From the NCBI RefSeq assembly GCF_000718015.1, contig NZ_JODY01000008.1, forward strand, positions 62,001 through 126,000: 64,000 nt of DNA, given 5' to 3'. Below, piece by piece: positions 1 to 64,000 of this stretch. Source of the DNA: Streptomyces catenulae. Its GTDB lineage: Bacteria > Actinomycetota > Actinomycetes > Streptomycetales > Streptomycetaceae. Under the pieces are notes generated by a model, which saw nothing but the letters and a program-made list of their open reading frames with translations, was not told the origin of the DNA and ran no database searches. Numbering within the stretch: the first letter of the stretch is position 1; each line of letters begins with the position of its first letter. A program made the translations under genes and the position numbers.

Positions 1-568
1 ACGACATCAGGACGGTCGTGCCGTGCTCGGCGGCCTCGGCCATCAGTAGTCCGGCCATCTCGTGGCGGGCCAGCGGGTCCAGGTCGGCCATCGGCTCGTC
101 GAGCATCAGCAGGTCGGGGCGCTTGCCGAAGGCCAGGGCGAAGGCGACGCGGGTGCGCTGGCCGCCGGAGAGGGTGCCGACCTTGGCGGTGAAGGGGATG
201 TTGCCCGACTTCACGATCCGCTCGGCCAGGGCCTGGTCCCAGCCGGGGTTCAGCTCGCGGCCCATCCGCAGCGTCTCGGCCACGGTGAAGCGCGGGTAGA
301 GCGGCTTGTCCTGGGCGAGGAAGGCGATCCGCTGGAGGACCGCGGGGTCGGAGACCGGCACCCCGAACAGCCGCAGCGATCCGGCGGACGGCTGCACCAG
401 CCGCGTCGCGGTGCTCAGGAAGGTGCTCTTACCGGCGCCGTTGGGCCCGACCAGCGCGCAGATCCGTCCGGCCGGGAGCCGGAACGAGCAGTCCTGCAGC
501 GCCCAGCCGCGACGGTACTTCTTCCCCAGGCCGTCGGCCTCGATCGCCCATGGGCTCTGGTCGCTCAC
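1..568 (-). CDS. ABC transporter ATP-binding protein (partial, C-terminus outside window)
   Basis: Nucleotide-binding subunit of an ABC transporter. The reverse strand reads VSDQSPWAIEADGLGKKY at the start, then Walker A GPNGAGKST at about residues 40-48, a Q-loop (AFLAQDKPLY), the signature TLSGGQRTR and Walker B LLMLDEPMADLD. The D-loop follows and the H-loop lies beyond the left edge. I chose the GTG at 568 because AAGGGG sits about 8 nt upstream; an in-frame GTG at 577 is possible but overlaps that ribosome binding site. The short N-terminus and the lone ATPase fit the YtrB/YhcH-like exporters that pair with GntR regulators and a separate permease, but neither partner is visible, so the substrate is unknown. 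Confidence 0.9.
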   Translation of the reverse strand, partial: MSDQSPWAIEADGLGKKYRRGWALQDCSFRLPAGRICALVGPNGAGKSTFLSTATRLVQPSAGSLRLFGVPVSDPAVLQRIAFLAQDKPLYPRFTVAETLRMGRELNPGWDQALAERIVKSGNIPFTAKVGTLSGGQRTRVAFALAFGKRPDLLMLDEPMADLDPLARHEMAGLLMAEAAEHGTTVLMS

Positions 569-582
569 CCGGCTCACCCCTT

Positions 583-602
583 TAGCTAGTTGATTAGTGG
601 AA
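583..602. promoter_or_regulatory. AT-rich candidate operator before the ABC ATPase
   Basis: An unusually AT-rich stretch in very GC-rich DNA lies just upstream of the ATPase start. On the reverse strand it reads CACTAATCAACTAGCTAA, with repeated ACTA elements. Such AT-rich sites are typical of GntR/YtrA-type operators before ABC transporter genes. The regulator itself is not in view, so the assignment is tentative. Confidence 0.3.
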
Positions 603-702
603 TGAGTATGGAGAGGTCGGCGGAGACCTGTCAAACAGGGAAGGGAAGGGGCCGAACCTGGGTGCGGGCCCACGGAAGCGGCGCCTTTGGGGTACGGGCA
701 CA

Positions 703-742
703 CGGCAGCGCGCCCCGGGCGGGTGCCCGGGGCGCGCTGCCG
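703..742 (-). terminator. Intrinsic terminator of the GNAT gene
   Basis: Perfect 18-bp inverted repeat: arm 703-720 (starts CGGCAGCGCG), loop GGGT, arm 725-742. It lies 31 nt beyond the stop codon of the reverse-strand acetyltransferase. There is no U-tract, as is usual for Streptomyces terminators. Confidence 0.75.
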
Positions 743-773
743 AGGAGAATGCCGCGGGGAAGGGGCCCCGGCC

Positions 774-1268
774 CTACACCAGTGCCTTCCGCATGCACCG
801 GCTGTCGTCGTACGTCCGGAACTCCCCGAACTTCTCCGGTTCGGGGACCATCAGATAGCCGCAGGACGCGTAGAGGGTCAGCGCCTCCGGCTGTTCGGTG
901 CCGGTCTCCAGGACCATCCGGGTGCGGCCCGCCGCCCGGGCGTCGGCCTCCAGGGCGGCCAGGATGCGCCGGGCCAGCCCGCGCCCCCGGGCCTCCTCGA
1001 TCACGAACATCCGCTTGATCTCGGCGTCCCCGGCGGCGTACCCCTTGGCGGTGTCCTCCTCGGTGCGCCAGCCGCCGGTGGCCACCGGGCGGTCGCCGTC
1101 GTAGGCGAGCAGATACGCGCCGCGCGGCGGGACGAACATCGTGGCGTCGAGCGGTGTGAAGTCCGTCTCGCCGTAGCGGCGGACGTACTCCTGCTGCACC
1201 AGCGCGTCGAGGACCACCGCGTCGGGGTGGTCGTAGCGGACGGGGCGTATCTCCACACCGGTCTCCAT
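774..1268 (-). CDS. GNAT family N-acetyltransferase
   Basis: 164-residue protein with the GNAT fold, expected to move an acetyl group from acetyl-CoA to a small molecule or a protein amine. Motif A is visible as IKRMFVIEEARGRGLARRIL at about residues 85-104, with the R/Q-G-x-G-x-A pyrophosphate-binding segment (RGRGLA). The later segment LYASCGYLMVPE is the usual motif B. An ATG start and family-typical length support an intact single-domain enzyme. It is monocistronic with its own strong terminator; the substrate cannot be told from sequence. Confidence 0.9.
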   Translation of the reverse strand: METGVEIRPVRYDHPDAVVLDALVQQEYVRRYGETDFTPLDATMFVPPRGAYLLAYDGDRPVATGGWRTEEDTAKGYAAGDAEIKRMFVIEEARGRGLARRILAALEADARAAGRTRMVLETGTEQPEALTLYASCGYLMVPEPEKFGEFRTYDDSRCMRKALV

Positions 1269-1409
1269 TCCGGAAAGCGTACGGCGCGCCCGCCGGGCCG
1301 GGCGAGCGGCTTTGCGGGCGGGACCGGTGGGCCGGTTATCGTGCCGGGGTGCTCACCGTGACGGGGAACGCGTGGGACCGCCGCCGCTTGCGAATCTGAG
1401 GAGCCCGCC

Positions 1410-2213
1410 TTGCTCACCGTGACCACCGTGAACGTCAACGGCATCCGTGCCGCCGCCAAAAAGGGCTTTGTGCCGTGGCTGGCGGAGACCGCCGCGGAGG
1501 TGCTCTGCCTCCAGGAGGTCCGCGCGGAGCCCGCCCAGATCCCGGCGGAGGTCCGCGAGCCCGAGGGCTGGCACACCGTGCACGCCCCCGCCGAGGCGAA
1601 GGGGCGCGCGGGGGTGTCGCTCTACACGCGGCGGGAGCCGGACGCGGTACGGATCGGGTTCGGGTCGGCGGAGTTCGACGCCAGTGGCCGCTACGTCGAG
1701 GCCGATCTGCCCGGTGTGACGGTCGCCTCGCTCTACCTGCCGTCCGGTGAGGTCGGCACCGAGCGGCAGGACGAGAAGGAGCGCTTCCTGAAGGAGTTCC
1801 TGCCGTACCTCACCGAGCTGCGTGCCCGGGCGGCGGCGGACGGCCGGGAGGTGCTGGTCTGCGGCGACTGGAACATCGCCCACCAGGAGGCCGACCTGAA
1901 GAACTGGAAGGCCAACCGGAAGAAGTCCGGCTTCCTCCCCGAGGAGCGCGCCTGGCTGACCGACGTCCTCTCCGAGACCTCCGGCGGCTACGTCGACGTC
2001 GTCCGCGCCCTGCACCCGGACACCGCCGGTCCGTACTCCTGGTGGTCCTACCGCGGCCGCGCGTTCGATACGGATGCAGGGTGGCGCATCGACTATCACG
2101 TCTCCACCCCGGGCCTCGCCCGCCGCGCGACCAAGGCGTTCGTGGAGCGCGCCGAGAGCTATGACACCCGGTGGAGCGATCATGCGCCGGTGACCGTGGT
2201 GTACGGGGACTGA
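1410..2213 (+). CDS. xthA: Exodeoxyribonuclease III
   Basis: Mg-dependent AP endonuclease and 3'-5' exonuclease of base excision repair, EEP (endonuclease/exonuclease/phosphatase) fold, 267 aa. All active-site blocks are present: N-terminal VNVNGIRAA with the metal-site Asn, LCLQEVRA with the catalytic Glu, VCGDWNIAH with the Asp/Asn pair, WRIDYH, and C-terminal SDHAPV with the Asp-His pair. The start is TTG at 1410 with GAGGAG about 7 nt upstream. Its length matches E. coli Xth (268 aa). It stands alone, divergent from the GNAT gene and convergent with the MerR gene. Confidence 0.96.
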   Translation: MLTVTTVNVNGIRAAAKKGFVPWLAETAAEVLCLQEVRAEPAQIPAEVREPEGWHTVHAPAEAKGRAGVSLYTRREPDAVRIGFGSAEFDASGRYVEADLPGVTVASLYLPSGEVGTERQDEKERFLKEFLPYLTELRARAAADGREVLVCGDWNIAHQEADLKNWKANRKKSGFLPEERAWLTDVLSETSGGYVDVVRALHPDTAGPYSWWSYRGRAFDTDAGWRIDYHVSTPGLARRATKAFVERAESYDTRWSDHAPVTVVYGD

Positions 2214-2265
2214 GCCCGGGCGGGCAGGGGCCCGTACGAGGGTCGAGGGGTGGAGGCGGTGCCGG

Positions 2266-3084
2266 TCAGGCGCCGCCTCCGCCTTGTGTGCAGCCCCCGC
2301 CGTCCGCCCGCTCCGCGTCCCCGTCCGGCCGCTCCCCCCGCATCCAGCACTCCAGCTCCGCGCGGACGCGGCGGTCCATCGCCATGGTGATCTCGGCGTC
2401 GATGACGGTCTGGAAGACGGGGTGCAGCTCTTCGAGGGTGCCGGAGAGGTGGTCGATCTCCCGGGCGGCGGGCGGCGCGCCCGTGGGCGGGTCGATGAGG
2501 TGGGTGCGGAACAGGGTCGCGGCGATGGCGGCGACGGCGTCGGCGTGGGTGCGTACGGCGCGGCCCGCCTCCAGGACGGCGGCGAGCGGGATGCCGCGGG
2601 CGACGAGGGTGGTGGAGGCGTCCAGGAGGCGGCGGCTGGTGTGGACGAACTCGTCGCCGTCGACGGCGAGATAGCCGATGTCGAGCGAGGCGGCGAGGTT
2701 CTCGGCGGTGACGTCGCCGCTGTAGTGGTCGGCCAGTTCCTCGGGGGTGAGGCGGACCGGGGTCTCGTCCGACCAGGGGGTCGTGAACGCCGTGTCCAGG
2801 CCCAGGAGTTCGCCGACATCGCGGCCGCTCTCGAAGGCGGCGAGGAGTTCGGTGATGCCGCCGAGCGTGTGGCCGCGCTCCAGGAGGGCGGCGATCGAGC
2901 GGAGCCGGGCGAGATGGTGCTCGTTGTACCAGGCGATACGGCCCTCGCGGCGGGGCGGCGGGATCAGTTTGCGCTCGCGGTAGAAGCGCAGCGTCCGGAC
3001 GGTGATCCCGGCTTCGGCGGCCAGCTCCGTCATCCGGAACTCGCGCTGCTCGGGCTGGTCGTTCGGGTTCTCGTTCGCGGCCAC
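2266..3084 (-). CDS. MerR family transcriptional regulator
   Basis: 272 aa. The N-terminal winged helix of MerR regulators covers about residues 15-85 (FRMTELAAEAGITVRTLRFY, then a wing with ARLRSIAALLERGHTLGGI). The long C-terminal part resembles the ligand-sensing region of larger MerR proteins and has no metal-binding Cys pair, so an organic effector is more likely than a metal. It is divergent from the monooxygenase operon across a 163-bp gap and so is the obvious candidate to control that operon and itself. Confidence 0.92.
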   Translation of the reverse strand: MAANENPNDQPEQREFRMTELAAEAGITVRTLRFYRERKLIPPPRREGRIAWYNEHHLARLRSIAALLERGHTLGGITELLAAFESGRDVGELLGLDTAFTTPWSDETPVRLTPEELADHYSGDVTAENLAASLDIGYLAVDGDEFVHTSRRLLDASTTLVARGIPLAAVLEAGRAVRTHADAVAAIAATLFRTHLIDPPTGAPPAAREIDHLSGTLEELHPVFQTVIDAEITMAMDRRVRAELECWMRGERPDGDAERADGGGCTQGGGGA

Positions 3085-3194
3085 CCGGTCACCCTATGCG
3101 CGGCTCGCCCCGGCGGTCCGGGGTGCAACCGCCGGTAACTTCCTTGCGTGCGACCCCTACCGCTCGGTACGGAGCTGCCTTACGCTCCAATCGT

Positions 3195-3210
3195 GCCAGT
3201 GATTGCTGGC
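3195..3210. promoter_or_regulatory. Inverted repeat in the MerR/monooxygenase divergent promoter
   Basis: GCCAG (3195-3199) and CTGGC (3206-3210) form an inverted repeat with a 6-bp spacer, 38 bp before the monooxygenase start. Position and symmetry suit a MerR dimer site, but five-bp arms are weak evidence in GC-rich DNA. Confidence 0.3.
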
Positions 3211-3247
3211 GCGATTGGCGGCATCGGTGATCCGGGGAGGCGGTGGC

Positions 3248-4765
3248 ATGTCCGAGCGGGAACACGTGCGGGTGGCGGTGATCGGATCGGGGTTCGGTGG
3301 TCTGGGGGCGGCCGTGCGGCTGCGCCGGGAGGGGATCACCGACTTCGTGGTGCTGGAGCGCGCCGGATCGGTGGGCGGCACCTGGCGGGACAACAGCTAT
3401 CCCGGGTGCGCATGCGATGTGCCCTCGCACCTCTACTCGTTCTCCTTCGCCCCCAACCCCCGGTGGCCGCGGAACTTCTCCGGGCAGCCGCACATCCGCG
3501 CCTATCTGGAGCATGTCGCGGACACCTTCGGCATCCGCCCCCACCTGCGCTTCCACGCCGAGGTGGAGAGCGCGCGGTGGGACGGCGACGCGCTGCGCTG
3601 GGAGGTCGACACGGCCCGCGGACCGCTCACCGCCGACGTCCTCGTCTCGGCGACCGGACCGCTCTCCGACCCGAAGATCCCCGACATCCCGGGCCTCGGC
3701 ACCTTCCCCGGCAAGGTGTTCCACTCCGCCCGCTGGGACCACGGCTACGACCTGCGCGGCAAGCGCGTCGCCATGATCGGCACCGGCGCCTCCGCCATCC
3801 AGATCGTCCCGGCCATCCAGCCCGAGGTCGGCCGCCTCAGCCTCTTCCAGCGCACCCCCGCCTGGGTGCTGCCGCGCGCCGACCGCCCGATCACCGGGCC
3901 GGAGCGCTGGCTGCACGCCAAGGTGCCCGCCACCCGCGCGGCCCGCCGCGGACTCCTCTGGGGCATCCGGGAACTCCAGGTCAGCGCCTTCACCAAGCGG
4001 CCGAACGAACTCGGGCTGGTCGAGACGGTCGGCCGCGCCCATATGCGGCGGGCGGTCAAGGACCCCGCGCTGCGCGCCAAACTCACGCCCGACTACCGCA
4101 TCGGCTGCAAGCGGATCCTGCTCTCCAACAGCTACTACCCGGCGCTCGCCCGCCCGAATGTCGACGTGATCGCCGCCGGGCTGCGGGAGGTCGACGGCTC
4201 CGTCCTCGTCGGCTCCGACGGCAGCCGCACCGAGGCGGACGCGATCGTCTTCGGCACCGGCTTCCACGTCACCGACATGCCGATCGCCGAGCGCATCACC
4301 GGCGCCGACGGCGTCACCCTCGCCGAGCGCTGGAAGGACGGCATGGAGTCGCTGCGCGGCGGCAGCGCCGACGGATTCCCCAACTTCCTCACCCTCATCG
4401 GCCCCAACACCGGTCTGGGCAACAGCTCGATGATCCTCATGATCGAGTCCCAGCTGAACTACCTCGCCGACTACCTGCACCAACTCGACGTCCTCGGCGG
4501 CGGCATCGCACTGGACGCCCGCCCCGAGGCGGTGGCCGCCTGGAGCGACGAGATGCAGCGGCGGATGGCGCGCACCGTGTGGACCACCGGCGGCTGCGAC
4601 AGCTGGTACCTCGACGCCAACGGCCGCAACACCACCGCCTGGCCCGGCACCACCGCCGAGTTCCGGCGCGAGACCCGCCGTGTCGACCTCGCCGAGTACG
4701 CCCTGCTGCGCCCACCGGCCGGTCACCGCACCCCCGCCACCCTCGCCGAGGAGGCCGCCGTATGA
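3248..4765 (+). CDS. Flavin-containing (Baeyer-Villiger type) monooxygenase
   Basis: FAD- and NADPH-dependent oxygenase, 505 aa. It has the FAD Rossmann motif GSGFGGLG near residue 15, GGTW with the following NSYPGCACDVPS segment, the BVMO fingerprint FPGKVFHSARWD (FxGxxxHxxxW) near residue 160, and a second Rossmann GTGASA for NADPH. I start at ATG 3248 because GGGGAGG precedes it by 6 nt; an upstream in-frame extension lacks this. It is first in a tightly coupled operon with the alpha/beta hydrolase and SDR, the same trio as the mycobacterial mymA-lipR-sadH genes. The substrate is probably a hydrophobic ketone or lipid, by inference only. Confidence 0.93.
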   Translation: MSEREHVRVAVIGSGFGGLGAAVRLRREGITDFVVLERAGSVGGTWRDNSYPGCACDVPSHLYSFSFAPNPRWPRNFSGQPHIRAYLEHVADTFGIRPHLRFHAEVESARWDGDALRWEVDTARGPLTADVLVSATGPLSDPKIPDIPGLGTFPGKVFHSARWDHGYDLRGKRVAMIGTGASAIQIVPAIQPEVGRLSLFQRTPAWVLPRADRPITGPERWLHAKVPATRAARRGLLWGIRELQVSAFTKRPNELGLVETVGRAHMRRAVKDPALRAKLTPDYRIGCKRILLSNSYYPALARPNVDVIAAGLREVDGSVLVGSDGSRTEADAIVFGTGFHVTDMPIAERITGADGVTLAERWKDGMESLRGGSADGFPNFLTLIGPNTGLGNSSMILMIESQLNYLADYLHQLDVLGGGIALDARPEAVAAWSDEMQRRMARTVWTTGGCDSWYLDANGRNTTAWPGTTAEFRRETRRVDLAEYALLRPPAGHRTPATLAEEAAV

Positions 4766-5775
4766 AGCGCCCCGGACATGTCACCAGCGGGCCGTACGCC
4801 CCGCCACCGCCCCGCCGGACGCTGTACGTCCGCTCCGGCGGCGCCCGGCTCCACACCGAGATCCACGGGCCCGAGGACGCCCCGGCGGTCGTCCTCTCCC
4901 ACGGCTGGACCTGCTCCACCGCCTTCTGGGCACCCGTCGTCCGCGACCTCGCCGCCGACCACCGCGTCCTCGTCTACGACCAGCGCGGCCACGGCCGCAG
5001 CCCGGCACCCGGACCCGGCGGCTACAGCACCACCGCCCTCGCCGACGATCTGATTGCCGTCCTGGAGGCGACGCTGGCACCGGGCGAGCGCGCCGTCATC
5101 GGCGGCCACTCCATGGGCGGCATGACGATCATGGCCGCCGCCGACCGCCCCGCCCTGCGCGAGCGGACCGCCGCCGCCCTGCTGTGCAGCACCGGCGCCG
5201 CCGACCTCGCCGCCGAATCGCGGGTCATCCCGCTGCGCACCCCCGAGGGCCGCCGCCGGGCACACCGGCTGATGCTCGGCTCCCGGGCGCCGCTCGGCCC
5301 CGTCGGCCCGCTGACGAGGGCGGCCCTGAAGTACGCCACGATGGGCGCCGGATCCTCGCCCGAGCAGGTCGAGGCGTGCGCCCGGATCGTCCACGCCTGC
5401 CCGACCGGCGTCCGCTCCCACTGGGGACGGGTCCTCCACGGGCTGGAACTCACCGGCGGCGTCGCGCGGTTGACCGTCCCGGCGGAGGTCGTCGTCGGCA
5501 CCGCGGACCGGCTCACCCCGGTGGTCCACGCCCGTCGGCTGGCGTCCGTACTGCCCGACTGCCGCCGTCTGACGGAACTGCCGGGTCTGGGCCACATGAC
5601 CCCGCTGGAGGACCCGGGCGCGGTGGCGACCCGGCTGCGCGCCCTGGTCGCGGAGCACCTGGTGGCGGAGGCGGCGCCGGACGGGGAAACCCCCGGCACG
5701 GCATCCGGGAGGAAGGCCGACGCCGGGTCCGGCGCGCGGCGCAAGGGCGGCAGGACGAAGGGGGAAGCGGCATGA
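4762..5775 (+). CDS. Alpha/beta hydrolase
   Basis: 337 aa, second gene of the monooxygenase operon; its ATG overlaps the previous stop (ATGA), so translation is coupled. It has the alpha/beta-hydrolase features: oxyanion-loop SHGWTCS, the nucleophile elbow GGHSMGGM (Ser in G-x-S-x-G) near residue 117, an acid in VVGTADRLTP and the catalytic His in GLGHMTPLEDP. A low-complexity, Lys/Arg-rich tail of about 45 residues follows the His and is unusual. A Baeyer-Villiger enzyme makes an ester or lactone, so a hydrolase next to it is a natural next step; the true substrate is unknown. Confidence 0.92.
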   Translation: MKRPGHVTSGPYAPPPPRRTLYVRSGGARLHTEIHGPEDAPAVVLSHGWTCSTAFWAPVVRDLAADHRVLVYDQRGHGRSPAPGPGGYSTTALADDLIAVLEATLAPGERAVIGGHSMGGMTIMAAADRPALRERTAAALLCSTGAADLAAESRVIPLRTPEGRRRAHRLMLGSRAPLGPVGPLTRAALKYATMGAGSSPEQVEACARIVHACPTGVRSHWGRVLHGLELTGGVARLTVPAEVVVGTADRLTPVVHARRLASVLPDCRRLTELPGLGHMTPLEDPGAVATRLRALVAEHLVAEAAPDGETPGTASGRKADAGSGARRKGGRTKGEAA

Positions 5776-6653
5776 GCGGGCGCAACGGGCTCCAGGGACA
5801 GGTCGTGGTGGTCACCGGGGCGGCGCGCGGCGTCGGTGAGCTGCTGGCCCGCAAGCTGTCGGCGCGCGGCGCCACCCTCGCGCTGGTCGGTCTGGAGCCG
5901 GACGCGCTCCGCGAGGTCGCCGTCTCGCTGCGCGGACCGGCCCACCACTGGTACGCCGATGTCACCGACCACACCGCGATGGCGCAGGTCGCCGCCGAGG
6001 TGAAGGCGCGGTTCGGGAAGGTCGACGCGGTCGTCGCCAACGCCGGGGTGGCGACCGGCGGCCCGTTCGCCGACTCCGACCCGGACGCCTGGCGCCGGGT
6101 CATCGAGGTCAATCTCATCGGTGGCGCGGTCACCGCCCGCGCCTTCCTGCCCGTCCTCACCGAGTCGCGCGGCTACCTCCTCCAGATCGCCTCGCTCGCC
6201 GCGCTCACCCCGGCGCCGATGATGACGGCGTACTGCGCTTCCAAGTCCGGCGTCGAGGCGTTCGCGCACAGCCTGCGCGGCGAGGTCGGACACAAGGGCG
6301 TACGGGTCGGCGTCGCCTATTTGAGCTGGACCGACACCGACATGGTGCGCGGCGCCGACCAGGACGACATCATGCGCGAACTGCGGTCGCGGCTGCCCTG
6401 GCCGTCGAACAAGACATATCCGCTGGGGCCCGCCGTCGACCGGATCGCGGACGGTGTCGAGCGGCGCTCGGCGCATGTCTACGGTCAGTGGTGGCTGCGC
6501 GGGATGCAGTCGGTCCGCGGGTATCTGCCCGCCCTGATCGGCACGGTCGGGCAGCGGGAGATGCGGCGTTTCGGGGACCGGCTCGACGGGATGGACGTCG
6601 GGCTGGTCGGCGCCGGGGGCGAGGCGGACGAGAAGGCGCGCGCCCGGCGGTGA
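5772..6653 (+). CDS. SDR family oxidoreductase
   Basis: 293 aa classical short-chain dehydrogenase/reductase, last gene of the operon and overlapping the hydrolase stop by ATGA. Cofactor motif TGAARGVG (TGxxxGxG) is at residues 16-23, then NAG in VVANAGVAT and catalytic YCASK with an upstream Ser in LQIASLAA. Its extended C-terminus (QWWLRGMQSVRGYLPALIG) resembles SadH-like SDRs, which may touch membranes. It probably interconverts an alcohol and ketone feeding or draining the monooxygenase. The gene order equals mymA-lipR-sadH. Confidence 0.93.
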   Translation: MSGRNGLQGQVVVVTGAARGVGELLARKLSARGATLALVGLEPDALREVAVSLRGPAHHWYADVTDHTAMAQVAAEVKARFGKVDAVVANAGVATGGPFADSDPDAWRRVIEVNLIGGAVTARAFLPVLTESRGYLLQIASLAALTPAPMMTAYCASKSGVEAFAHSLRGEVGHKGVRVGVAYLSWTDTDMVRGADQDDIMRELRSRLPWPSNKTYPLGPAVDRIADGVERRSAHVYGQWWLRGMQSVRGYLPALIGTVGQREMRRFGDRLDGMDVGLVGAGGEADEKARARR

Positions 6654-6805
6654 CGTGCGGCGTGGCGGTCAACGCACCGGCCGCGCCGCCCCGTTGATCA
6701 CCGTCCGCCCGGGCCGCCGCCCGCCGGTTGATCGAAATGCGGGCGCCGGGGGTGCGTGCAAGGCTGGTCGCGTCCGGCACCCGACATCCGACGGGAGTGA
6801 ACAGC

Positions 6806-6961
6806 ATGGGGCTCAGGGAGCAGTTCCAGGCCAAGGCCGAACAACTGGCACAACGGGCGCGCGCGGAAGCCGACGCGGAAGCGGCCCGGCGCGGCACCGC
6901 AACCACCGACGGGCCGGAGCCCGAACCCGGCACCGAGCCGGCGGAGCCCACCGGGTACTGA
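6806..6961 (+). CDS. Small conserved-type hypothetical protein
   Basis: 51-residue ORF starting MGLREQFQAKAEQLAQRA, with a CGGGAG ribosome binding site 8 nt before the ATG. The first half is a charged amphipathic helix rich in Gln, Lys, Glu and Ala; the tail is acidic and Pro-rich (PEPEPGTEPAEPTGY). Streptomyces genomes carry small proteins of this style, but I recognise no domain. It ends just before a strong hairpin, which supports a real transcription unit. An upstream in-frame ATG at 6728 lacks a ribosome binding site. Confidence 0.6.
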   Translation: MGLREQFQAKAEQLAQRARAEADAEAARRGTATTDGPEPEPGTEPAEPTGY

Positions 6962-6974
6962 CCCGGCGGCCCGC

Positions 6975-7030
6975 CCCGTACACGGAAGGCGCACCCGGAC
7001 CACACGCCGGGTGCGCCTTCCGTGTACGGG
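6975..7030. terminator. Bidirectional terminator between convergent genes
   Basis: A perfect 24-bp inverted repeat: arm 6975-6998 (CCCGTACACGGAAGG...), loop of 8 nt, arm 7007-7030. It sits 13 nt after the small gene's stop and 6 nt before the tricorn stop, so it can serve both strands. Confidence 0.85.
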
Positions 7031-7035
7031 CCCGC

Positions 7036-10000
7036 TCACCGCGGCGGCAGCTCCGGACGCCGCAGGTCCGGCACCTCCGAGAGGTCGGGCGGGGTGGCCG
7101 CCGGATGGCGGTCGAGGAGGTCGAGGGCGGTGCGGACGGCGACGCCGAGCTGGGGGTGGCGGTTCTCGGCCCAGTCCAGCGGGGAGCGCAGCGCCTCGAT
7201 GTCGACCTCGACACCATGGTTCTCCACGCCCCAGCCGTACACCTTGAACCACGCCGCGTTCATCGGCACCGTGATCGTCGTCCCGTCGCCCAGCCGGTGG
7301 CGGCCGGTCATCCCGACCACCCCGCCCCAGGTCCGCATCCCGACCACCGGGCCGATGCCCTGGAGCTTGAACGCCGCGGTGATCATGTCGCCGTCGGACG
7401 AGGTCATCTCGTCGGCGACCGCGACGACCGGCCCGCGCGGCGCGTTCTGCGTGTACGAGACGGGCTGCGCGTCGCGGGTCAGGTCCCAGCCCATGATGGT
7501 GCGGGTCAGCTTCTCGATGACCAGCTCGGAGATGTTGCCCCCGGCGTTGCCGCGCACATCGACGATGAGCGCCGGACGCGACACCTCCATCCGCAGATCG
7601 CGGTTGAACTGCGCCCACCCCGAGCCGCCCATGTCCGGGATGTGGAGATAGCCGCACCGGCCGTCGCTCAGCTCCCGGACCACCGCCCGCCGCCGCTGCA
7701 CCCAGTCCTGGTAGCGCAGCGGCCGCTCGTCGACGAGCGGCACCACCGCCACCCGGCGCGGCGGACCGGCCCCCTCCGCCGGGGCGAACGTCAGCTCCAC
7801 CGTCGTGCCGCCCGCCGCCGACAGCAGCGGCGAGGGCCCGGCGACCGGATCGATCCGGCGCCCGTCGACATGGGTGAGCGCGGCGCCCTCCCGGATGCCG
7901 GTACCGGCCAGCGGCGAACGGGCCTTGGAGTCCGACGACTCGCCCGGCAGGATCCGCTTGAGCACCCACCGCCCCTCGCGCGGCACGAAGTTGGCGCCCA
8001 GCAGCCCCATCGCCCGCTGGTAGTGCGGCGGCCCCTCGTTGCGCCGCGCCCCGGCGACGTACGCGTGCGAGGTGCCCAGCTCGCCCAGGACCTCCCGCAG
8101 CAGATCGGCGAACTCGTCCGGCGTGGCGACCCGGTCCAGCAGCGGACGGTACTGCGCCAGCACCCCGTCCCAGTCGATGCCGGACATCCCCGGGTCCCAG
8201 AAGTACGCCCGGACGATCCGGCCCGCCTCCTCGTACGCCTGCCGCCACTCCGCCTCCGGGTGCACCTCGTGGAGGATGCGCCGCAGGTCGAGATGGACCG
8301 TCGAGTCGCCGTCCGCCTGCTCGGTGGCGGGCACGGCGCGCAGATCGCCCTCGTCGTTGACGACCAGCCGGGTGCCGTCGCCGCTGAGCGCGAACCGGTC
8401 CAGCGCGGAGGTCAGTTCGGTGCGCCGCGCCTTGACCAGGTCGAAGTGTTCGAGGGTGGGCTGGCCCGAGGTGTTGTCCGGGTTGGCGAACGTCTCACCG
8501 AGCGCCCCGGAGATCGGCCAGCGCAGCCACACCAGCCCGCCCCCGGCGACCGGCCGCAGCGAGGAGTACTTCGACGCGGCGACGGGGAACGGCGTGACCC
8601 GCTCGGGCAGCCCCTCCACCTCGACCAGCACCGGCCCCTCGGCGACCGGCGGGTTCTCGGCCGGGTCGAGCCCGCCCGCGGCCGGGCGGCCCTCCGGCGA
8701 CAGCGCGAACGGCGACGGCGTCGCGGACGACAGCGGCACCAGGTGCGGGCGGCAGCCCAGCGGGAACGACAGATCGCCGGTGTGCACGTCGTAGACCGGG
8801 TCGAAGCCGCGCCAGGACAGGAACGCCAGATAGCGACCGTCGCGGGTGAAGACCGGCTGCTCGTCCTCGAACCGGCCGTTGGTGACGTCCACGATCATCC
8901 GGTCGGCGAGCCGGGCCATCTTGATCTGCCGCAGCGACCGGCCGATCCCCGGATGCGACCAGGTCAGCCACCGCGAGTCCGGCGAGAACGCCAGATCCCG
9001 CACCGGACCGTTCGCCGACCGGATCAACTCGGCCACCTCGTCCGGGAGTTGGCTCTCTTCAGGTGCGTCGTCGCCCTCCACCGCGGGCGGCTCCGCCGCC
9101 TCGCGCTCCTCGGGCCGCCGCACATCGACCAGCAGCAGCCTGCCGTCGTGGGCGGCGACCGCCAGACAGGTGCCGTCCGGCGACGCCACCGTCTCCTGGA
9201 CCATGCCCAGCCGCCCCGCCGCCAGCCGCCGCGGCTCACCCACCCCGCTGGCCCGCGGCAGCCCGGCGATCTCGACCGCGTCCGCGCCCTCCGCGTCCGT
9301 GACGTACGCGATCCGCCCGGTGTCGCCCAGCATCTCCGGCAGCCGCACCCGGACGCCGGGGACGTCGTGCAGGGCGCGCGCCGGACCGTCGCGGTGGGTG
9401 AGCCAGTACAGGCTGCCGCGCACCCCGACCGCGCTGGCCCGGCCGGTGGTGTCCACCGCCAGGGAGGTGACATGGGAGGCGGCCGGTACCTGGTACGTCC
9501 GGCGCCCGGTGCGCGGCCCGCCCACCCGGACCGCCAGCTTCCGCGGCCGGGCGGTGGGGGAGAGGTCGTCGACCAGCCAGAGGTCCCCGGCGCACTGGTA
9601 GACGATGCGGGAGCCGTCGGTCGAGGCGTGCCGGGCGTAGAAGTCGTCGTGGTCGGTGTGTCGGCGCAGGTCGGAGCCGTCCGGCAGACAGGAGTAGACA
9701 TTGCCGACGCCCTCGTGGTCGGAGAGGAACGCGATCCGCCCGCCGGTGAACATCACCGCGTCCAGATGGCCCCGCAGCTTCGGCAGCAGCCGGGTGCCGT
9801 GCAGCCACATCCGGCCCATCGCCCCGCCCCGGTACCGCTTCCACGACGCCGGTTCGTGCGGCGGCTTCCCGCTGAGCAGCAGGGTGCGCCGCTCCCCGGC
9901 CACCTCGGCGACGGCGATGTCGGACACCGGCCCCCAGGGCAGCCGCGCCCCGGGCCCGCCGTCGACGGGCAGCCGGTACGCCCACGAGTAGTACGAGAAC

Positions 10001-10461
10001 GGCTGACCGTGCGAGGCAACCGCGAGGATGTGGGAGATGCCGTCCTCGTCCGGCGGCGTCCAGCCGCAGACCCGGGCGTCCGTGCTGCCCCAGTACGTCA
10101 GCCGCCGCGCGGGCCCGCCCTCGACCGGTACGAGGTGGACCTCCGGGTCGAGGGAGCGCCAGGTGGTGAAGGCGAGGTGGCGGCCGTCGGGGGAGAAGCG
10201 GGGATGGCCCACCCGGGTGCGGTCGGCGGTCAGCCGCCGGGCGGGCGCCGGATCGGCGCCCTCCGGGACCAGGGGCGCGACCCACAGGTCGTCCTCGGCG
10301 GTGAAGCAGAGCAGCTCGCCGTTGAGATGCGGATAGCGCAGGTAGGACGCGGCCGGCGGGCCCGGCGGCACCGGCATCCGGCGCAGCCTCCCGGGCGGCG
10401 CGGCGTCATCCGGCTCCGGGTGCGGCCCGACGGCCTCGTGTGCGTCGCTCACCCGTCTCAT
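7036..10461 (-). CDS. Tricorn protease (S41 family, beta-propeller, PDZ)
   Basis: About 1141 aa cytosolic peptidase that trims peptides released by the proteasome. The N-terminal two thirds holds PD40/WD40-like blades (RFSPDGRHLAFTTW, FSPDSRWLTWSHP). The tricorn catalytic pair follows in LGTSHAYVAG near residue 800, then a PDZ domain, then the S41 core with RGNAGGNISELV, the nucleophile region EMTSSDGDMITAAF and ENHGVEVD near the end. Length is close to Thermoplasma tricorn (about 1070). The ATG at 10461 is preferred over TTG 10488; GTG 10452 is also possible. Actinobacteria have proteasomes, so the role fits. Confidence 0.93.
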   Translation of the reverse strand: MRRVSDAHEAVGPHPEPDDAAPPGRLRRMPVPPGPPAASYLRYPHLNGELLCFTAEDDLWVAPLVPEGADPAPARRLTADRTRVGHPRFSPDGRHLAFTTWRSLDPEVHLVPVEGGPARRLTYWGSTDARVCGWTPPDEDGISHILAVASHGQPFSYYSWAYRLPVDGGPGARLPWGPVSDIAVAEVAGERRTLLLSGKPPHEPASWKRYRGGAMGRMWLHGTRLLPKLRGHLDAVMFTGGRIAFLSDHEGVGNVYSCLPDGSDLRRHTDHDDFYARHASTDGSRIVYQCAGDLWLVDDLSPTARPRKLAVRVGGPRTGRRTYQVPAASHVTSLAVDTTGRASAVGVRGSLYWLTHRDGPARALHDVPGVRVRLPEMLGDTGRIAYVTDAEGADAVEIAGLPRASGVGEPRRLAAGRLGMVQETVASPDGTCLAVAAHDGRLLLVDVRRPEEREAAEPPAVEGDDAPEESQLPDEVAELIRSANGPVRDLAFSPDSRWLTWSHPGIGRSLRQIKMARLADRMIVDVTNGRFEDEQPVFTRDGRYLAFLSWRGFDPVYDVHTGDLSFPLGCRPHLVPLSSATPSPFALSPEGRPAAGGLDPAENPPVAEGPVLVEVEGLPERVTPFPVAASKYSSLRPVAGGGLVWLRWPISGALGETFANPDNTSGQPTLEHFDLVKARRTELTSALDRFALSGDGTRLVVNDEGDLRAVPATEQADGDSTVHLDLRRILHEVHPEAEWRQAYEEAGRIVRAYFWDPGMSGIDWDGVLAQYRPLLDRVATPDEFADLLREVLGELGTSHAYVAGARRNEGPPHYQRAMGLLGANFVPREGRWVLKRILPGESSDSKARSPLAGTGIREGAALTHVDGRRIDPVAGPSPLLSAAGGTTVELTFAPAEGAGPPRRVAVVPLVDERPLRYQDWVQRRRAVVRELSDGRCGYLHIPDMGGSGWAQFNRDLRMEVSRPALIVDVRGNAGGNISELVIEKLTRTIMGWDLTRDAQPVSYTQNAPRGPVVAVADEMTSSDGDMITAAFKLQGIGPVVGMRTWGGVVGMTGRHRLGDGTTITVPMNAAWFKVYGWGVENHGVEVDIEALRSPLDWAENRHPQLGVAVRTALDLLDRHPAATPPDLSEVPDLRRPELPPR

Positions 10462-10782
10462 CGTTCCGCCGCCCCCGCCGGGCGGCAACTCGGCGGACGG
10501 GGACGGCGGGCCGCACGGGCCATCGGGGCGACCCCGCCCAAGCCGGGCGGGCCGTCGGCCGGTTCACGGACGCCGCCGAAGGGGCGCGCCGCGGCGCCGA
10601 GCTGAGGCGTACCCACCGTCCGGTACGGCCGCGCCGGTTCGGCATCCCCGGGGCCCGGCGGCGGGTTTCCGTACCGCTGTGACGAAGGCCACGCCGCACC
10701 GGCCCCGGTCATGAGCACCGCTTCGCGCGAGGCACCATTGAAGGGTCACCAAAGCGACGGAACAGTGGGAAGCGGGAAACAC

Positions 10783-12018
10783 GTGGTGGACGTCCAGGGC
10801 AGGGTCGAGGACGGCTTCGAGCCGGTCCGGGACGCTTTCACGGCCAACTTCACCCGCCGCGGCGAGCGCGGCGCCGCCGTGGCCGTCTACCGCGACGGCC
10901 GCAAGGTCGTCGACCTCTGGGCCGGGACGAAGCACGGCGACGGCGGCGACGACCTCGGCCCCGCCGCCGACGGCCGCCCCGACGCCCCCTGGGAGGAAGG
11001 CACCGCCCAGGTCGTCCGCTCCGCCACCAAGGGCGTCGCCGCCGTCGTCCCGCTCCTCCTCCACCAGCGCGGACTCCTCGATCTGGACGCACCGGTCGGC
11101 ACGTACTGGCCGGAGTTCAAGGCCGCGGGCAAGGACCGCGTCCTCGTCCGCCATCTGCTCTCGCACCGCGCCGGACTGCCCGTCCTCGACACCCCGCTCA
11201 CCCCCGAGCAGGCCGTCGACGGCGTCAGCGGCCCCGCCGCCCTCGCCGCCCAGACCCCCGCCTGGACACCCGGCACCGACCACGGCTACCACGCCCAGAC
11301 CTACAGCTGGCTCCTGGCCGAACTGGTCCTGCGGGTCACCGGCCGCACCATCGGCGCCTGGATCGCCGACGAGATCGCCGCCCCCCTCGGCCTCGACCTC
11401 TGGCTCGGTCTGCCGCCCGGTCAGCAGGCCCGCGCCGGACGCCTCGCCGAGGTCCGGCCGCCCGAGCCGGACCCCGCGGGCGGCCTGCGGGTGCGCCCCA
11501 AGCGGTCGGTGGCCGAGGCGTACCGCGACCCGTCCTCCCTCACCAGCCGCGCCTTCGCCGCCATCACCCCGGCGCCCGACGAGAACGCCCCGGCCTACCG
11601 CGCCGCCCAGCTGCCCGCCTCCGCCGGTATCGCCACCGCCCGCTCCCTGGCCCGCTGTTACGCCGCGCTCATCGGCCCGGTCGACGCCGACGGCACCGCC
11701 GCCCCCGACGGCCACCCGCGCCTCTTCGCGCCCGCCACGCTGACCCTGGCCCGTACCGAGGAGTCCGCGGGACCGGACCGCACCCTCGTCGTGGGCACCC
11801 GCTTCGGCCTCGGCTTCATGCTGCACAGCGCCGCCTCCCCGCTGCTGGCGCCCGGCTCGTTCGGCCACCCCGGACGCGGCGGCGCCCTCGCCTTCGCCGA
11901 CCCCGAGTCCGGCCTCGCCCTCGGCTACGTCACCAACGGCATGCAGCGCGGCGTCACCGCCGACCCCCGCGCCCAGGCCCTCGTCCGCGCCCTCGCCGCC
12001 GCCGTCTCCGGCGGCTGA
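10783..12018 (+). CDS. Serine hydrolase of the beta-lactamase (class C / EstB) family
   Basis: 411 aa, no signal peptide, so a cytosolic esterase or peptidase rather than a resistance enzyme is likely. The catalytic SxxK motif is SATKG near residue 85, the second motif is Tyr-based (YSWLLAE), and the third is HPGRGG, the H-x-G version typical of family VIII esterases. GTG 10783 is chosen because GGAAGCGGG lies upstream; the longer ATG form at 10711 adds a low-quality N-terminus. It is monocistronic with a hairpin directly after the stop. Confidence 0.9.
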   Translation: MVDVQGRVEDGFEPVRDAFTANFTRRGERGAAVAVYRDGRKVVDLWAGTKHGDGGDDLGPAADGRPDAPWEEGTAQVVRSATKGVAAVVPLLLHQRGLLDLDAPVGTYWPEFKAAGKDRVLVRHLLSHRAGLPVLDTPLTPEQAVDGVSGPAALAAQTPAWTPGTDHGYHAQTYSWLLAELVLRVTGRTIGAWIADEIAAPLGLDLWLGLPPGQQARAGRLAEVRPPEPDPAGGLRVRPKRSVAEAYRDPSSLTSRAFAAITPAPDENAPAYRAAQLPASAGIATARSLARCYAALIGPVDADGTAAPDGHPRLFAPATLTLARTEESAGPDRTLVVGTRFGLGFMLHSAASPLLAPGSFGHPGRGGALAFADPESGLALGYVTNGMQRGVTADPRAQALVRALAAAVSGG

Positions 12019-12025
12019 ACGGCGA

Positions 12026-12054
12026 CAGGGGCCCCGGCGGCGCCGGAGCCCCTG
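12026..12054. terminator. Terminator between convergent genes
   Basis: Imperfect inverted repeat CAGGGGCcCCGGC / GCCGGaGCCCCTG, filling the 49-bp gap between the beta-lactamase-like gene and the reverse-strand transporter. Confidence 0.6.
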
Positions 12055-12067
12055 CGGTCGCGGTGGG

Positions 12068-12916
12068 TCAGGAGTGCAGCATCAGCCCGATGCCGACCAC
12101 CATCAGCCCGGCGGCCGCGATCCGCGGTGCGCCGAAGCGCTCCTTGAAGAACAGCGCGCCGATGGCCGCGCCGACGATGATCGACGACTCCCGCAGCGCC
12201 GCGATCGGCGCCAGCGCCGCCTGCGTCTGCGCCCACAGCACCAGCCCGTACGCGAACACCGACAGCACCCCACCGGCCGCACCGCGCAGCGCGTACGGCT
12301 TGAGCTGCACCAGGAGTTGGCGCCGCCGGACCGTCAGCGCCCACACCGGGATGGCGACGCCCTCCAGCAGCATCAGCCAGGCGATGTAGCCGAGCGAGGA
12401 GCCCGACGCGCGCACACCGAGCCCGTCGACGGTGGTGTACGAGGCGATGGACAGGCCGGTGGCGAGCGCCGCGAGGAGCGCGGGCCACTGCGGGCGGGCC
12501 CCCGAACCGCGCAGCCCCCACAGGGCGACACCGAGCAGTCCGGCCGAGGCCAGCGCGACCCCGGCGAGCGCCCAGGGCCCGGGCACCTCACCGACGAAGA
12601 GCGCCGCGAGGACGGTGACGACCAGCGGCGCGGTACCGCGGGCGATCGGATACATCTGCCCGAACTCGCCCAGCCGGAACGACTGCATCAGCAGCATCTG
12701 GTAGACGACGTGCAACACGGCGGAGCCGACGAGGTACGGCCAGGCACCGGCCGCGGGGAGCGGGGTGAAGGGGAGGAGGACGAGGCCGCAGACGGCACCG
12801 GCGCCGCCGACCAGGGTGAAGGCGAGAAGTTGGTCGCGGATGCCGTGGGCGATGGCGTTCCAACTGGCGTGGGTGACCGCGGCGATGAGCACGGCCACGA
12901 CGACGAGGGGCGTCAT
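12068..12916 (-). CDS. EamA/DMT family transporter
   Basis: 282 aa drug/metabolite-type membrane transporter with about ten hydrophobic helices arranged as two EamA repeats (first starting LIAAVTHASWNAIAHG, second near SYTTVDGLG). The ESS and FFKERFG segments near the end of repeat two match the usual signature (E-R-F/P). It probably exports a small metabolite; which one is not visible. The ATG overlaps the stop of an upstream 41-codon ORF (ATGA), so its translation may be coupled to that ORF. Confidence 0.92.
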   Translation of the reverse strand: MTPLVVVAVLIAAVTHASWNAIAHGIRDQLLAFTLVGGAGAVCGLVLLPFTPLPAAGAWPYLVGSAVLHVVYQMLLMQSFRLGEFGQMYPIARGTAPLVVTVLAALFVGEVPGPWALAGVALASAGLLGVALWGLRGSGARPQWPALLAALATGLSIASYTTVDGLGVRASGSSLGYIAWLMLLEGVAIPVWALTVRRRQLLVQLKPYALRGAAGGVLSVFAYGLVLWAQTQAALAPIAALRESSIIVGAAIGALFFKERFGAPRIAAAGLMVVGIGLMLHS

Positions 12917-13038
12917 GCGGTGGGCTCGGAGGCGTTCGCCGCGGGTGCGGTGGCGCGGCGCCGGCGGATGAGGGCGGCCCGGCGGGCGCGTGCCCGATCG
13001 GCCGCCGGAACGGGGAGGTTGGGCGGGAAGACGCTCAT
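12913..13038 (-). CDS. Short Arg/Ala-rich ORF coupled to the EamA gene
   Basis: 41 residues (begins MSVFPPNLPVPAADRARARR), ATG start with GCGGGG just upstream, and its stop overlaps the EamA start as ATGA. The middle is very basic (RARARRAALIRRRR). It could be a translated leader that couples ribosomes into the transporter gene, or a small protein in its own right. No known domain. The overlap is the main support. Confidence 0.4.
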   Translation of the reverse strand: MSVFPPNLPVPAADRARARRAALIRRRRATAPAANASEPTA

Positions 13039-13245
13039 GCCCCGCACGCTAGCGAAGGGTGTACGAGCCACGCGATGGAAAGGTGAGCAGTCTCTCACCA
13101 GCAGTTCACGAGGTTTGCGGCGGACCTTCGCCCCCGGGCCACCCGCCGTCCATCTTCCCGGGTGCAACGGGTGCGACGGAGCCGCCCCGCACCGCCGGGG
13201 AGGCGGGACGGGGCGGCTCGGGGGCGCGGCTCGGGCGCGGTGCGG

Positions 13246-14892
13246 TCAGCCCGCGGAGAGCAGGGCGCGGACCACCGGGCCCGCGTTGTCGCCGCCGTGA
13301 CCGCTGGCCGGGACGAGCGCCGCGGCGGCCATGTCGTTGCGGTACGCGGTGAACCAGGCGTTCGGCTTCTTCTGGTTGTCGACCTCGGCCGAACCGGTCT
13401 TCGCACCGATGTCGCCGCTCAGCCCGGCCATCGGCTTGACCGCCGTACCGGCCACCGCGGTGGTCCGCATCAGCGACTTCAGCCCGGCGGCGGTCTTCGG
13501 CTTCATCTTGCGCGCCGCGGTGGCCAGCTTCCGGTGATCGACGTCGGGGGAGACGAGGTAGGGCTGGCGGAAGACGCCGGACTGCGCGGTCGCGGCGAGC
13601 GAGGCGACGTTCAGCGGGTTCATCCGCACCCCGCCCTGACCGATCAGCGAGGCGCCCATCTGCGCACCGTCCTGCACCGGCACGATGCCGTCGAAGGTCG
13701 GGATGCCGGTCTGCCAGTTGAGGCCGATGCCGAAGACGTCCCGCGCCTCCACCGTCAGATCGTCGTTGTTGAGGTTCTTCGCCTCACCGATGAAGGCGTT
13801 GTTGCAGGACGCGGCGAAGCTCTGCGCGAAGGTGCCGTGCGGGATCTCGCTCATCTGGTCGTTGTGGAACTTCCACCCGGCGACCTTCATGTACTTCGGG
13901 CACGGGTGCTGCTTCTCCGGCGAGGTCAGGCCCTTGTCCATGAGCAGCGCGGCGGTGACGATCTTCATCGTGGAGCCGGGGGCGAGGGAGCCGCCGGTGG
14001 CGACGTTGAAGCCCTTCGCGGGGGAGTGCGCGAGCGCGAGGATCTCGCCGGTGCTGGGCTTGAGGGCGACGGCGGAGGCGTTCTTCCGGGCGTCGACCTG
14101 CTTCTGCGCGATCTCCTGGAGCGTGAGGTCCAGGGTGGTCTTCAGCGTGCCGGGGGTGCCCTTGGAGAGGACCTTCAGCGTGGTGTCGGGCTTGGCCTTC
14201 TTGCCGTCCGCGGCGTGGTGGACGGCGAGCTCTATGCCGGGCGTCCCGCCCGCCTTGCCGCCGAACTTCTCCCGCAGGCTCCCCAGCACGCCCGCCAGCT
14301 CCGGGTGGTCCTCGGCGGTCAGCGGCTTGCCGTTGCGGTCCACCGCGTTGATCGGCGCCGTACCGGCGGGCCCGGTGCGCAGCGTGTCGCCCTTGGTGAG
14401 GGAGGGGTGGAGCACGGCGAGGTTCCAGTTGACCCGGGGCTCACCGGTGGCGCCGTCCCGCCGGACGTGCAGCGCGGAGGTGTAGGAGTACGGCGCCTGG
14501 TGGCCCTGGTAGGAGATCTGCGCGGTGACGGTGTAGGGCACCTTGTCGCCGTTGGGGGCGCCGGGCTTGACGGTGAGGTTGCGGAAGTGGGTCTCCTTGG
14601 CGAAGGAGGCGAGCGCCGCCTTCGCGGACGCCGGGTCGTCGGTCAGCCCCGCCGCCTTCGTGGCGTCGGCGGACTGCCAGGCGGTCAGGAAGTCCCGGGA
14701 CGTGGTGGTGATCTCCTGCGCGGTGGCCGGTCCGGCCTTCGCCCCGGCGCCGCCGTTCTTGGCGTCGGCGGCCGTCACCCCCGACGCGGACGTGTCGTCC
14801 CCGCCGCCGCCGAACAGCGCGAACCCGCCGACCACCCCGGCGACCAGCGCCGCGGATCCGCCGATCAGCCCGTACTTCACCTCACGGCGCAT
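13246..14892 (-). CDS. Penicillin-binding transpeptidase (class B type, MecA_N domain)
   Basis: 548 aa cell-wall transpeptidase. An N-terminal membrane anchor (VKYGLIGGSAALVAGVVGG) is followed by an NTF2-like MecA_N domain (roughly residues 55-180) and a transpeptidase domain. All three active-site motifs are intact: SxxK as STMK in APGSTMKIVT, SxN as SCNN, and KTG in GAKTGSAEV. ATG 14892 has GGGAGGGG 7 nt upstream; longer in-frame reading is GC-biased spacer. The build resembles PBP2a-like, low-affinity class B proteins and the mycobacterial PbpA group. No shape or division operon surrounds it, so it probably serves growth or sporulation wall synthesis. Confidence 0.93.
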   Translation of the reverse strand: MRREVKYGLIGGSAALVAGVVGGFALFGGGGDDTSASGVTAADAKNGGAGAKAGPATAQEITTTSRDFLTAWQSADATKAAGLTDDPASAKAALASFAKETHFRNLTVKPGAPNGDKVPYTVTAQISYQGHQAPYSYTSALHVRRDGATGEPRVNWNLAVLHPSLTKGDTLRTGPAGTAPINAVDRNGKPLTAEDHPELAGVLGSLREKFGGKAGGTPGIELAVHHAADGKKAKPDTTLKVLSKGTPGTLKTTLDLTLQEIAQKQVDARKNASAVALKPSTGEILALAHSPAKGFNVATGGSLAPGSTMKIVTAALLMDKGLTSPEKQHPCPKYMKVAGWKFHNDQMSEIPHGTFAQSFAASCNNAFIGEAKNLNNDDLTVEARDVFGIGLNWQTGIPTFDGIVPVQDGAQMGASLIGQGGVRMNPLNVASLAATAQSGVFRQPYLVSPDVDHRKLATAARKMKPKTAAGLKSLMRTTAVAGTAVKPMAGLSGDIGAKTGSAEVDNQKKPNAWFTAYRNDMAAAALVPASGHGGDNAGPVVRALLSAG

Positions 14893-15173
14893 GCGACCGT
14901 TCCCCTCCCAGTGCCACACCCCGCTCAACCGGGGCCTGGTGCGCACTCTATGGGACGGCGGAAACCCGGAGAGTGCCGGTCCGTCTCGATCAGGGCACGG
15001 TCGGATGAACGGTCCGGTGCGCTCCGCTTTCCCTGTTGTAAAGGAGCAGGCCGAGCCGGACCGCGCCGGGCACAACCCCCGCCGTGGGACGCCGGATCGC
15101 CGCCCTCCGGGCCCGGCCCGCCCGCCGCGAAAACCGGATGCACTCCCTCCGCCGCCCGCCGAGGATGGACGCC

Positions 15174-16058
15174 ATGACGGCACCGCCCGCGCGCCCCGCG
15201 CCCGTAGGAGACCCCGCCCGCACCGGTACGGCCCGGCTGCCCGACGGGCGGCTGCTCGGCTGGGCGGAGTGGGGGCCGCCGGACGGACGGCCGGTGGTGC
15301 TGTGTCCGGGGGCGGCCACCAGCCGGTGGCTGGGGTGCGGCGCGGACGTCGTCGACGGGCTCGGCGTCCGTCTCGTCTCCGTCGACCGCCCCGGTCTCGG
15401 CGCCTCCACCCCGGCGCCCGGCCGCACCCTCGCCGACTTCGCCACCGACCTGCGCGCCCTGTGCGCCGCCCGCGATCTGGGCCGCCCGGCCGTCGTCGGC
15501 AACTCCCAGGGCGCGCCGTTCGCCCTCGCCTGCGCCGCCGCGGGCGTCGCCGGATCGCTGGCCCTGGTCTCCGCCGCCGACGAGGTCGCGACCGCCGACC
15601 GCCTCGACCCCGGCGTACGGGACCTGGTCGCGCTGACCGCCCGCGACCCGGCCGCCGCCGAGGAGTTCTTCACCGGCTTCACCGCCGCCGCGATGCGGGA
15701 GCTGGTCCTGACCGGAAGCCCCGCCTGCGACCGTGCGGTCTACGGGTCCCCGGCGTTCGCCGCCGCCTACCGCCGCGCCCTCGACGAGGGCTTCGCCCAG
15801 GGCGCGTCCGGCTACGCCCGCGACACCGTTCTCGCCATGTCCCGCTGGCCCCTCGACCTCGCCGCGCTCACCCTCCCCTGCGACATCTGGTACGGCACCG
15901 AGGACACCACCCACTCCCCGGACCGGGGCGCCCGCCTCACCACCCGCATCCCCGGCGCCCACCGCCACCTCGTCCCGGACACGGGCGGGGCGCTGCTGTG
16001 GACGCACACCGAGGAGATCCTGACGACACTGTTGGCGCCCGCGGCCCGGGACGACTAG
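15174..16058 (+). CDS. Alpha/beta hydrolase
   Basis: 294 aa hydrolase starting MTAPPARPAPVGD; GAGG lies 9 nt upstream of ATG 15174 (ATG 15165 is an alternative). It has the oxyanion stretch LCPGAATSRWLG, nucleophile elbow VVGNSQGAPFA with Ser in G-x-S-x-G, the acid region WYGTEDTTHSPD, and a C-terminal His in DTGGALLWTHTEE. The family spans esterases, lipases, dehalogenases and peptidases and the substrate is not predictable. It stands alone, divergent from the PBP gene. Confidence 0.88.
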   Translation: MTAPPARPAPVGDPARTGTARLPDGRLLGWAEWGPPDGRPVVLCPGAATSRWLGCGADVVDGLGVRLVSVDRPGLGASTPAPGRTLADFATDLRALCAARDLGRPAVVGNSQGAPFALACAAAGVAGSLALVSAADEVATADRLDPGVRDLVALTARDPAAAEEFFTGFTAAAMRELVLTGSPACDRAVYGSPAFAAAYRRALDEGFAQGASGYARDTVLAMSRWPLDLAALTLPCDIWYGTEDTTHSPDRGARLTTRIPGAHRHLVPDTGGALLWTHTEEILTTLLAPAARDD

Positions 16059-16197
16059 CACCAACAGGGCCGGAAATAGCCCGGGTTGGCCTTCGTTCCC
16101 CGGCCCGCGGGCCGCCGCGGACGGAAATGCCCGCCCTTGCGCCTTCGATCGCAAAGCGGACGCTCAGCCTTGATCGGCATATGTCCGCTGAGGGAAG

Positions 16198-16306
16198 CAC
16201 CTGGTCAGAAAGGTGTGACATGGGTCTCCCCGAAGGGGATTGAGGTTCGTCTGAGACTTCCTGGCGACACGGGATGTCAGAGGCCTTCGAATGCAAGGCC
16301 GCCAGG
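16198..16306 (+). ncRNA. Candidate structured RNA with a compact three-way junction
   Basis: Three consecutive predicted elements. First, CACC/GGTG (16198-16215). Second, GTCTC/GAGAC (16224-16257) enclosing CCC-GAA-GGG. Third, a three-way junction: CCTGGC (16260-16265) pairs with GCCAGG (16301-16306) and encloses GACA/TGTC with loop CGGGA and GGCCTT/AAGGCC with a 7-nt loop, joined only by AGA. I could not match it to a known riboswitch or small RNA. Strand is a guess based on the following forward gene. Found by eye; no covariation test was possible. Confidence 0.35.
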
Positions 16307-16373
16307 TCAGAGCGGTGCGGTAAGAGAGGTGCGGGGCGACGCGGTGTCAATCTCCCGGCACCCGGTGCCAGTT

Positions 16374-16449
16374 GGCGGGTTCACGGCGTTCGGCGCTCCG
16401 CACTGGCACGTCTGTGCGGCGCGCTACTCTACTGAGCTACCAACCCGCC
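16374..16449 (-). pseudogene. tRNA-like relic
   Basis: 76-nt reverse-strand element with a perfect acceptor-like stem (GGCGGGTT at the 5' end, AACCCGCC at the 3' end) and a D-arm-like GGTAGCTCAGTAGAGTAGC. The central hairpin CCGCAC/GTGCGG has a 10-nt loop rather than 7 and no GGTTCGA-type T-arm is present, so it is unlikely to be a working tRNA. It could be a decayed tRNA or a phage-type tRNA mimic. Confidence 0.35.
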
Positions 16450-16522
16450 TCTTCGATCCGAAGGTGTTCGTGGCCTCCTATAGGGCCCACGACCGTTGGG
16501 TCCGGAGAGGAAGGTCGCCCTC

Positions 16523-16648
16523 GTGTCTGCGAAGAAGGGACGGAAGGGCTGCCGCGGCAGGTGGCGCCGGATCAAATCCGGGGCCGGGTGGCTGGGTCCG
16601 CTGTATGCGGCGTTCCGCATCGCCCGTGAGATCTGGTCCCACCTGTAG
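16523..16648 (+). CDS. 41-residue cationic peptide gene
   Basis: GTG start with a strong ribosome binding site (GGAGAGGAAGG, spacing 8). The product begins MSAKKGRKGCRGRWRRIKSG and ends in an amphipathic stretch (WLGPLYAAFRIAREIWSHL). About eleven of the first twenty-three residues are Lys or Arg, followed by a hydrophobic, Trp-containing helix, like a membrane-active or nucleic-acid-binding peptide. A two-part terminator hairpin begins 5 nt after the stop, so a discrete transcript is likely. It lies in the gene-poor island and I know no named family. Confidence 0.55.
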   Translation: MSAKKGRKGCRGRWRRIKSGAGWLGPLYAAFRIAREIWSHL

Positions 16649-16652
16649 AAGA

Positions 16653-16686
16653 GGTGATCCCGGCCTCGCGGGAGGCCGAGATCACC
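16653..16686 (+). terminator. Terminator after the cationic peptide gene
   Basis: Inverted repeat GGTGATC..GGCCTC / GAGGCC..GATCACC with a GCGG loop and a 2-nt internal bulge on each side. Confidence 0.75.
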
Positions 16687-17076
16687 GTGCGCGGTAGGTG
16701 GAGGGCCTCACTCCGAACAGCTTGGCCGGCTCACGGGGGTGGGGCCCTCGTGCGTGCGCGCGTATCTGGGTCGGGCGGCCAGCGCCGACCGGGAGGTCGC
16801 TGCGTGACTTCGGCCACTCGCTGCGCCTGACGCCGCCCCATCTTGCCGTCTCGGACGACTGTTTGGCGAGTGGGAAACGGTCGGCGGTGCCGGGGAATTG
16901 CTCACATGACCGGGGCATGAGCCCAGGTGGGAGGGTTTTCCTCGCGGTGGTGTGACGGGAATCACGACACATCGGCGGGCGGGACCCTCCCGCCGGACGG
17001 GGAACGGCTGTCAGTGCCGGTCACTAAGATGCGCGCCCCGCCGGGCGGCCGGGGGCGCCGCCGCCCCCGGCCCGCC
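16687..17076. other. 390-bp spacer without a convincing gene
   Basis: Open frames exist on both strands (for example 16698-16955 forward, 16682-16972 reverse) but lack a ribosome binding site and typical third-position bias, and I recognise nothing in the translations. It may be decayed accessory DNA. A GC-rich hairpin (17044-17072, GGCGGCCGGGGGC.. type) precedes the stop of pmt. Confidence 0.4.
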
Positions 17077-18813
17077 TCACACCCAGGAGTCGAACCACAT
17101 CCGCTTGTGCCACTCCGACTTCGGGATCGGCAGGCCCGTGTAGAGCGGATAGAAGTAGATGAAGTTCCAGACGATGAGCAGGACGAGGACGCCCGCGCCG
17201 ACCGCGCCGACGGTGCGGCGGCGCTCCGTGGAGCCGGGCGGGCCGAGGATCGCGCCGATCATCATCGCCAGTGCCAGACAGAGGAACGGCACGAACACCA
17301 CGGCGTAGAAGAGGAAGATCGTCCGCTCCTGGTAGAGGAACCACGGCAGATAACCGGCGGCCACCCCGCAGACGACGGCGCCCGCGCGCCAGTCGCGTTT
17401 GAACGCCCAGCGGTAGAGGACGTACAGCAGCGCGAAGCACGCCGCCCACCACAGCAGCGGGGTGCCGATCGCCAGGACCTCGCGGGCGCAGCCCTCCGCC
17501 GCGGTGCAGCCGTCGTGTCCGGCCTTCGGGTCCTCGTAGAAGTACGAGACCGGGCGGCCGAGGACCAGCCAGCTCCACGGGTTCGACTGGTAGGTGTGCG
17601 GGGTGGTCAGGCCGGTGTGGAAGGCGTAGACCTCGGTCTGGTAGTGCCAGAGGCTGCGCAGCCAGTCCGGCAGCCAGGTCCAGGCGCCGGTGTGGCCCTC
17701 GGGGGTCGACGCCCACTCGCGGTAGTAGCCGCCCTTGGTGGCGAACCACCCCGACCAGGACGCCAGATACGTCGCCACCGCCACCACGACCGTCGCCCCG
17801 AACGCGGGCACCACATCGCGCCGCAGCACCGACCGCAGCGGGCGCCGCGCCCCGGCGGTGCGGCGCGCCCCGATGTCCCAGAGGACCGACATCAGCGCGA
17901 ACGCGGCGAGGAAGTACAGGCCGTTCCACTTCGTCGCCGACGCCAGGCCCAGGCAGATCCCGGCGGTGATCCGCCAGGGGCGCCAGCCCAGCCGCAGCCG
18001 GTCGCCGACCGTGCCGTCCGGATGGGCCAGCCCCTCCGCGTCGACGGGCAGCGCCGCCGCCAGCCGGGCCCGCGTACGGTCCCGGTCCAGCAGCAGCGCG
18101 CCGAACGCGGCGACCACCCAGAACATCACCAGAAGGTCCAGCAGCGCGGTCCGGCTCATCACGAAGTGCAGCCCGTCGACGGCGAGCAGCGCACCGGCCA
18201 GGCAGCCCAGCGCCGTCGAGCGCAGCAGCCGCCGTCCGATCCGGCAGACCAGCAGCACCGAGAGGGTGCCGAGCAGCGCCACCATGAACCGCCAGCCGAA
18301 CGGATTCATCCCGAACGCCCACTCACCGACGGCGATCAGCCACTTCCCCATCGGGGGATGGACCACGTACGACGGGTCGGAGTGGAGCAGGATCCGGGCC
18401 GGATGGCCGATCAGCGCGTCGTTGGCGTTCTTGTCCCAGGTGCCCTCGTAGCCGTACTGCAGCAGCGACCAGGCGTCCTTCGGGTAGTACGTCTCGTCGA
18501 ATATCACCTTGTCCGGGCTGCCGAGGTTCCAGAACCGCAGCACCCCGGCGAGCAGCGTCACCAGCAGCGGACCGAGCCACCCCGAGGCGCGGGCCAGCCG
18601 CGCCGCCAGCAGCGGGTTGGCGCCGCACAGCTGCCACAGCCGGGTGCCGGGCTGCGGGAAGGGGGGCACCAGCCGCGTGCGGACATCGGGCCGGGGGCCG
18701 TCCGCGTAGCCGAAGCGGCGCAGCCTGCGCTGCCACGCGGGCGGCCGCCGGTCGGGCTGGTCGGCGCTGCGGGCTACGGCGTCGGTCGCGGTGTCACTGG
18801 TCACCCGGCCCAT
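17077..18813 (-). CDS. pmt: Dolichyl-phosphate-mannose--protein mannosyltransferase (GT39)
   Basis: 578 aa polytopic membrane enzyme that transfers mannose from polyprenyl-phosphate-mannose to Ser/Thr of secreted proteins. A cytosolic N-terminus of about 80 residues precedes the first membrane helix. The first external loop has the catalytic Asp-Glu in FDETYYPKDAW, and HPPMGKW follows, both GT39 hallmarks. The C-terminal part has several hydrophobic helices ending near the conserved PLYTGLPIP. Divergent from rsmI with 83 bp between starts, the same pairing as M. tuberculosis Rv1002c-Rv1003 region. Start could also be GTG 18804. In Streptomyces this gene is needed for phage receptor glycoproteins. 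Confidence 0.95.
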   Translation of the reverse strand: MGRVTSDTATDAVARSADQPDRRPPAWQRRLRRFGYADGPRPDVRTRLVPPFPQPGTRLWQLCGANPLLAARLARASGWLGPLLVTLLAGVLRFWNLGSPDKVIFDETYYPKDAWSLLQYGYEGTWDKNANDALIGHPARILLHSDPSYVVHPPMGKWLIAVGEWAFGMNPFGWRFMVALLGTLSVLLVCRIGRRLLRSTALGCLAGALLAVDGLHFVMSRTALLDLLVMFWVVAAFGALLLDRDRTRARLAAALPVDAEGLAHPDGTVGDRLRLGWRPWRITAGICLGLASATKWNGLYFLAAFALMSVLWDIGARRTAGARRPLRSVLRRDVVPAFGATVVVAVATYLASWSGWFATKGGYYREWASTPEGHTGAWTWLPDWLRSLWHYQTEVYAFHTGLTTPHTYQSNPWSWLVLGRPVSYFYEDPKAGHDGCTAAEGCAREVLAIGTPLLWWAACFALLYVLYRWAFKRDWRAGAVVCGVAAGYLPWFLYQERTIFLFYAVVFVPFLCLALAMMIGAILGPPGSTERRRTVGAVGAGVLVLLIVWNFIYFYPLYTGLPIPKSEWHKRMWFDSWV

Positions 18814-18896
18814 CGTAGGGAAGCGATCTGTGGACGGACGGGTACGCCGCAGGGCGGGTGACGGAGGCGGCGCCCGGCGGCTGGGAGGATGGGGGA

Positions 18897-19778
18897 GTGA
18901 CTGGAACGCTGGTACTTGCAGGGACGCCCATCGGCGACATCGAGGACGCCCCGCCGCGCCTCGCCGCCGAGCTGGCCGCCGCCGATGTGATCGCCGCCGA
19001 GGACACCCGGCGGCTGCGCCGCCTCACCCAGGGCCTCGGGGTGACGCCCGGTGGCCGGATCGTGTCGTACTTCGAGGGCAACGAAGCGGCCCGGACGCCG
19101 GAGCTGGCCGACGCGCTGGCCGGTGGCGCCCGGGTGCTGCTGGTCACCGACGCCGGGATGCCGTCGGTCTCCGACCCCGGCTACCGCCTGGTCGCCGCCG
19201 CCGTCGAGCGGGACGTGAAGGTCACCGCCGTCCCCGGGCCGAGCGCCGTGCTGACCGCGCTGGCGGTCTCCGGGCTGCCGGTCGACCGGTTCTGCTTCGA
19301 GGGCTTCCTCCCGCGCAAGCAGGGCGAGCGCCTCACCAAGCTGCGGGAGGTCGCGGACGAGCGCCGCACCCTCGTCTACTTCGAGGCGCCGCACCGGCTC
19401 GACGACACCCTCGCCGCGATGGCCGAGGTCTTCGGCACCGACCGCCGCGCCGCGGTCTGCCGGGAGCTGACCAAGACGTACGAGGAGGTCAGGCGCGGCG
19501 GGCTCGGTGAGCTGGCGGCGTGGGCGGCCGAGGGCGTGCGCGGCGAGATCACCGTCGTGGTCGAGGGCGCCCCCGAGACCAGCCCGCAGGAGCTGGGGCC
19601 GGAGGAGCTGGTGCGCCGGGTGCGGGTCCGGGAGGAGGCCGGGGAGCGCCGCAAGGAGGCCATCGCCGCGGTCGCCGCCGAGCTGGGGCTGCCGAAGCGG
19701 GAGGTGTTCGACGCGGTGGTGGCTGCGAAGAACGCGGAGAAGGCCGGAGGGTCCGCCGGGCAGGCCGCCGGGGCCTGA
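18897..19778 (+). CDS. rsmI: 16S rRNA (cytidine(1402)-2'-O)-methyltransferase
   Basis: 293 aa SAM-dependent tetrapyrrole-methylase fold enzyme that methylates the 2'-O of C1402 in 16S rRNA. Diagnostic segments: LVLAGTPIGDIEDAPPR at the start, IAAEDTRRLRRL, ISYFEGNE-like VSYFEGNEA, LVTDAGMPSVSDPGYRLV and AVPGPSAVLTALAVSGLP, then FEGFLPRK. GTG 18897 has GGGAGGATGGGGGA directly before it and gives the canonical N-terminus. C-terminal residues include the usual helical lid. Divergent from pmt. Confidence 0.96.
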   Translation: MTGTLVLAGTPIGDIEDAPPRLAAELAAADVIAAEDTRRLRRLTQGLGVTPGGRIVSYFEGNEAARTPELADALAGGARVLLVTDAGMPSVSDPGYRLVAAAVERDVKVTAVPGPSAVLTALAVSGLPVDRFCFEGFLPRKQGERLTKLREVADERRTLVYFEAPHRLDDTLAAMAEVFGTDRRAAVCRELTKTYEEVRRGGLGELAAWAAEGVRGEITVVVEGAPETSPQELGPEELVRRVRVREEAGERRKEAIAAVAAELGLPKREVFDAVVAAKNAEKAGGSAGQAAGA

Positions 19779-20006
19779 CCAGGGGTCCGGCCGCGTCCGG
19801 TGTCCGAAAGCCGCTGCCGGAAGGTAAACGGCCGGTCTCGAACGGTAAAGGGACCATCCGGACGGCCCGGACTTTGCCCTGGAGCGGGCCAAATCTGGGC
19901 CAACAGGTAAGAACATCCGCCGCACCTCGCCCGGGACAGGAGTCCACTGGAGACCGGGACGCACGGTTCCCCGGAGACCTTGTCCTGCGGACAAGAGGAG
20001 CGGCAC

Positions 20007-20435
20007 ATGAGTGAGATCGCGGACATCCGCACCACCTACCCCGACACCCACCCCACCACCGAAGCCCCGGTTCACGAGGCGTACGCCTTCGCCTGCATGC
20101 ATTGCGGCCACGGCTGGGAGCAGGCGTACGAGATACGGCACCAGGTGGACGTCAAGGGCGTCACGCACGCCGTCTACTACGCGGACGGCGAGCGGGTGCC
20201 GTCCCCGCTGACCAGTCCGGGCTGCCTCAGCTGCGGCTCCACCGTGGTGCGGATCATGCGCGCGGGCGAGGTCTCGAAGGTGTCCCACGCGATCGAGAGC
20301 CTCCACCAGCGCGGCACCGCCCCGGCGAAGCGGCCCGTCGTCGGCCCGGAGAGCGGCGGCAGCTCCGTCGACCCCGGCCGGCACCACTGGCACCTCTCCG
20401 ATCTGCTCCACCCCTTCCAGCACCACCGCCGCTGA
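20007..20435 (+). CDS. Zinc-ribbon hypothetical protein
   Basis: 142 aa, ATG with AGAGGAG 7 nt upstream. Two CxxC knuckles (CMHCGHGW at about residue 30 and CLSCGS at about residue 75) are spaced as in a zinc ribbon, with a His-rich C-terminus (RHHWHLSDLLHPFQHHRR). No enzyme motif. It may bind nucleic acid or a protein partner. It precedes tatD by 48 bp and might share its transcript. A 228-bp upstream gap shows no other gene. Confidence 0.75.
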   Translation: MSEIADIRTTYPDTHPTTEAPVHEAYAFACMHCGHGWEQAYEIRHQVDVKGVTHAVYYADGERVPSPLTSPGCLSCGSTVVRIMRAGEVSKVSHAIESLHQRGTAPAKRPVVGPESGGSSVDPGRHHWHLSDLLHPFQHHRR

Positions 20436-20483
20436 CCCGGGCGCCGGGTGAGGCCGTGGCCGCGGCCTCGTAGGATCGCGGCC

Positions 20484-21419
20484 ATGGCCCCGCACGACAC
20501 CGGCTCCGAGACCGCCCCGCCCACCGCCGCCGGGAGCGGCAGCCCGTCCAAGGCGGCGAAGAACGCCCCGCCGCCGCTGCCCGAGCCGCTGCGGGTGCCG
20601 GTCGCCGACTCGCACACCCACCTCGACATGCAGCAGGGCACCGTGGACGAGGCGCTCGCCAAGGCGGCGTCGGTCGGCGTCACCACCGTCGTGCAGGTCG
20701 GCTGCGACGTCGCCGGATCGCGGTGGGCGGCGGAGACCGCCGAGGCGTACGACGCGGTGCACGCGGCGGTCGCACTCCACCCCAACGAAGCCCCGCGCAT
20801 CGTCCTCGGCGACCCCGACGGCTGGTCCCGGCAGGGCGCCCGCGAGCCCGGCGGCGATGCGGCTCTCGACGAGGCGCTGGCCGCCATCGACGCGCTGGCC
20901 GCCCTCCCGCACGTCCGCGGCGTCGGCGAGACCGGTCTCGATTACTTCCGTACCGGCGCCGAGGGCATGGCCGCCCAGGAGCGGTCGTTCCGGGCGCACA
21001 TCGAGATCGCCAAGCGGCACGGGAAGGCGCTGGTCATCCACGACCGGGAGGCCCACGCCGATGTGCTGCGGATCCTGCGCGAGGAGGGCGCCCCCGAGCG
21101 CACCGTCTTCCACTGCTACTCCGGCGACGCCGCGATGGCGAAGGAGTGCGCGGCGGCCGGGTACTTCCTCTCCTTCGCCGGGAACGTCACGTTCAAGAAC
21201 GCGCAGCCGCTCCGCGACGCGCTCGCGGTGGCCCCCGCCGAACTGCTGCTGGTCGAGACCGACGCGCCGTTCCTCACCCCCGCGCCGTTCCGCGGCCGCC
21301 CCAACGCGCCGTACCTCATCCCCGTCACGCTGCGGGCGATGGCCGAGGTCAAGGGCGTCACCGAGGACGCCCTCGCCACCGCCGTCGCGGCCAACACGGC
21401 ACGCGCCTTCGGCTACTGA
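20484..21419 (+). CDS. tatD: TatD family metal-dependent hydrolase
   Basis: 311 aa TIM-barrel DNase/hydrolase. Metal ligands are visible: [10 protein letters not shown] (HxH) at about residue 45, [11 protein letters not shown] (Glu), [11 protein letters not shown] (His), [11 protein letters not shown] (His) and [10 protein letters not shown] (Asp). A Ser/Ala/Pro-rich N-terminal extension of about 40 residues precedes the barrel. First of the tatD-ksgA-ispE run, which in mycobacteria also contains rpfB between tatD and ksgA; here no room is left for it. Confidence 0.95.
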
Positions 21420-21541
21420 CCTGCGACGACGGGGGCGCCCCGCTCCGGCCCGTAAGCTGCACCGGTGAACCAGCGCAGCGAGCGAACAACGGAAAGGCGC
21501 GCCCCGTGGACGATCACGGCGGCGCGTGGCGAGGCTTCGGC

Positions 21542-22474
21542 ATGAGTGAGAGCACCACCGGCGACGAGTCCGGCCCCCTGCTGGGCCCCGCCGACATCCG
21601 CGAGCTGGCCGCCGCGCTGGGCGTACGCCCCACCAAGCAGCGCGGCCAGAACTTCGTCATCGACGCCAACACCGTCCGCCGCATCGTGCGGACCGCGGAC
21701 GTCCGGCCCGACGACACCGTCGTCGAGGTCGGCCCGGGCCTCGGCTCGCTGACCCTGGCGCTCCTGGAGGCGGCCGACGCGGTCACCGCCGTGGAGATCG
21801 ACGAGGTGCTGGCCGCCGCGCTCCCGGCGACCGTCGCGGCGCGGCTGCCGCGCCGCGCCGACCGGTTCGCGCTGGTCCACAGCGATGCGATGCACGTCAC
21901 CGAGCTGCCCGGCAATGCGCCCACCGCGCTCGTCGCCAATCTGCCGTACAACGTCGCGGTGCCGGTGCTGCTGCACATGCTGGCGACGTTCCCGACGCTG
22001 GAGCGCACCCTGGTGATGGTGCAGGCGGAGGTCGCCGACCGGCTCGCGGCCCGCCCCGGCAACAAGGTCTACGGTGTGCCGTCGGTCAAGGCCAACTGGT
22101 ACGCCGAGGTCAAGCGCGCCGGTTCGATCGGCCGGAACGTCTTCTGGCCCGCGCCCAACGTCGACTCCGGTCTGGTGTCGCTGATCCGGCGGGAGCCGCC
22201 GGAGACCACCGCCACCCGCGACGAGGTCTTCGCGGTGGTCGACGCCGCGTTCGCGCAGCGCCGTAAGACGCTGCGGGCGGCGCTGGCGGGCTGGGCCGGT
22301 TCGGCCGCCGCCGCCGAAGAAGCGCTGGTCGCCGCCGGGATCTCCCCGAAGGCGCGCGGCGAGGCGCTGACCGTCGAGGAGTTCGCCCGCATCGCGGAGC
22401 ACGGGCCGCGCCGGTCGGGCGCGATGAGCCGACAGGAACAGCAGGAGCAGCGGGAGCAGGGAGGCGCGCAGTGA
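21542..22474 (+). CDS. rsmA: 16S rRNA dimethyladenosine transferase KsgA
   Basis: 310 aa SAM-dependent methyltransferase that dimethylates two adjacent adenines near the 3' end of 16S rRNA. Motifs: [16 protein letters not shown] at the front, SAM-binding [17 protein letters not shown], the acidic VEIDEVLA, motif [14 protein letters not shown] (NLPY) and the C-terminal helical domain with [15 protein letters not shown] 21542 has GAGG 7 nt upstream; GTG 21506 is in frame with an equally good GGAAAGG and would add 12 residues. The stop overlaps the ispE start. Confidence 0.96.
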
Positions 22475-23400
22475 GCGCGGCGGTCACGGTACGGGTCCCG
22501 GCGAAGGTCAACGTCCAGCTGGCGGTCGGCGCCGCCCGCCCGGACGGCTTCCACGACCTCGCCAACGTCTTCCTCGCCGTCGGTCTGTACGACGAGGTCA
22601 CCGCCGCCCCCGCCGACGGGCTGCGGATCACCGCCGAGGGCGAGGGCGTGGCGAGCATCCCGCTCGACGCCACCAACCTCGCCGCCCGCGCCGCGACCCT
22701 CCTCGCCGCGCGCCACGGCCGCACCGCCGATGTCCATCTGCACCTGAAGAAGGACATCCCCGTCGCGGGCGGCATGGCGGGCGGCAGCGCGGACGCCGCC
22801 GGTGCGCTGCTGGCCTGCGACACCCTGTGGGGCACGCACGCCTCCCGCGAAGAACTCCTGGAGATCTGCGCGGAGCTGGGCAGCGACGTCCCGTTCAGCC
22901 TGGTCGGCGGCGCGGCGCTGGGCACCGGTCGCGGCGAGGTGCTGACCCCGCTGCCGGTCGGCGGCGCCTTCCACTGGGTCTTCGCGGTCGCCGACGGCGG
23001 TCTCTCCACGCCCGCGGTCTACGGCGAGTTCGACCGCCTCACCGCCGGGACCGACGTCCCGGAACCGGCCGCCTCGCCCGCCCTCCTCGCGGCCCTCGCG
23101 GCGGGCGACGCGGAAGCGCTGGCCGGAGAGCTGGCCAACGACCTCCAGCCCGCCGCGCTCTCCCTGCGCCCCTCACTGGCCGCCACCCTCGACGCGGGCG
23201 CCGCCGCGGGCGCGCTCGCCCCGCTGGTCTCCGGCTCGGGGCCGACGACGGCGTTCCTCGTGGCGGACCCGGAAGCGGCGGAGAAGGTCGCCGCGGCACT
23301 GACGGCGTCCGGCACCTGCCGCACGGTACGCATCGCCACCGCCCCGGCGCCGGGGGCGACGGTGCTCCAGGTGGCGCCTTCCACCGCGCCCGGTCCGTGA
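22471..23400 (+). CDS. ispE: 4-diphosphocytidyl-2-C-methyl-D-erythritol kinase
   Basis: 309 aa GHMP kinase of the non-mevalonate isoprenoid pathway; it phosphorylates the 2-hydroxyl of CDP-methylerythritol. Seen: N-terminal [22 protein letters not shown], the ATP loop [17 protein letters not shown] and [19 protein letters not shown]. The GTG start overlaps the ksgA stop (GTGA), so the two are translationally coupled. Its length is normal for actinobacteria. Confidence 0.96.
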
Positions 23401-23557
23401 GCGCCGCCCGGTAGGAGGCGGCCGCGGCGGGCGGGAGGCAGGTGAGGCGTGCCGCGCGCTCACCGGGAATTCCGACGCGAACTGCCGCCCCACGCGCAAA
23501 CATCGCCTGCACATTCCTCTGACCGCTTCCTGACATGGCGCGGCTACATTCCCGCGC

Positions 23558-24667
23558 ATGCGCACACCTTCTCGCCGCTCGTGCGGCCACCAGGACAGCA
23601 GCCGCAGGGCCCTCCGGCACGCGATCGGCGCCACCGTCGCGGTGTCGGCGGCTGCTGTCGCACTGGCCGCGCCGACCGCGGTCGCCGACGCCGCACCGCA
23701 CCACCCGTCGTCCACCGGCGGCGGCGCGGCGAGCGCGGACACCACCACCTCCCACGCCGGCGCCACGACCGCCAAGGAGCGCGACCGGATCAACGCCTAC
23801 TGGACCCCCCGGCGCATGAAGCTGGCAAGCGCTCTGATCCCCGAGAACACCCCCGTCCCCAAGGACGACAACACGCCGGACGACCCACGGCCGCTCCCTT
23901 CGAACACGCCGGACTCCGGGGCCGTGTGGACACACGGCGGGGCGGTGGACAAGAGCGTGGGCCGCCTGTTCTTCACCTTCTCCGACGGCTACGACGGCAG
24001 CTGCACCGCGACGGTCGTCACCAGCGCCAACCGCAGTACGGTCATCACCGCGGCACACTGCCTGCGAGGCGTCGGCTCGCCCTCCGCCGACGACACCTGG
24101 AACCACAACCTCTACTTCGTTCCCGGCTACCGCAACGGAACGAAACCGCTCGGCGGCTTCAGCGCCACCACCATGGCCACCTCTTCCCGCTGGGACGGGG
24201 ATCCGGAGACCACGCCGTCGTCGGACGTCGCTGCCGCCGGTTACGACACGGGGCTCCTCGTGGTGAACCCCACTGCCGAGGGGCGTCCGATCGCGGACGT
24301 CACCGGAAGCCAGCACAGCGCGTTCGGCCAACCCGTCAAGGACGGTTTCGTCCACGCCTTCGGGTACCCGAGCGACGGACTCAACGACCCCAAGGACAAG
24401 TACGTCGGATCCCGCATGATCCACTGCGCGGGCACGAGCCACCCCGGCCCCAAGGTGCCCCTGCTGTGGGGCGAGACCTGCGACATGTCCGCCGGGTCGA
24501 GCGGCGGCCCGCACCTGGCCGACTTCGACACCCGCACCGGCACCGGCACCGTCGTGGGCGTCACCACCACCGACGAGGAACTCGCGGGCGGGCAGACCCC
24601 CACGCTCTACGCCACACGCCTCGGCGACAGCGCCCACCGTTTGTACGACTGGGCCCAGTCGCGCTAG
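23558..24667 (+). CDS. Secreted trypsin-like (V8/glutamyl endopeptidase-type) serine protease
   Basis: 369 aa with an N-terminal basic region (residues 1-20), hydrophobic core VAVSAAAVALAAPTAVADA and likely cleavage after ADA, so exported. The triad is visible: His in VITAAHCLRG, Asp in AGYDTGLLVV, Ser in CDMSAGSSGGPHL (GSSGGP). CTAT.. / C..MS cysteines suggest disulfides. The pro-region between residues 40 and 110 is low-complexity. The GSSGGP form resembles V8-like and alkaline serine proteases rather than trypsin S1A proper. Monocistronic, after a 157-bp gap. Confidence 0.9.
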   Translation: MRTPSRRSCGHQDSSRRALRHAIGATVAVSAAAVALAAPTAVADAAPHHPSSTGGGAASADTTTSHAGATTAKERDRINAYWTPRRMKLASALIPENTPVPKDDNTPDDPRPLPSNTPDSGAVWTHGGAVDKSVGRLFFTFSDGYDGSCTATVVTSANRSTVITAAHCLRGVGSPSADDTWNHNLYFVPGYRNGTKPLGGFSATTMATSSRWDGDPETTPSSDVAAAGYDTGLLVVNPTAEGRPIADVTGSQHSAFGQPVKDGFVHAFGYPSDGLNDPKDKYVGSRMIHCAGTSHPGPKVPLLWGETCDMSAGSSGGPHLADFDTRTGTGTVVGVTTTDEELAGGQTPTLYATRLGDSAHRLYDWAQSR

Positions 24668-24780
24668 GGGGTGTGGCTGATCTTGGCCTGGTCGGTCGAG
24701 ATCATCCCCGCCGCCTCTCGGGCGGTCTTGCCTGCGCGGACACGCAACTTCCGTAGCTCGCCGCCGAGCCGAACCTGGCG
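24664..24780 (-). pseudogene. Remnant of an XRE-family helix-turn-helix regulator
   Basis: Reverse-strand reading shows VRLGGELRKLRVRAGKTARE then AAGMISTDQAKISHTP and a stop. This is the first half of an XRE HTH as found in Scr1/DUF5753 regulators of Streptomyces (usual length about 280 aa), cut right after the recognition helix. No start with ribosome binding site is near and the rest of the gene is missing. It overlaps the protease stop region by a few bases. Confidence 0.6.
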
Positions 24781-24809
24781 GGCCGTGCTGCTGGGGCGGT
24801 TACTCCCGG

Positions 24810-24983
24810 ATGCCGCCCGGCCTGTTCCTCCCGGGAGGCGAGGGCGACAGCCTCGTCCGGCCGTACGTACTCGCCGCGCAGGAGCGGCAGCGCCTGGCGA
24901 AGCAGCGTGCCCGGCGCCGGGAGCTGGAGGAGGCCGTACGGGCACTCAACGCCTGGTCGTCCGGTGGCGGCGGGCGCACCTGA
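24810..24983 (+). CDS. Small Streptomyces hypothetical protein
   Basis: 57 residues beginning MPPGLFLPGGEGDSLVRPY, then VLAAQERQRLAKQRARRREL. Many Streptomyces encode short proteins with the same GMFLPGGEGDSLVRPYVLAAEERRR-like start, often beside XRE regulators; that family link is from memory of the pattern. The C-terminus here (ALNAWSSGGGGRT) looks divergent. A strong hairpin follows 13 nt after the stop. No clear ribosome binding site, so the start is uncertain. Confidence 0.6.
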   Translation: MPPGLFLPGGEGDSLVRPYVLAAQERQRLAKQRARRRELEEAVRALNAWSSGGGGRT

Positions 24984-24995
24984 GCGCGCTCGCTT

Positions 24996-25026
24996 GCGGG
25001 CCCCGGGCCAGCGCCCCGGGGCCCGC
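24996..25026 (+). terminator. Terminator before the ABC-F gene
   Basis: Perfect 12-bp inverted repeat GCGGGCCCCGGG (24996-25007) and CCCGGGGCCCGC (25015-25026) with a 7-nt loop. Confidence 0.75.
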
Positions 25027-25103
25027 GCCTGCCATGGGATCCTGGAAGGGCCCAGGGAGCGTGCGCCGTACCGGAGCCGCGCGGGCCGTCAGCAGGGAGA
25101 GCA

Positions 25104-26900
<1,797 letters not shown>

Positions 26901-27048
26901 CGGCCGCGCTCCGCACGGCGCGCCTTTTTGGCCCCGGGCAATCCGGCCGAGTCCGGTCGGACGGGGCGCGCCGGGCGCGGTGAGCGTGTACCTTCCCGTG
27001 CACGGCGGGCCCGGTCAGGGCCCCGTGCGCCGGGAGGAGGGCCGCGGG

Positions 27049-27744
27049 ATGGGCGTACGGCTCGTGGTGGTCGACGATCACCGACTGCTGGCCGAGGCGC
27101 TGGCCTCGGCGCTGAAGCTGCGGGGGCACCGGGTGCTGGCGGCGGCCGCGCCGTGCGCCGGTGCCGCGGAGCTGGTGGTGGGCCGGGCCCCGGAGGTGTG
27201 CCTGCTGGGGACGGCGGTGCCCGCCGAGCCCGGGGTGTTCGACCCGGTCGTCCGGATCAAGCGGGAGCGGCCGGGGATCGCGGTGGTGGTGCTGGGCCCG
27301 GTGCCGTCGCCGCGGGGGATCGCCGCCGCGTTCGCCGCGGGCGCCTCCGGCTATGTCCGCCACGACGAGCGGATCGAGGGCGTGGAGCGGGCGATGCTCA
27401 AGGCGCGGGCGGGCGAGGTGGCCGTCGCGCCGGTCCTGCTCCAGCAGGCGTGTGAGGAGTTGCTGCACCCGGCGGCGGAGCCGGACGACGAGGGCGCGCG
27501 GTTGCTGGCGCTGCTCACCCCGCGCGAGGTCGAGGTGTTGATGCGGGTCGCCGACGGTGAGGGCACCCGGCAGATCGCGGCGGGCATGGGCACCGCCCCG
27601 TCGACCGCGCGTACCCATGTGCAGCGGGTGCTGATGAAGCTGGAGGTCGGCTCGCGCCTGGAGGCGGCGGCGCTGGCGGCCCGTACCGGTCTGCTGGAGC
27701 GGGCGGCGGAGGCGGCGGAGGGCGCGGAGCCGCGGACGCCGTAG
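27049..27744 (+). CDS. Orphan LuxR-type regulator with a degenerate receiver domain
   Basis: 231 aa; ATG 27049 is 8 nt after GGGAGGAGG. The N-terminal domain looks like a receiver (VRLVVVDDHRLLAEAL, acidic pair D9-D10), but the phosphoacceptor position reads LLGT (Gly54) instead of Asp, the Thr/Ser site is Gly (VLGPVPS) and the conserved Lys is replaced (GYVRHD). So it probably cannot be phosphorylated. The C-terminal LuxR HTH is intact (LLTPREVEVLMRVADGEGTR then TARTHVQRVLMKL). There is no kinase beside it. It ends at a terminator shared with the converging symporter unit. Confidence 0.88.
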   Translation: MGVRLVVVDDHRLLAEALASALKLRGHRVLAAAAPCAGAAELVVGRAPEVCLLGTAVPAEPGVFDPVVRIKRERPGIAVVVLGPVPSPRGIAAAFAAGASGYVRHDERIEGVERAMLKARAGEVAVAPVLLQQACEELLHPAAEPDDEGARLLALLTPREVEVLMRVADGEGTRQIAAGMGTAPSTARTHVQRVLMKLEVGSRLEAAALAARTGLLERAAEAAEGAEPRTP

Positions 27745-27788
27745 GGCCCGGAGCCGCGTGAGGCGTGGTGCCGTGCGGTTCCGGGCCC
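27744..27788. terminator. Bidirectional terminator
   Basis: Near-perfect 14-bp inverted repeat, GGGCCCGGAGCCGC (27744-27757) with GCGGTTCCGGGCCC (27775-27788), between converging genes. Confidence 0.75.
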
Positions 27789-27794
27789 GTCGGG

Positions 27795-28103
27795 TCAGCT
27801 CGCCGGGGTGTCCTCCGGCGCCTCGCCGGTGAGTTCCTCGGCGGTCGGCGGGACGGTGGGCCGCAGCTTCAGCCAGACCAGGAAGAAGAGGCCGAGGGCG
27901 AGCATGCCCAGGCCGGTCCAGAGGTTGATGTTGATCCCCTGGGCCTTCTTCAGGTCCGCGTCGGAGGCGGTGAACCCGGCGATGGTGACGATCACGCCGT
28001 AGACGGCGAAGAGTCCGCCGATGATGCGCCGGACGTCGAAGAGCCGGGCGGCGGTCGCCGATTCGCGTTCGAGGGCGGCGACGTCGTGCTGGTGGTCGGA
28101 CAT
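27795..28103 (-). CDS. Small two-helix membrane protein downstream of the symporter
   Basis: 102 aa with two hydrophobic helices (IGGLFAVYGVIVTIAGF and LWTGLGMLALGLFFLVWLK) and a charged, Pro/Glu-rich C-terminus. Its start lies 18 nt after the symporter stop, so they are co-transcribed. Small membrane partners of this type often follow sodium:solute symporter genes in actinobacteria; an accessory or assembly role is likely but unproven. Confidence 0.85.
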   Translation of the reverse strand: MSDHQHDVAALERESATAARLFDVRRIIGGLFAVYGVIVTIAGFTASDADLKKAQGININLWTGLGMLALGLFFLVWLKLRPTVPPTAEELTGEAPEDTPAS

Positions 28104-28121
28104 GGTGGTGGGCTCCCGGGC

Positions 28122-29804
28122 TCAGAAGGAGAAGGGGACGTAGCAGAGGGCGGCGAGGACGACCGCGCCCCAGCCCAGCAGGGCGGGCTTGCGGTACCAC
28201 GCGTCGTCGCCGTCGGCGGGCACCTCCGCCATGTCCGGGGAGCGCGTGCCGTAGACCAGCCCGGCGAGCGACTCGGCCGGTTTGGGCTTGGTGACGAGGG
28301 TGACCAGGACCATCACCACCGCGCCGACGACGAAGGCGACGATCGACGAGACGAAGTTGGCGCCCTGCTCGGACGGGATGGCGATGACGCCCTGCTTGTA
28401 GAGCCCGAAGTAGTTGACCATCGCGGCGACGGTGCCGGAGAGCAGACCCCAGAACCCGGCGGCGGCGCTGGTGCGCTTCCAGAACATCCCGATGATGAAG
28501 ACGACGAACAGCGGGACGTTGAAGAAGGAGAACAGCGTCTGGAGGTAGTTCATGATGTTGCTGAAGGACGAGGCGATGAACGCGGTGCCCATGCCGATCA
28601 GCACGCCGACGGCGGTGACCACCCGCCCGGTCTTCAGGTAGTAGCCGTCCTCGCGCCCCTTCTTCAGGTACGCGCCCCAGATGTCGTTGGTGAAGACGGT
28701 GTTGAACGACGAGACGTTCGCCGCCATACCGGCCATGAACGCGGCGAGCAGACCGGTCACCGCGATGCCCAGGACACCGTTGGGCAGCAGATCGCGCATC
28801 AGCACCGGGATGGCGTCGTTGTACTGGAGCCCGTCCTTGGTCTTGCCCAGCGTCGGCTCCATGACCAGGGCGATCAGCCCGGGGACGACCACGACCAGCG
28901 GGATGAAGATCTTCGGGAAGGCGGCGATCAGCGGGGTGCGCTTGGCGGCGGAGAGGTTCTTCGCGGAGAGCGCGCGCTGCACCTCGGCGAAGTTGGTCGT
29001 CCAGTAGCCGAAGCTCATCACGAAGCCGAGCCCGAGGACGAGGGTCAGCCAGTTGGCGCCCAGCGGGTTGGCCTCGCCGATGCCGGTGCCCTTCCAGGCG
29101 GTGAGGAAGGCGTCGCCGTGCGAGGAGGTCAGCGAGTCGGTCAGCCCGTGCCAGCCGCCGACGCGCTTGAGCCCGACGATCGTCAGGGGTATCAGCGCGG
29201 CGAGGATGACGAAGAACTGCAGGACCTCGTTGTAGATCGCCGAGGAGAGCCCGCCGATCGTGATGTACGCCAGGACGAAGAACCCGGCGACGACGATCGC
29301 CACCCACTGCGGCCAGCCCAGCAGCGCCTGGAGGACGATCGCCATCGCGTAGAGGTTGACGCCCGCGATCAGCACCGACGACACGGCGAAGATCACCGAG
29401 GAGAGCAGGTGCGAGGACGGGCCGAAGCGGTGCAGCAGGAATTCGGGGACCGAGCGGACCTTGGAGCCGTAGTAGAACGGCATCATCACCAGGCCCAGGA
29501 AGACCATCGCGGGGATGGCGCCGATCCAGTACCAGTGGACGGTGTAGGCGCCGTACTGCGCGCCGTTGGCGGCCATGCCGAGGATTTCGGTGGCGCCGAG
29601 GTTGGCGGCGACGAATGCGAGACCGGTGACCCAGGCGGGCAGCGACCGGCCGGAGAGGAAGAAGTCCAGGCTGGTGCGGACGCTGCGCCGGGCGGCGATG
29701 CCGATGCCCAGGACGACGGCGAAGTAGAGGGCCAGGATCGCGTAGTCGAGCCCGTTGGTGGGAAGCCTGAGCCCTTCGGCCAAGGTGATCATGAGGGCAC
29801 TCAT
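28122..29804 (-). CDS. Sodium:solute symporter (SSS family), probably sugar/galactose
   Basis: About 560 aa with 13-14 hydrophobic helices. SSS features: YAILALYFAVVLGIGIAAR (TM1), the LDFFLSGRSLPAW loop, VAANLGATEILGMAANG with sodium-site residues, and GGLSSAIYNEVLQFFVILAA. The central and C-terminal parts match SGLT-like sugar transporters (FFNVPLFVVFIIGMFWKR). ATG 29804 gives the canonical start MSALMITLAEGL; GTG 29852 would add a proline-rich stretch. Divergent from galT-galE-galK with a shared regulatory region, so galactose or a galactoside is the likely substrate. Confidence 0.92.
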   Translation of the reverse strand: MSALMITLAEGLRLPTNGLDYAILALYFAVVLGIGIAARRSVRTSLDFFLSGRSLPAWVTGLAFVAANLGATEILGMAANGAQYGAYTVHWYWIGAIPAMVFLGLVMMPFYYGSKVRSVPEFLLHRFGPSSHLLSSVIFAVSSVLIAGVNLYAMAIVLQALLGWPQWVAIVVAGFFVLAYITIGGLSSAIYNEVLQFFVILAALIPLTIVGLKRVGGWHGLTDSLTSSHGDAFLTAWKGTGIGEANPLGANWLTLVLGLGFVMSFGYWTTNFAEVQRALSAKNLSAAKRTPLIAAFPKIFIPLVVVVPGLIALVMEPTLGKTKDGLQYNDAIPVLMRDLLPNGVLGIAVTGLLAAFMAGMAANVSSFNTVFTNDIWGAYLKKGREDGYYLKTGRVVTAVGVLIGMGTAFIASSFSNIMNYLQTLFSFFNVPLFVVFIIGMFWKRTSAAAGFWGLLSGTVAAMVNYFGLYKQGVIAIPSEQGANFVSSIVAFVVGAVVMVLVTLVTKPKPAESLAGLVYGTRSPDMAEVPADGDDAWYRKPALLGWGAVVLAALCYVPFSF

Positions 29805-29887
29805 TTCCGGGGGCTGGGGGAGACCCCCAGGAGGACACATCGTTGTGCTCACGTGGAACGCACAAAAAGCTACGCGCGAGGTTCCGG

Positions 29888-29916
29888 AAACTGAACACTT
29901 ATGTTCGTTTCAGTTT
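29888..29916. promoter_or_regulatory. Nested inverted repeats in the symporter/galT divergent promoter
   Basis: AAACTGAA (29888-29895) mirrors TTCAGTTT (29909-29916), and inside it GAACA (29893-29897) mirrors TGTTC (29902-29906). The AT-rich CGAACATAAG core on the reverse strand looks like DeoR-family operators. It lies between the two divergent transcription units (starts 29804 and 30097) and could control both. The regulator is not identified. Confidence 0.55.
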
Positions 29917-30096
29917 GGACAAGGGGCGGGCCTGCGGAGCTTTTGATGGGCTATGTCCGATGCGCGGGGCGCCTGACGGGCCGCCCCCACGCCCCGGTCC
30001 CGTATTGACTGCCCTGTTGGGTTGTGCTTCATTGTGTTTGTTTTTGTGTTCGGTCGAGGCGGTGGCGTCGGCCGAGTGGCAGGCTGAGGAGCCCCC

Positions 30097-31167
30097 GTGA
30101 AGAAGACGACGACCCGGCTGGCCGACGGCCGGGAGCTCATCTACTACGACTCCCGCGACGACGCCGACCGCGCCGCCCCCGACCGCCGCCCCCTGCCACC
30201 GGTCGCCACCTCCTCCGAGATCCGCCACGATCCGCTGCTCGGCGACCACGTCGCCATCGCCTCGCACCGCCAGGACCGCACCTACCTCCCGCCGGCCGAC
30301 GCCTGCCCGCTCTGCCCCACGCGCGAGGGCCGCCCCTCCGAGATCCCCGCCGCCGACTACGACGTCGCCGTCTTCGAGAACCGCTTCCCCTCCCTCGCCG
30401 GGGACAGCGGACGCTGCGAGGTGGTCTGCTTCACCTCCGACCACGAGGCGTCCTTCGCCGACCTCACCGAGGAACGGGCCGCCCTCGTCCTCGCCGCCTG
30501 GACCGACCGCACCGCCGCCCTCCAGCGACTCCCGGAGGTCGCCCAGGTCTTCTGCTTCGAGAACCGCGGCGCCGAGATCGGCGTCACCCTCGGCCACCCG
30601 CACGGCCAGATCTACGCGTACCCCTTCACCACCCCGCGCACCGCCCGGATGCTCGCCTCGCTCGCCGCGCACCGCGAGGCCACCGGCGCCAACCTCTTCG
30701 ACGAGACCGTCGCCCGCGAACGCGCCGACGGCGTCCGCGTCGTCCTGGAGACCGACCACTGGACCGCCTTCGTCCCGTACGCGGCCCACTGGCCGTACGA
30801 GGTCCACCTCCACCCGCGCCGCCGGGTCCCCGACCTGACCGCGCTCGACGACGCGGCGCGCACAGAGTTCCCACAGGTCTATCTGGAACTGTTGCGCCGG
30901 TTCGACCGGATCTTCGGCGAGGGCGACGGCCAGGGGCCGGACGCGGGCGCCGCGGCCCGTACGCCGTACATCGCCGCCTGGCACCAGGCGCCGGTCCACG
31001 CCGCCGACCGCGACGAGTTCGCACTCCATCTGGAGCTCTTCACCATTCGCCGTACCGCCGGAAAGCTGAAGTTTCTCGCGGGTTCCGAATCCGGCATGAA
31101 CGTGTTCATCAACGATGTGCCGCCGGAAGCCGCGGCCCAGCGACTGCGAGAGGTAGCGACCAAGTGA
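30097..31167 (+). CDS. galT: Galactose-1-phosphate uridylyltransferase
   Basis: 356 aa Leloir enzyme that exchanges UMP between UDP-glucose and galactose-1-phosphate. HIT-type active site [11 protein letters not shown] carries the nucleophilic His (HPHGQ) near residue 170; zinc-site cysteines are in CPLCPT. Substrate segments [17 protein letters not shown] and FENRFPSL are typical. First gene of galT-galE-galK; the GTG start of galE overlaps its stop (GTGA). Same order as the S. lividans/S. coelicolor gal operon, in which galT has a galactose-induced, glucose-repressed promoter. Confidence 0.97.
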
Positions 31168-32228
31168 GTGTGAGCGTGCCGTCCCCCAAGCCGACCACCC
31201 GAGCGAAGTGCCTGGTCACCGGCGGTGCCGGCTATGTCGGCAGCGTCGTCGCCGCCCATCTGCTGGCGGCGGGGCACGACGTCACCGTCCTCGACGACCT
31301 CTCCACCGGCCACCGCGAGGCCGTTCCGGCCGGTGCCCGCTTCGTCGAGGGCCGCGTCCAGGACGCCGCCCGCCACCTCGACGCCTCCTACGACGCGGTC
31401 CTGCACTTCGCCGCGTTCTCCCAGGTCGGCGAGTCCGTCGCGGACCCGGCGAAGTACTGGCGCAACAACGTCGGCGGCACCATGGACCTGCTCGACGCGA
31501 TGCGCGCCGCCGGTGTGCGCGCCCTCGTCTTCTCCTCCACCGCCGCCACCTACGGCGAACCGGCGCTCACCCCGATCACCGAGACCGCCACCACCGCGCC
31601 CACCAGCCCGTACGGCGCGAGCAAGCTCGCCGTCGACCACCTCATCGGCGGCGAGGCGGCCGCCCACGGACTGGCCGCCGTCTCGCTGCGCTACTTCAAC
31701 GTCGCCGGGGCGTACGGCGACTGCGGTGAGCGCCACGACCCCGAGTCGCACCTCATCCCGCTCGTCCTCCAGGTCGCCCAGGGCCACCGCGAGACGATCT
31801 CCGTCTACGGCGACGACTACCCGACCCCCGACGGCACCTGCGTCCGCGACTACATCCACGTCGCCGACCTCGCCGAGGCCCATCTGCTGGCGCTGGAGGC
31901 GACGCTGAGCACCGTCGCGGAGGCCACCGGGGCGGCCGACGGCGCGCCCCGCCCGCACGTCCGCCCCGGCGAACACCTCGTCTGCAACCTCGGCAACGGC
32001 AACGGCTTCTCCGTCCGCGAGGTCATCGACACCGTCCGCAAGGTCACCGGACACCCGATCCCCGAGGTCCTCGCCGACCGCCGCCCCGGCGACCCGGCCG
32101 TCCTCGTCGCCTCCGCGCAGACCGCCATCGACCGCCTCGGCTGGCGCCCCACCCGCGCCGACCTGGCCGGAATCATCGCGGACGCCTGGGAGTTCGCCCG
32201 CCGCACCACCCGGACGAAGGAGTCCTGA
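31164..32228 (+). CDS. galE: UDP-glucose 4-epimerase
   Basis: 354 aa extended SDR that interconverts UDP-galactose and UDP-glucose with bound NAD. N-terminal nucleotide motif [10 protein letters not shown] near residue 20, [13 protein letters not shown], and catalytic YGASK with upstream Ser in [15 protein letters not shown] 31164 overlaps the galT stop; the stop overlaps galK (TGATG). The start adds a short Ser/Lys-rich tail ([15 protein letters not shown]). Coupling of all three genes suggests fixed stoichiometry. Confidence 0.96.
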
Positions 32229-33421
32229 TGCCCGCGCACGAAGCCGCCGGCCCGACCCCCGCACCGCACGGCGCGGCCCGCACCGACGCGGCCTTCCGCG
32301 CCGTGTACGGCGCCGCGCCCACCGGCGTCTGGGCGGCCCCCGGCCGGGTCAACCTGATCGGTGAACACACCGACTACAACGACGGCTTCGTGCTGCCCTT
32401 CGCCCTGACGGACACCACCCTCGCCGCCGCGGCGCCCCGCACCGACGGGGCGCTGCGGCTGCACTCCGGCGACGTCCCCGGCGGCGTCGTCGAGGTCCCG
32501 GCCGACGCCCTCGCGCCCGGCCGGGACCTGGGCTGGGCCGCGTACCCGGCGGGCGTGGTGTGGGCGATGCGCGACGCCGGACTGCCCGTCGGCGGCGTCG
32601 ACCTGCACCTCGACTCCACCGTCCCCACCGGCGCCGGACTCTCCTCCTCCGCCGCCCTGGAGGTCGCCACCGCCCTCGCCCTCGACGGGCTGTACGGGCT
32701 CGGGCTCGACCGGCGGGAGCTGGCCCGGCTGGCGCAGCGCGCCGAGAACGCCTTCGTCGGCGTGCCCTGCGGGATCATGGACCAGACGGCCGCCACCAGC
32801 TGCACCACCGGCCACGCCCTCCTCCTCGACACCCGCGACCACACCCTCCGCCAGGTCCCCTTCGACCTCACCGGCCACGGACTGCGGCTGCTCGTCATCG
32901 ACACCCGGGTCCGCCACGCGCTGGCCGACGGCGCGTACGCGGAGCGCCGCGCGGGCTGCGAACGCGCCGCCCGCCACCTCGGCGTTTCCGCCCTGCGGGA
33001 CATCGCAATCGGCCAACTTCCCGGCGCACTGGCCGACCTGGCCGCACTCCCCGACGTGCGGCCCCTGGTGCGGCACATCGTCACCGAGAACCACCGCGTC
33101 CAGCAGGTCATCGCCCGGCTGGACGCGGGCGAGCCCCGCGCCGTCGGCCCGCTGCTCACCGCCGGACACGCCTCGCTCCGCGACGACTTCGCCATCTCCT
33201 GCGCCGAACTCGACCTCGCCGTCGACACCGCGCTGGCCGCCGGTGCGCTCGGCGCCCGGATGACCGGCGGCGGCTTCGGCGGCTCGGCCGTCGCCCTCGT
33301 CGAGGACGCGGCGGCGCAGCAGGTCACCGACGCCGTCCACACGGCGTTCACCGCCGCCGGACACGCCGCCCCGCGCGTCTTCACCGCCCGCCCGGGCCCC
33401 GGCGCACACCGCGCCGCCTAG
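32228..33421 (+). CDS. galK: Galactokinase
   Basis: 397 aa GHMP kinase that phosphorylates galactose at C1. Galactokinase signature GEHTDYNDGFVLPFAL at about residue 40, the ATP loop VPTGAGLSSSAALEVATA and GIMDQTAAT near residue 180, and C-terminal GARMTGGGFGGSAVALV. The ATG is read from the galE stop (TGATG). Last gene of the operon; no clear hairpin follows. Confidence 0.97.
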   Translation: MPAHEAAGPTPAPHGAARTDAAFRAVYGAAPTGVWAAPGRVNLIGEHTDYNDGFVLPFALTDTTLAAAAPRTDGALRLHSGDVPGGVVEVPADALAPGRDLGWAAYPAGVVWAMRDAGLPVGGVDLHLDSTVPTGAGLSSSAALEVATALALDGLYGLGLDRRELARLAQRAENAFVGVPCGIMDQTAATSCTTGHALLLDTRDHTLRQVPFDLTGHGLRLLVIDTRVRHALADGAYAERRAGCERAARHLGVSALRDIAIGQLPGALADLAALPDVRPLVRHIVTENHRVQQVIARLDAGEPRAVGPLLTAGHASLRDDFAISCAELDLAVDTALAAGALGARMTGGGFGGSAVALVEDAAAQQVTDAVHTAFTAAGHAAPRVFTARPGPGAHRAA

Positions 33422-33758
33422 GGCGCGTCCGCACGGTCCCGCCCGGCGCGCGTCATCCGGCCGCGTCAACACGGCGCACCGCCGCGACGGTACGCACCGG
33501 CGCGGGGCGGGGAGCGCGCCGCGGCCGTGCGCGCCGGGACTTTCGGCAACGGGCCGCTGCCCGCGCCGCCCGTCCGTACCCTGAGATGAGCGCCGGTGGG
33601 GGCCGGTGCACGACAGGGGGAGCAGCATCCGGTCGGCGGCGCGCCGCGCACGCCGGGCGGCGGGTCCAGGGGGCGCGGCGACGGCCGGGCCGGTCACGGC
33701 GATCTTCACCCCGGGCCCGGTGCCCGCTAGGGTCCGTTCCCCACGACAGGGGGTCCAC
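33422..33758. other. 337-bp spacer with promoter-like elements
   Basis: No gene. Two -10-like hexamers occur (TACCCT at 33577, TAGGGT at 33728) and the 11-mer ACGACAGGGGG is present twice, at 33610-33620 and 33743-33753, the second just before the regulator start. Could be the regulator's promoter and leader. Confidence 0.4.
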
Positions 33759-34565
33759 GTGCAACGCATCCGGGTACTGGTGGCCGACGGCCACCGCATC
33801 TTCGCCGAGTCGCTGGCCGCGGCGCTCGCCGCCGAGGCGGACGTCTGCGTGGCGACGGCGGGCAGCGCCCACGCCGCGCTGCGCACCCTCGAACGCGCCG
33901 CCGCCGAGGGCCGCCCCGTCGACGTACTGCTGGCCGACGCCGACCTCACCGCCGCGACGCCCACGCTCACCAGCGTTCCCGCCCAGCAGACCCGGGGCCG
34001 CGGCGGCGCCCCGCGCCCGCCCCGCGACGGCATCGCCCTGGCCGCGGCGGTCCGCGCCGCCCACCCGGAGGTGCGTACCGTCGTCCTCGCCGAACGCGAC
34101 GACCCGCGCCGCGCGGCCGCCGCCCTCCAGGCGGGCGCCCAGGGCTGGGTCGCCAAGGACTGCTCCCTCTCCCGGTTGCTGGCCGTGATCCGCGGGGTGC
34201 TCCGGGAGGAAACGCATCTGCCGCCCGCCCTGCTCACCGGCGTCCTGCGGGAGCTGACCGCCGCCCGCCGCCACCGTACGGAGAGCGAACGCCTCGTCGA
34301 GACCCTCACGCCCCGCGAGCGCGAGGTGCTGCGCTGCATGGTCGCCGGTATGGGCCGTAAGGCCGTCGCCGAACGCCTCTTCCTCTCCCCGCACACCGTC
34401 CGCACCCATATGCAGAACGTCCTCGGCAAGCTCGACGTCCACTCCACGCTCGCCGCCGTCGCCCTGGCCCGCCGGGCGGGCATCGGACCGGCGGAGCCGG
34501 AGCCCGGACCGGCGGCCCCGGTGGCGGCCCGGGCGGGCGCCGGGGCGGCGGCCCCGGGACGCTGA
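33759..34565 (+). CDS. Orphan LuxR-type response regulator
   Basis: 268 aa; GTG 33759 follows GACAGGGGG. Receiver-like N-terminus (IRVLVADGHRIFAESL) with phosphoacceptor Asp60 in VDVLLAD and the conserved Lys in GWVAKD; a Pro/Arg-rich insertion of about 20 residues (around residues 70-95) breaks the usual fold spacing. One residue of the acidic pair is changed (ADGH). The LuxR/NarL HTH near the end is intact (TPREREVLRCMVAGMGRK then SPHTVRTHMQNVLGKL). No kinase adjoins; the orphan kinase at 49.9 kb is a possible partner but this is speculation. Confidence 0.88.
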   Translation: MQRIRVLVADGHRIFAESLAAALAAEADVCVATAGSAHAALRTLERAAAEGRPVDVLLADADLTAATPTLTSVPAQQTRGRGGAPRPPRDGIALAAAVRAAHPEVRTVVLAERDDPRRAAAALQAGAQGWVAKDCSLSRLLAVIRGVLREETHLPPALLTGVLRELTAARRHRTESERLVETLTPREREVLRCMVAGMGRKAVAERLFLSPHTVRTHMQNVLGKLDVHSTLAAVALARRAGIGPAEPEPGPAAPVAARAGAGAAAPGR

Positions 34566-34588
34566 GGGCCGCCCCCGTACGCGTCCTC

Positions 34589-36634
34589 TCAGGCGTCGGC
34601 CCCGGGGAGCGCGATGACGGCGACGCCCCTGGGGGCGAGCGTGATCCGGTGGACCGGGGCGTCCGCGGGCGGCGCAGGGTCGCCCGGCCCGGCCGCGGGC
34701 TCGGGCCGCCCCGTCGCGTCGGACACCACCACCCGCCCCGGCTCCGGGAGCGTGACCCGGGCCGTCCGCTCCCCGTGGTGGAGCAGGAACAGGAAGCGCC
34801 CCGCCGCGCCTTCCCGGACGGTCGCCTGCACCCCGGCGGGCAGCCCGGCCACCACCGGGGCCACCCCCGCCGCCTCCCGTACGTCGTCCAGCAGCGCCCG
34901 CAGCAGCGCGGGCTCCGGGCGGGTGGCGACGTACCAGGCCGCACCGCGCCCGTACGGGTGCCGGGTCACCGCGGGGCGGCCGTCCAGCGGGCCGCCGGTG
35001 AAGCGGGCGAGTGCCTCGGCGCCTTCCAGGACGACGTCCTCCGCCCACAGATCGGCCCGGCCCCTGTAGGCCCCCTGGAGGGTGAGCGCCGCGCCCTCCG
35101 GTTGCGGCCAGAACTCCTCCACCCGCAGCCCCAGCAGTTCCCGCAGCGGGCCCGGACAGCCACCGGGGTGCACTCGGTCCTGCGCGTCCACGACGCCGGA
35201 GAAGAACGACACCACCAGCTGCCCGCCGTCGCGCACATACGCCGCGAGCCGCGCCGCGTCCTGTTCCGTCAGCAGGTACAGCTGCGGCGCCACCACCATC
35301 CGGTAGCCGGACAGCTCCCGCGACGGCGGGACGACGTCGCACGCCACGCCCGCCTCGTACAGCGGACGGTGGTGCTCCAGCGCCAGCCGTGAGTGGTCCA
35401 GCGCGGTCGACGGCCGTGAGTCCAGCTCCAGCGCCCACCAGCTCCGCCAGTCGGCCAGCAGCGCCACCGCCGCCCGCGACCGCGTCCCGGCGATCTCCGG
35501 TACGGACGCCAGCTCCCGTCCCAGGGCGGCCACCTCGCGGAAGATCCGGGTGTCCGGGCCGCCGTGCGGCACCATCGCCGAGTGGAACTTCTCCGCCCCG
35601 CCCCGCGACTGCCGCCACTGGAAGAACAGCACCGCGTCCGCGCCCTGCGCCACCGCCTGCCAGCTCCACAGCCGCATCGCGCCCGGCGGCTTCGGGCCGT
35701 TCCGTGGCCGCCAGTTGACCGCGCCGGGCGCCTGCTCCAGCAGCAGCCACGGCTGCCCGCCGCGCGCCGACCGCATCAGGTCGAAGACGTACGCCGCCCG
35801 CAGATGGTCATCGGACAGGAAGGGATCCTGATAGAAGTCCAGCGCCATCACGTCCAGGTGCGGCGCCCAGGCGAACGCGTCGACCGGCTTGTGCTGCGGC
35901 ATCAGATTGGTGGTCACCGGCACCCCGGGCGCGCACCGCGCCAGCACCTCCTTCTCCGCGAGGTAGCAGGCGCGCAGCGCGGCATCGCCGAAGCGCAGAT
36001 AGTCCAGTTGCTGCGCCGGGTTGGGGAAGGTCGGCGCGGTCCGTGGCGGCAGCACCTCCGCGAAGTCGGTGTACGTCTGCGACCAGAACGCCGTGGACCA
36101 GGCGTCGTTGAGGGCGTCGACGCTTCCGTAGCGCTCCCGCAGCCAGTCCCGGAAGTCCGCGGCGGAGACGTCGCAGTAGCACTGCCGGGTGTGGCAGCCG
36201 TACTCGTTGCCGATGTGCCACAGGGCGAGCGCGGGGTGCCCGGCGTAGCGGGTGGCGAGCCGTTCGACGAGGCGGACGGCGTGCGCCCGGTAGACCGGGC
36301 TGGAGGGGCAGTAGTGCTGCCGGGCGCCCGGCCAGCGGCGCCGCCCGTCGGCGTCCTCGGGCAGGATCTCGGGGTGCGCATGGCTCAGCCAGGGCGGCGG
36401 TGAGGCGGTCATCGTGGCCAGACACACCTCGATCCCGGCCCCGGCCAGCCCGTCCATGACCCGGTCGAACCAGCCGAAGTCCCACTCGCCGGGCCGGGGT
36501 TCGACCCGGGCCCAGGAGAAGATCCCCGCGGTGACCGTCGAGACCCGGGCCGCCTTCATCAGTTCCAGATCCTCGGCCCACACCTCCTCGGGCCACTGCT
36601 CCGGGTTGTAGTCGCCGCCGAATCGGATGCCCAT
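34589..36634 (-). CDS. GH42 family beta-galactosidase
   Basis: 681 aa glycoside hydrolase releasing galactose from beta-galactosides. The A-domain TIM barrel starts MGIRFGGDYNPEQWPEEVW; the acid/base Glu is in LWHIGNEYGCH near residue 150 and the nucleophile Glu in PWLLLEQAPGAVNW near residue 310. Cysteines in CHTRQCYCDVSA form the usual GH42 zinc cluster together with CLATMTA. Trimerisation and small C-terminal domains follow. ATG 36634 has GGAGGG 7 nt upstream. No signal peptide, so it acts on imported galactosides, matching the nearby symporter and galTEK. Confidence 0.95.
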   Translation of the reverse strand: MGIRFGGDYNPEQWPEEVWAEDLELMKAARVSTVTAGIFSWARVEPRPGEWDFGWFDRVMDGLAGAGIEVCLATMTASPPPWLSHAHPEILPEDADGRRRWPGARQHYCPSSPVYRAHAVRLVERLATRYAGHPALALWHIGNEYGCHTRQCYCDVSAADFRDWLRERYGSVDALNDAWSTAFWSQTYTDFAEVLPPRTAPTFPNPAQQLDYLRFGDAALRACYLAEKEVLARCAPGVPVTTNLMPQHKPVDAFAWAPHLDVMALDFYQDPFLSDDHLRAAYVFDLMRSARGGQPWLLLEQAPGAVNWRPRNGPKPPGAMRLWSWQAVAQGADAVLFFQWRQSRGGAEKFHSAMVPHGGPDTRIFREVAALGRELASVPEIAGTRSRAAVALLADWRSWWALELDSRPSTALDHSRLALEHHRPLYEAGVACDVVPPSRELSGYRMVVAPQLYLLTEQDAARLAAYVRDGGQLVVSFFSGVVDAQDRVHPGGCPGPLRELLGLRVEEFWPQPEGAALTLQGAYRGRADLWAEDVVLEGAEALARFTGGPLDGRPAVTRHPYGRGAAWYVATRPEPALLRALLDDVREAAGVAPVVAGLPAGVQATVREGAAGRFLFLLHHGERTARVTLPEPGRVVVSDATGRPEPAAGPGDPAPPADAPVHRITLAPRGVAVIALPGADA

Positions 36635-36786
36635 CGTTCGGCCCTCCAGGGTCGGGCCCGGCGCCCGCACGGCCGCCGGTACGGACGTGGACTGCGGCGC
36701 CGCCCGCCCCGCCCGGCGGCACCCGCGCGCCAGCATCCGCGCCCCACCCGCCCACCACAAGGACCCCGACGGCGCGGCCCACCCCG

Positions 36787-37044
36787 TTCAGGGAGAGTTC
36801 TCGTCCGGGGAGGATGCCTGAAGCGCGGGGGATGCGCCGGGTTCGTTCAGGGAGGGTTCCTGAAGGTTGCGCCCGGCCCCGGCCCGGCTCGGCCCCGACC
36901 CGATCCGGCTCGGCCCGTACGGAGGCGTGGGGGAGGCCCCGGCTCGTTCAGGAAGGCTTCCTGAAGGTTGGGGGGAGAGCTGCTTCAGGAAGGCTCCCTG
37001 AAGGTTGGGGAAGGAGCCCGGCTTCTTCAGGAAGGCTTCCTGAA
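36787..37044. repeat. Array of 19-bp palindromes (TTCAGGAAGGCTTCCTGAA)
   Basis: Perfect copies at 36947-36965 and 37026-37044, near copies at 36846-36864 (TTCAGGGAGGGTTCCTGAA) and 36984-37002 (one mismatch), and a degenerate half at 36787. Most are followed by GGTTG. They fill the gap between the GH42 gene start and the tamR stop. Each could be a dimer operator or a small hairpin. Five copies in 260 bp is far above chance. Confidence 0.8.
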
Positions 37045-37064
37045 CGCTCCGCCGGAGGCCCCGC

Positions 37065-37562
37065 TCACCCCGGGAGGTTGTCGAACGGCCCCGTCAACCG
37101 CCGCAGCAGACCGGCGAGTTCACGGCGCTGGTCGCGGGAGAGTTCGGCGAGGATGGCCCGTTCCTGGGTGAGCAGACCGGCCAGGGAGGCGTCGGCCTTG
37201 TCGCGGCCCGCGGGCGTCAGGCGGACCAGGACGCCGCGCCGGTCGTTGGGGTCGGGCAGCCGCTCGACGAGGTCCTTCTTGGCGAGCCGGTCGATACGGT
37301 TGGTCATCGTGCCGGACGTCACGAGGGTCTGGGTGAGCAGCGCACCGGGGGAGAGCTGGTACGGCGCCCCGGCGCGGCGGAGCGCGGTGAGGACGTCGAA
37401 TTCCCAGGGCTCCAGCCCCACCTCGGAGAAGGCGAGGCGACGGGCCCGGTCGAGGTGCCGGGCCAGCCTGCTCACGCGGCTGAGGACCTCAAGCGGTTCC
37501 ACGTCGAGGTCCGGGCGCTCGCGGCGCCATGCTGCGACCAGACGGTCGACCTCGTCCTCCAT
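37065..37562 (-). CDS. tamR: MarR family regulator, TamR-like
   Basis: 165 aa MarR winged-helix repressor: FDVLTALRRAG, recognition helix LVTSGTMTNRIDRLAKK and wing LPDPNDRRGVLVRLTPAG. It is divergent from a trans-aconitate methyltransferase gene, the same arrangement as S. coelicolor TamR, which is known to repress both genes and to release DNA on binding citrate or aconitate. The assignment rests on gene context plus the operator array between them. Length is typical. Confidence 0.88.
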   Translation of the reverse strand: MEDEVDRLVAAWRRERPDLDVEPLEVLSRVSRLARHLDRARRLAFSEVGLEPWEFDVLTALRRAGAPYQLSPGALLTQTLVTSGTMTNRIDRLAKKDLVERLPDPNDRRGVLVRLTPAGRDKADASLAGLLTQERAILAELSRDQRRELAGLLRRLTGPFDNLPG

Positions 37563-37581
37563 GGCGATCAGTGTAAGGGGT

Positions 37582-37643
37582 CTGTCGACGTGAAGTCTCT
37601 TGACATGAGCCTTCTCGACATCAGCTATCTCGACGTAGAGATA
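37582..37643. promoter_or_regulatory. TamR-type operator array, four sites at 15-bp steps
   Basis: Four TC-GAC-[AG]T elements have their GAC at 37587, 37602, 37617 and 37632, exactly 15 bp apart. The last forms a near-perfect palindrome TATCTCGACGTAGAGATA (37626-37643). They lie between tamR and tam, where TamR is known to bind, so one protein could coat both promoters. Confidence 0.75.
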
Positions 37644-37751
37644 TATCGTGCGGGGCGACGGCCCGGACCCGCCCGGCCCCGCCGTCCCGACGACCCGCCC
37701 CGGCCCCCGTCCTCCCCGGATCCGGCCGTACCAGCAGAGGGGTTACCGTCC

Positions 37752-38570
37752 ATGTCCGACACCACACCCACCTGGGACCCGCAGCAGTATCTCCGGCACG
37801 CGGCGCACCGCGCCCGCCCCTTCCACGACCTCCTCGCCCGGGTGCCCGAACTGCCCGCGCACGGCCGCCCCGCCCGGATCGCCGACCTCGGCTGCGGCGC
37901 CGGCAACGTCACCGCCCTGCTCCTCGACCGCTGGCCCGACGCCCATGTCACCGGCCTCGACAACTCCGCCCCGATGCTGGCCGAGGCCGCCCCTCTCGCC
38001 GGACCCACCCCCGGCGGCGGCCGCCTCGACTTCGCCACCGCCGACGCCGCCGACTGGACCCCCGCCGAACGCTTCGACCTGATCGTCTCCAACGCCGCCC
38101 TCCAGTGGGTCCCCAACCACCCCGAGTCCTTCGGCCGCTGGCTCGACGCCCTCACCCCCGCAGGCACCTTCGCCTTCCAGGTCCCCGGCAACTTCACCGC
38201 CCCCAGCCACACCCTGCTGCGCGAACTGTGCGACACCCCGCGCTGGCGCGACCGCCTCGGCGGCCACGGCAGCCGCCACGTCCGCGTCCTCGAACCCGTC
38301 GACTACCTCGACCGCCTCACCGACCTCGGCTGCACCGCCGACGTCTGGGAGACCACCTACCTCCAGCTCCTCCAGGGCGAGGACCCCGTCCTCGACTGGG
38401 TCAAGGGCACCGCCCTGCGCCCCGTCCTCACCGCACTCGCCGACGACCCGGCCGCCCGCGAGGCATTCCTCACCGAATACCGCGACCTGCTCCGCACCGC
38501 CTACCCGCCCGGCCGCCACGGCACGGCCTTCCCCTTCCGCCGCATCTTCGCCGTGGCCCACCGCGGCTAG
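37752..38570 (+). CDS. tam: Trans-aconitate 2-methyltransferase
   Basis: 272 aa SAM-dependent methyltransferase that methylates trans-aconitate, an aconitase inhibitor formed under stress, so clearing it. SAM motif ADLGCGAGNVTALLLD near residue 38, acidic loop GLDNSAPML, motif VSNAALQWVPNHPE and the C-terminal substrate part. N-terminal WDPQQYLRHAAHRARPFHDLLARV is the classical Tam start. ATG 37752 is preceded by a weak GGGGTTACC. Paired with tamR. Confidence 0.95.
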   Translation: MSDTTPTWDPQQYLRHAAHRARPFHDLLARVPELPAHGRPARIADLGCGAGNVTALLLDRWPDAHVTGLDNSAPMLAEAAPLAGPTPGGGRLDFATADAADWTPAERFDLIVSNAALQWVPNHPESFGRWLDALTPAGTFAFQVPGNFTAPSHTLLRELCDTPRWRDRLGGHGSRHVRVLEPVDYLDRLTDLGCTADVWETTYLQLLQGEDPVLDWVKGTALRPVLTALADDPAAREAFLTEYRDLLRTAYPPGRHGTAFPFRRIFAVAHRG

Positions 38571-38591
38571 CCGACCACCAGGAGGAACGCC

Positions 38592-38972
38592 GTGATCACC
38601 GGACTCGACCATGTCCAGCTCGCCGCGCCCCCGGGCAGCGAACCCGCGCTACGGGCCTTCTACGCGGGGATCCTCGGGATGACGGAGGTGCCCAAACCGG
38701 AGCCGCTCGCCGCCCGCGGCGGCTGCTGGTTCGAGGCGGGAACCGCCCGCCTCCACCTCGGCATCGACCCCGGCCACCGCCCGTCCGCCAAGGCCCACGC
38801 GGCCTTCCGCGTCCCCGACGCCGACGCCCTCGCCGTCCGGCTGACCGCCGCGGGCGTCCCCGTCACCCGGGACGCCGCCCTGCCGGGCATCCGCCGCTGC
38901 TTCGCCCACGACCCGGCGGGCAACCGACTGGAGTTCCTGACGGCGGAGGATCCGCCCTCAGCAACGGGCTGA
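38592..38972 (+). CDS. VOC family (glyoxalase-like) protein
   Basis: 126 aa vicinal-oxygen-chelate fold. GTG start 21 nt after tam's stop with AGGAGG directly upstream. One pair of beta-alpha-beta-beta-beta modules: GLDHVQLAAP (metal His), FYAGILGMTEVPKP, LHLGIDPGH (second His), and C-terminal DPAGNRLEFL with the Glu ligand. It is probably co-transcribed with tam. Reaction unknown; many such proteins are lyases or dioxygenases. Confidence 0.9.
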   Translation: MITGLDHVQLAAPPGSEPALRAFYAGILGMTEVPKPEPLAARGGCWFEAGTARLHLGIDPGHRPSAKAHAAFRVPDADALAVRLTAAGVPVTRDAALPGIRRCFAHDPAGNRLEFLTAEDPPSATG

Positions 38973-38998
38973 CCTGCGCCTACGCCCGTATCGGCCGA

Positions 38999-39030
38999 GG
39001 GGGCCGGGGCCCGTGGCGCGCCCCGGCCCT
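38999..39030. terminator. Terminator between VOC and TetR genes
   Basis: Perfect 10-bp repeat GGGCCGGGGC (39001-39010) / GCCCCGGCCC (39020-39029), in the gap between converging genes. Confidence 0.65.
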
Positions 39031-39723
39031 TCAGTTCTTCCGGTGCCCCACCAGGCGCGGCCTGGCCTCCAGGCCGTCCAGACCGTGCCAGGCGAGGTTC
39101 ACCAGATGGGCGGCGACCTCCGCCTTCTTGGGCTTGCGGACGTCCAGCCACCACTGGCCGGTCAGCGCGACCATGCCGACCAGCGCCTGCGCGTACAGCG
39201 GCGCCAGCTTCGGGTCGAAACCGCGGGCCTTGAACTCCAGGCCCAGGATGTCCTCCACCTGGGTGGCGATATCGCTGATCAGCGACGCGAAGGTGCCGGT
39301 CGACTGGGCGACGGGGGAGTCCCGCACCAGGATGCGGAAGCCGTCCGTGAACGTCTCGATGTAGTCCAGGAGGGCGAACGCCGCCTGTTCGAGGAGTTCT
39401 CGCGGGTGACCTGCGGTGAGGGCGCCCGTCACCATGTCCAGGAGCTGCCGCATCTCGCGGTCGACGACGACGGCGTACAGCCCCTCCTTGCCGCCGAAGT
39501 GCTCGTACACCACCGGCTTGGAGACGCCCGCCTTCGCGGCGATCTCCTCCACCGAGGTGCCCTCGAAGCCCCGCTCGGCGAAGAGGGTGCGGCCGATGTC
39601 GAGCAGTTGCTCACGGCGCTCGGCGCCCGTCATCCGGACCCGCCGGGGCCGCCTCCCACCCCCGCCGGAGGAGGAAGCCTTGCCCTTGTTGCCGTTGCTC
39701 ACGCTGTTGCCGTCGATCGCCAC
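39031..39723 (-). CDS. TetR family regulator of the desaturase operon
   Basis: About 230 aa. TetR HTH: RREQLLDIGRTLFAERGFEG then VEEIAAKAGVSKPVVYEHFG. The C-terminal ligand domain is of the fatty-acyl or drug-sensing size. It starts a few bases after the desaturase stop (GTG at 39723; the longer frame runs into the desaturase), so the two are one operon. The TetR protein is the natural candidate to bind the inverted repeat at the desaturase promoter (40745-40771). Confidence 0.9.
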   Translation of the reverse strand: MAIDGNSVSNGNKGKASSSGGGGRRPRRVRMTGAERREQLLDIGRTLFAERGFEGTSVEEIAAKAGVSKPVVYEHFGGKEGLYAVVVDREMRQLLDMVTGALTAGHPRELLEQAAFALLDYIETFTDGFRILVRDSPVAQSTGTFASLISDIATQVEDILGLEFKARGFDPKLAPLYAQALVGMVALTGQWWLDVRKPKKAEVAAHLVNLAWHGLDGLEARPRLVGHRKN

Positions 39724-39730
39724 CAGACAA

Positions 39731-40711
39731 TCATGCCGCCTGGGCGGTCTCTTCCTTCCGCCGGGCATCGATGCGGGACGCCTGCGGCCACCGCACGTCG
39801 TACGCCCAGCCCGCCTTCTCGAACCAGCGGATCAGCCGCGCACTCGAATCCAGCTGCCCGCGCAGCACCCCGTGCCGGGCCGAGGTCGGGTCCGCGTGGT
39901 GCAGGTTGTGCCACGACTCACCGCAGGACAGGATCGCCAGCCACCACACGTTCCCCGACCGGTCACGCGACCTGAACGGCCGCTTGCCCACCGCATGGCA
40001 GATGGAGTTGATCGACCACGTCACGTGGTGCAGCAGCGCCACCCGCACCAGCGAACCCCAGAAGAACGCCGACAGCGCGCCCTGCCAGGACATCGTGGCC
40101 ACCCCGCCGATCAGCGGCGGCAGCAGCAGCGACACCGACGTCCACAGCACGAACTGCCGGGAGACCGCCCGCAGCGCCGGATCCTTCACCAGGTCCGGCG
40201 CGTACTTGTGCTGCGGCGTCTGCTCCTCGTCGAACATCCAGCCGATGTGCGCCCACCACAGGCCCTTCAGCAGCGCCGGGACCGTCTCGCCGTACCGCCA
40301 CGGCGAGTGCGGGTCACCCTCCGCGTCGGAGAACTTGTGGTGCCGCCGGTGATCGGCCACCCAGCGCACCAGCGGCCCCTCCACCGCCAGCGACCCCATG
40401 ATCGCCAGCGTGATCCGCAGCGGCCGCTTCGCCTTGAACGCACCGTGCGTGAAATACCGGTGGAAGCCGATCGTGATGCCGTGGCAGCCGACGTAATACA
40501 TCACCACCAGCAGCCCCAGATCCAGCCAGCTCACCCCCCACCCCCACGCCAGCGGCACCGCCGCGGCCAGCGCCAGGAACGGCACCGTGATGAACAGCAG
40601 CAGCGTGATCTGCTCGACGGAACCCTTGCTGTCACCGCCCAGCGTCGCCGACGGCAGCGGCGTACCGGTGGGCCTGGGCGACTCTTCGACGGTCTGCGGA
40701 TCAGCGGTCAT
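39731..40711 (-). CDS. Acyl-CoA/fatty acid desaturase
   Basis: 326 aa integral membrane di-iron enzyme that puts a cis double bond into fatty acyl chains. Three His boxes are present: HRYFTH, HRRHH and HNLHH, between four hydrophobic segments. ATG 40711 has GAGGGAC 8 nt upstream and yields MTADPQTVEESPRPTG, a normal N-terminus. Stearoyl-type (acyl-CoA/acyl-lipid) rather than soluble acyl-ACP class. Co-transcribed with the downstream TetR gene, suggesting feedback by unsaturated acyl-CoA. Confidence 0.95.
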   Translation of the reverse strand: MTADPQTVEESPRPTGTPLPSATLGGDSKGSVEQITLLLFITVPFLALAAAVPLAWGWGVSWLDLGLLVVMYYVGCHGITIGFHRYFTHGAFKAKRPLRITLAIMGSLAVEGPLVRWVADHRRHHKFSDAEGDPHSPWRYGETVPALLKGLWWAHIGWMFDEEQTPQHKYAPDLVKDPALRAVSRQFVLWTSVSLLLPPLIGGVATMSWQGALSAFFWGSLVRVALLHHVTWSINSICHAVGKRPFRSRDRSGNVWWLAILSCGESWHNLHHADPTSARHGVLRGQLDSSARLIRWFEKAGWAYDVRWPQASRIDARRKEETAQAA

Positions 40712-40744
40712 GTGGTGTCCCTCGTCGGGGGCTCGGGGCACGGC

Positions 40745-40771
40745 TACGGAACCGTAACCTACGGTTTCGTA
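40745..40771. promoter_or_regulatory. TetR-type operator at the desaturase promoter
   Basis: TACGGAACCGTA (40745-40756) and TACGGTTTCGTA (40760-40771) are inverted repeats with a 3-bp spacer (11 of 12 positions match). They are 34-60 bp upstream of the desaturase ATG. A reverse-strand promoter is suggested by TTGTCC and CATACT (16-bp spacing) just upstream, so the operator covers the start site region. Confidence 0.75.
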
Positions 40772-41154
40772 AGTATGGCAGCGCGCAAGCCCCGGACAAG
40801 GCTGTGACAGGCCTGTACCCGCCAGCGGGGTGCACCGCCCGACCGCCGCACCGCGCCCGGCACACCGCCCCCGCCCACCCCTGACCTGCGGCCCCGCCCC
40901 GACAGCCGGTTTCCAGCCGGTGGACGGTGTGACCACCCTCCGAACGGGAGACCTATCCTGGTGGGCGTCGGACAGCGCGGTCCGCACCCCGCCCACAAGC
41001 CCGGACGTGCATCCCGTCGCCCGCGCCCCACCGGTACGAAGGAGCCGCGAAGCGACGCACCTCCCGTGCCGTCGCCCGCCGCGCCCCCAGGCCGCACCGG
41101 CCCCGGACGGCCCGGCACGACGCCCCGCCCAGATCGCCGCAAGGAGCCGCACCT
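40772..41154. other. 383-bp spacer before ppc
   Basis: No gene found. A -10-like TATCCT is at 40954-40959 and could drive a roughly 190-nt ppc leader. A short Pro/Arg-rich forward frame (40961-41158) has no ribosome binding site and was not called. Confidence 0.4.
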
Positions 41155-43944
<2,790 letters not shown>

Positions 43945-43966
43945 CCACCACCCCGCACCACACCAC

Positions 43967-44000
43967 GGCGGCCCGCCCCCGACACCGGGAGCGGGCCGCC
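43967..44000 (+). terminator. Terminator after ppc
   Basis: Perfect 10-bp inverted repeat GGCGGCCCGC / GCGGGCCGCC with a 14-nt loop, 23 nt after the stop codon. Confidence 0.7.
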
Positions 44001-44046
44001 ACCCTTCCACCACGCTTCGTACGCGCACTGCGGCGCAGCCGTACGA

Positions 44047-44568
44047 CTACAACGCCACCCACGCCCCCACCAGCAACGCCACCCCGGCCAGCCCCATCCC
44101 CCACGCCGTACGCCGCCACCGCAGCCCACCGGCCACCACCAACGCCGCCAGCAACAACGCCCCCGCGAACGGCACCCACGCATGCAGCACACCCGCCGGG
44201 CCCGTCCGCACCGCACGATCACCCGTCGGCCGCAACACCACCGTGACCCGCTCACCCACACCGGGCGACGCCGCCTTCACCAGCGACACCCGATCCCGCG
44301 ACCGGCCCTCACCCTCCGGCGTGAACGGCCCCGCACACCGCTCGTCGTCACACGACGCCACCTTCACCGTGCCGTGCTCACGGCCCGACCACCCCATCGC
44401 GTACTGCGCCGACCCCCACGACGTCCACGCACCCGCCACCAGCAACACCGCCGCCACCAGCACCAGCAGCCCGTTCCGGACGAGCAGCATCACCCCGAAG
44501 GCACTCTCACCCGCCCGCCGGGTACGACTGCGTTTGACCGGTCTGGACCCCACACTGCCTCTGGACAT
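44047..44568 (-). CDS. Hypothetical membrane protein (DUF3592-like)
   Basis: About 173 aa with a hydrophobic helix near residue 30 (VRNGLLVLVAAVLLVAGAW) and a hydrophobic pair at the C-terminus (WVPFAGALLLAALVVAGGL, TAWGMGLAGVALLVGAWVAL). Between them is an external or luminal domain of about 80 residues with two Cys (CDDERCAGPF) and a beta-rich VRVSLV-like stretch. No catalytic motif. The layout resembles small Streptomyces DUF3592-type proteins. The start could be ATG 44568 or GTG 44595. Likely on the same strand unit as pth. Confidence 0.7.
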   Translation of the reverse strand: MSRGSVGSRPVKRSRTRRAGESAFGVMLLVRNGLLVLVAAVLLVAGAWTSWGSAQYAMGWSGREHGTVKVASCDDERCAGPFTPEGEGRSRDRVSLVKAASPGVGERVTVVLRPTGDRAVRTGPAGVLHAWVPFAGALLLAALVVAGGLRWRRTAWGMGLAGVALLVGAWVAL

Positions 44569-44668
44569 GCCCGGGATCTTTGGCCATGCCCCCACACGCG
44601 GTCAACCTACGGCGACCCCCGAAAACCCCCACCCGAGCCACCCCCACACCCCGACCCGCACCCCCACC

Positions 44669-45256
44669 TCACGAGTTGTACGCGCTCTGCGCCCGCTCCA
44701 ACCCCTCCAGGACCAACGCCTCGACCGCATCCGCCGCACGGTCCACGAAATAGTCCAACTCCTTGCGCTCCGCCGCCCCGAAATCCTTCAACACGAAATC
44801 CGCCACCTGCATCCGCCCCGGCGGCCGCCCGATCCCGAACCGCACCCGGTGATACTCCGCACCCGACGACTTCGTGATCGACTTCAGACCGTTGTGCCCG
44901 TTGTCACCACCGCCCAACTTCAACCGCAGCGCACCGTAATCGATATCCAACTCGTCATGGACCGCAACGATCTGCCCCACCGGAACCTTGTAGAAATCCC
45001 GCAACGCCGACACCGGCCCACCCGACAGATTCATGAACGACATCGGCTTGGCCACCACCACCCGACGACTCCCCGGACCCGGCGGACCCACCCGGCCCTC
45101 CACCACCTGCGCCCGCGCCTTGTGCGCCTTGAACTTCCCCCGCATCCGCTCCGCCAGCAGATCCGCCACCATGAAACCCACATTGTGACGATTGCCCGCA
45201 TACTCCGGACCCGGATTACCCAACCCCACCACGAGCCACGGCTCGGCGTCCGCCAT
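44669..45256 (-). CDS. pth: Peptidyl-tRNA hydrolase
   Basis: 195 aa enzyme that frees tRNA from peptidyl-tRNA dropped by ribosomes. Motifs: [20 protein letters not shown] with the catalytic His, [20 protein letters not shown] with the catalytic Asp, and [15 protein letters not shown] 45256 is 8 nt after GGGAG. It follows rplY (L25) on the same strand, as in M. tuberculosis (pth-rplY-...-prsA-glmU). Confidence 0.96.
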
Positions 45257-45331
45257 CTCCACCACTCCCGCATCCACCCGGCACCACACCGAGCACCGAC
45301 AACCCGCCACCACAACGGGCCACGAAACAAC

Positions 45332-45373
45332 CCAACCGCCACCCCGCACCCGAAGGCGCGCGGCAGCGGTTGG
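45332..45373 (-). terminator. Terminator between L25 and pth
   Basis: CCAACCGC (45332-45339) pairs with GCGGTTGG (45366-45373), with a nested CCGC/GCGG hairpin in the loop. Lies directly after the L25 stop on the reverse strand. Confidence 0.5.
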
Positions 45374-45405
45374 AAAACGTCCTACCAGACGGCAGGGACG
45401 ACGAC

Positions 45406-45996
45406 TCAGCCCTCGGCCGAAGCGTCCTCACCCTCGGCCGACTCCGCAGCGGCCTCCGCCTGCGCGGCGACGACCTGCAGAACAACGGCGTCGTCCTCGA
45501 CGGCCAGCGAGGTACCGGCGGGCAGCACAACATCCTTCGCCTGCACCGAGTCACCCGCGGTCAGACCGGCGATCGACACCGTGACCGACTCCGGCAGGTG
45601 CGTGGCCTCGGCCTCGACCGACAGGGTGTTCATCAGGTGCTCCAGCAGGTTCGAACCCGGGGCCAGGTCACCCTCGGTCACGATCGGCACCTCGACGGTG
45701 ACCTTCTCGCCCTTCTTCACAGCGAGGAAGTCGACGTGCACCAGGAAGCCACGGATGGCCTCACGCTGCACAGCCTTCGGGATGACCAGCTCGTCCTTAC
45801 CGTCCACGTCCAGACGGAGCAGCACGTTCGGGGTCTTCAGCGCCATCATCAGCGCGTGGTTGTGGATCGCCACGTGCTTCGGCTCGGCGCCGTGACCGTA
45901 GATGACCGCGGGAACCAGGTTCTCGCGACGCGCCTGACGCGCCGCACCCTTACCGAACTCGGTACGAACCTGGGCGGTGAGCTTGACCTCAGCCAT
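45406..45996 (-). CDS. rplY: Ribosomal protein bL25 / general stress protein Ctc
   Basis: 196 aa, the long (TL5/CTC) form: an N-terminal 5S rRNA-binding L25 domain ([34 protein letters not shown]) then a C-terminal beta domain and an Ala/Glu-rich tail of about 20 residues. ATG 45996 has GAGGAG 8 nt upstream. It follows prs in the same direction (gap about 190 bp), conserved with M. tuberculosis rplY downstream of prsA. Confidence 0.96.
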
Positions 45997-46083
45997 GACA
46001 GCACTCCTCGTAACTCGGAAAACGGTGACCGTTACCCGGCCCACGACAGACCTGCTACGAAGAGCGCGTCGATAACGGACCGC

Positions 46084-46101
46084 CGCACACACAGGTGCGG
46101 C
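46084..46101. terminator. Hairpin between prs and rplY
   Basis: CCGCAC (46084-46089) / GTGCGG (46096-46101) with loop ACACAG, in the 186-bp gap downstream of prs. May be a terminator or part of the L25 leader; evidence is a six-bp stem only. Confidence 0.35.
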
Positions 46102-46182
46102 CTCCCTCGCCGAGCAACTCCGTGAGTCTACCCGGCCGGGAGGCCGCCCCAAAGTCGATCAGCCCACAGGCCGATCAGCGCC

Positions 46183-47157
46183 TCACTGCTCGTCGAAGAG
46201 GCTCGTCACCGAACCGTCCTCGAACACCTCACGGATCGCCCGCGCCACGGTCGGCGCCATCGACAGCACCGTGATCTTGTCCAGCTCCAGCTCCGAAGGC
46301 GTCGGCAGCGTATTCGTGAACACGAACTCACTCACCTTCGAATTCTTCAGCCGATCCGCCGCCGGACCCGACAGCACACCGTGCGTCGCCGTCACGATCA
46401 CATCCGCCGCACCGTTCGCGAACAGCGCATCCGCCGCCGCACAGATCGTGCCACCCGTGTCGATCATGTCGTCGACCAGGACACACACCCGGTCCTTCAC
46501 ATCACCGACCACCTCATGCACGGTGACCTGATTCGCCACATCCTTGTCACGCCGCTTGTGCACAATCGCCAGCGGCGCACCCAGACGGTCACACCAACGA
46601 TCCGCCACCCGCACCCGACCCGCGTCCGGCGACACAACGGTCAGCTTGTTGCGGTCGACCTTCGCACCCACATAATCCGCCAGCACCGGCAGCGCGAACA
46701 GATGGTCCACCGGACCGTCGAAGAAGCCCATGATCTGATCCGTGTGCAGATCGACCGTGACAATACGGTCCGCACCCGCCGTCTTCATCAGATCCGCGAT
46801 CAGCCGCGCCGAAATCGGCTCACGACCACGGTGCTTCTTGTCCTGCCGCGCATAACCGTAGAACGGCACGACCACGGTGATGCTCCGGGCCGAAGCCCGC
46901 TTCAACGCATCAATCATGATCAGCTGTTCCATGATCCACTTATTGATCGGAGCCGTATGGCTCTGAATCAGAAAGCAGTCCGCGCCACGCGCCGATTCCT
47001 GGTAACGGACGTAGATCTCACCATTGGCGAAGTCGAACGCCTTCGTCGGGACCAGGCCGACACCCAGCTGGTGCGCGACCTCCTCGGCCAGCTCAGGGTG
47101 GGCACGTCCGGAGAAGAGCATCAGCTTCTTCTCGCCGGTCGTCTTGATCCCGGTCAC
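46183..47157 (-). CDS. prs: Ribose-phosphate pyrophosphokinase
   Basis: 324 aa enzyme making PRPP from ribose-5-phosphate and ATP. Class I signature: FANGEIYVR, catalytic-loop area VVPFYGYARQDKKHRGREPI, VDLHTDQIMGFFDGP, and PRPP loop VCVLVDDMIDTGGTI. Length equals bacterial Prs (about 315-325). Lies 71 bp after glmU on the same strand, the typical gcaD-prs pair. Confidence 0.97.
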   Translation of the reverse strand: MTGIKTTGEKKLMLFSGRAHPELAEEVAHQLGVGLVPTKAFDFANGEIYVRYQESARGADCFLIQSHTAPINKWIMEQLIMIDALKRASARSITVVVPFYGYARQDKKHRGREPISARLIADLMKTAGADRIVTVDLHTDQIMGFFDGPVDHLFALPVLADYVGAKVDRNKLTVVSPDAGRVRVADRWCDRLGAPLAIVHKRRDKDVANQVTVHEVVGDVKDRVCVLVDDMIDTGGTICAAADALFANGAADVIVTATHGVLSGPAADRLKNSKVSEFVFTNTLPTPSELELDKITVLSMAPTVARAIREVFEDGSVTSLFDEQ

Positions 47158-47228
47158 AGCAAATCTCCTCGAATTCCTGTTTGCGTGCGCTCAACACGGT
47201 ACGCCCCGCACGGCGCACCACGGCACGG

Positions 47229-48725
47229 TCAGCGCTCGCCCTCGGACTCCTGGCGAGCGGAAGAAGCAGCCTGCGCGGCGGCACTCCCAGGCCGCTTACG
47301 CGCGACCCAACCCTCGATATTCCGCTGCTGGCCACGCGCGACCGCCAACGAACCCGGGGGCACATCCTTGGTGATGACCGAACCCGCCGCGGTATACGCG
47401 CCGTCCCCGATCGTGACAGGAGCCACAAACATGTTGTCCGACCCCGTCTTGCAATGCGAACCGACCGTCGTGTGATGCTTCGCCTCACCGTCGTAATTCA
47501 CAAAGACACTCGCCGCGCCGATATTGGTGTACTCACCGATCGTCGCATCCCCCACATACGACAGATGAGGAACCTTCGTCCCCGCACCGATCGACGCGTT
47601 CTTCATCTCGACATACGTACCGGCCTTCGCCTTCGCCCCCAGCACCGTCCCCGGACGCAGATACGCATACGGACCCACCGACGCCCCCGCACCGATCTCC
47701 GCACCCTCCGCCACCGTGAACGACGCCACCGCGCCCTCCCCGACAACCGTGTCCGTGAGCCGCGAATGCGGACCCACCTCGGCACCCGACGCCACCCGCG
47801 TCGCACCCAGCAACTGCGTCCCCGGATGCACCACCGCGTCCGCACCGAACGCCACCGACACATCCACCCACGTCGACGCCGGATCCACCACCGTCACACC
47901 CGCGAGCATCGCCCGCTCCAACAGCCGCTCGTTCAACAGCCGCCGCGCCTGCGCCAACTGCACCCGGTTGTTGATCCCCAGAATCTCCCGGTGATCCCCG
48001 GCCACCGCCGCACCCACCCGGTGCCCGGCCTCCCGCAGAATCCCCAGCACATCCGTGAGGTACTCCTCACCCTGACTGTTGTCCGTACGCACCTTGCCCA
48101 GCGCCTCGGCCAGCAGCCGCGCATCGAACGCGAACACCCCGGAATTGATCTCCCGGATCGCCCGCTGCGCCGGACTCGCGTCCTTGTGCTCGACGATCTC
48201 CGTCACCGCGCCGCCCGCACCGTCCCGCACGATCCGGCCGTAGCCCGTCGCGTCCGGCACCTCCGCGGAGAGCACCGTCACGGCGTTGCCGTCCGCGGCG
48301 TGCGTCTCACCGAGGCGACGCAGCGTCTCCCCCGTCAGCAGCGGCGTGTCCCCGCAGACCACCACGACGGTGCCGTCCAGCGCCGCACCGTCGGCGGTCA
48401 GCTCCTCCAGGCCCATCCGCACGGCGTGCCCGGTGCCGTTCTGCTCGTGCTGCACGGCGGTACGGACCGCCGGGTCGATCTCGGTCAGATGCGCCCGGAC
48501 CTGGTCACGGGCGTGGCCCACGACGACGACGAGGTGCTCGGGGTCCAGCTCGCGGGAGGCGGCGACGACGTGCCCGACGAGGGACCGTCCGCAGAGGGTG
48601 TGGAGGACCTTGGGGGTCGCCGATTTCATGCGGGTTCCCTCACCCGCGGCGAGAACGACGACGGCCGCCAGTGGGGTCTCCCCCGTCCGGGCGGAGCCGA
48701 GAACGGGAGGAAGGTTGGCGCTCAC
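47229..48725 (-). CDS. glmU: Bifunctional GlmU (glucosamine-1-P acetyltransferase / UTP uridylyltransferase)
   Basis: 498 aa enzyme making UDP-GlcNAc for peptidoglycan. The N-terminal pyrophosphorylase domain has VVLAAGEGTRMKSATPKVLH and GDTPLL; the C-terminal domain has the left-handed beta-helix hexapeptide run (GADAVVHPGTQLLGATRVAS...GSVITKDVPPG) with the acetyltransferase His in NYDGEAKHHTTVG. The C-terminal extension RKRPGSAAAQAASSARQ is typical of actinobacteria. First gene of glmU-prs. Confidence 0.97.
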   Translation of the reverse strand: MSANLPPVLGSARTGETPLAAVVVLAAGEGTRMKSATPKVLHTLCGRSLVGHVVAASRELDPEHLVVVVGHARDQVRAHLTEIDPAVRTAVQHEQNGTGHAVRMGLEELTADGAALDGTVVVVCGDTPLLTGETLRRLGETHAADGNAVTVLSAEVPDATGYGRIVRDGAGGAVTEIVEHKDASPAQRAIREINSGVFAFDARLLAEALGKVRTDNSQGEEYLTDVLGILREAGHRVGAAVAGDHREILGINNRVQLAQARRLLNERLLERAMLAGVTVVDPASTWVDVSVAFGADAVVHPGTQLLGATRVASGAEVGPHSRLTDTVVGEGAVASFTVAEGAEIGAGASVGPYAYLRPGTVLGAKAKAGTYVEMKNASIGAGTKVPHLSYVGDATIGEYTNIGAASVFVNYDGEAKHHTTVGSHCKTGSDNMFVAPVTIGDGAYTAAGSVITKDVPPGSLAVARGQQRNIEGWVARKRPGSAAAQAASSARQESEGER

Positions 48726-48846
48726 GGAGGTGCCCTTCGGCTTCTTGGCTACTTCGGGTGGTGGACATCCGAAGGATACCGGGGCGTATTCCTGGAGAAA
48801 CGCATGCGGGTCCCGACCTGTCGGCCGGGACCCGAACGTTGCTTTG

Positions 48847-48918
48847 CTCCCCCGCCAGGACTCGAACCCGGACAGATGGCACCAAAAGCCACAGTGCTGC
48901 CAATTACACCACGGGGGA
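48847..48918 (-). tRNA. tRNA-Gln(TTG)
   Basis: 72-nt cloverleaf read on the reverse strand. Acceptor stem TCCCCCG/CGGGGGA with discriminator G, D-arm GGTGTAATTGGCAGCAC, anticodon loop TTTTGGT giving anticodon TTG (Gln), T-arm with GGGTTCGAGTCC. CCA is not encoded. Confidence 0.95.
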
Positions 48919-48944
48919 ACGAAGCGACTAAAACGGACATCGTG

Positions 48945-49793
48945 TCAGCTTGGCTGCTTCGCTCCCAACACTATGCCGTACCACCAGCCTTCGATGCGAC
49001 GGTATAGGTCGGCGCCTTGCAGGACGCGGATCACCAGGCAGCCTCGATAGTCCCCTTCCGTGTTCTTGCGCACGGTCTTGGGGTTGTGCTTCTTGAGTGC
49101 TGTCTTGCCGAGGGCGGAGACGTCGATTCCGACGAGGTCGGCCCAGTAGCGCTCGGCGGCAGGAGTATCGGCTGACTCGTGAATCATCACGTGGCAGCGC
49201 AGACCCCCTGTCTCGACACCCAACAGCTTCAGCCACGCCAGGTAGACCGTGATCATGTCCGGGTCGCTGTTGACGAATTGCACGCTCTCGCGGCGGGCGT
49301 ACGGCTTGCTCTTGGCGCCCTCGGCCCAGTACAGCCCCACGCCTAGCAGGAACAGTTCCCGGTCCGTGAGCGTCCCGATCTCCTTCGTCGCCGCCGCCTT
49401 CGTCTCCGCCGTCCGTCGGTCGCGTTCCTCGCGGTACGGCGCCCAGCGGGCCTCCCGCATCCGGTGCATCTCTTCCGGTGACTTCGTGGGTTTGGGCAGG
49501 TCGCGGACCCAGAGGGAGACCGAGCTCTTGGAGACGTCCAGCTCGGCGACGATCTCGTCGTAGGTCCGGCCCGCGCGGCGCAGGTCGCGGGCGCGTGCGC
49601 GGAGGTCGTCCTTGGCGTTGGGGCGTTTGGTCCACTCGGGAGGCGGTTCGCCTTCGAGGAGGTCGGTCAGGGTGCCGTCGGCGAGTGGGCCGAGTCGCTC
49701 GCGTATCTGGCGGCGGCTGAGACCGGCGCGGCGGAGGGCGATGGCTTCGGTGCGTGGCGCTGCGTGGCGCTGGTGGGCGCTGTTGTGCGGCAT
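48945..49793 (-). CDS. HTH protein upstream of tRNA-Gln (possible LAGLIDADG-fold relative)
   Basis: 282 aa. Two HTH-like segments come first (RRAGLSRRQIRERLGPLADG and DEIVAELDVSKSSVSLWVRD), the second like a resolvase or sigma-type HTH. The C-terminal part has LFLLGVGLYWAEGAKSK, FVNSDPDMITVYLAWLKLLGV and KHNPKTVRKN, recalling proteins with LAGLIDADG-type endonuclease folds; the catalytic pair is not clear. It ends 26 bp before the tRNA-Gln on the same strand, so they may be co-transcribed. Function unknown. Confidence 0.8.
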   Translation of the reverse strand: MPHNSAHQRHAAPRTEAIALRRAGLSRRQIRERLGPLADGTLTDLLEGEPPPEWTKRPNAKDDLRARARDLRRAGRTYDEIVAELDVSKSSVSLWVRDLPKPTKSPEEMHRMREARWAPYREERDRRTAETKAAATKEIGTLTDRELFLLGVGLYWAEGAKSKPYARRESVQFVNSDPDMITVYLAWLKLLGVETGGLRCHVMIHESADTPAAERYWADLVGIDVSALGKTALKKHNPKTVRKNTEGDYRGCLVIRVLQGADLYRRIEGWWYGIVLGAKQPS

Positions 49794-49948
49794 GGGAACA
49801 GGTTGTCGGTGGTGGGTGTGTGGTCGGGGTGGATATGGGGGCGATTCCTCAGTTCGAGGGATAACCGTGGGTAAGCGTGCGTAACGGGTCGGGAACGTGC
49901 ACGTGCGCTGTTCGGGGGGCCGGGGTGGGCGCCCGTACGCTGGTCGGT

Positions 49949-51406
49949 ATGAGCGCTACGGGGGCAGACGGAGAGGCCGGAGCGCGGGCGTGTCCCGTGC
50001 CCGCGCGGGGGCCGTGGTGGTGGGCCCGGCGGCGCAGTGCCGTGCTGGATGTGGTGCTGGCGTTGCTGTCGACGCTGGAGTGCGTCGTGGAGGGTGCGTC
50101 CTTCTCGGGGGACGTGGGGCTGCCGGAGCCGGTGGGGATGCTGCTGGGGCTGGTGGCCGGGCCGGTGCTGTTGGTGCGTCGGCGGTGGCCGGTGGTCGTG
50201 GTGCTGGTGTCGATCGCGGTGACCCCTGCGGACATGGGGGTGCTGTTGGGGGTGGTGGGTCTCTACACGCTGGCGGCGTCCGACACGCCGCGGCGTACGA
50301 CGGCGTTGTTGGCCGGGATGACGGTGGCGGGCACGTTGGTGTCGACGTTCCTGAATCTGCGGCAGGAGGTGGCGGCGGATCAGGATTATCAGCCGCCGTT
50401 GTGGTTCGTGCCGGTGATGTCGGTGGCGATGGGGCTGGTGGTGACGGCGCCGCCGGTGCTGTGGGGGCTGTACGTGGGTGCCCGGCGGCGGCTGGTGGAG
50501 AGCCTGCGGGAGCGGGCGGACGGTCTGGAGCGTGAGCTGTCGCTGTTGGCGGATCGGGCCGAGGAGCGGGCGGAGTGGGCCCGTAACGAGGAGCGGACGC
50601 GGATCGCGCGGGAGATGCACGACGTGGTGGCGCACCGGGTGTCGCTGATGGTGGTGCATGCCGCGGCGTTGCAGGCGGTGGCGTTGAAGGATCCCGAGAA
50701 GGCGTCGCGGAACGCGGGGCTGGTGGGGGACATGGGGCGCCAGGCGTTGACGGAGTTGCGGGAGATGTTGGGGGTGCTGCGGACGGCGGACGGTTCCGGT
50801 GGGCGTCCGGCGTCGGGGGCGTCGGGTGAGCCGGAGCGGTTGGCGGCGGTGGTGTCCAAGGCGGCGGCGCAGGCGGGGGCGAAGGTGTCGGTGCCGGGTG
50901 TGGTGGCCGAGGAGGCAGGGGGCGGCGAGGCCGAGGGGCCGACGTTGGCGGAGCTGGCGGAGTTGGTGGGTCAGTCGCGGGCGGCGGGTATGGCGGTGGT
51001 GCTGTCGGTGGACGGTGCGGAGGGTGCCGGGGTGCCGGGGCGGTATGCGGCGGGGGTCGAGCAGACCGTGTACCGGGTGGTGCAGGAGGCGCTGACCAAT
51101 GTGCACAAGCATGCGCCGGGGGCGCGGGCGCGGGTGCGGTTGGCGCATCGGGCGGCGGAGGTCGCGGTGCAGGTGGAGAACGGTCCGTCGGACGGTGCGG
51201 CGCCTTCGTCGGGATTGCCGAGCGGGGGGAACGGTCTGGTGGGGATGCGGGAGCGGGTGACGGCGTTGGGCGGGGTGTTCGTGTCCGGTCCGACGGATGC
51301 GGGGGGTTTCCGGGTGTCGGCGGTGGTGCCGGTGGGCGGTGCGGGCGCGTCGCCGGGTGCGGGCGCGGCGTCGGCTTCCGGTGGCGGGGTGGCTGCTGGG
51401 GGGTGA
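49949..51406 (+). CDS. Sensor histidine kinase (NarL/DesK family), orphan
   Basis: 485 aa; ATG 49949. Four or five membrane helices in the first 190 residues sense an unknown signal, then a coiled segment and a HisKA_3 domain: RIAREMHDVVAHRVSLMVVHA with the phosphorylated His at about residue 230, followed by the ATPase part (N-box VQEALTNVHKHA, G-box GNGLVGMRERV). Gly/Ser-rich linkers in the C-terminus are extra. The partner response regulator is not next to it. Divergent from the HTH gene at 48945-49793. Confidence 0.92.
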   Translation: MSATGADGEAGARACPVPARGPWWWARRRSAVLDVVLALLSTLECVVEGASFSGDVGLPEPVGMLLGLVAGPVLLVRRRWPVVVVLVSIAVTPADMGVLLGVVGLYTLAASDTPRRTTALLAGMTVAGTLVSTFLNLRQEVAADQDYQPPLWFVPVMSVAMGLVVTAPPVLWGLYVGARRRLVESLRERADGLERELSLLADRAEERAEWARNEERTRIAREMHDVVAHRVSLMVVHAAALQAVALKDPEKASRNAGLVGDMGRQALTELREMLGVLRTADGSGGRPASGASGEPERLAAVVSKAAAQAGAKVSVPGVVAEEAGGGEAEGPTLAELAELVGQSRAAGMAVVLSVDGAEGAGVPGRYAAGVEQTVYRVVQEALTNVHKHAPGARARVRLAHRAAEVAVQVENGPSDGAAPSSGLPSGGNGLVGMRERVTALGGVFVSGPTDAGGFRVSAVVPVGGAGASPGAGAASASGGGVAAGG

Positions 51407-51429
51407 GGGCGGGGCGGGTGCCGGTTGCT

Positions 51430-51478
51430 GCCCTGGTTGGCCGGGTGCCGGGCGTTGCCCTGGTTGGCCGGGTGCCGG
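51430..51478. repeat. Tandem repeat, 22-bp unit at 27-bp period
   Basis: TGCCCTGGTTGGCCGGGTG.. occurs twice (51429-51451 and 51456-51478) after the kinase stop. May be slippage-derived; no other role seen. Confidence 0.6.
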
Positions 51479-51670
51479 TCACCGATCGTTGCCTTGACCT
51501 GACGGTCGTCGGGTCGCCCCGGGGCCCCGGGTTGCCGGGGTCCCCGGTCGCCGTCCGCTGCGGCTGCGGCGCCCCGGGCCCGTGTACCCGTACCGCCTTC
51601 CCTCCTGCTCCCGCTCCCGGGCGTACGACCGACGGGCTGGCTGGACCGACCGCCGTACGCCACCGGTCAC

Positions 51671-51710
51671 ACACCGCCACGCACGGCGTCACACCGCCAC
51701 GCACGGCGTC
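51671..51710. repeat. Exact 20-bp tandem repeat
   Basis: ACACCGCCACGCACGGCGTC occurs twice in direct tandem (51671-51690, 51691-51710), immediately before the stop of the SUKH-3 gene on the reverse strand. Confidence 0.8.
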
Positions 51711-51725
51711 ACAGCGCAGGGGGTT

Positions 51726-52280
51726 TCAGGCGCTTTCCGGTTCCGGGCGTACCAATCGGGTCGGTCGGGTGCCCAGGATCAGGGTGTTGAGGGCGTGGTC
51801 GATGGTGGGGCCGAGGTACCAGTCGCCGGTGTGGTCGAGGCTGTAGACGCGGCCTTCGGTGTCGATGGCGAGGAGGGCCTGGGGGTGGCCCGCGGTGTGG
51901 GTGCCGCTGAGTTCCTCGCGGCCGAGGGGGGAGACGTCGGTGTCGAGTGCGCGGCCGAGGTCGCCGAGGGTGCGGGCGAGGTGGAGGCCGTGGAGGGGGT
52001 CGATGCTGAAGGGGGTGGGGGCGATGTGGCGGCCGGGGCCCGGGCCGGTGAGGTGGAGGCCGCCGAACTCGGCCCATGCCTCGACGGCGGCGGGGAAGAC
52101 GGTGTGGCGGTGGCCCGCGGGGGAGGTGTGGTCGCGGAGGGTGTCGGCCCAGTGTTCGGCGTGCTTGATGTCCCAGCGGCCGGGGGTCCAGCCGGCTTGC
52201 TGGAGGGCGACGTCGACGGCGGCGGGGAAGCGGGTGGAGCCGGCGCGGTCGCGGGGGTCGGGGGTCTCGGTGGCGGGCAC
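51726..52280 (-). CDS. SUKH-3 family immunity-type protein
   Basis: 184 aa. SUKH-3 features: FPAAVDVALQQAGWTPGRWD at the front, FPAAVEAWAEFGGLHLTGPG in the middle, and SIDPLHGLHLARTLGDLGRAL, matching the family that neutralises toxins in polymorphic systems. GTG 52280 is 8 bp after the deaminase stop, so both lie on one transcript, deaminase first. The whole is a likely toxin-immunity pair. No signal peptide. Confidence 0.88.
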   Translation of the reverse strand: MPATETPDPRDRAGSTRFPAAVDVALQQAGWTPGRWDIKHAEHWADTLRDHTSPAGHRHTVFPAAVEAWAEFGGLHLTGPGPGRHIAPTPFSIDPLHGLHLARTLGDLGRALDTDVSPLGREELSGTHTAGHPQALLAIDTEGRVYSLDHTGDWYLGPTIDHALNTLILGTRPTRLVRPEPESA

Positions 52281-52288
52281 GGTGGTGG

Positions 52289-52801
52289 TCAGCTCCCTGC
52301 GGGGGCGTTGCCGATGGGCATGACGCCGAAGTGGGCGAGGAGCGCGTCGCAGGAGCGGCAGGGGGGTGCGTAGCTGCCGTGCAGGGGGTCGCCGTCCTCG
52401 CGGATGTGACGGGCGGTGATCTTGGAGTGTTTCAGGGAGCGGCGGGCTTCGCCGTTGGTGAGGGGTTTGCGGGAGGCACGTTTGCCGCGGTTGCTCTCGA
52501 CGGCGGTGAGGTGGCGGGAGAGCAGGACGGCTTCGGGGCAGCGGCCGGTGAACCGTTCGCGCTGGGCGGTGGAGAGGGTGTCGAGGAAGTCCTGGACGAG
52601 GGGGTGCAGCGCGGGGGGTTGTTCGGCCTTGCTCGCGGTGCAGGTGAGGGTGGCGCCGCGGACGGAGAGGGCGGCGCCGACGGTGGGGAGGATGCCGTCG
52701 CGGCGGTGGCGGAGCGTGGGGGTGTGCCCGTCGTCGGCGGTTCCGCTCCAGCCGATGCGGGGGTCGCCGGTGGCGGCGGTGTGGTGTGCCGTGGTGCTCA
52801 T
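52289..52801 (-). CDS. YwqJ-related putative deaminase (toxin-type)
   Basis: 170 aa. Zinc-dependent nucleotide/nucleic acid deaminase fold inferred from CPEAV (Cys88-x-Glu90) plus PPCRSC (Cys148, Cys151), the ligand and catalytic set of YwqJ-type deaminases in polymorphic toxins. ATG 52801 has GGGAGGG 8 nt upstream. It directly precedes the SUKH-3 gene. Unlike secreted toxin tips it is a stand-alone protein with no export signal, so it would act inside the cell. Target unknown. Confidence 0.82.
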   Translation of the reverse strand: MSTTAHHTAATGDPRIGWSGTADDGHTPTLRHRRDGILPTVGAALSVRGATLTCTASKAEQPPALHPLVQDFLDTLSTAQRERFTGRCPEAVLLSRHLTAVESNRGKRASRKPLTNGEARRSLKHSKITARHIREDGDPLHGSYAPPCRSCDALLAHFGVMPIGNAPAGS

Positions 52802-53094
52802 GTGGTGCTTCCCTCCCTGCAAACCCCCCGGTTGCGGGGGTCAGCCTGCCAAATGTCCCGGGTGTTCCGGTAGTCGGGCATGCCGTGGAGGGCGTCACGG
52901 GCGGGTGACAGCGTGTTGCGGGTGGGGTAAGTGGGCTGGCCGGGGCGGGTGTGATGGGTGGGGCGTGGCGGAGCGGGTGGTGGTGTTTGTAGGGGGTCGG
53001 TGGGGTGGTGTGGAGGGCGTCCGGTACCTGCGGTGCCCCTTGCGGTACGGCATAGGCTGTGCGCAGTAGCCAGATTCAGCCAGGGGGCACCGCG
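52802..53094. promoter_or_regulatory. Divergent promoter region of the toxin/immunity cluster
   Basis: 293-bp gap between the deaminase start and the WHH-SUKH start. A short hairpin CCCCCGGTTGCGGGGG is near 52826-52843. No gene seen. Both operons must start here. Confidence 0.4.
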
Positions 53095-54072
53095 ATGACG
53101 ACAGGTCGGCTCGGGCAGCATGCCGCGCCACCGAACACCGCTTATGCCGGGCAGGTCGTGCATTTCCCGGATCCGGTCCGTGCCGCCCGGCACCCGGCGG
53201 GGGTGCGGATGGACGGGCGGGGTTTCCCGTCGTTCACGCCGTATGCGCGGGCTGCCGTGGAGATCGCCGAGCCGCCGGAGGGGTTCGGCGTGGACGAGCT
53301 GCGGCTGACGGACTATGTGTCGGCGAACGCGGCGATGCATGCGCGGCGGCACGAGTTGTGGGCGGACGGTCCGGCGGTGGCGACGCCGCACGGTTGGACG
53401 TGGCACCACGTGGCGGGCACCCGGCGGTTGGAGTTGGTGCCGGTCGAGGTGAAGGCGTTGCTGCGGCACCACGGTGGGCTGGCGACGGCGGCGGTGGCGC
53501 ACGACAAGCGTGGCACCCGTCCGTTGCAGGAGACGCGTCCGGTGCATTTCGGGTTGGCGCACCGGGGGATCTCGGTGGGTGAGGAGCAGGTGGCGCAGGC
53601 GGAGGAGGCGCTGGGTTACCGGCTGCCGGGTGCGTACCGGTCGTTCCTGAAGGCGGCGGGGGGCTGTGCGCCGGTGGGGGTGGGGCTGGACGCGGAGTTG
53701 GGGCTGCTGGTGGATCAGCCGTTCTTCACGGTGCGTGACGACGCGGCGGTGAACGATCTGGTCTATGTCAACAAGTGTCTCCGTGATCACCTGACCAAGG
53801 ACTATCTGGGCGTGGCGTTCGCGCAGGGCGGGTTGCTCGCGGTGAAGGTGCGGGGAGCCGACCTCGGTTCGGTGTGGTTCTGCCCGTACGACGATGCGCG
53901 GGACCGTGACGGGTGGACGGTGCAGGAGCGGGTGGAGCGGCTGCTGTTGCCGTGCGGGGCGGATTTCGATGCGTTCCTGGAGCGGCTGGCGGGGAATCCG
54001 CCGGAGCTGGAGACGGTGGCGAATCTGATGGTGGACGGTGGCTTCGCGCAGGTCGTCCCGGTGGAGGGGTGA
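53095..54072 (+). CDS. WHH-type HNH nuclease domain fused to a SUKH (SMI1/KNR4) domain
   Basis: 325 aa. The N-terminal half ends in GWTWHHVAGTRRLELVP (W103-H104-H105) and RHHGG at 124-128, the signature of the WHH group of the HNH/ENDO VII toxin superfamily. From about residue 165 a SUKH domain follows (EEALGYRLPGAYRSFLKAAGG, then WFCPYDDARD). So a predicted nuclease and an immunity-type domain share one chain. ATG 53095 follows CAGGGGG. Coupled to the next gene. Whether the nuclease is active is unknown. Confidence 0.82.
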   Translation: MTTGRLGQHAAPPNTAYAGQVVHFPDPVRAARHPAGVRMDGRGFPSFTPYARAAVEIAEPPEGFGVDELRLTDYVSANAAMHARRHELWADGPAVATPHGWTWHHVAGTRRLELVPVEVKALLRHHGGLATAAVAHDKRGTRPLQETRPVHFGLAHRGISVGEEQVAQAEEALGYRLPGAYRSFLKAAGGCAPVGVGLDAELGLLVDQPFFTVRDDAAVNDLVYVNKCLRDHLTKDYLGVAFAQGGLLAVKVRGADLGSVWFCPYDDARDRDGWTVQERVERLLLPCGADFDAFLERLAGNPPELETVANLMVDGGFAQVVPVEG

Positions 54073-54077
54073 GCGCG

Positions 54078-56735
54078 GTGGTGACGTTCGCGCAGGCGCA
54101 GGAGCGTGCGGAGCTGTGGGTCAACGGCGACGTACCGGCGCAGCTCCAGCGTGAGGTGCGGGTGCGGGAGTTCGACCTCGGGTTCGTCGCGTGGGCGGAG
54201 GACCGGGAGGACGGTCCGCGGTCCGACGGGGGGCGGAGCCGGTTGGTGATCGCGCGGGACAGCGGTGAGACGACGCTGTGGCCGGGGTTGCCGGTGGGTG
54301 AGGTGATCCGGCGGTACGAGGAGGAGTACGGCGCGGCGGCGGCGCGTCCGGCGGCGGTGTCGGCGGCGCCGCGGATCGATCTGGAGGCGACGTCGTTCCT
54401 GCTGACGCCGCCGGAGTGGTTGCAGGAGGCGGCGGACGCGCGTGCCGAGGCGTCGGGTGGAGCGGCTGCCGCGCCGCCTGCTCCGGCTGCTCCGGCGCCC
54501 GCGGTCGGTGGTGACGGTGCGGCCGATGCGTGGGCCGGGGTGAATGTGACGCCGGGGGCCGAGGGCGGTCCGGGGGCGGCGGAGGGCGACGACCGGTCGG
54601 TGGCGCCGCCGCAGACGGTGTTCGCGCCGCCGTTGGCCGGTCTGGACGAGGTCGGCGAGGAGGACGGGGCGGACACCGCCGCGCGGCGGAGCAGTCCCGA
54701 GGCGAAGACCCAGTTGTTGCAGGGTGGCAGTCAGTTGCCGCCGACGCAGGTGACTCCGGCGCTGGAGCGGGAGGCGCCCGCCGGTGCGCCGTCGGCCGAT
54801 GGTGCGTCAGGTGCAACCGCCGGTGGGTCCGGTGCCGGTTCCGCTGGTGCCGCGCCGGTGCCGCCGATGCCTCCGGCGCCGCCCGTGGGGCCGGGGTGGG
54901 CGGATCTGCCGCCGCCGTCGGGTCCGCCGGTCGCCGAGGTGCCGCCGCCGCAGGGCGCCACGCCCGCCGCGTCCGGCCCGCCCGCGCCGCCCGCCACGGG
55001 CGGGGTGCACGCGGCGGCGACGGTGTTGGCCGCCGGTGCCGCGGTGCCCGCCGAGGCGGCGGTTCCGCCGCCGCCCCCGGGGGTGCCGGGTGCGGAGAAG
55101 GCGGCGTCCGGCGGTGCGGGTGCGCCCGCCGGTGGTTACGTACCGACGCAGTTGGTCTCGCAGTTGGACGGTGACGGGCTCGATCTGAGCGCGGTGGACG
55201 GTGCCGACGGGGCGTCCGGTGGCGCCGGTTCCGGTGCGTCCGGCGGTGGGGTGCACGCGGCGGCGACGATGCTGGCGTCGGGTGCCGCGCTGCCCGATCC
55301 GGCGACCGGTGGCCCCGGTGCGGGTGGTCCCGCCGTACCGCCGCCGCCCGGTCCGCCCGGTGCGCCGAAGGGTGCCGGTGGCGCCAAGTCCGGTGCGGCG
55401 GGCGGGAGTTCGGGGGCGAGCCCGGACGGTCCGCCGCCGCCTCCGCCGCCGGTGCCCGCGGTCGGTGGCGCCGGGGGCGGGGTGCACGCGGCGGCGACGA
55501 TGCTGGCCTCCGGCGCGGCGGCGCCCGGCCCGGGTGCGTCCGGCCCGGCGGCTCCCGGCGCGCCGCAGGGCGCCGGTCCGGCCGCGCCGCCGCCCGCCCC
55601 GCCGCAGGCTCCCGGCCCCGTCGCTCCGCCGCAGGCTCCCGGCCCCGCGGCCCCGCCGCAGGCCGCGCCCCCGCAGGCCGCACCCCCGCAGGGTGCACCC
55701 CCGCAGGGTGCTCCCGGTGGCTACGGGTATCCGCCGGCGCCGGGCGGGGTGCCGACGGTCGGGCCCGGGTACATGGCGGTGCTCAGCTACCGCGCGCCGG
55801 ACGGGTCCGAGCAGAAGATCGTGCGCCGGTCGGCGCCCGGTACGCCGCATCCGGAGTGGCAGCTCCTGCACGAGCTGCGGGGGATGAACATCCCGCCGCA
55901 GCAGGTGCTGGAGCTCCACACCGAGCTGGAGAGCTGTGAGGTGCCGGGCGGCTACTGCGCCCGGCTGGTCCGGGACACCTGGCCGCAGGTGCGGATCAGC
56001 CACACCGCCGCGTACGGCCGCGACCACGCCTCGCGGCAGCAGGGCGTCCGTCATCTCGTCGAGCACCAGGGCGAGTTGCACCAGGTGGCGGACGGTCCGG
56101 CGCGGCCCGCTCCGGTGCGGGCGCCGCTGCCGCACCCCTCGCAGGTGCAGCCGGTGCCCCCGGCGCCGCCGCAGGTCGTCGGGCAGGAGCTGGAGCAGGC
56201 GTTCGGCCCGCAGGCGCTGTTCCGCTTCGACCAGCGGGCGGTCTCCCGGCAGGGCGTGCCGGAGGTCGTCGCGCAGATGCTGGTCTGGGCGGGGCTGCCG
56301 GTCGACTTCGGGCCGTTCTTCTGGGCGCAGGCGCAGCCGGGCCGCCCGGTGCCGACGCTGGCGGAGCTGGCGGCGGAGCGCGGGGTGCAGCCGTCCGCCG
56401 ACGCGGGCTCGTATCTGGTGATGGGGAACGACTACGGGCGGCAGCTGTGTGTGCAGTACGGCACGGCGCACCTCGTGGCGGTGCCGCTGGAGGGGGTGCC
56501 CGGTGGGCAGCCCGCCCCGGCGCAGTTCGTCAACAGCGGGCTGCCGGAGTTCACGCGCTGCCTGGCGATGCTGGGCCGGATGTGGCGGCTGCGGTACGGG
56601 CTGACCCCGGAGCAGGCGGGTCGCTGGACGGTCGATTTCCAGGCGCAGCTGGTGGCGCTCGACCCGGCGGCGCTCGGTTCGCCGGAGACGTGGTGGTCGG
56701 TGCTGCTGGAGCAGATGTGGGACGGGCTGCTGTAG
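54078..56735 (+). CDS. Deaminase-domain protein fused to SUKH-4 via a repeat-rich linker
   Basis: About 885 aa. An N-terminal domain (TFAQAQERAELWVNGDVPAQL, about 120 residues) is followed by about 420 residues of Ala/Gly/Pro-rich linker with three VHAAAT[VM]LA motifs near residues 310, 392 and 469. Next comes a deaminase-like domain: HPEW (His591-x-Glu593) and CEVPGGYC (Cys620, Cys627). SUKH-4 forms the C-terminus (FVNSGLPEFTRCLAMLGRMW). GTG 54078 is 8 nt after GGAGGGG. Known Streptomyces proteins with this layout are annotated SUKH-4 immunity proteins. Toxin activity is inferred. Confidence 0.85.
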   Translation: MVTFAQAQERAELWVNGDVPAQLQREVRVREFDLGFVAWAEDREDGPRSDGGRSRLVIARDSGETTLWPGLPVGEVIRRYEEEYGAAAARPAAVSAAPRIDLEATSFLLTPPEWLQEAADARAEASGGAAAAPPAPAAPAPAVGGDGAADAWAGVNVTPGAEGGPGAAEGDDRSVAPPQTVFAPPLAGLDEVGEEDGADTAARRSSPEAKTQLLQGGSQLPPTQVTPALEREAPAGAPSADGASGATAGGSGAGSAGAAPVPPMPPAPPVGPGWADLPPPSGPPVAEVPPPQGATPAASGPPAPPATGGVHAAATVLAAGAAVPAEAAVPPPPPGVPGAEKAASGGAGAPAGGYVPTQLVSQLDGDGLDLSAVDGADGASGGAGSGASGGGVHAAATMLASGAALPDPATGGPGAGGPAVPPPPGPPGAPKGAGGAKSGAAGGSSGASPDGPPPPPPPVPAVGGAGGGVHAAATMLASGAAAPGPGASGPAAPGAPQGAGPAAPPPAPPQAPGPVAPPQAPGPAAPPQAAPPQAAPPQGAPPQGAPGGYGYPPAPGGVPTVGPGYMAVLSYRAPDGSEQKIVRRSAPGTPHPEWQLLHELRGMNIPPQQVLELHTELESCEVPGGYCARLVRDTWPQVRISHTAAYGRDHASRQQGVRHLVEHQGELHQVADGPARPAPVRAPLPHPSQVQPVPPAPPQVVGQELEQAFGPQALFRFDQRAVSRQGVPEVVAQMLVWAGLPVDFGPFFWAQAQPGRPVPTLAELAAERGVQPSADAGSYLVMGNDYGRQLCVQYGTAHLVAVPLEGVPGGQPAPAQFVNSGLPEFTRCLAMLGRMWRLRYGLTPEQAGRWTVDFQAQLVALDPAALGSPETWWSVLLEQMWDGLL

Positions 56736-56762
56736 CGCCCGACCGCAAGTTGTGGCCGTGAC

Positions 56763-56801
56763 AGGGCCGCTGACCTCGGGTTTTGCGGGGTCGGCGGCCC
56801 T
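56763..56801 (+). terminator. Terminator after the deaminase-SUKH-4 gene
   Basis: Inverted repeat AGGGCCGCTGACC (56763-56775) / GGTCGGCGGCCCT (56789-56801) with a TTTT-containing loop. Confidence 0.75.
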
Positions 56802-56854
56802 TCGTCGTACCCGCTCGGGCTGCGGGAGCGGCGTGGCGCGCGGACCATACCGGT

Positions 56855-57907
56855 ATGGAGCAGCTCGGGCAGGAGCCGCCACCGCCGTCCGCGACCACCG
56901 ATCGCGCCGGGCGGCGCACCGGGCGGGCCCGGGGCGGGCGGCGGCGTCGCCGGTGGCTGCGCCGGACCCTGCTGGTGCTGCTGGTCGTGGTGGTGTTGCT
57001 GGTCGCCGGGGGTGTGGCGGCGTACCGGTGGGCGGGCGGGCAGGTGCGGCACGTCGCGGCGATCGGCACCTATCCGGGCCGTCCGGCGGCGGGCGCGGGC
57101 ACGAACTGGCTGCTGGTCGGCTCGGACAGCCGCGCCGGGCTCACCCCGCGGCAGCGCAAGGAGCTGCATGTCGGCAACAGCGGCGGGCGGAACACCGACA
57201 CGGTGATGGTGCTGCACACCGGCGCCCACGGCCCGTCGCTGGTGAGCCTGCCGCGCGACAGTTACGTACCGGTGCCGGGGCACGGCCGCCGCAAGATCAA
57301 CGAGGCGTACGCGGACGGTGGTCCGCAGTTGCTGACCCGGACCGTGGAGGAGGCGACGGGGCTGCGCATCGAGCGGTACGCCGAGGTGAACTTCCTCGGT
57401 CTGGTGCAGGTCGTCGACGCGCTCGGCGGGGTGCGGATCTGTCCGGCGAAGCCGCTGAAGGACGCGAAGTCCGGGGCGGACTTCCGGGCCGGGTGCCAGC
57501 ACATGGACGGGCGGCAGGGGCTGGCGTACGCGCGGGCCCGCTACAGCGATCCGCAGGGTGATCTGGGGCGGGTGAAGCGGCAGCGGCAGCTGATGGGGGC
57601 GGTGGCGGACCGGATGCTGAGCACCGGGACGCTGGTCCATCCGTCCCGTCCGGGGCCGGTGGTGCGGACGACGCTCGCCGCGATCCGGGTGGACGAGGGC
57701 GCCGGGATCCGGCAGTTGGCGGAGCTGGGCTGGTCGATGCGGAAGATCACCGGCGGTGCGGGCCGGGCGGTGACGGTCCCGGTGGCGCAGCCCGGGGTGA
57801 GCGTCAGCGGTGCGGGGGACGTGCTGCTGTGGGACACGCCGAAGGCGCGGCAGTTGTTCGACGCGCTCCGAAAAGATGATCCAATTCCGACTTCTGTCAT
57901 CAATTGA
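56855..57907 (+). CDS. LytR-CpsA-Psr (LCP) family protein
   Basis: 350 aa. Cytosolic Arg-rich N-terminus, one membrane helix (LLVLLVVVVLLVAGGVAAYRW) near residue 50, then an external LCP domain: GTNWLLVGSDSRAG, RNTDTVMVLH, SLPRDSYVPVPG, RKINEAYADGGP. LCP enzymes attach glycopolymers to peptidoglycan. The ATG lies close behind a CATACC -10-like box with no ribosome binding site, so the mRNA could be leaderless. The C-terminal extension (residues 250-350) is normal for the family. Confidence 0.92.
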   Translation: MEQLGQEPPPPSATTDRAGRRTGRARGGRRRRRWLRRTLLVLLVVVVLLVAGGVAAYRWAGGQVRHVAAIGTYPGRPAAGAGTNWLLVGSDSRAGLTPRQRKELHVGNSGGRNTDTVMVLHTGAHGPSLVSLPRDSYVPVPGHGRRKINEAYADGGPQLLTRTVEEATGLRIERYAEVNFLGLVQVVDALGGVRICPAKPLKDAKSGADFRAGCQHMDGRQGLAYARARYSDPQGDLGRVKRQRQLMGAVADRMLSTGTLVHPSRPGPVVRTTLAAIRVDEGAGIRQLAELGWSMRKITGGAGRAVTVPVAQPGVSVSGAGDVLLWDTPKARQLFDALRKDDPIPTSVIN

Positions 57908-58065
57908 CGCATCCTGGTGGGGTGGAACGGCCCTCCTGCCGTCTTGAGGCGGTGCGGGCCGGTCCGGAAGTTGAGTGCGGGGCGGCGCGTCGGCCGGACA
58001 GAGCGGTCCGGGCGGCGCATCGTCGCGGAGGGCGTGACGTGCGCGCGCCGGAGAGGGGCATGAGG

Positions 58066-59139
58066 ATGAGTGCGTCGGTTTCGCCGCACGGTTTCGTGAC
58101 CGTACGCGGGCGCGGCTACCGCCCGGACGACGTGGACCGCCGCGTCGCGGGTCTCACCGTGGACCGCGACTCGTGCTGGGAGCGGGTCGCGCAGCTGACC
58201 GAGGACGCCGAGCGGCTGGCGGCGGAGCTGGCGGAGCTGCGCGCGTACGTCGCCACGATGCCGCCGCAGACGTACGAGTCCCTGGGCGAGCAGGCCCGGC
58301 TCATCCTGACCACCGCCGAGTCCGAGGCGGTGCGGCTGCGGGTCGACGCGGAGCGGGCGGCCGAGGAGCTGCGGGATGCGACGGTGGCGTACGCCTGTGA
58401 CACCGGCGAGGCGGCCGACGAGGTCGCGCACGCCCGCCGCAAGGACGCCGAGGAGCGCGGTCAGCGGGCGGTCGACGCGGCGCGGGCGGATGCCGCGGCG
58501 CGGGTGAAGGCGGCGCAGAAGGATGCCGTGCAGTGGCGCGAGGAGGCCGACGAGGCGCTCCAGGAGATGCGGCGCCGCACCGCCGAGCTGCTCGCCGACG
58601 CCGAGCGGCAGCAGGCCGACGCGTGGGAGGAGTGCGGCCGGGAGATCGCCGGGCGGGAGGCGGAGACGGCCCGTCTGATCGTGGAGCTGGAGGAGCGCGG
58701 CCGGGAGATCGTGGCGCAGGCGGAGCGGCGGCACGCGGAGACGGAGGAGGCCGCGCGCCACCGCCAGGAGGACGCCGAGGCCCGCGCCGCCGAGCTGCTG
58801 GCCCAGGCCGGTGTCGAGGTCGAGCGGATCGAGCGGGCCACCGCCCGGATCCTGCGCGAGCACCAGGAGGAGCGCGATGAACTCCGCTCCCACATGACCC
58901 ATGTCCGCAACAGTCTGGCCGCCCTGACCGGCAAGGACCCGGGCGATCTGACGGGGGCGGACGAGGACGGCGGCGCCGGGCCCGGGGACGCCCCGGCCGC
59001 CCCGGAGGCCGATGCCCCGGCCCCCGCCGCGGGCGGTCCCGCGGGTCCCACGACCGGGCCCGCCGCCGGTGAGCTGCGTACCCCCGTCAACCCGGACGAC
59101 GAGGACACCGTCGAGACGGAACTGCCGCGCACGACCTGA
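58066..59139 (+). CDS. DivIVA-like coiled-coil protein
   Basis: 357 aa. The N-terminal SPHGFVTVRGRGYRPDDVDRRV is the DivIVA-type membrane-curvature segment, followed by a very long coiled coil (residues about 40-300, Ala/Glu/Arg/Gln-rich heptads) and an acidic Pro/Ala tail. Such proteins (DivIVA, Scy, FilP) organise polar growth in Streptomyces. ATG 58066 has GAGAGGGG 7 nt upstream; ATG 58060 is an alternative. Between LCP and mfd; partner unknown. Confidence 0.85.
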   Translation: MSASVSPHGFVTVRGRGYRPDDVDRRVAGLTVDRDSCWERVAQLTEDAERLAAELAELRAYVATMPPQTYESLGEQARLILTTAESEAVRLRVDAERAAEELRDATVAYACDTGEAADEVAHARRKDAEERGQRAVDAARADAAARVKAAQKDAVQWREEADEALQEMRRRTAELLADAERQQADAWEECGREIAGREAETARLIVELEERGREIVAQAERRHAETEEAARHRQEDAEARAAELLAQAGVEVERIERATARILREHQEERDELRSHMTHVRNSLAALTGKDPGDLTGADEDGGAGPGDAPAAPEADAPAPAAGGPAGPTTGPAAGELRTPVNPDDEDTVETELPRTT

Positions 59140-59406
59140 GCCGGGCCGCGCGGCGGGCGCCGCTCCGGCCCGGGCGCGGGGCGCCGCTTCCCGTGCGGGG
59201 GCGGGCGGCGCGGTCCCGGCGGCGCCCGGCCGCCTCGTCCCGGGCCCCGTCCGCCGGGTGACCTGGGCGCCTTCGCTCGCGCGGCGGGCTGTCGGTGGGC
59301 GGGCGTAAGGTGGGCAACCCCGGCCCGTTCGACATGGGGACCGCTCCGGCCCAGATCGTCGCGTCGGGCTGTTCGCGTTGTTCGCCTCGCTGGGACGGAA
59401 CCCCTC

Positions 59407-62955
<3,549 letters not shown>

Positions 62956-63182
62956 GCGTAGGCGGGCCGCCGGCACCGGGTGGCCCGCCGCCGGACCGGT
63001 GCCGTCCGTGCGGCGTGGGGTGGCCCGCCGCCGGGCCGCGCAGCCCCTGCAGACGTATCTTCCGGGGTTTCTGACTGTTTCAGGGGATTGACCGGTTCCT
63101 GGCGGGAGTTGTCGGCATATCCTCTCCCGGAGCGTGGACCCGCCCGCTCCGCCGCCTTCTCCCCGGACTGGATGCCCCTGCC

Positions 63183-63659
63183 GTGATACGTGCCCGCCGT
63201 GCCGCCCTGTCCGCCGCCGCCTTCGTGACGGCCGCCCTGGTCTCCGTCGTCGCCTGTACGCCCGGGAACGCCGGGGCGGACGAACGGCCCACGACGCCCG
63301 CGGCGACGGCCTCCGCCACGGCGTCCTCCTCGCCCCCGGCCTCGCCGTCCGCCTCGCCTTCCGACTCGCCGTCGGCCCTGCCCGCGCGGACGGCACCGGC
63401 GTCCCCGGCGCCCGCCCCCACGGACGCGCCGGATACGGCGGTCCGGCACGACCCCCCGCCGCTGCCGAACCCGGCCCGGCGGACGACCGCCCCCGTCGCG
63501 GACCCGGGCGGGAGCGGCGGCGTGATCCTCGCGCCGTCCGGGAACCACTACCGGCGCGGTCAGTTCTGCAAGAAGATCCATCTCGGGCTCACCACCCGGG
63601 ACGCCCACGGCGCCACCCTGCACTGCGCGATGCAGAGCGGCCGACCGCACTGGCAGTAG
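63183..63659 (+). CDS. Putative lipoprotein
   Basis: 158 aa. N-terminal signal with basic residues, hydrophobic segment and lipobox-like VSVVAC (Cys at about 25). A Ser/Pro/Ala-rich linker of about 80 residues then leads to a conserved C-terminal module with two Cys (GQFCKKIHLGLTTRDAHGATLHC), probably a disulfide. GTG start at 63183. Similar short lipoproteins with this Cys module are common in Streptomyces, function unknown. Confidence 0.8.
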   Translation: MIRARRAALSAAAFVTAALVSVVACTPGNAGADERPTTPAATASATASSSPPASPSASPSDSPSALPARTAPASPAPAPTDAPDTAVRHDPPPLPNPARRTTAPVADPGGSGGVILAPSGNHYRRGQFCKKIHLGLTTRDAHGATLHCAMQSGRPHWQ

Positions 63660-63664
63660 GACCC

Positions 63665-64000
63665 TCACCCCACCCGCTCCGCCACCTCCCGCGCGCACTC
63701 CCGTGCCGTGTGCAGGCCGGTGTCGACCTCGATGTCGTAGGTCATCCCGCGGTGGACCAGGGACGCCTGGGCGGCGGCCATTCCGGGGACGCGGTCGGGG
63801 CGGGTGCGTTCGCGGGCGGTGGCGACGGCCGCGTCGCAGCGGACGCCGACCCAGAGGGCGGGCAGGTCGCCCAGTGCGCGCTCCCAGGCGCGGCGGCCCT
63901 CGACGCCGCCGAGGAACACCTCGTCGAGGATGACCGGCGCCCCGGCGCGGGCGACCGCGGCGACGCCGTGCCGCCAGCTCTCCTGGAGCGCCTGGAACGC
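63665..64000 (-). CDS. Chloramphenicol phosphotransferase-like (CPT) protein (partial)
   Basis: Reverse-strand fragment entering from the right edge. Visible: APVILDEVFLGGVEGRRAW, VGVRCDAAVATARERTRPDR and SLVHRGMTYDIEVDTG, the characteristic CPT/Zeta-like phosphotransferase segments (P-loop lies outside). Homologues phosphorylate chloramphenicol or related substrates, but many are uncharacterised. The 5' end is missing. Confidence 0.85.
   Translation of the reverse strand, partial: AFQALQESWRHGVAAVARAGAPVILDEVFLGGVEGRRAWERALGDLPALWVGVRCDAAVATARERTRPDRVPGMAAAQASLVHRGMTYDIEVDTGLHTARECAREVAERVG

Follow-up and report, generated by a model that had tools for sequence, protein, structure and literature searches.

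The present analysis describes a cluster of four genes in Streptomyces catenulae, which encodes three toxin-type enzymes paired with SUKH domains. What is new here is its family-wide and syntenic occurrence, the purifying selection on it, its invariant active sites, and the location of its relatives in secreted-toxin loci. Term searches with short term lists, which covered few subscription papers, found no paper on this cluster. Its parts look like those of cell-to-cell weapons that have been permanently taken in for a job inside the cell. Judging from sequence, we see an even chance that these SUKH-paired enzymes form a domesticated set which works inside the cell, has been passed on mostly by vertical descent, and is probably still active.

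Gene organization and domains of the cluster

The four genes occupy positions 51726-56735 of the window, i.e., the whole 64,000-nucleotide stretch of DNA that was analysed, in the order B-A-C-D, with B and A on the minus strand and C and D on the plus strand. Gene B (51726-52280, minus strand, GTG start) encodes a SUKH-3 protein of 184 aa (PF14433, E 1.5e-52). Gene A (52289-52801, minus strand) encodes a stand-alone YwqJ-type deaminase of 170 aa (PF14431, E 4.4e-29), and a gap of 8 bp separates the end of A from the start of B on the same strand, which places an immunity-type gene next to a toxin-type gene. Gene C (53095-54072, plus strand) encodes a WHH-SUKH-1 fusion (PF14414, E 7.8e-15; PF12639 Colicin-DNase, E 5.2e-9; PF09346, E 9e-11). 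Gene D (54069-56735, plus strand, GTG start), the start of which overlaps the stop of C by 4 nt, encodes an XOO_2897 deaminase-SUKH-4 fusion of 888 aa. All the domain matches in the four proteins exceeded the Pfam cut-offs, including the SUKH superfamily profiles of B, C, and D, and the coordinates, strands, and domain calls of the original prediction hold. Pfam likewise agreed that two toxin-type domains share a chain with SUKH, in C (SUKH-1) and in D (SUKH-4). The absence of an export signal, also predicted, was consistent with the finding that Pfam detects no export domain in A-D and that the peak 19-residue mean hydropathy is 1.40.

Members of the zinc deaminase superfamily carry a [HC]xE motif plus two cysteines. 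A, which is a complete enzyme domain alone, combines the PF14431 profile with the putative zinc/catalytic residues C88, E90, C148, and C151, which were invariant in 48 of 48 sequences. The XOO_2897-type deaminase domain of D (55761-56066, plus strand; PF14440, E 4.4e-36) shows an HPE ... C ... C motif, the H, E, C, and C of which were invariant in 50 of 50 sequences; the deaminase-fold rows for this domain were weak. In C, the WHH-type HNH nuclease spans about aa 39-133 and SUKH-1 aa 163-296. The WHH clade of HNH/EndoVII nucleases is marked by WHH, L, H, and HxG residues (PMC3482391), and the corresponding W103, H104, H105, L114, H125, H126, and G128 were the same in all 53 family sequences. 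Thus, no catalytic residue checked varied among the aligned orthologues. With the Pfam matches present as well, neither of the two outcomes named as refuting the original prediction occurred. These counts set L072, L085, L127, L124, and L125 apart as divergent, and the alignments omit L126, L128, and L129. The island copies of A in genus g5 (L072, L085, and L127) carry Asp in place of the catalytic Glu, and the C relatives of L124 and L125, outside the family, have lost the first His of WHH.

The remainder of D consists of three parts on the plus strand. The N-terminal domain Dn (54069-54413) matched no Pfam family, PF15567 Imm35 included. It is homologous to the N-terminus of D2, a relative of D (hhalign probability 99.3). 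A weaker homology (hhalign probability 95.9) links it to a stand-alone protein of 103 aa in the type VII locus of this genome. The linker (54414-55760) is of low complexity and rich in Pro/Gly/Ala, and the alignment shows the conserved short motifs DLEATSFLLTPPEWLQEAAD, EAKTELL, and GGYVPTQLVS and the repeated GVHAAATMLADGA. Of 121 D proteins, 116 contained one or more matches to a loose HAA pattern, although a few of these matches are unrelated. The SUKH-4 domain follows at 56181-56714 (PF14435, E 3.3e-49).

A and C are separated by a divergent promoter region of 293 bp (52802-53094, no strand). We examined this region in 40 of 54 sequences (the window and 53 family loci), namely those in which A and C lie 100-700 bp apart. 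A conserved element on the A side, CTGCCAAATG (52846-52855, minus strand; CTGYCAAAYR), was found in 21 of the 40 regions, compared to 0.04 expected from base shuffles. Upstream of the C-D operon lies TAGGCT (53053-53058, plus strand), which we take, from general knowledge of Streptomyces promoters, to be a probable housekeeping -10 box. In 36 of the 40 regions, TAG[GT]CT stood within the 130 nt that precede C, compared to 1.08 expected; since the 40 regions are related, the base shuffle is a weak control for both elements.

Distribution and selective constraint

The occurrence of the cluster was surveyed in 150 genomes of the genus and 150 genomes of the family. A was found in 142 of the 150 genus genomes, two of them (G013 and G136) with weak matches, and C in 141. 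Seven of the nine genus genomes without C consist of at least 640 contigs; seven of the nine still show a D-type match (E<=1e-20), in three cases at most 320 bases from a contig start. In the family sample, A was present in 149 of 150 genomes, including G273, whose best match of 39% identity may be a paralogue. C was present in 145, and since three of these matches are divergent island copies of genus g5, core-type C was present in 142 of 150 genomes, which represent 15 of the 17 genera sampled. The cluster genes are usually single-copy. Outside the family, the class sample yielded only four weak relatives each of A and C, and nearly all other genomes had none.

The N-terminal part of D starts 0-92 bp past the C match in all 52 core loci. 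In 47 of them, the fetched stretch also contains A-B, divergent and upstream of C, with a gap of less than 200 bp between A and B in 46; in the other five, A lies about 5-27 kb off and is still divergent. The three genomes of genus g2 all have A-B and no match to C, which indicates that the four genes are not an obligatory single system. The predicted location in the core chromosome was borne out by this family-wide, syntenic occurrence. A HisKA_3 sensor kinase (49877-51406, plus strand, ORF start as listed and unverified; E 1.4e-17) is a conserved neighbour: a kinase was matched at 42 of 52 core loci, and 37 of these have it upstream of B and on the C strand. The transcription-repair coupling factor gene mfd (59407-62955, plus strand; TRCF, CarD_TRCF_RID, and other domains) lay inside the fetched stretch at 19 of 52 core loci and, as far as seen, is not part of the system.

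Pairwise identities tracked those of mfd only moderately (Spearman 0.37-0.80). The median dN/dS was 0.153 for C, 0.140 for SUKH-4, and 0.195 for A, compared to 0.165 for glmU and 0.151 for mfd, these medians resting on unequal pair sets (five for glmU and mfd, up to nine for the others). The constraint on the cluster is thus about equal to that on glmU and mfd. The median of the D deaminase was 0.078 with one pair of value zero omitted and 0.054 with it counted; on the shared pairs, its dN/dS was under that of mfd in five of five, and under that of glmU in just three of five. B was under weaker constraint (median 0.316, up to 0.599), its median lying above those of the enzymes, as for an evolving immunity protein.

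Relatives in toxin loci and alternative explanations

Relatives of the cluster genes occur in loci of secreted toxins. By Pfam, the WXG100_2 proteins of L224 and L226 have YwqJ as their tip, which is followed by SUKH-3 in L224, and alternating YwqJ/SUKH-3 cassettes were found among the relatives. In L072, a 1271-aa Gln_amidase-WHH protein is followed by a C-like gene, A, and B; because Pfam finds no WXG100 domain in this protein, we drew no type VII link for C. D2 is sited in the type VII (EccD) locus of the S. catenulae genome, the only one in which the type of locus was examined, where it adjoins a WXG100_2-Gln_amidase-XOO_2897 protein. D2-type proteins share the domain order of D (Dn-XOO_2897-SUKH-4), but they have no long linker, and both zinc-binding cysteines were lost in 18 of 18 loci. 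Of the 150 genomes of the genus, 18 contained such proteins. This loss suggests that the intact site of D is more than an inherited shape.

The cluster has the enzyme and SUKH families and the YwqJ-SUKH-3 gene order in common with polymorphic toxin-immunity systems (YwqJ, WHH, and XOO_2897 tips), as well as an immunity-type partner beside the toxin-type enzyme, with B by A and SUKH fused in C and D. In contrast to these systems, it has no export domain, a fixed place, little diversification, a near-universal rather than patchy distribution in the family, and two SUKH-fused enzymes. The layout of polymorphic toxins, with an N-terminal export or trafficking domain and a C-terminal toxin, is also absent, since A consists of the enzyme only, the nuclease comes first in C, and the enzyme of D is internal. 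Many type II antitoxins, though not all, contain a DNA-binding domain through which they autoregulate; no DNA-binding Pfam domain was found in the four proteins. The deaminase toxins DddA and SsdA belong to other subfamilies and act by cell-to-cell delivery; a term search found neither YwqJ nor XOO in the text of the paper on them.

The pairing with SUKH could also mean that the cluster is a fixed store of antidotes, in which SUKH-3, SUKH-1, and SUKH-4 counter the deaminases and nucleases that kin or other actinomycetes deliver as toxins, and the enzyme domains fused to them only aid recognition or dimerisation. The literature lists SUKH proteins with YwqJ, XOO2897, and WHH as associated toxins, and also in polyimmunity loci (PMC3482391). 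D2, with its lost deaminase site and its place beside an XOO_2897 protein, has the features expected of an immunity-only form, and the faster evolution of B fits as well. However, such a store does not need an active site, yet the core copies retain every catalytic residue examined, and A is a complete enzyme domain and no immunity protein. We consider this explanation unlikely.

The level of constraint, near-universal occurrence, and usual single copy would suit a housekeeping role, in which the substrates of A and D are free nucleotides, nucleosides, or a fixed site in RNA, C acts on structured nucleic acid, and the SUKH domains serve as scaffolds. The housekeeping-like -10 element before C points the same way. 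In B. subtilis, YwqJ halts growth with chromosome and rRNA visibly unaffected and, in the words of the source, "may act on small molecules" (PMC8321402). On the other hand, the relatives of the enzyme domains include toxin tips, all three enzyme families are SUKH-paired, and the near-absence from the other sampled genomes of the class is odd for basic metabolism. This role seems to us rather unlikely.

Delivery of the proteins as effectors, by a type VII or contractile injection system and through a signal invisible to Pfam, is very doubtful. Injection-system cargo can go without classical signals, some relatives carry WXG100_2 domains, and the genome has an EccD-containing locus. But A-D have neither a WXG100/LXG domain nor a hydrophobic leader, no secretion gene was found among the six window neighbours scanned, and an antidote fused to the enzyme would disarm the effector.

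The least probable account, and a very improbable one, is the defence role suggested by the original prediction, here taken as a fused toxin-antitoxin triggered by a phage protein. CapRel and the cluster proteins are unrelated families, and defence genes tend to be mobile and patchily distributed. CapRel is an anti-phage system, a toxin-antitoxin fusion that a phage capsid protein activates (PMC9712102). It joins enzyme and putative inhibitor in a single chain, as in C and D, but the cluster shows no phage link: none of the four proteins matched a PADLOC model at E<=1, 50,697 phage records held no relatives of A, C, or the C-terminal part of D, and plasmid records held few (one for A, five for C, and four for D), all under 60% identity. 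Because the distribution is not patchy either, phage defence is unsupported. For nucleotide control, the other role suggested by the original prediction, the analysis gave evidence neither in favour nor against.

Proposed domestication and its meaning

Under domestication for work inside the cell, the YwqJ-SUKH-3, WHH-SUKH-1, and XOO_2897-SUKH-4 modules would stem from loci of secreted polymorphic toxins, where their relatives are found, in two cases in loci of the type VII (WXG100/ESX) kind. They would have settled at a single place in the chromosome early in the history of the Streptomycetaceae and been inherited mostly vertically afterwards; descent would run from toxin locus to core, a direction that is unrooted. 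Family knowledge and the recurring pairing suggest that every enzyme has its antidote in the adjacent SUKH domain. The proteins would remain cytoplasmic, with each enzyme held by its SUKH partner, A in trans by B, and C and D in cis, and the enzymes would stay catalytically competent. A signal may free or aim them, perhaps via the Dn domain and the linker motifs of D, so that nucleic acids or nucleotides would become their substrates when the cell is stressed or developing. An invariant active site can also serve the fold or partner binding, an account limited by D2, which keeps the architecture without the zinc ligands.

A bolder proposal, which we hold to be improbable, is that interbacterial toxins of the deaminase and nuclease kinds have been converted for good into editing or executioner enzymes, which work inside the cell under SUKH locks acting in cis and serve the multicellular life cycle. 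Programmed hyphal death and the controlled editing or mutagenesis of the cell's own nucleic acid are the uses named for such enzymes. Iyer et al. reportedly proposed in 2011 that AID/APOBEC-type enzymes originated from toxins; if true, the editing or executioner proposal would be a bacterial counterpart of that origin.

Domains of this kind have been described chiefly at the tips of accessory toxins. The cluster may serve as a model of toxin domestication, with D and D2 as a natural pair of one architecture, in which the active site is conserved in one and lost in the other. Three such enzymes in the core genome of one family, with intact active sites and with SUKH fused or adjacent, indicate that weapon domains may have taken up a resident role.

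Domains and neighborhood of the cluster

The cluster consists of four genes in two divergent pairs, with A and B running leftward and C and D rightward in the window. A (52289-52801, minus strand) encodes a YwqJ deaminase; 8 bp beyond it lies B (51726-52280, minus strand), the gene for a SUKH-3 protein. C (53095-54072, plus strand) encodes a WHH nuclease with SUKH-1 and overlaps by 4 nt with D (54069-56735, plus strand), whose product starts with an N-terminal domain, Dn, and continues with a long Pro/Gly/Ala linker before its XOO_2897 deaminase and SUKH-4. In the profile search the YwqJ, XOO_2897, WHH, and SUKH domains scored above the Pfam cut-offs, and NCBIfam profiles and PADLOC models gave zero matches among the four proteins. 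Public records already carry domain-based names, such as “YwqJ-related putative deaminase,” “SUKH-4 family immunity protein,” “SMI1/KNR4 family protein,” or “HNH endonuclease.”

In the Pfam scan, a HisKA_3 kinase (49877-51406) and glmU were found on one flank of the cluster, and an LCP protein, an ORF without a Pfam match, and mfd on the other. A helix-turn-helix protein (PF13384, E 3.6e-6) is encoded between glmU and the kinase, at 48945-49793. The kinase is a conserved neighbor of the cluster and, judging from gene order, may be SCO3119, in which case it would be an orphan kinase. SCO3119 is given as a possible target of negative AtrA regulation in PMC13170358.

Distribution and gene order

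Within Streptomyces, A was present in 142 and C in 141 of 150 genomes, mostly in single copy, with two weak A matches (G013, G136). Seven of the nine genomes without C have 640 or more contigs, and a D-type match at E<=1e-20 was still found in seven; in G127 and G144 none of A, C, and D was matched. In the Streptomycetaceae sample, A was present in 149/150 genomes, although the G273 match (39% identity) may be a paralogue, and C in 145/150. Three of these C matches, from the genus g5, are divergent copies within a toxin island; excluding them, core-type C was found in 142/150 genomes and 15/17 genera. Class-wide, C matched in 35/296 genomes, 31 of them Streptomyces and the other four from other families, with partial matches of 37-50% identity, while A matched in 48/393 (44 Streptomyces, four weak elsewhere). 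Among the best 80 of 557 D relatives, many named ones belong to Streptomyces, together with Streptantibioticus, Actinacidiphila, and Wenjunlia. An inner TGA in one C orthologue (G116:C445) and an inner TAA in one A orthologue (G254:C36) possibly reflect pseudogenes or sequencing errors.

Gene order was compared in 60 fetched loci, of which 52 were core loci. The Dn-encoding part started 0-92 bp past the C match in 52/52 core loci, and divergent A and B lay upstream of C within the fetched stretch in 47, less than 200 bp apart in 46 of these. In the other five, A was about 5-27 kb away with the divergent orientation kept, and B adjoined the distant A in all three such loci fetched. Both the deaminase and SUKH-4 of D were detected in 49/52 core loci, the exceptions being two early contig ends and one stretch of N. 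A kinase match occurred in 42 core loci, upstream of B in 37. The original observation of four adjacent genes of these families in the core chromosome was confirmed by Pfam matches, distribution, and synteny.

A-B pairs at about 50% identity were also found in all three genomes of the genus g2 and the one g5 genome fetched, where they are separated from glmU, a few kb distant, by genes that by eye look pth-like and prs-like. C was not found in the fetched stretches around these pairs, and A-B may therefore be the older part of the cluster. The occurrence of A-B without C in g2 counts against reading the cluster as a domesticated, intracellular set of SUKH-paired, toxin-type enzymes, as does the weak predicted structure of D.

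Active sites, constraint, and relatives in toxin loci

The catalytic residues, which had to be conserved for the original reading to stand, were so without exception in the aligned orthologues. In alignments that included the window sequence, with five divergent loci tallied apart, C88, E90, C148, and C151 of A were invariant in 48/48 sequences, W103, H104, H105, L114, H125, H126, and G128 of C in 53/53, and H, E, C, and C of the D deaminase in 50/50. Two observations go against the enzyme reading: Asp replaces the catalytic Glu in the island A copies beside divergent C (L072, L085, L127), and two C relatives beyond the family are without one WHH histidine.

The dN/dS values (Nei-Gojobori style; medians from five pairs each for glmU and mfd, up to nine for the others) are rough estimates in GC-rich DNA. 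The median was 0.078 for the D deaminase (0.054 with a zero-valued pair included), 0.140 for SUKH-4, 0.153 for C, 0.195 for A, 0.225 for Dn, and 0.316 for B, compared with 0.165 for glmU, 0.151 for mfd, and 0.359 for the kinase. In shared pairs, the D deaminase was below mfd in 5/5 and below glmU in 3/5. These medians show constraint like that of housekeeping genes, not more. Pairwise identities followed mfd identities moderately (Spearman 0.37-0.80), a pattern that mainly vertical descent would give. Of the four genes, B was under the weakest constraint; this would fit an immunity role and is a point against the enzyme reading.

A relative of D, here called D2, gave a contrast. D2 (443 aa; Dn, XOO_2897, and SUKH-4) is encoded on contig C1 of the window's own genome together with EccD, a 2312-aa WXG100_2-Gln_amidase-XOO_2897 protein, and a WXG100-like protein below the cut-off. 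This type VII locus (L237, C1:252000-271999) also has genes for a SUKH-4 protein of 742 aa and a Dn-like protein of 103 aa that stands alone. D2-type proteins occurred in 18/150 genomes. In the 18 fetched loci, both zinc cysteines were replaced in all and His was gone in 15, while Glu was lost in none; among the 50 aligned core D sequences, no zinc ligand was lost. The simplest reading is that the role of D2 is non-catalytic, probably immunity, and by this contrast we infer that core D has been retained as an enzyme.

Other relatives lie in toxin loci, and the parts of the cluster may derive from loci of these kinds; here and in the D2 locus, ORFs came from a simple gene finder with uncertain start positions. 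In L224, a 572-aa WXG100_2-domain protein with a terminal YwqJ deaminase precedes SUKH-3 and additional cassettes of YwqJ and SUKH-3; L226 encodes a similar protein. Alternating YwqJ and SUKH-3 genes form short arrays in several Streptomyces genomes (L223-L228), resembling strings of toxin-immunity cassettes. L072 encodes a 1271-aa protein that carries two Gln_amidase stretches and a terminal WHH nuclease and in which Pfam found no WXG100 domain; downstream of it, all on one strand, come a C-like gene, A, and B.

Possible regulation and role

TAG[GT]CT preceded C in 36/40 A-C regions compared with 1.08 in base shuffles, and CTGYCAAAYR lay on the A side in 21/40 compared with 0.04, although shuffles are a weak control since the regions are related. 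The two conserved elements suggest steady expression. According to PMC3482391, toxins associated with SUKH include YwqJ, XOO2897, and WHH, and SUKH proteins are sometimes fused to toxins; by this analogy, the SUKH domains would likely be locks on the cluster enzymes. The low-complexity linker of D (54414-55760) conserves repeated GVHAAATMLADGA-type and TQL/TEL motifs, and a loose HAA pattern occurs in 116/121 D proteins. Such short motifs could dock a trigger; they are possible docking or phospho-threonine sites. As for substrates, B. subtilis YwqJ is described in PMC8321402 as halting growth while chromosome and rRNA appear unaffected, and its targets may be small molecules; other deaminase toxins mutate DNA, as stated in PMC7901873.

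The original interpretation, an intracellular system perhaps serving defense or nucleotide control, was supported as far as it concerned an export-less core set of SUKH-paired enzymes, but phage defense is unlikely in view of the distribution, the null PADLOC search, and searches of phage and plasmid records. The protein families of the cluster are already known; what is new, as far as literature searches show, is their fixed, export-less, active-site-conserved set in the core genome of the family.
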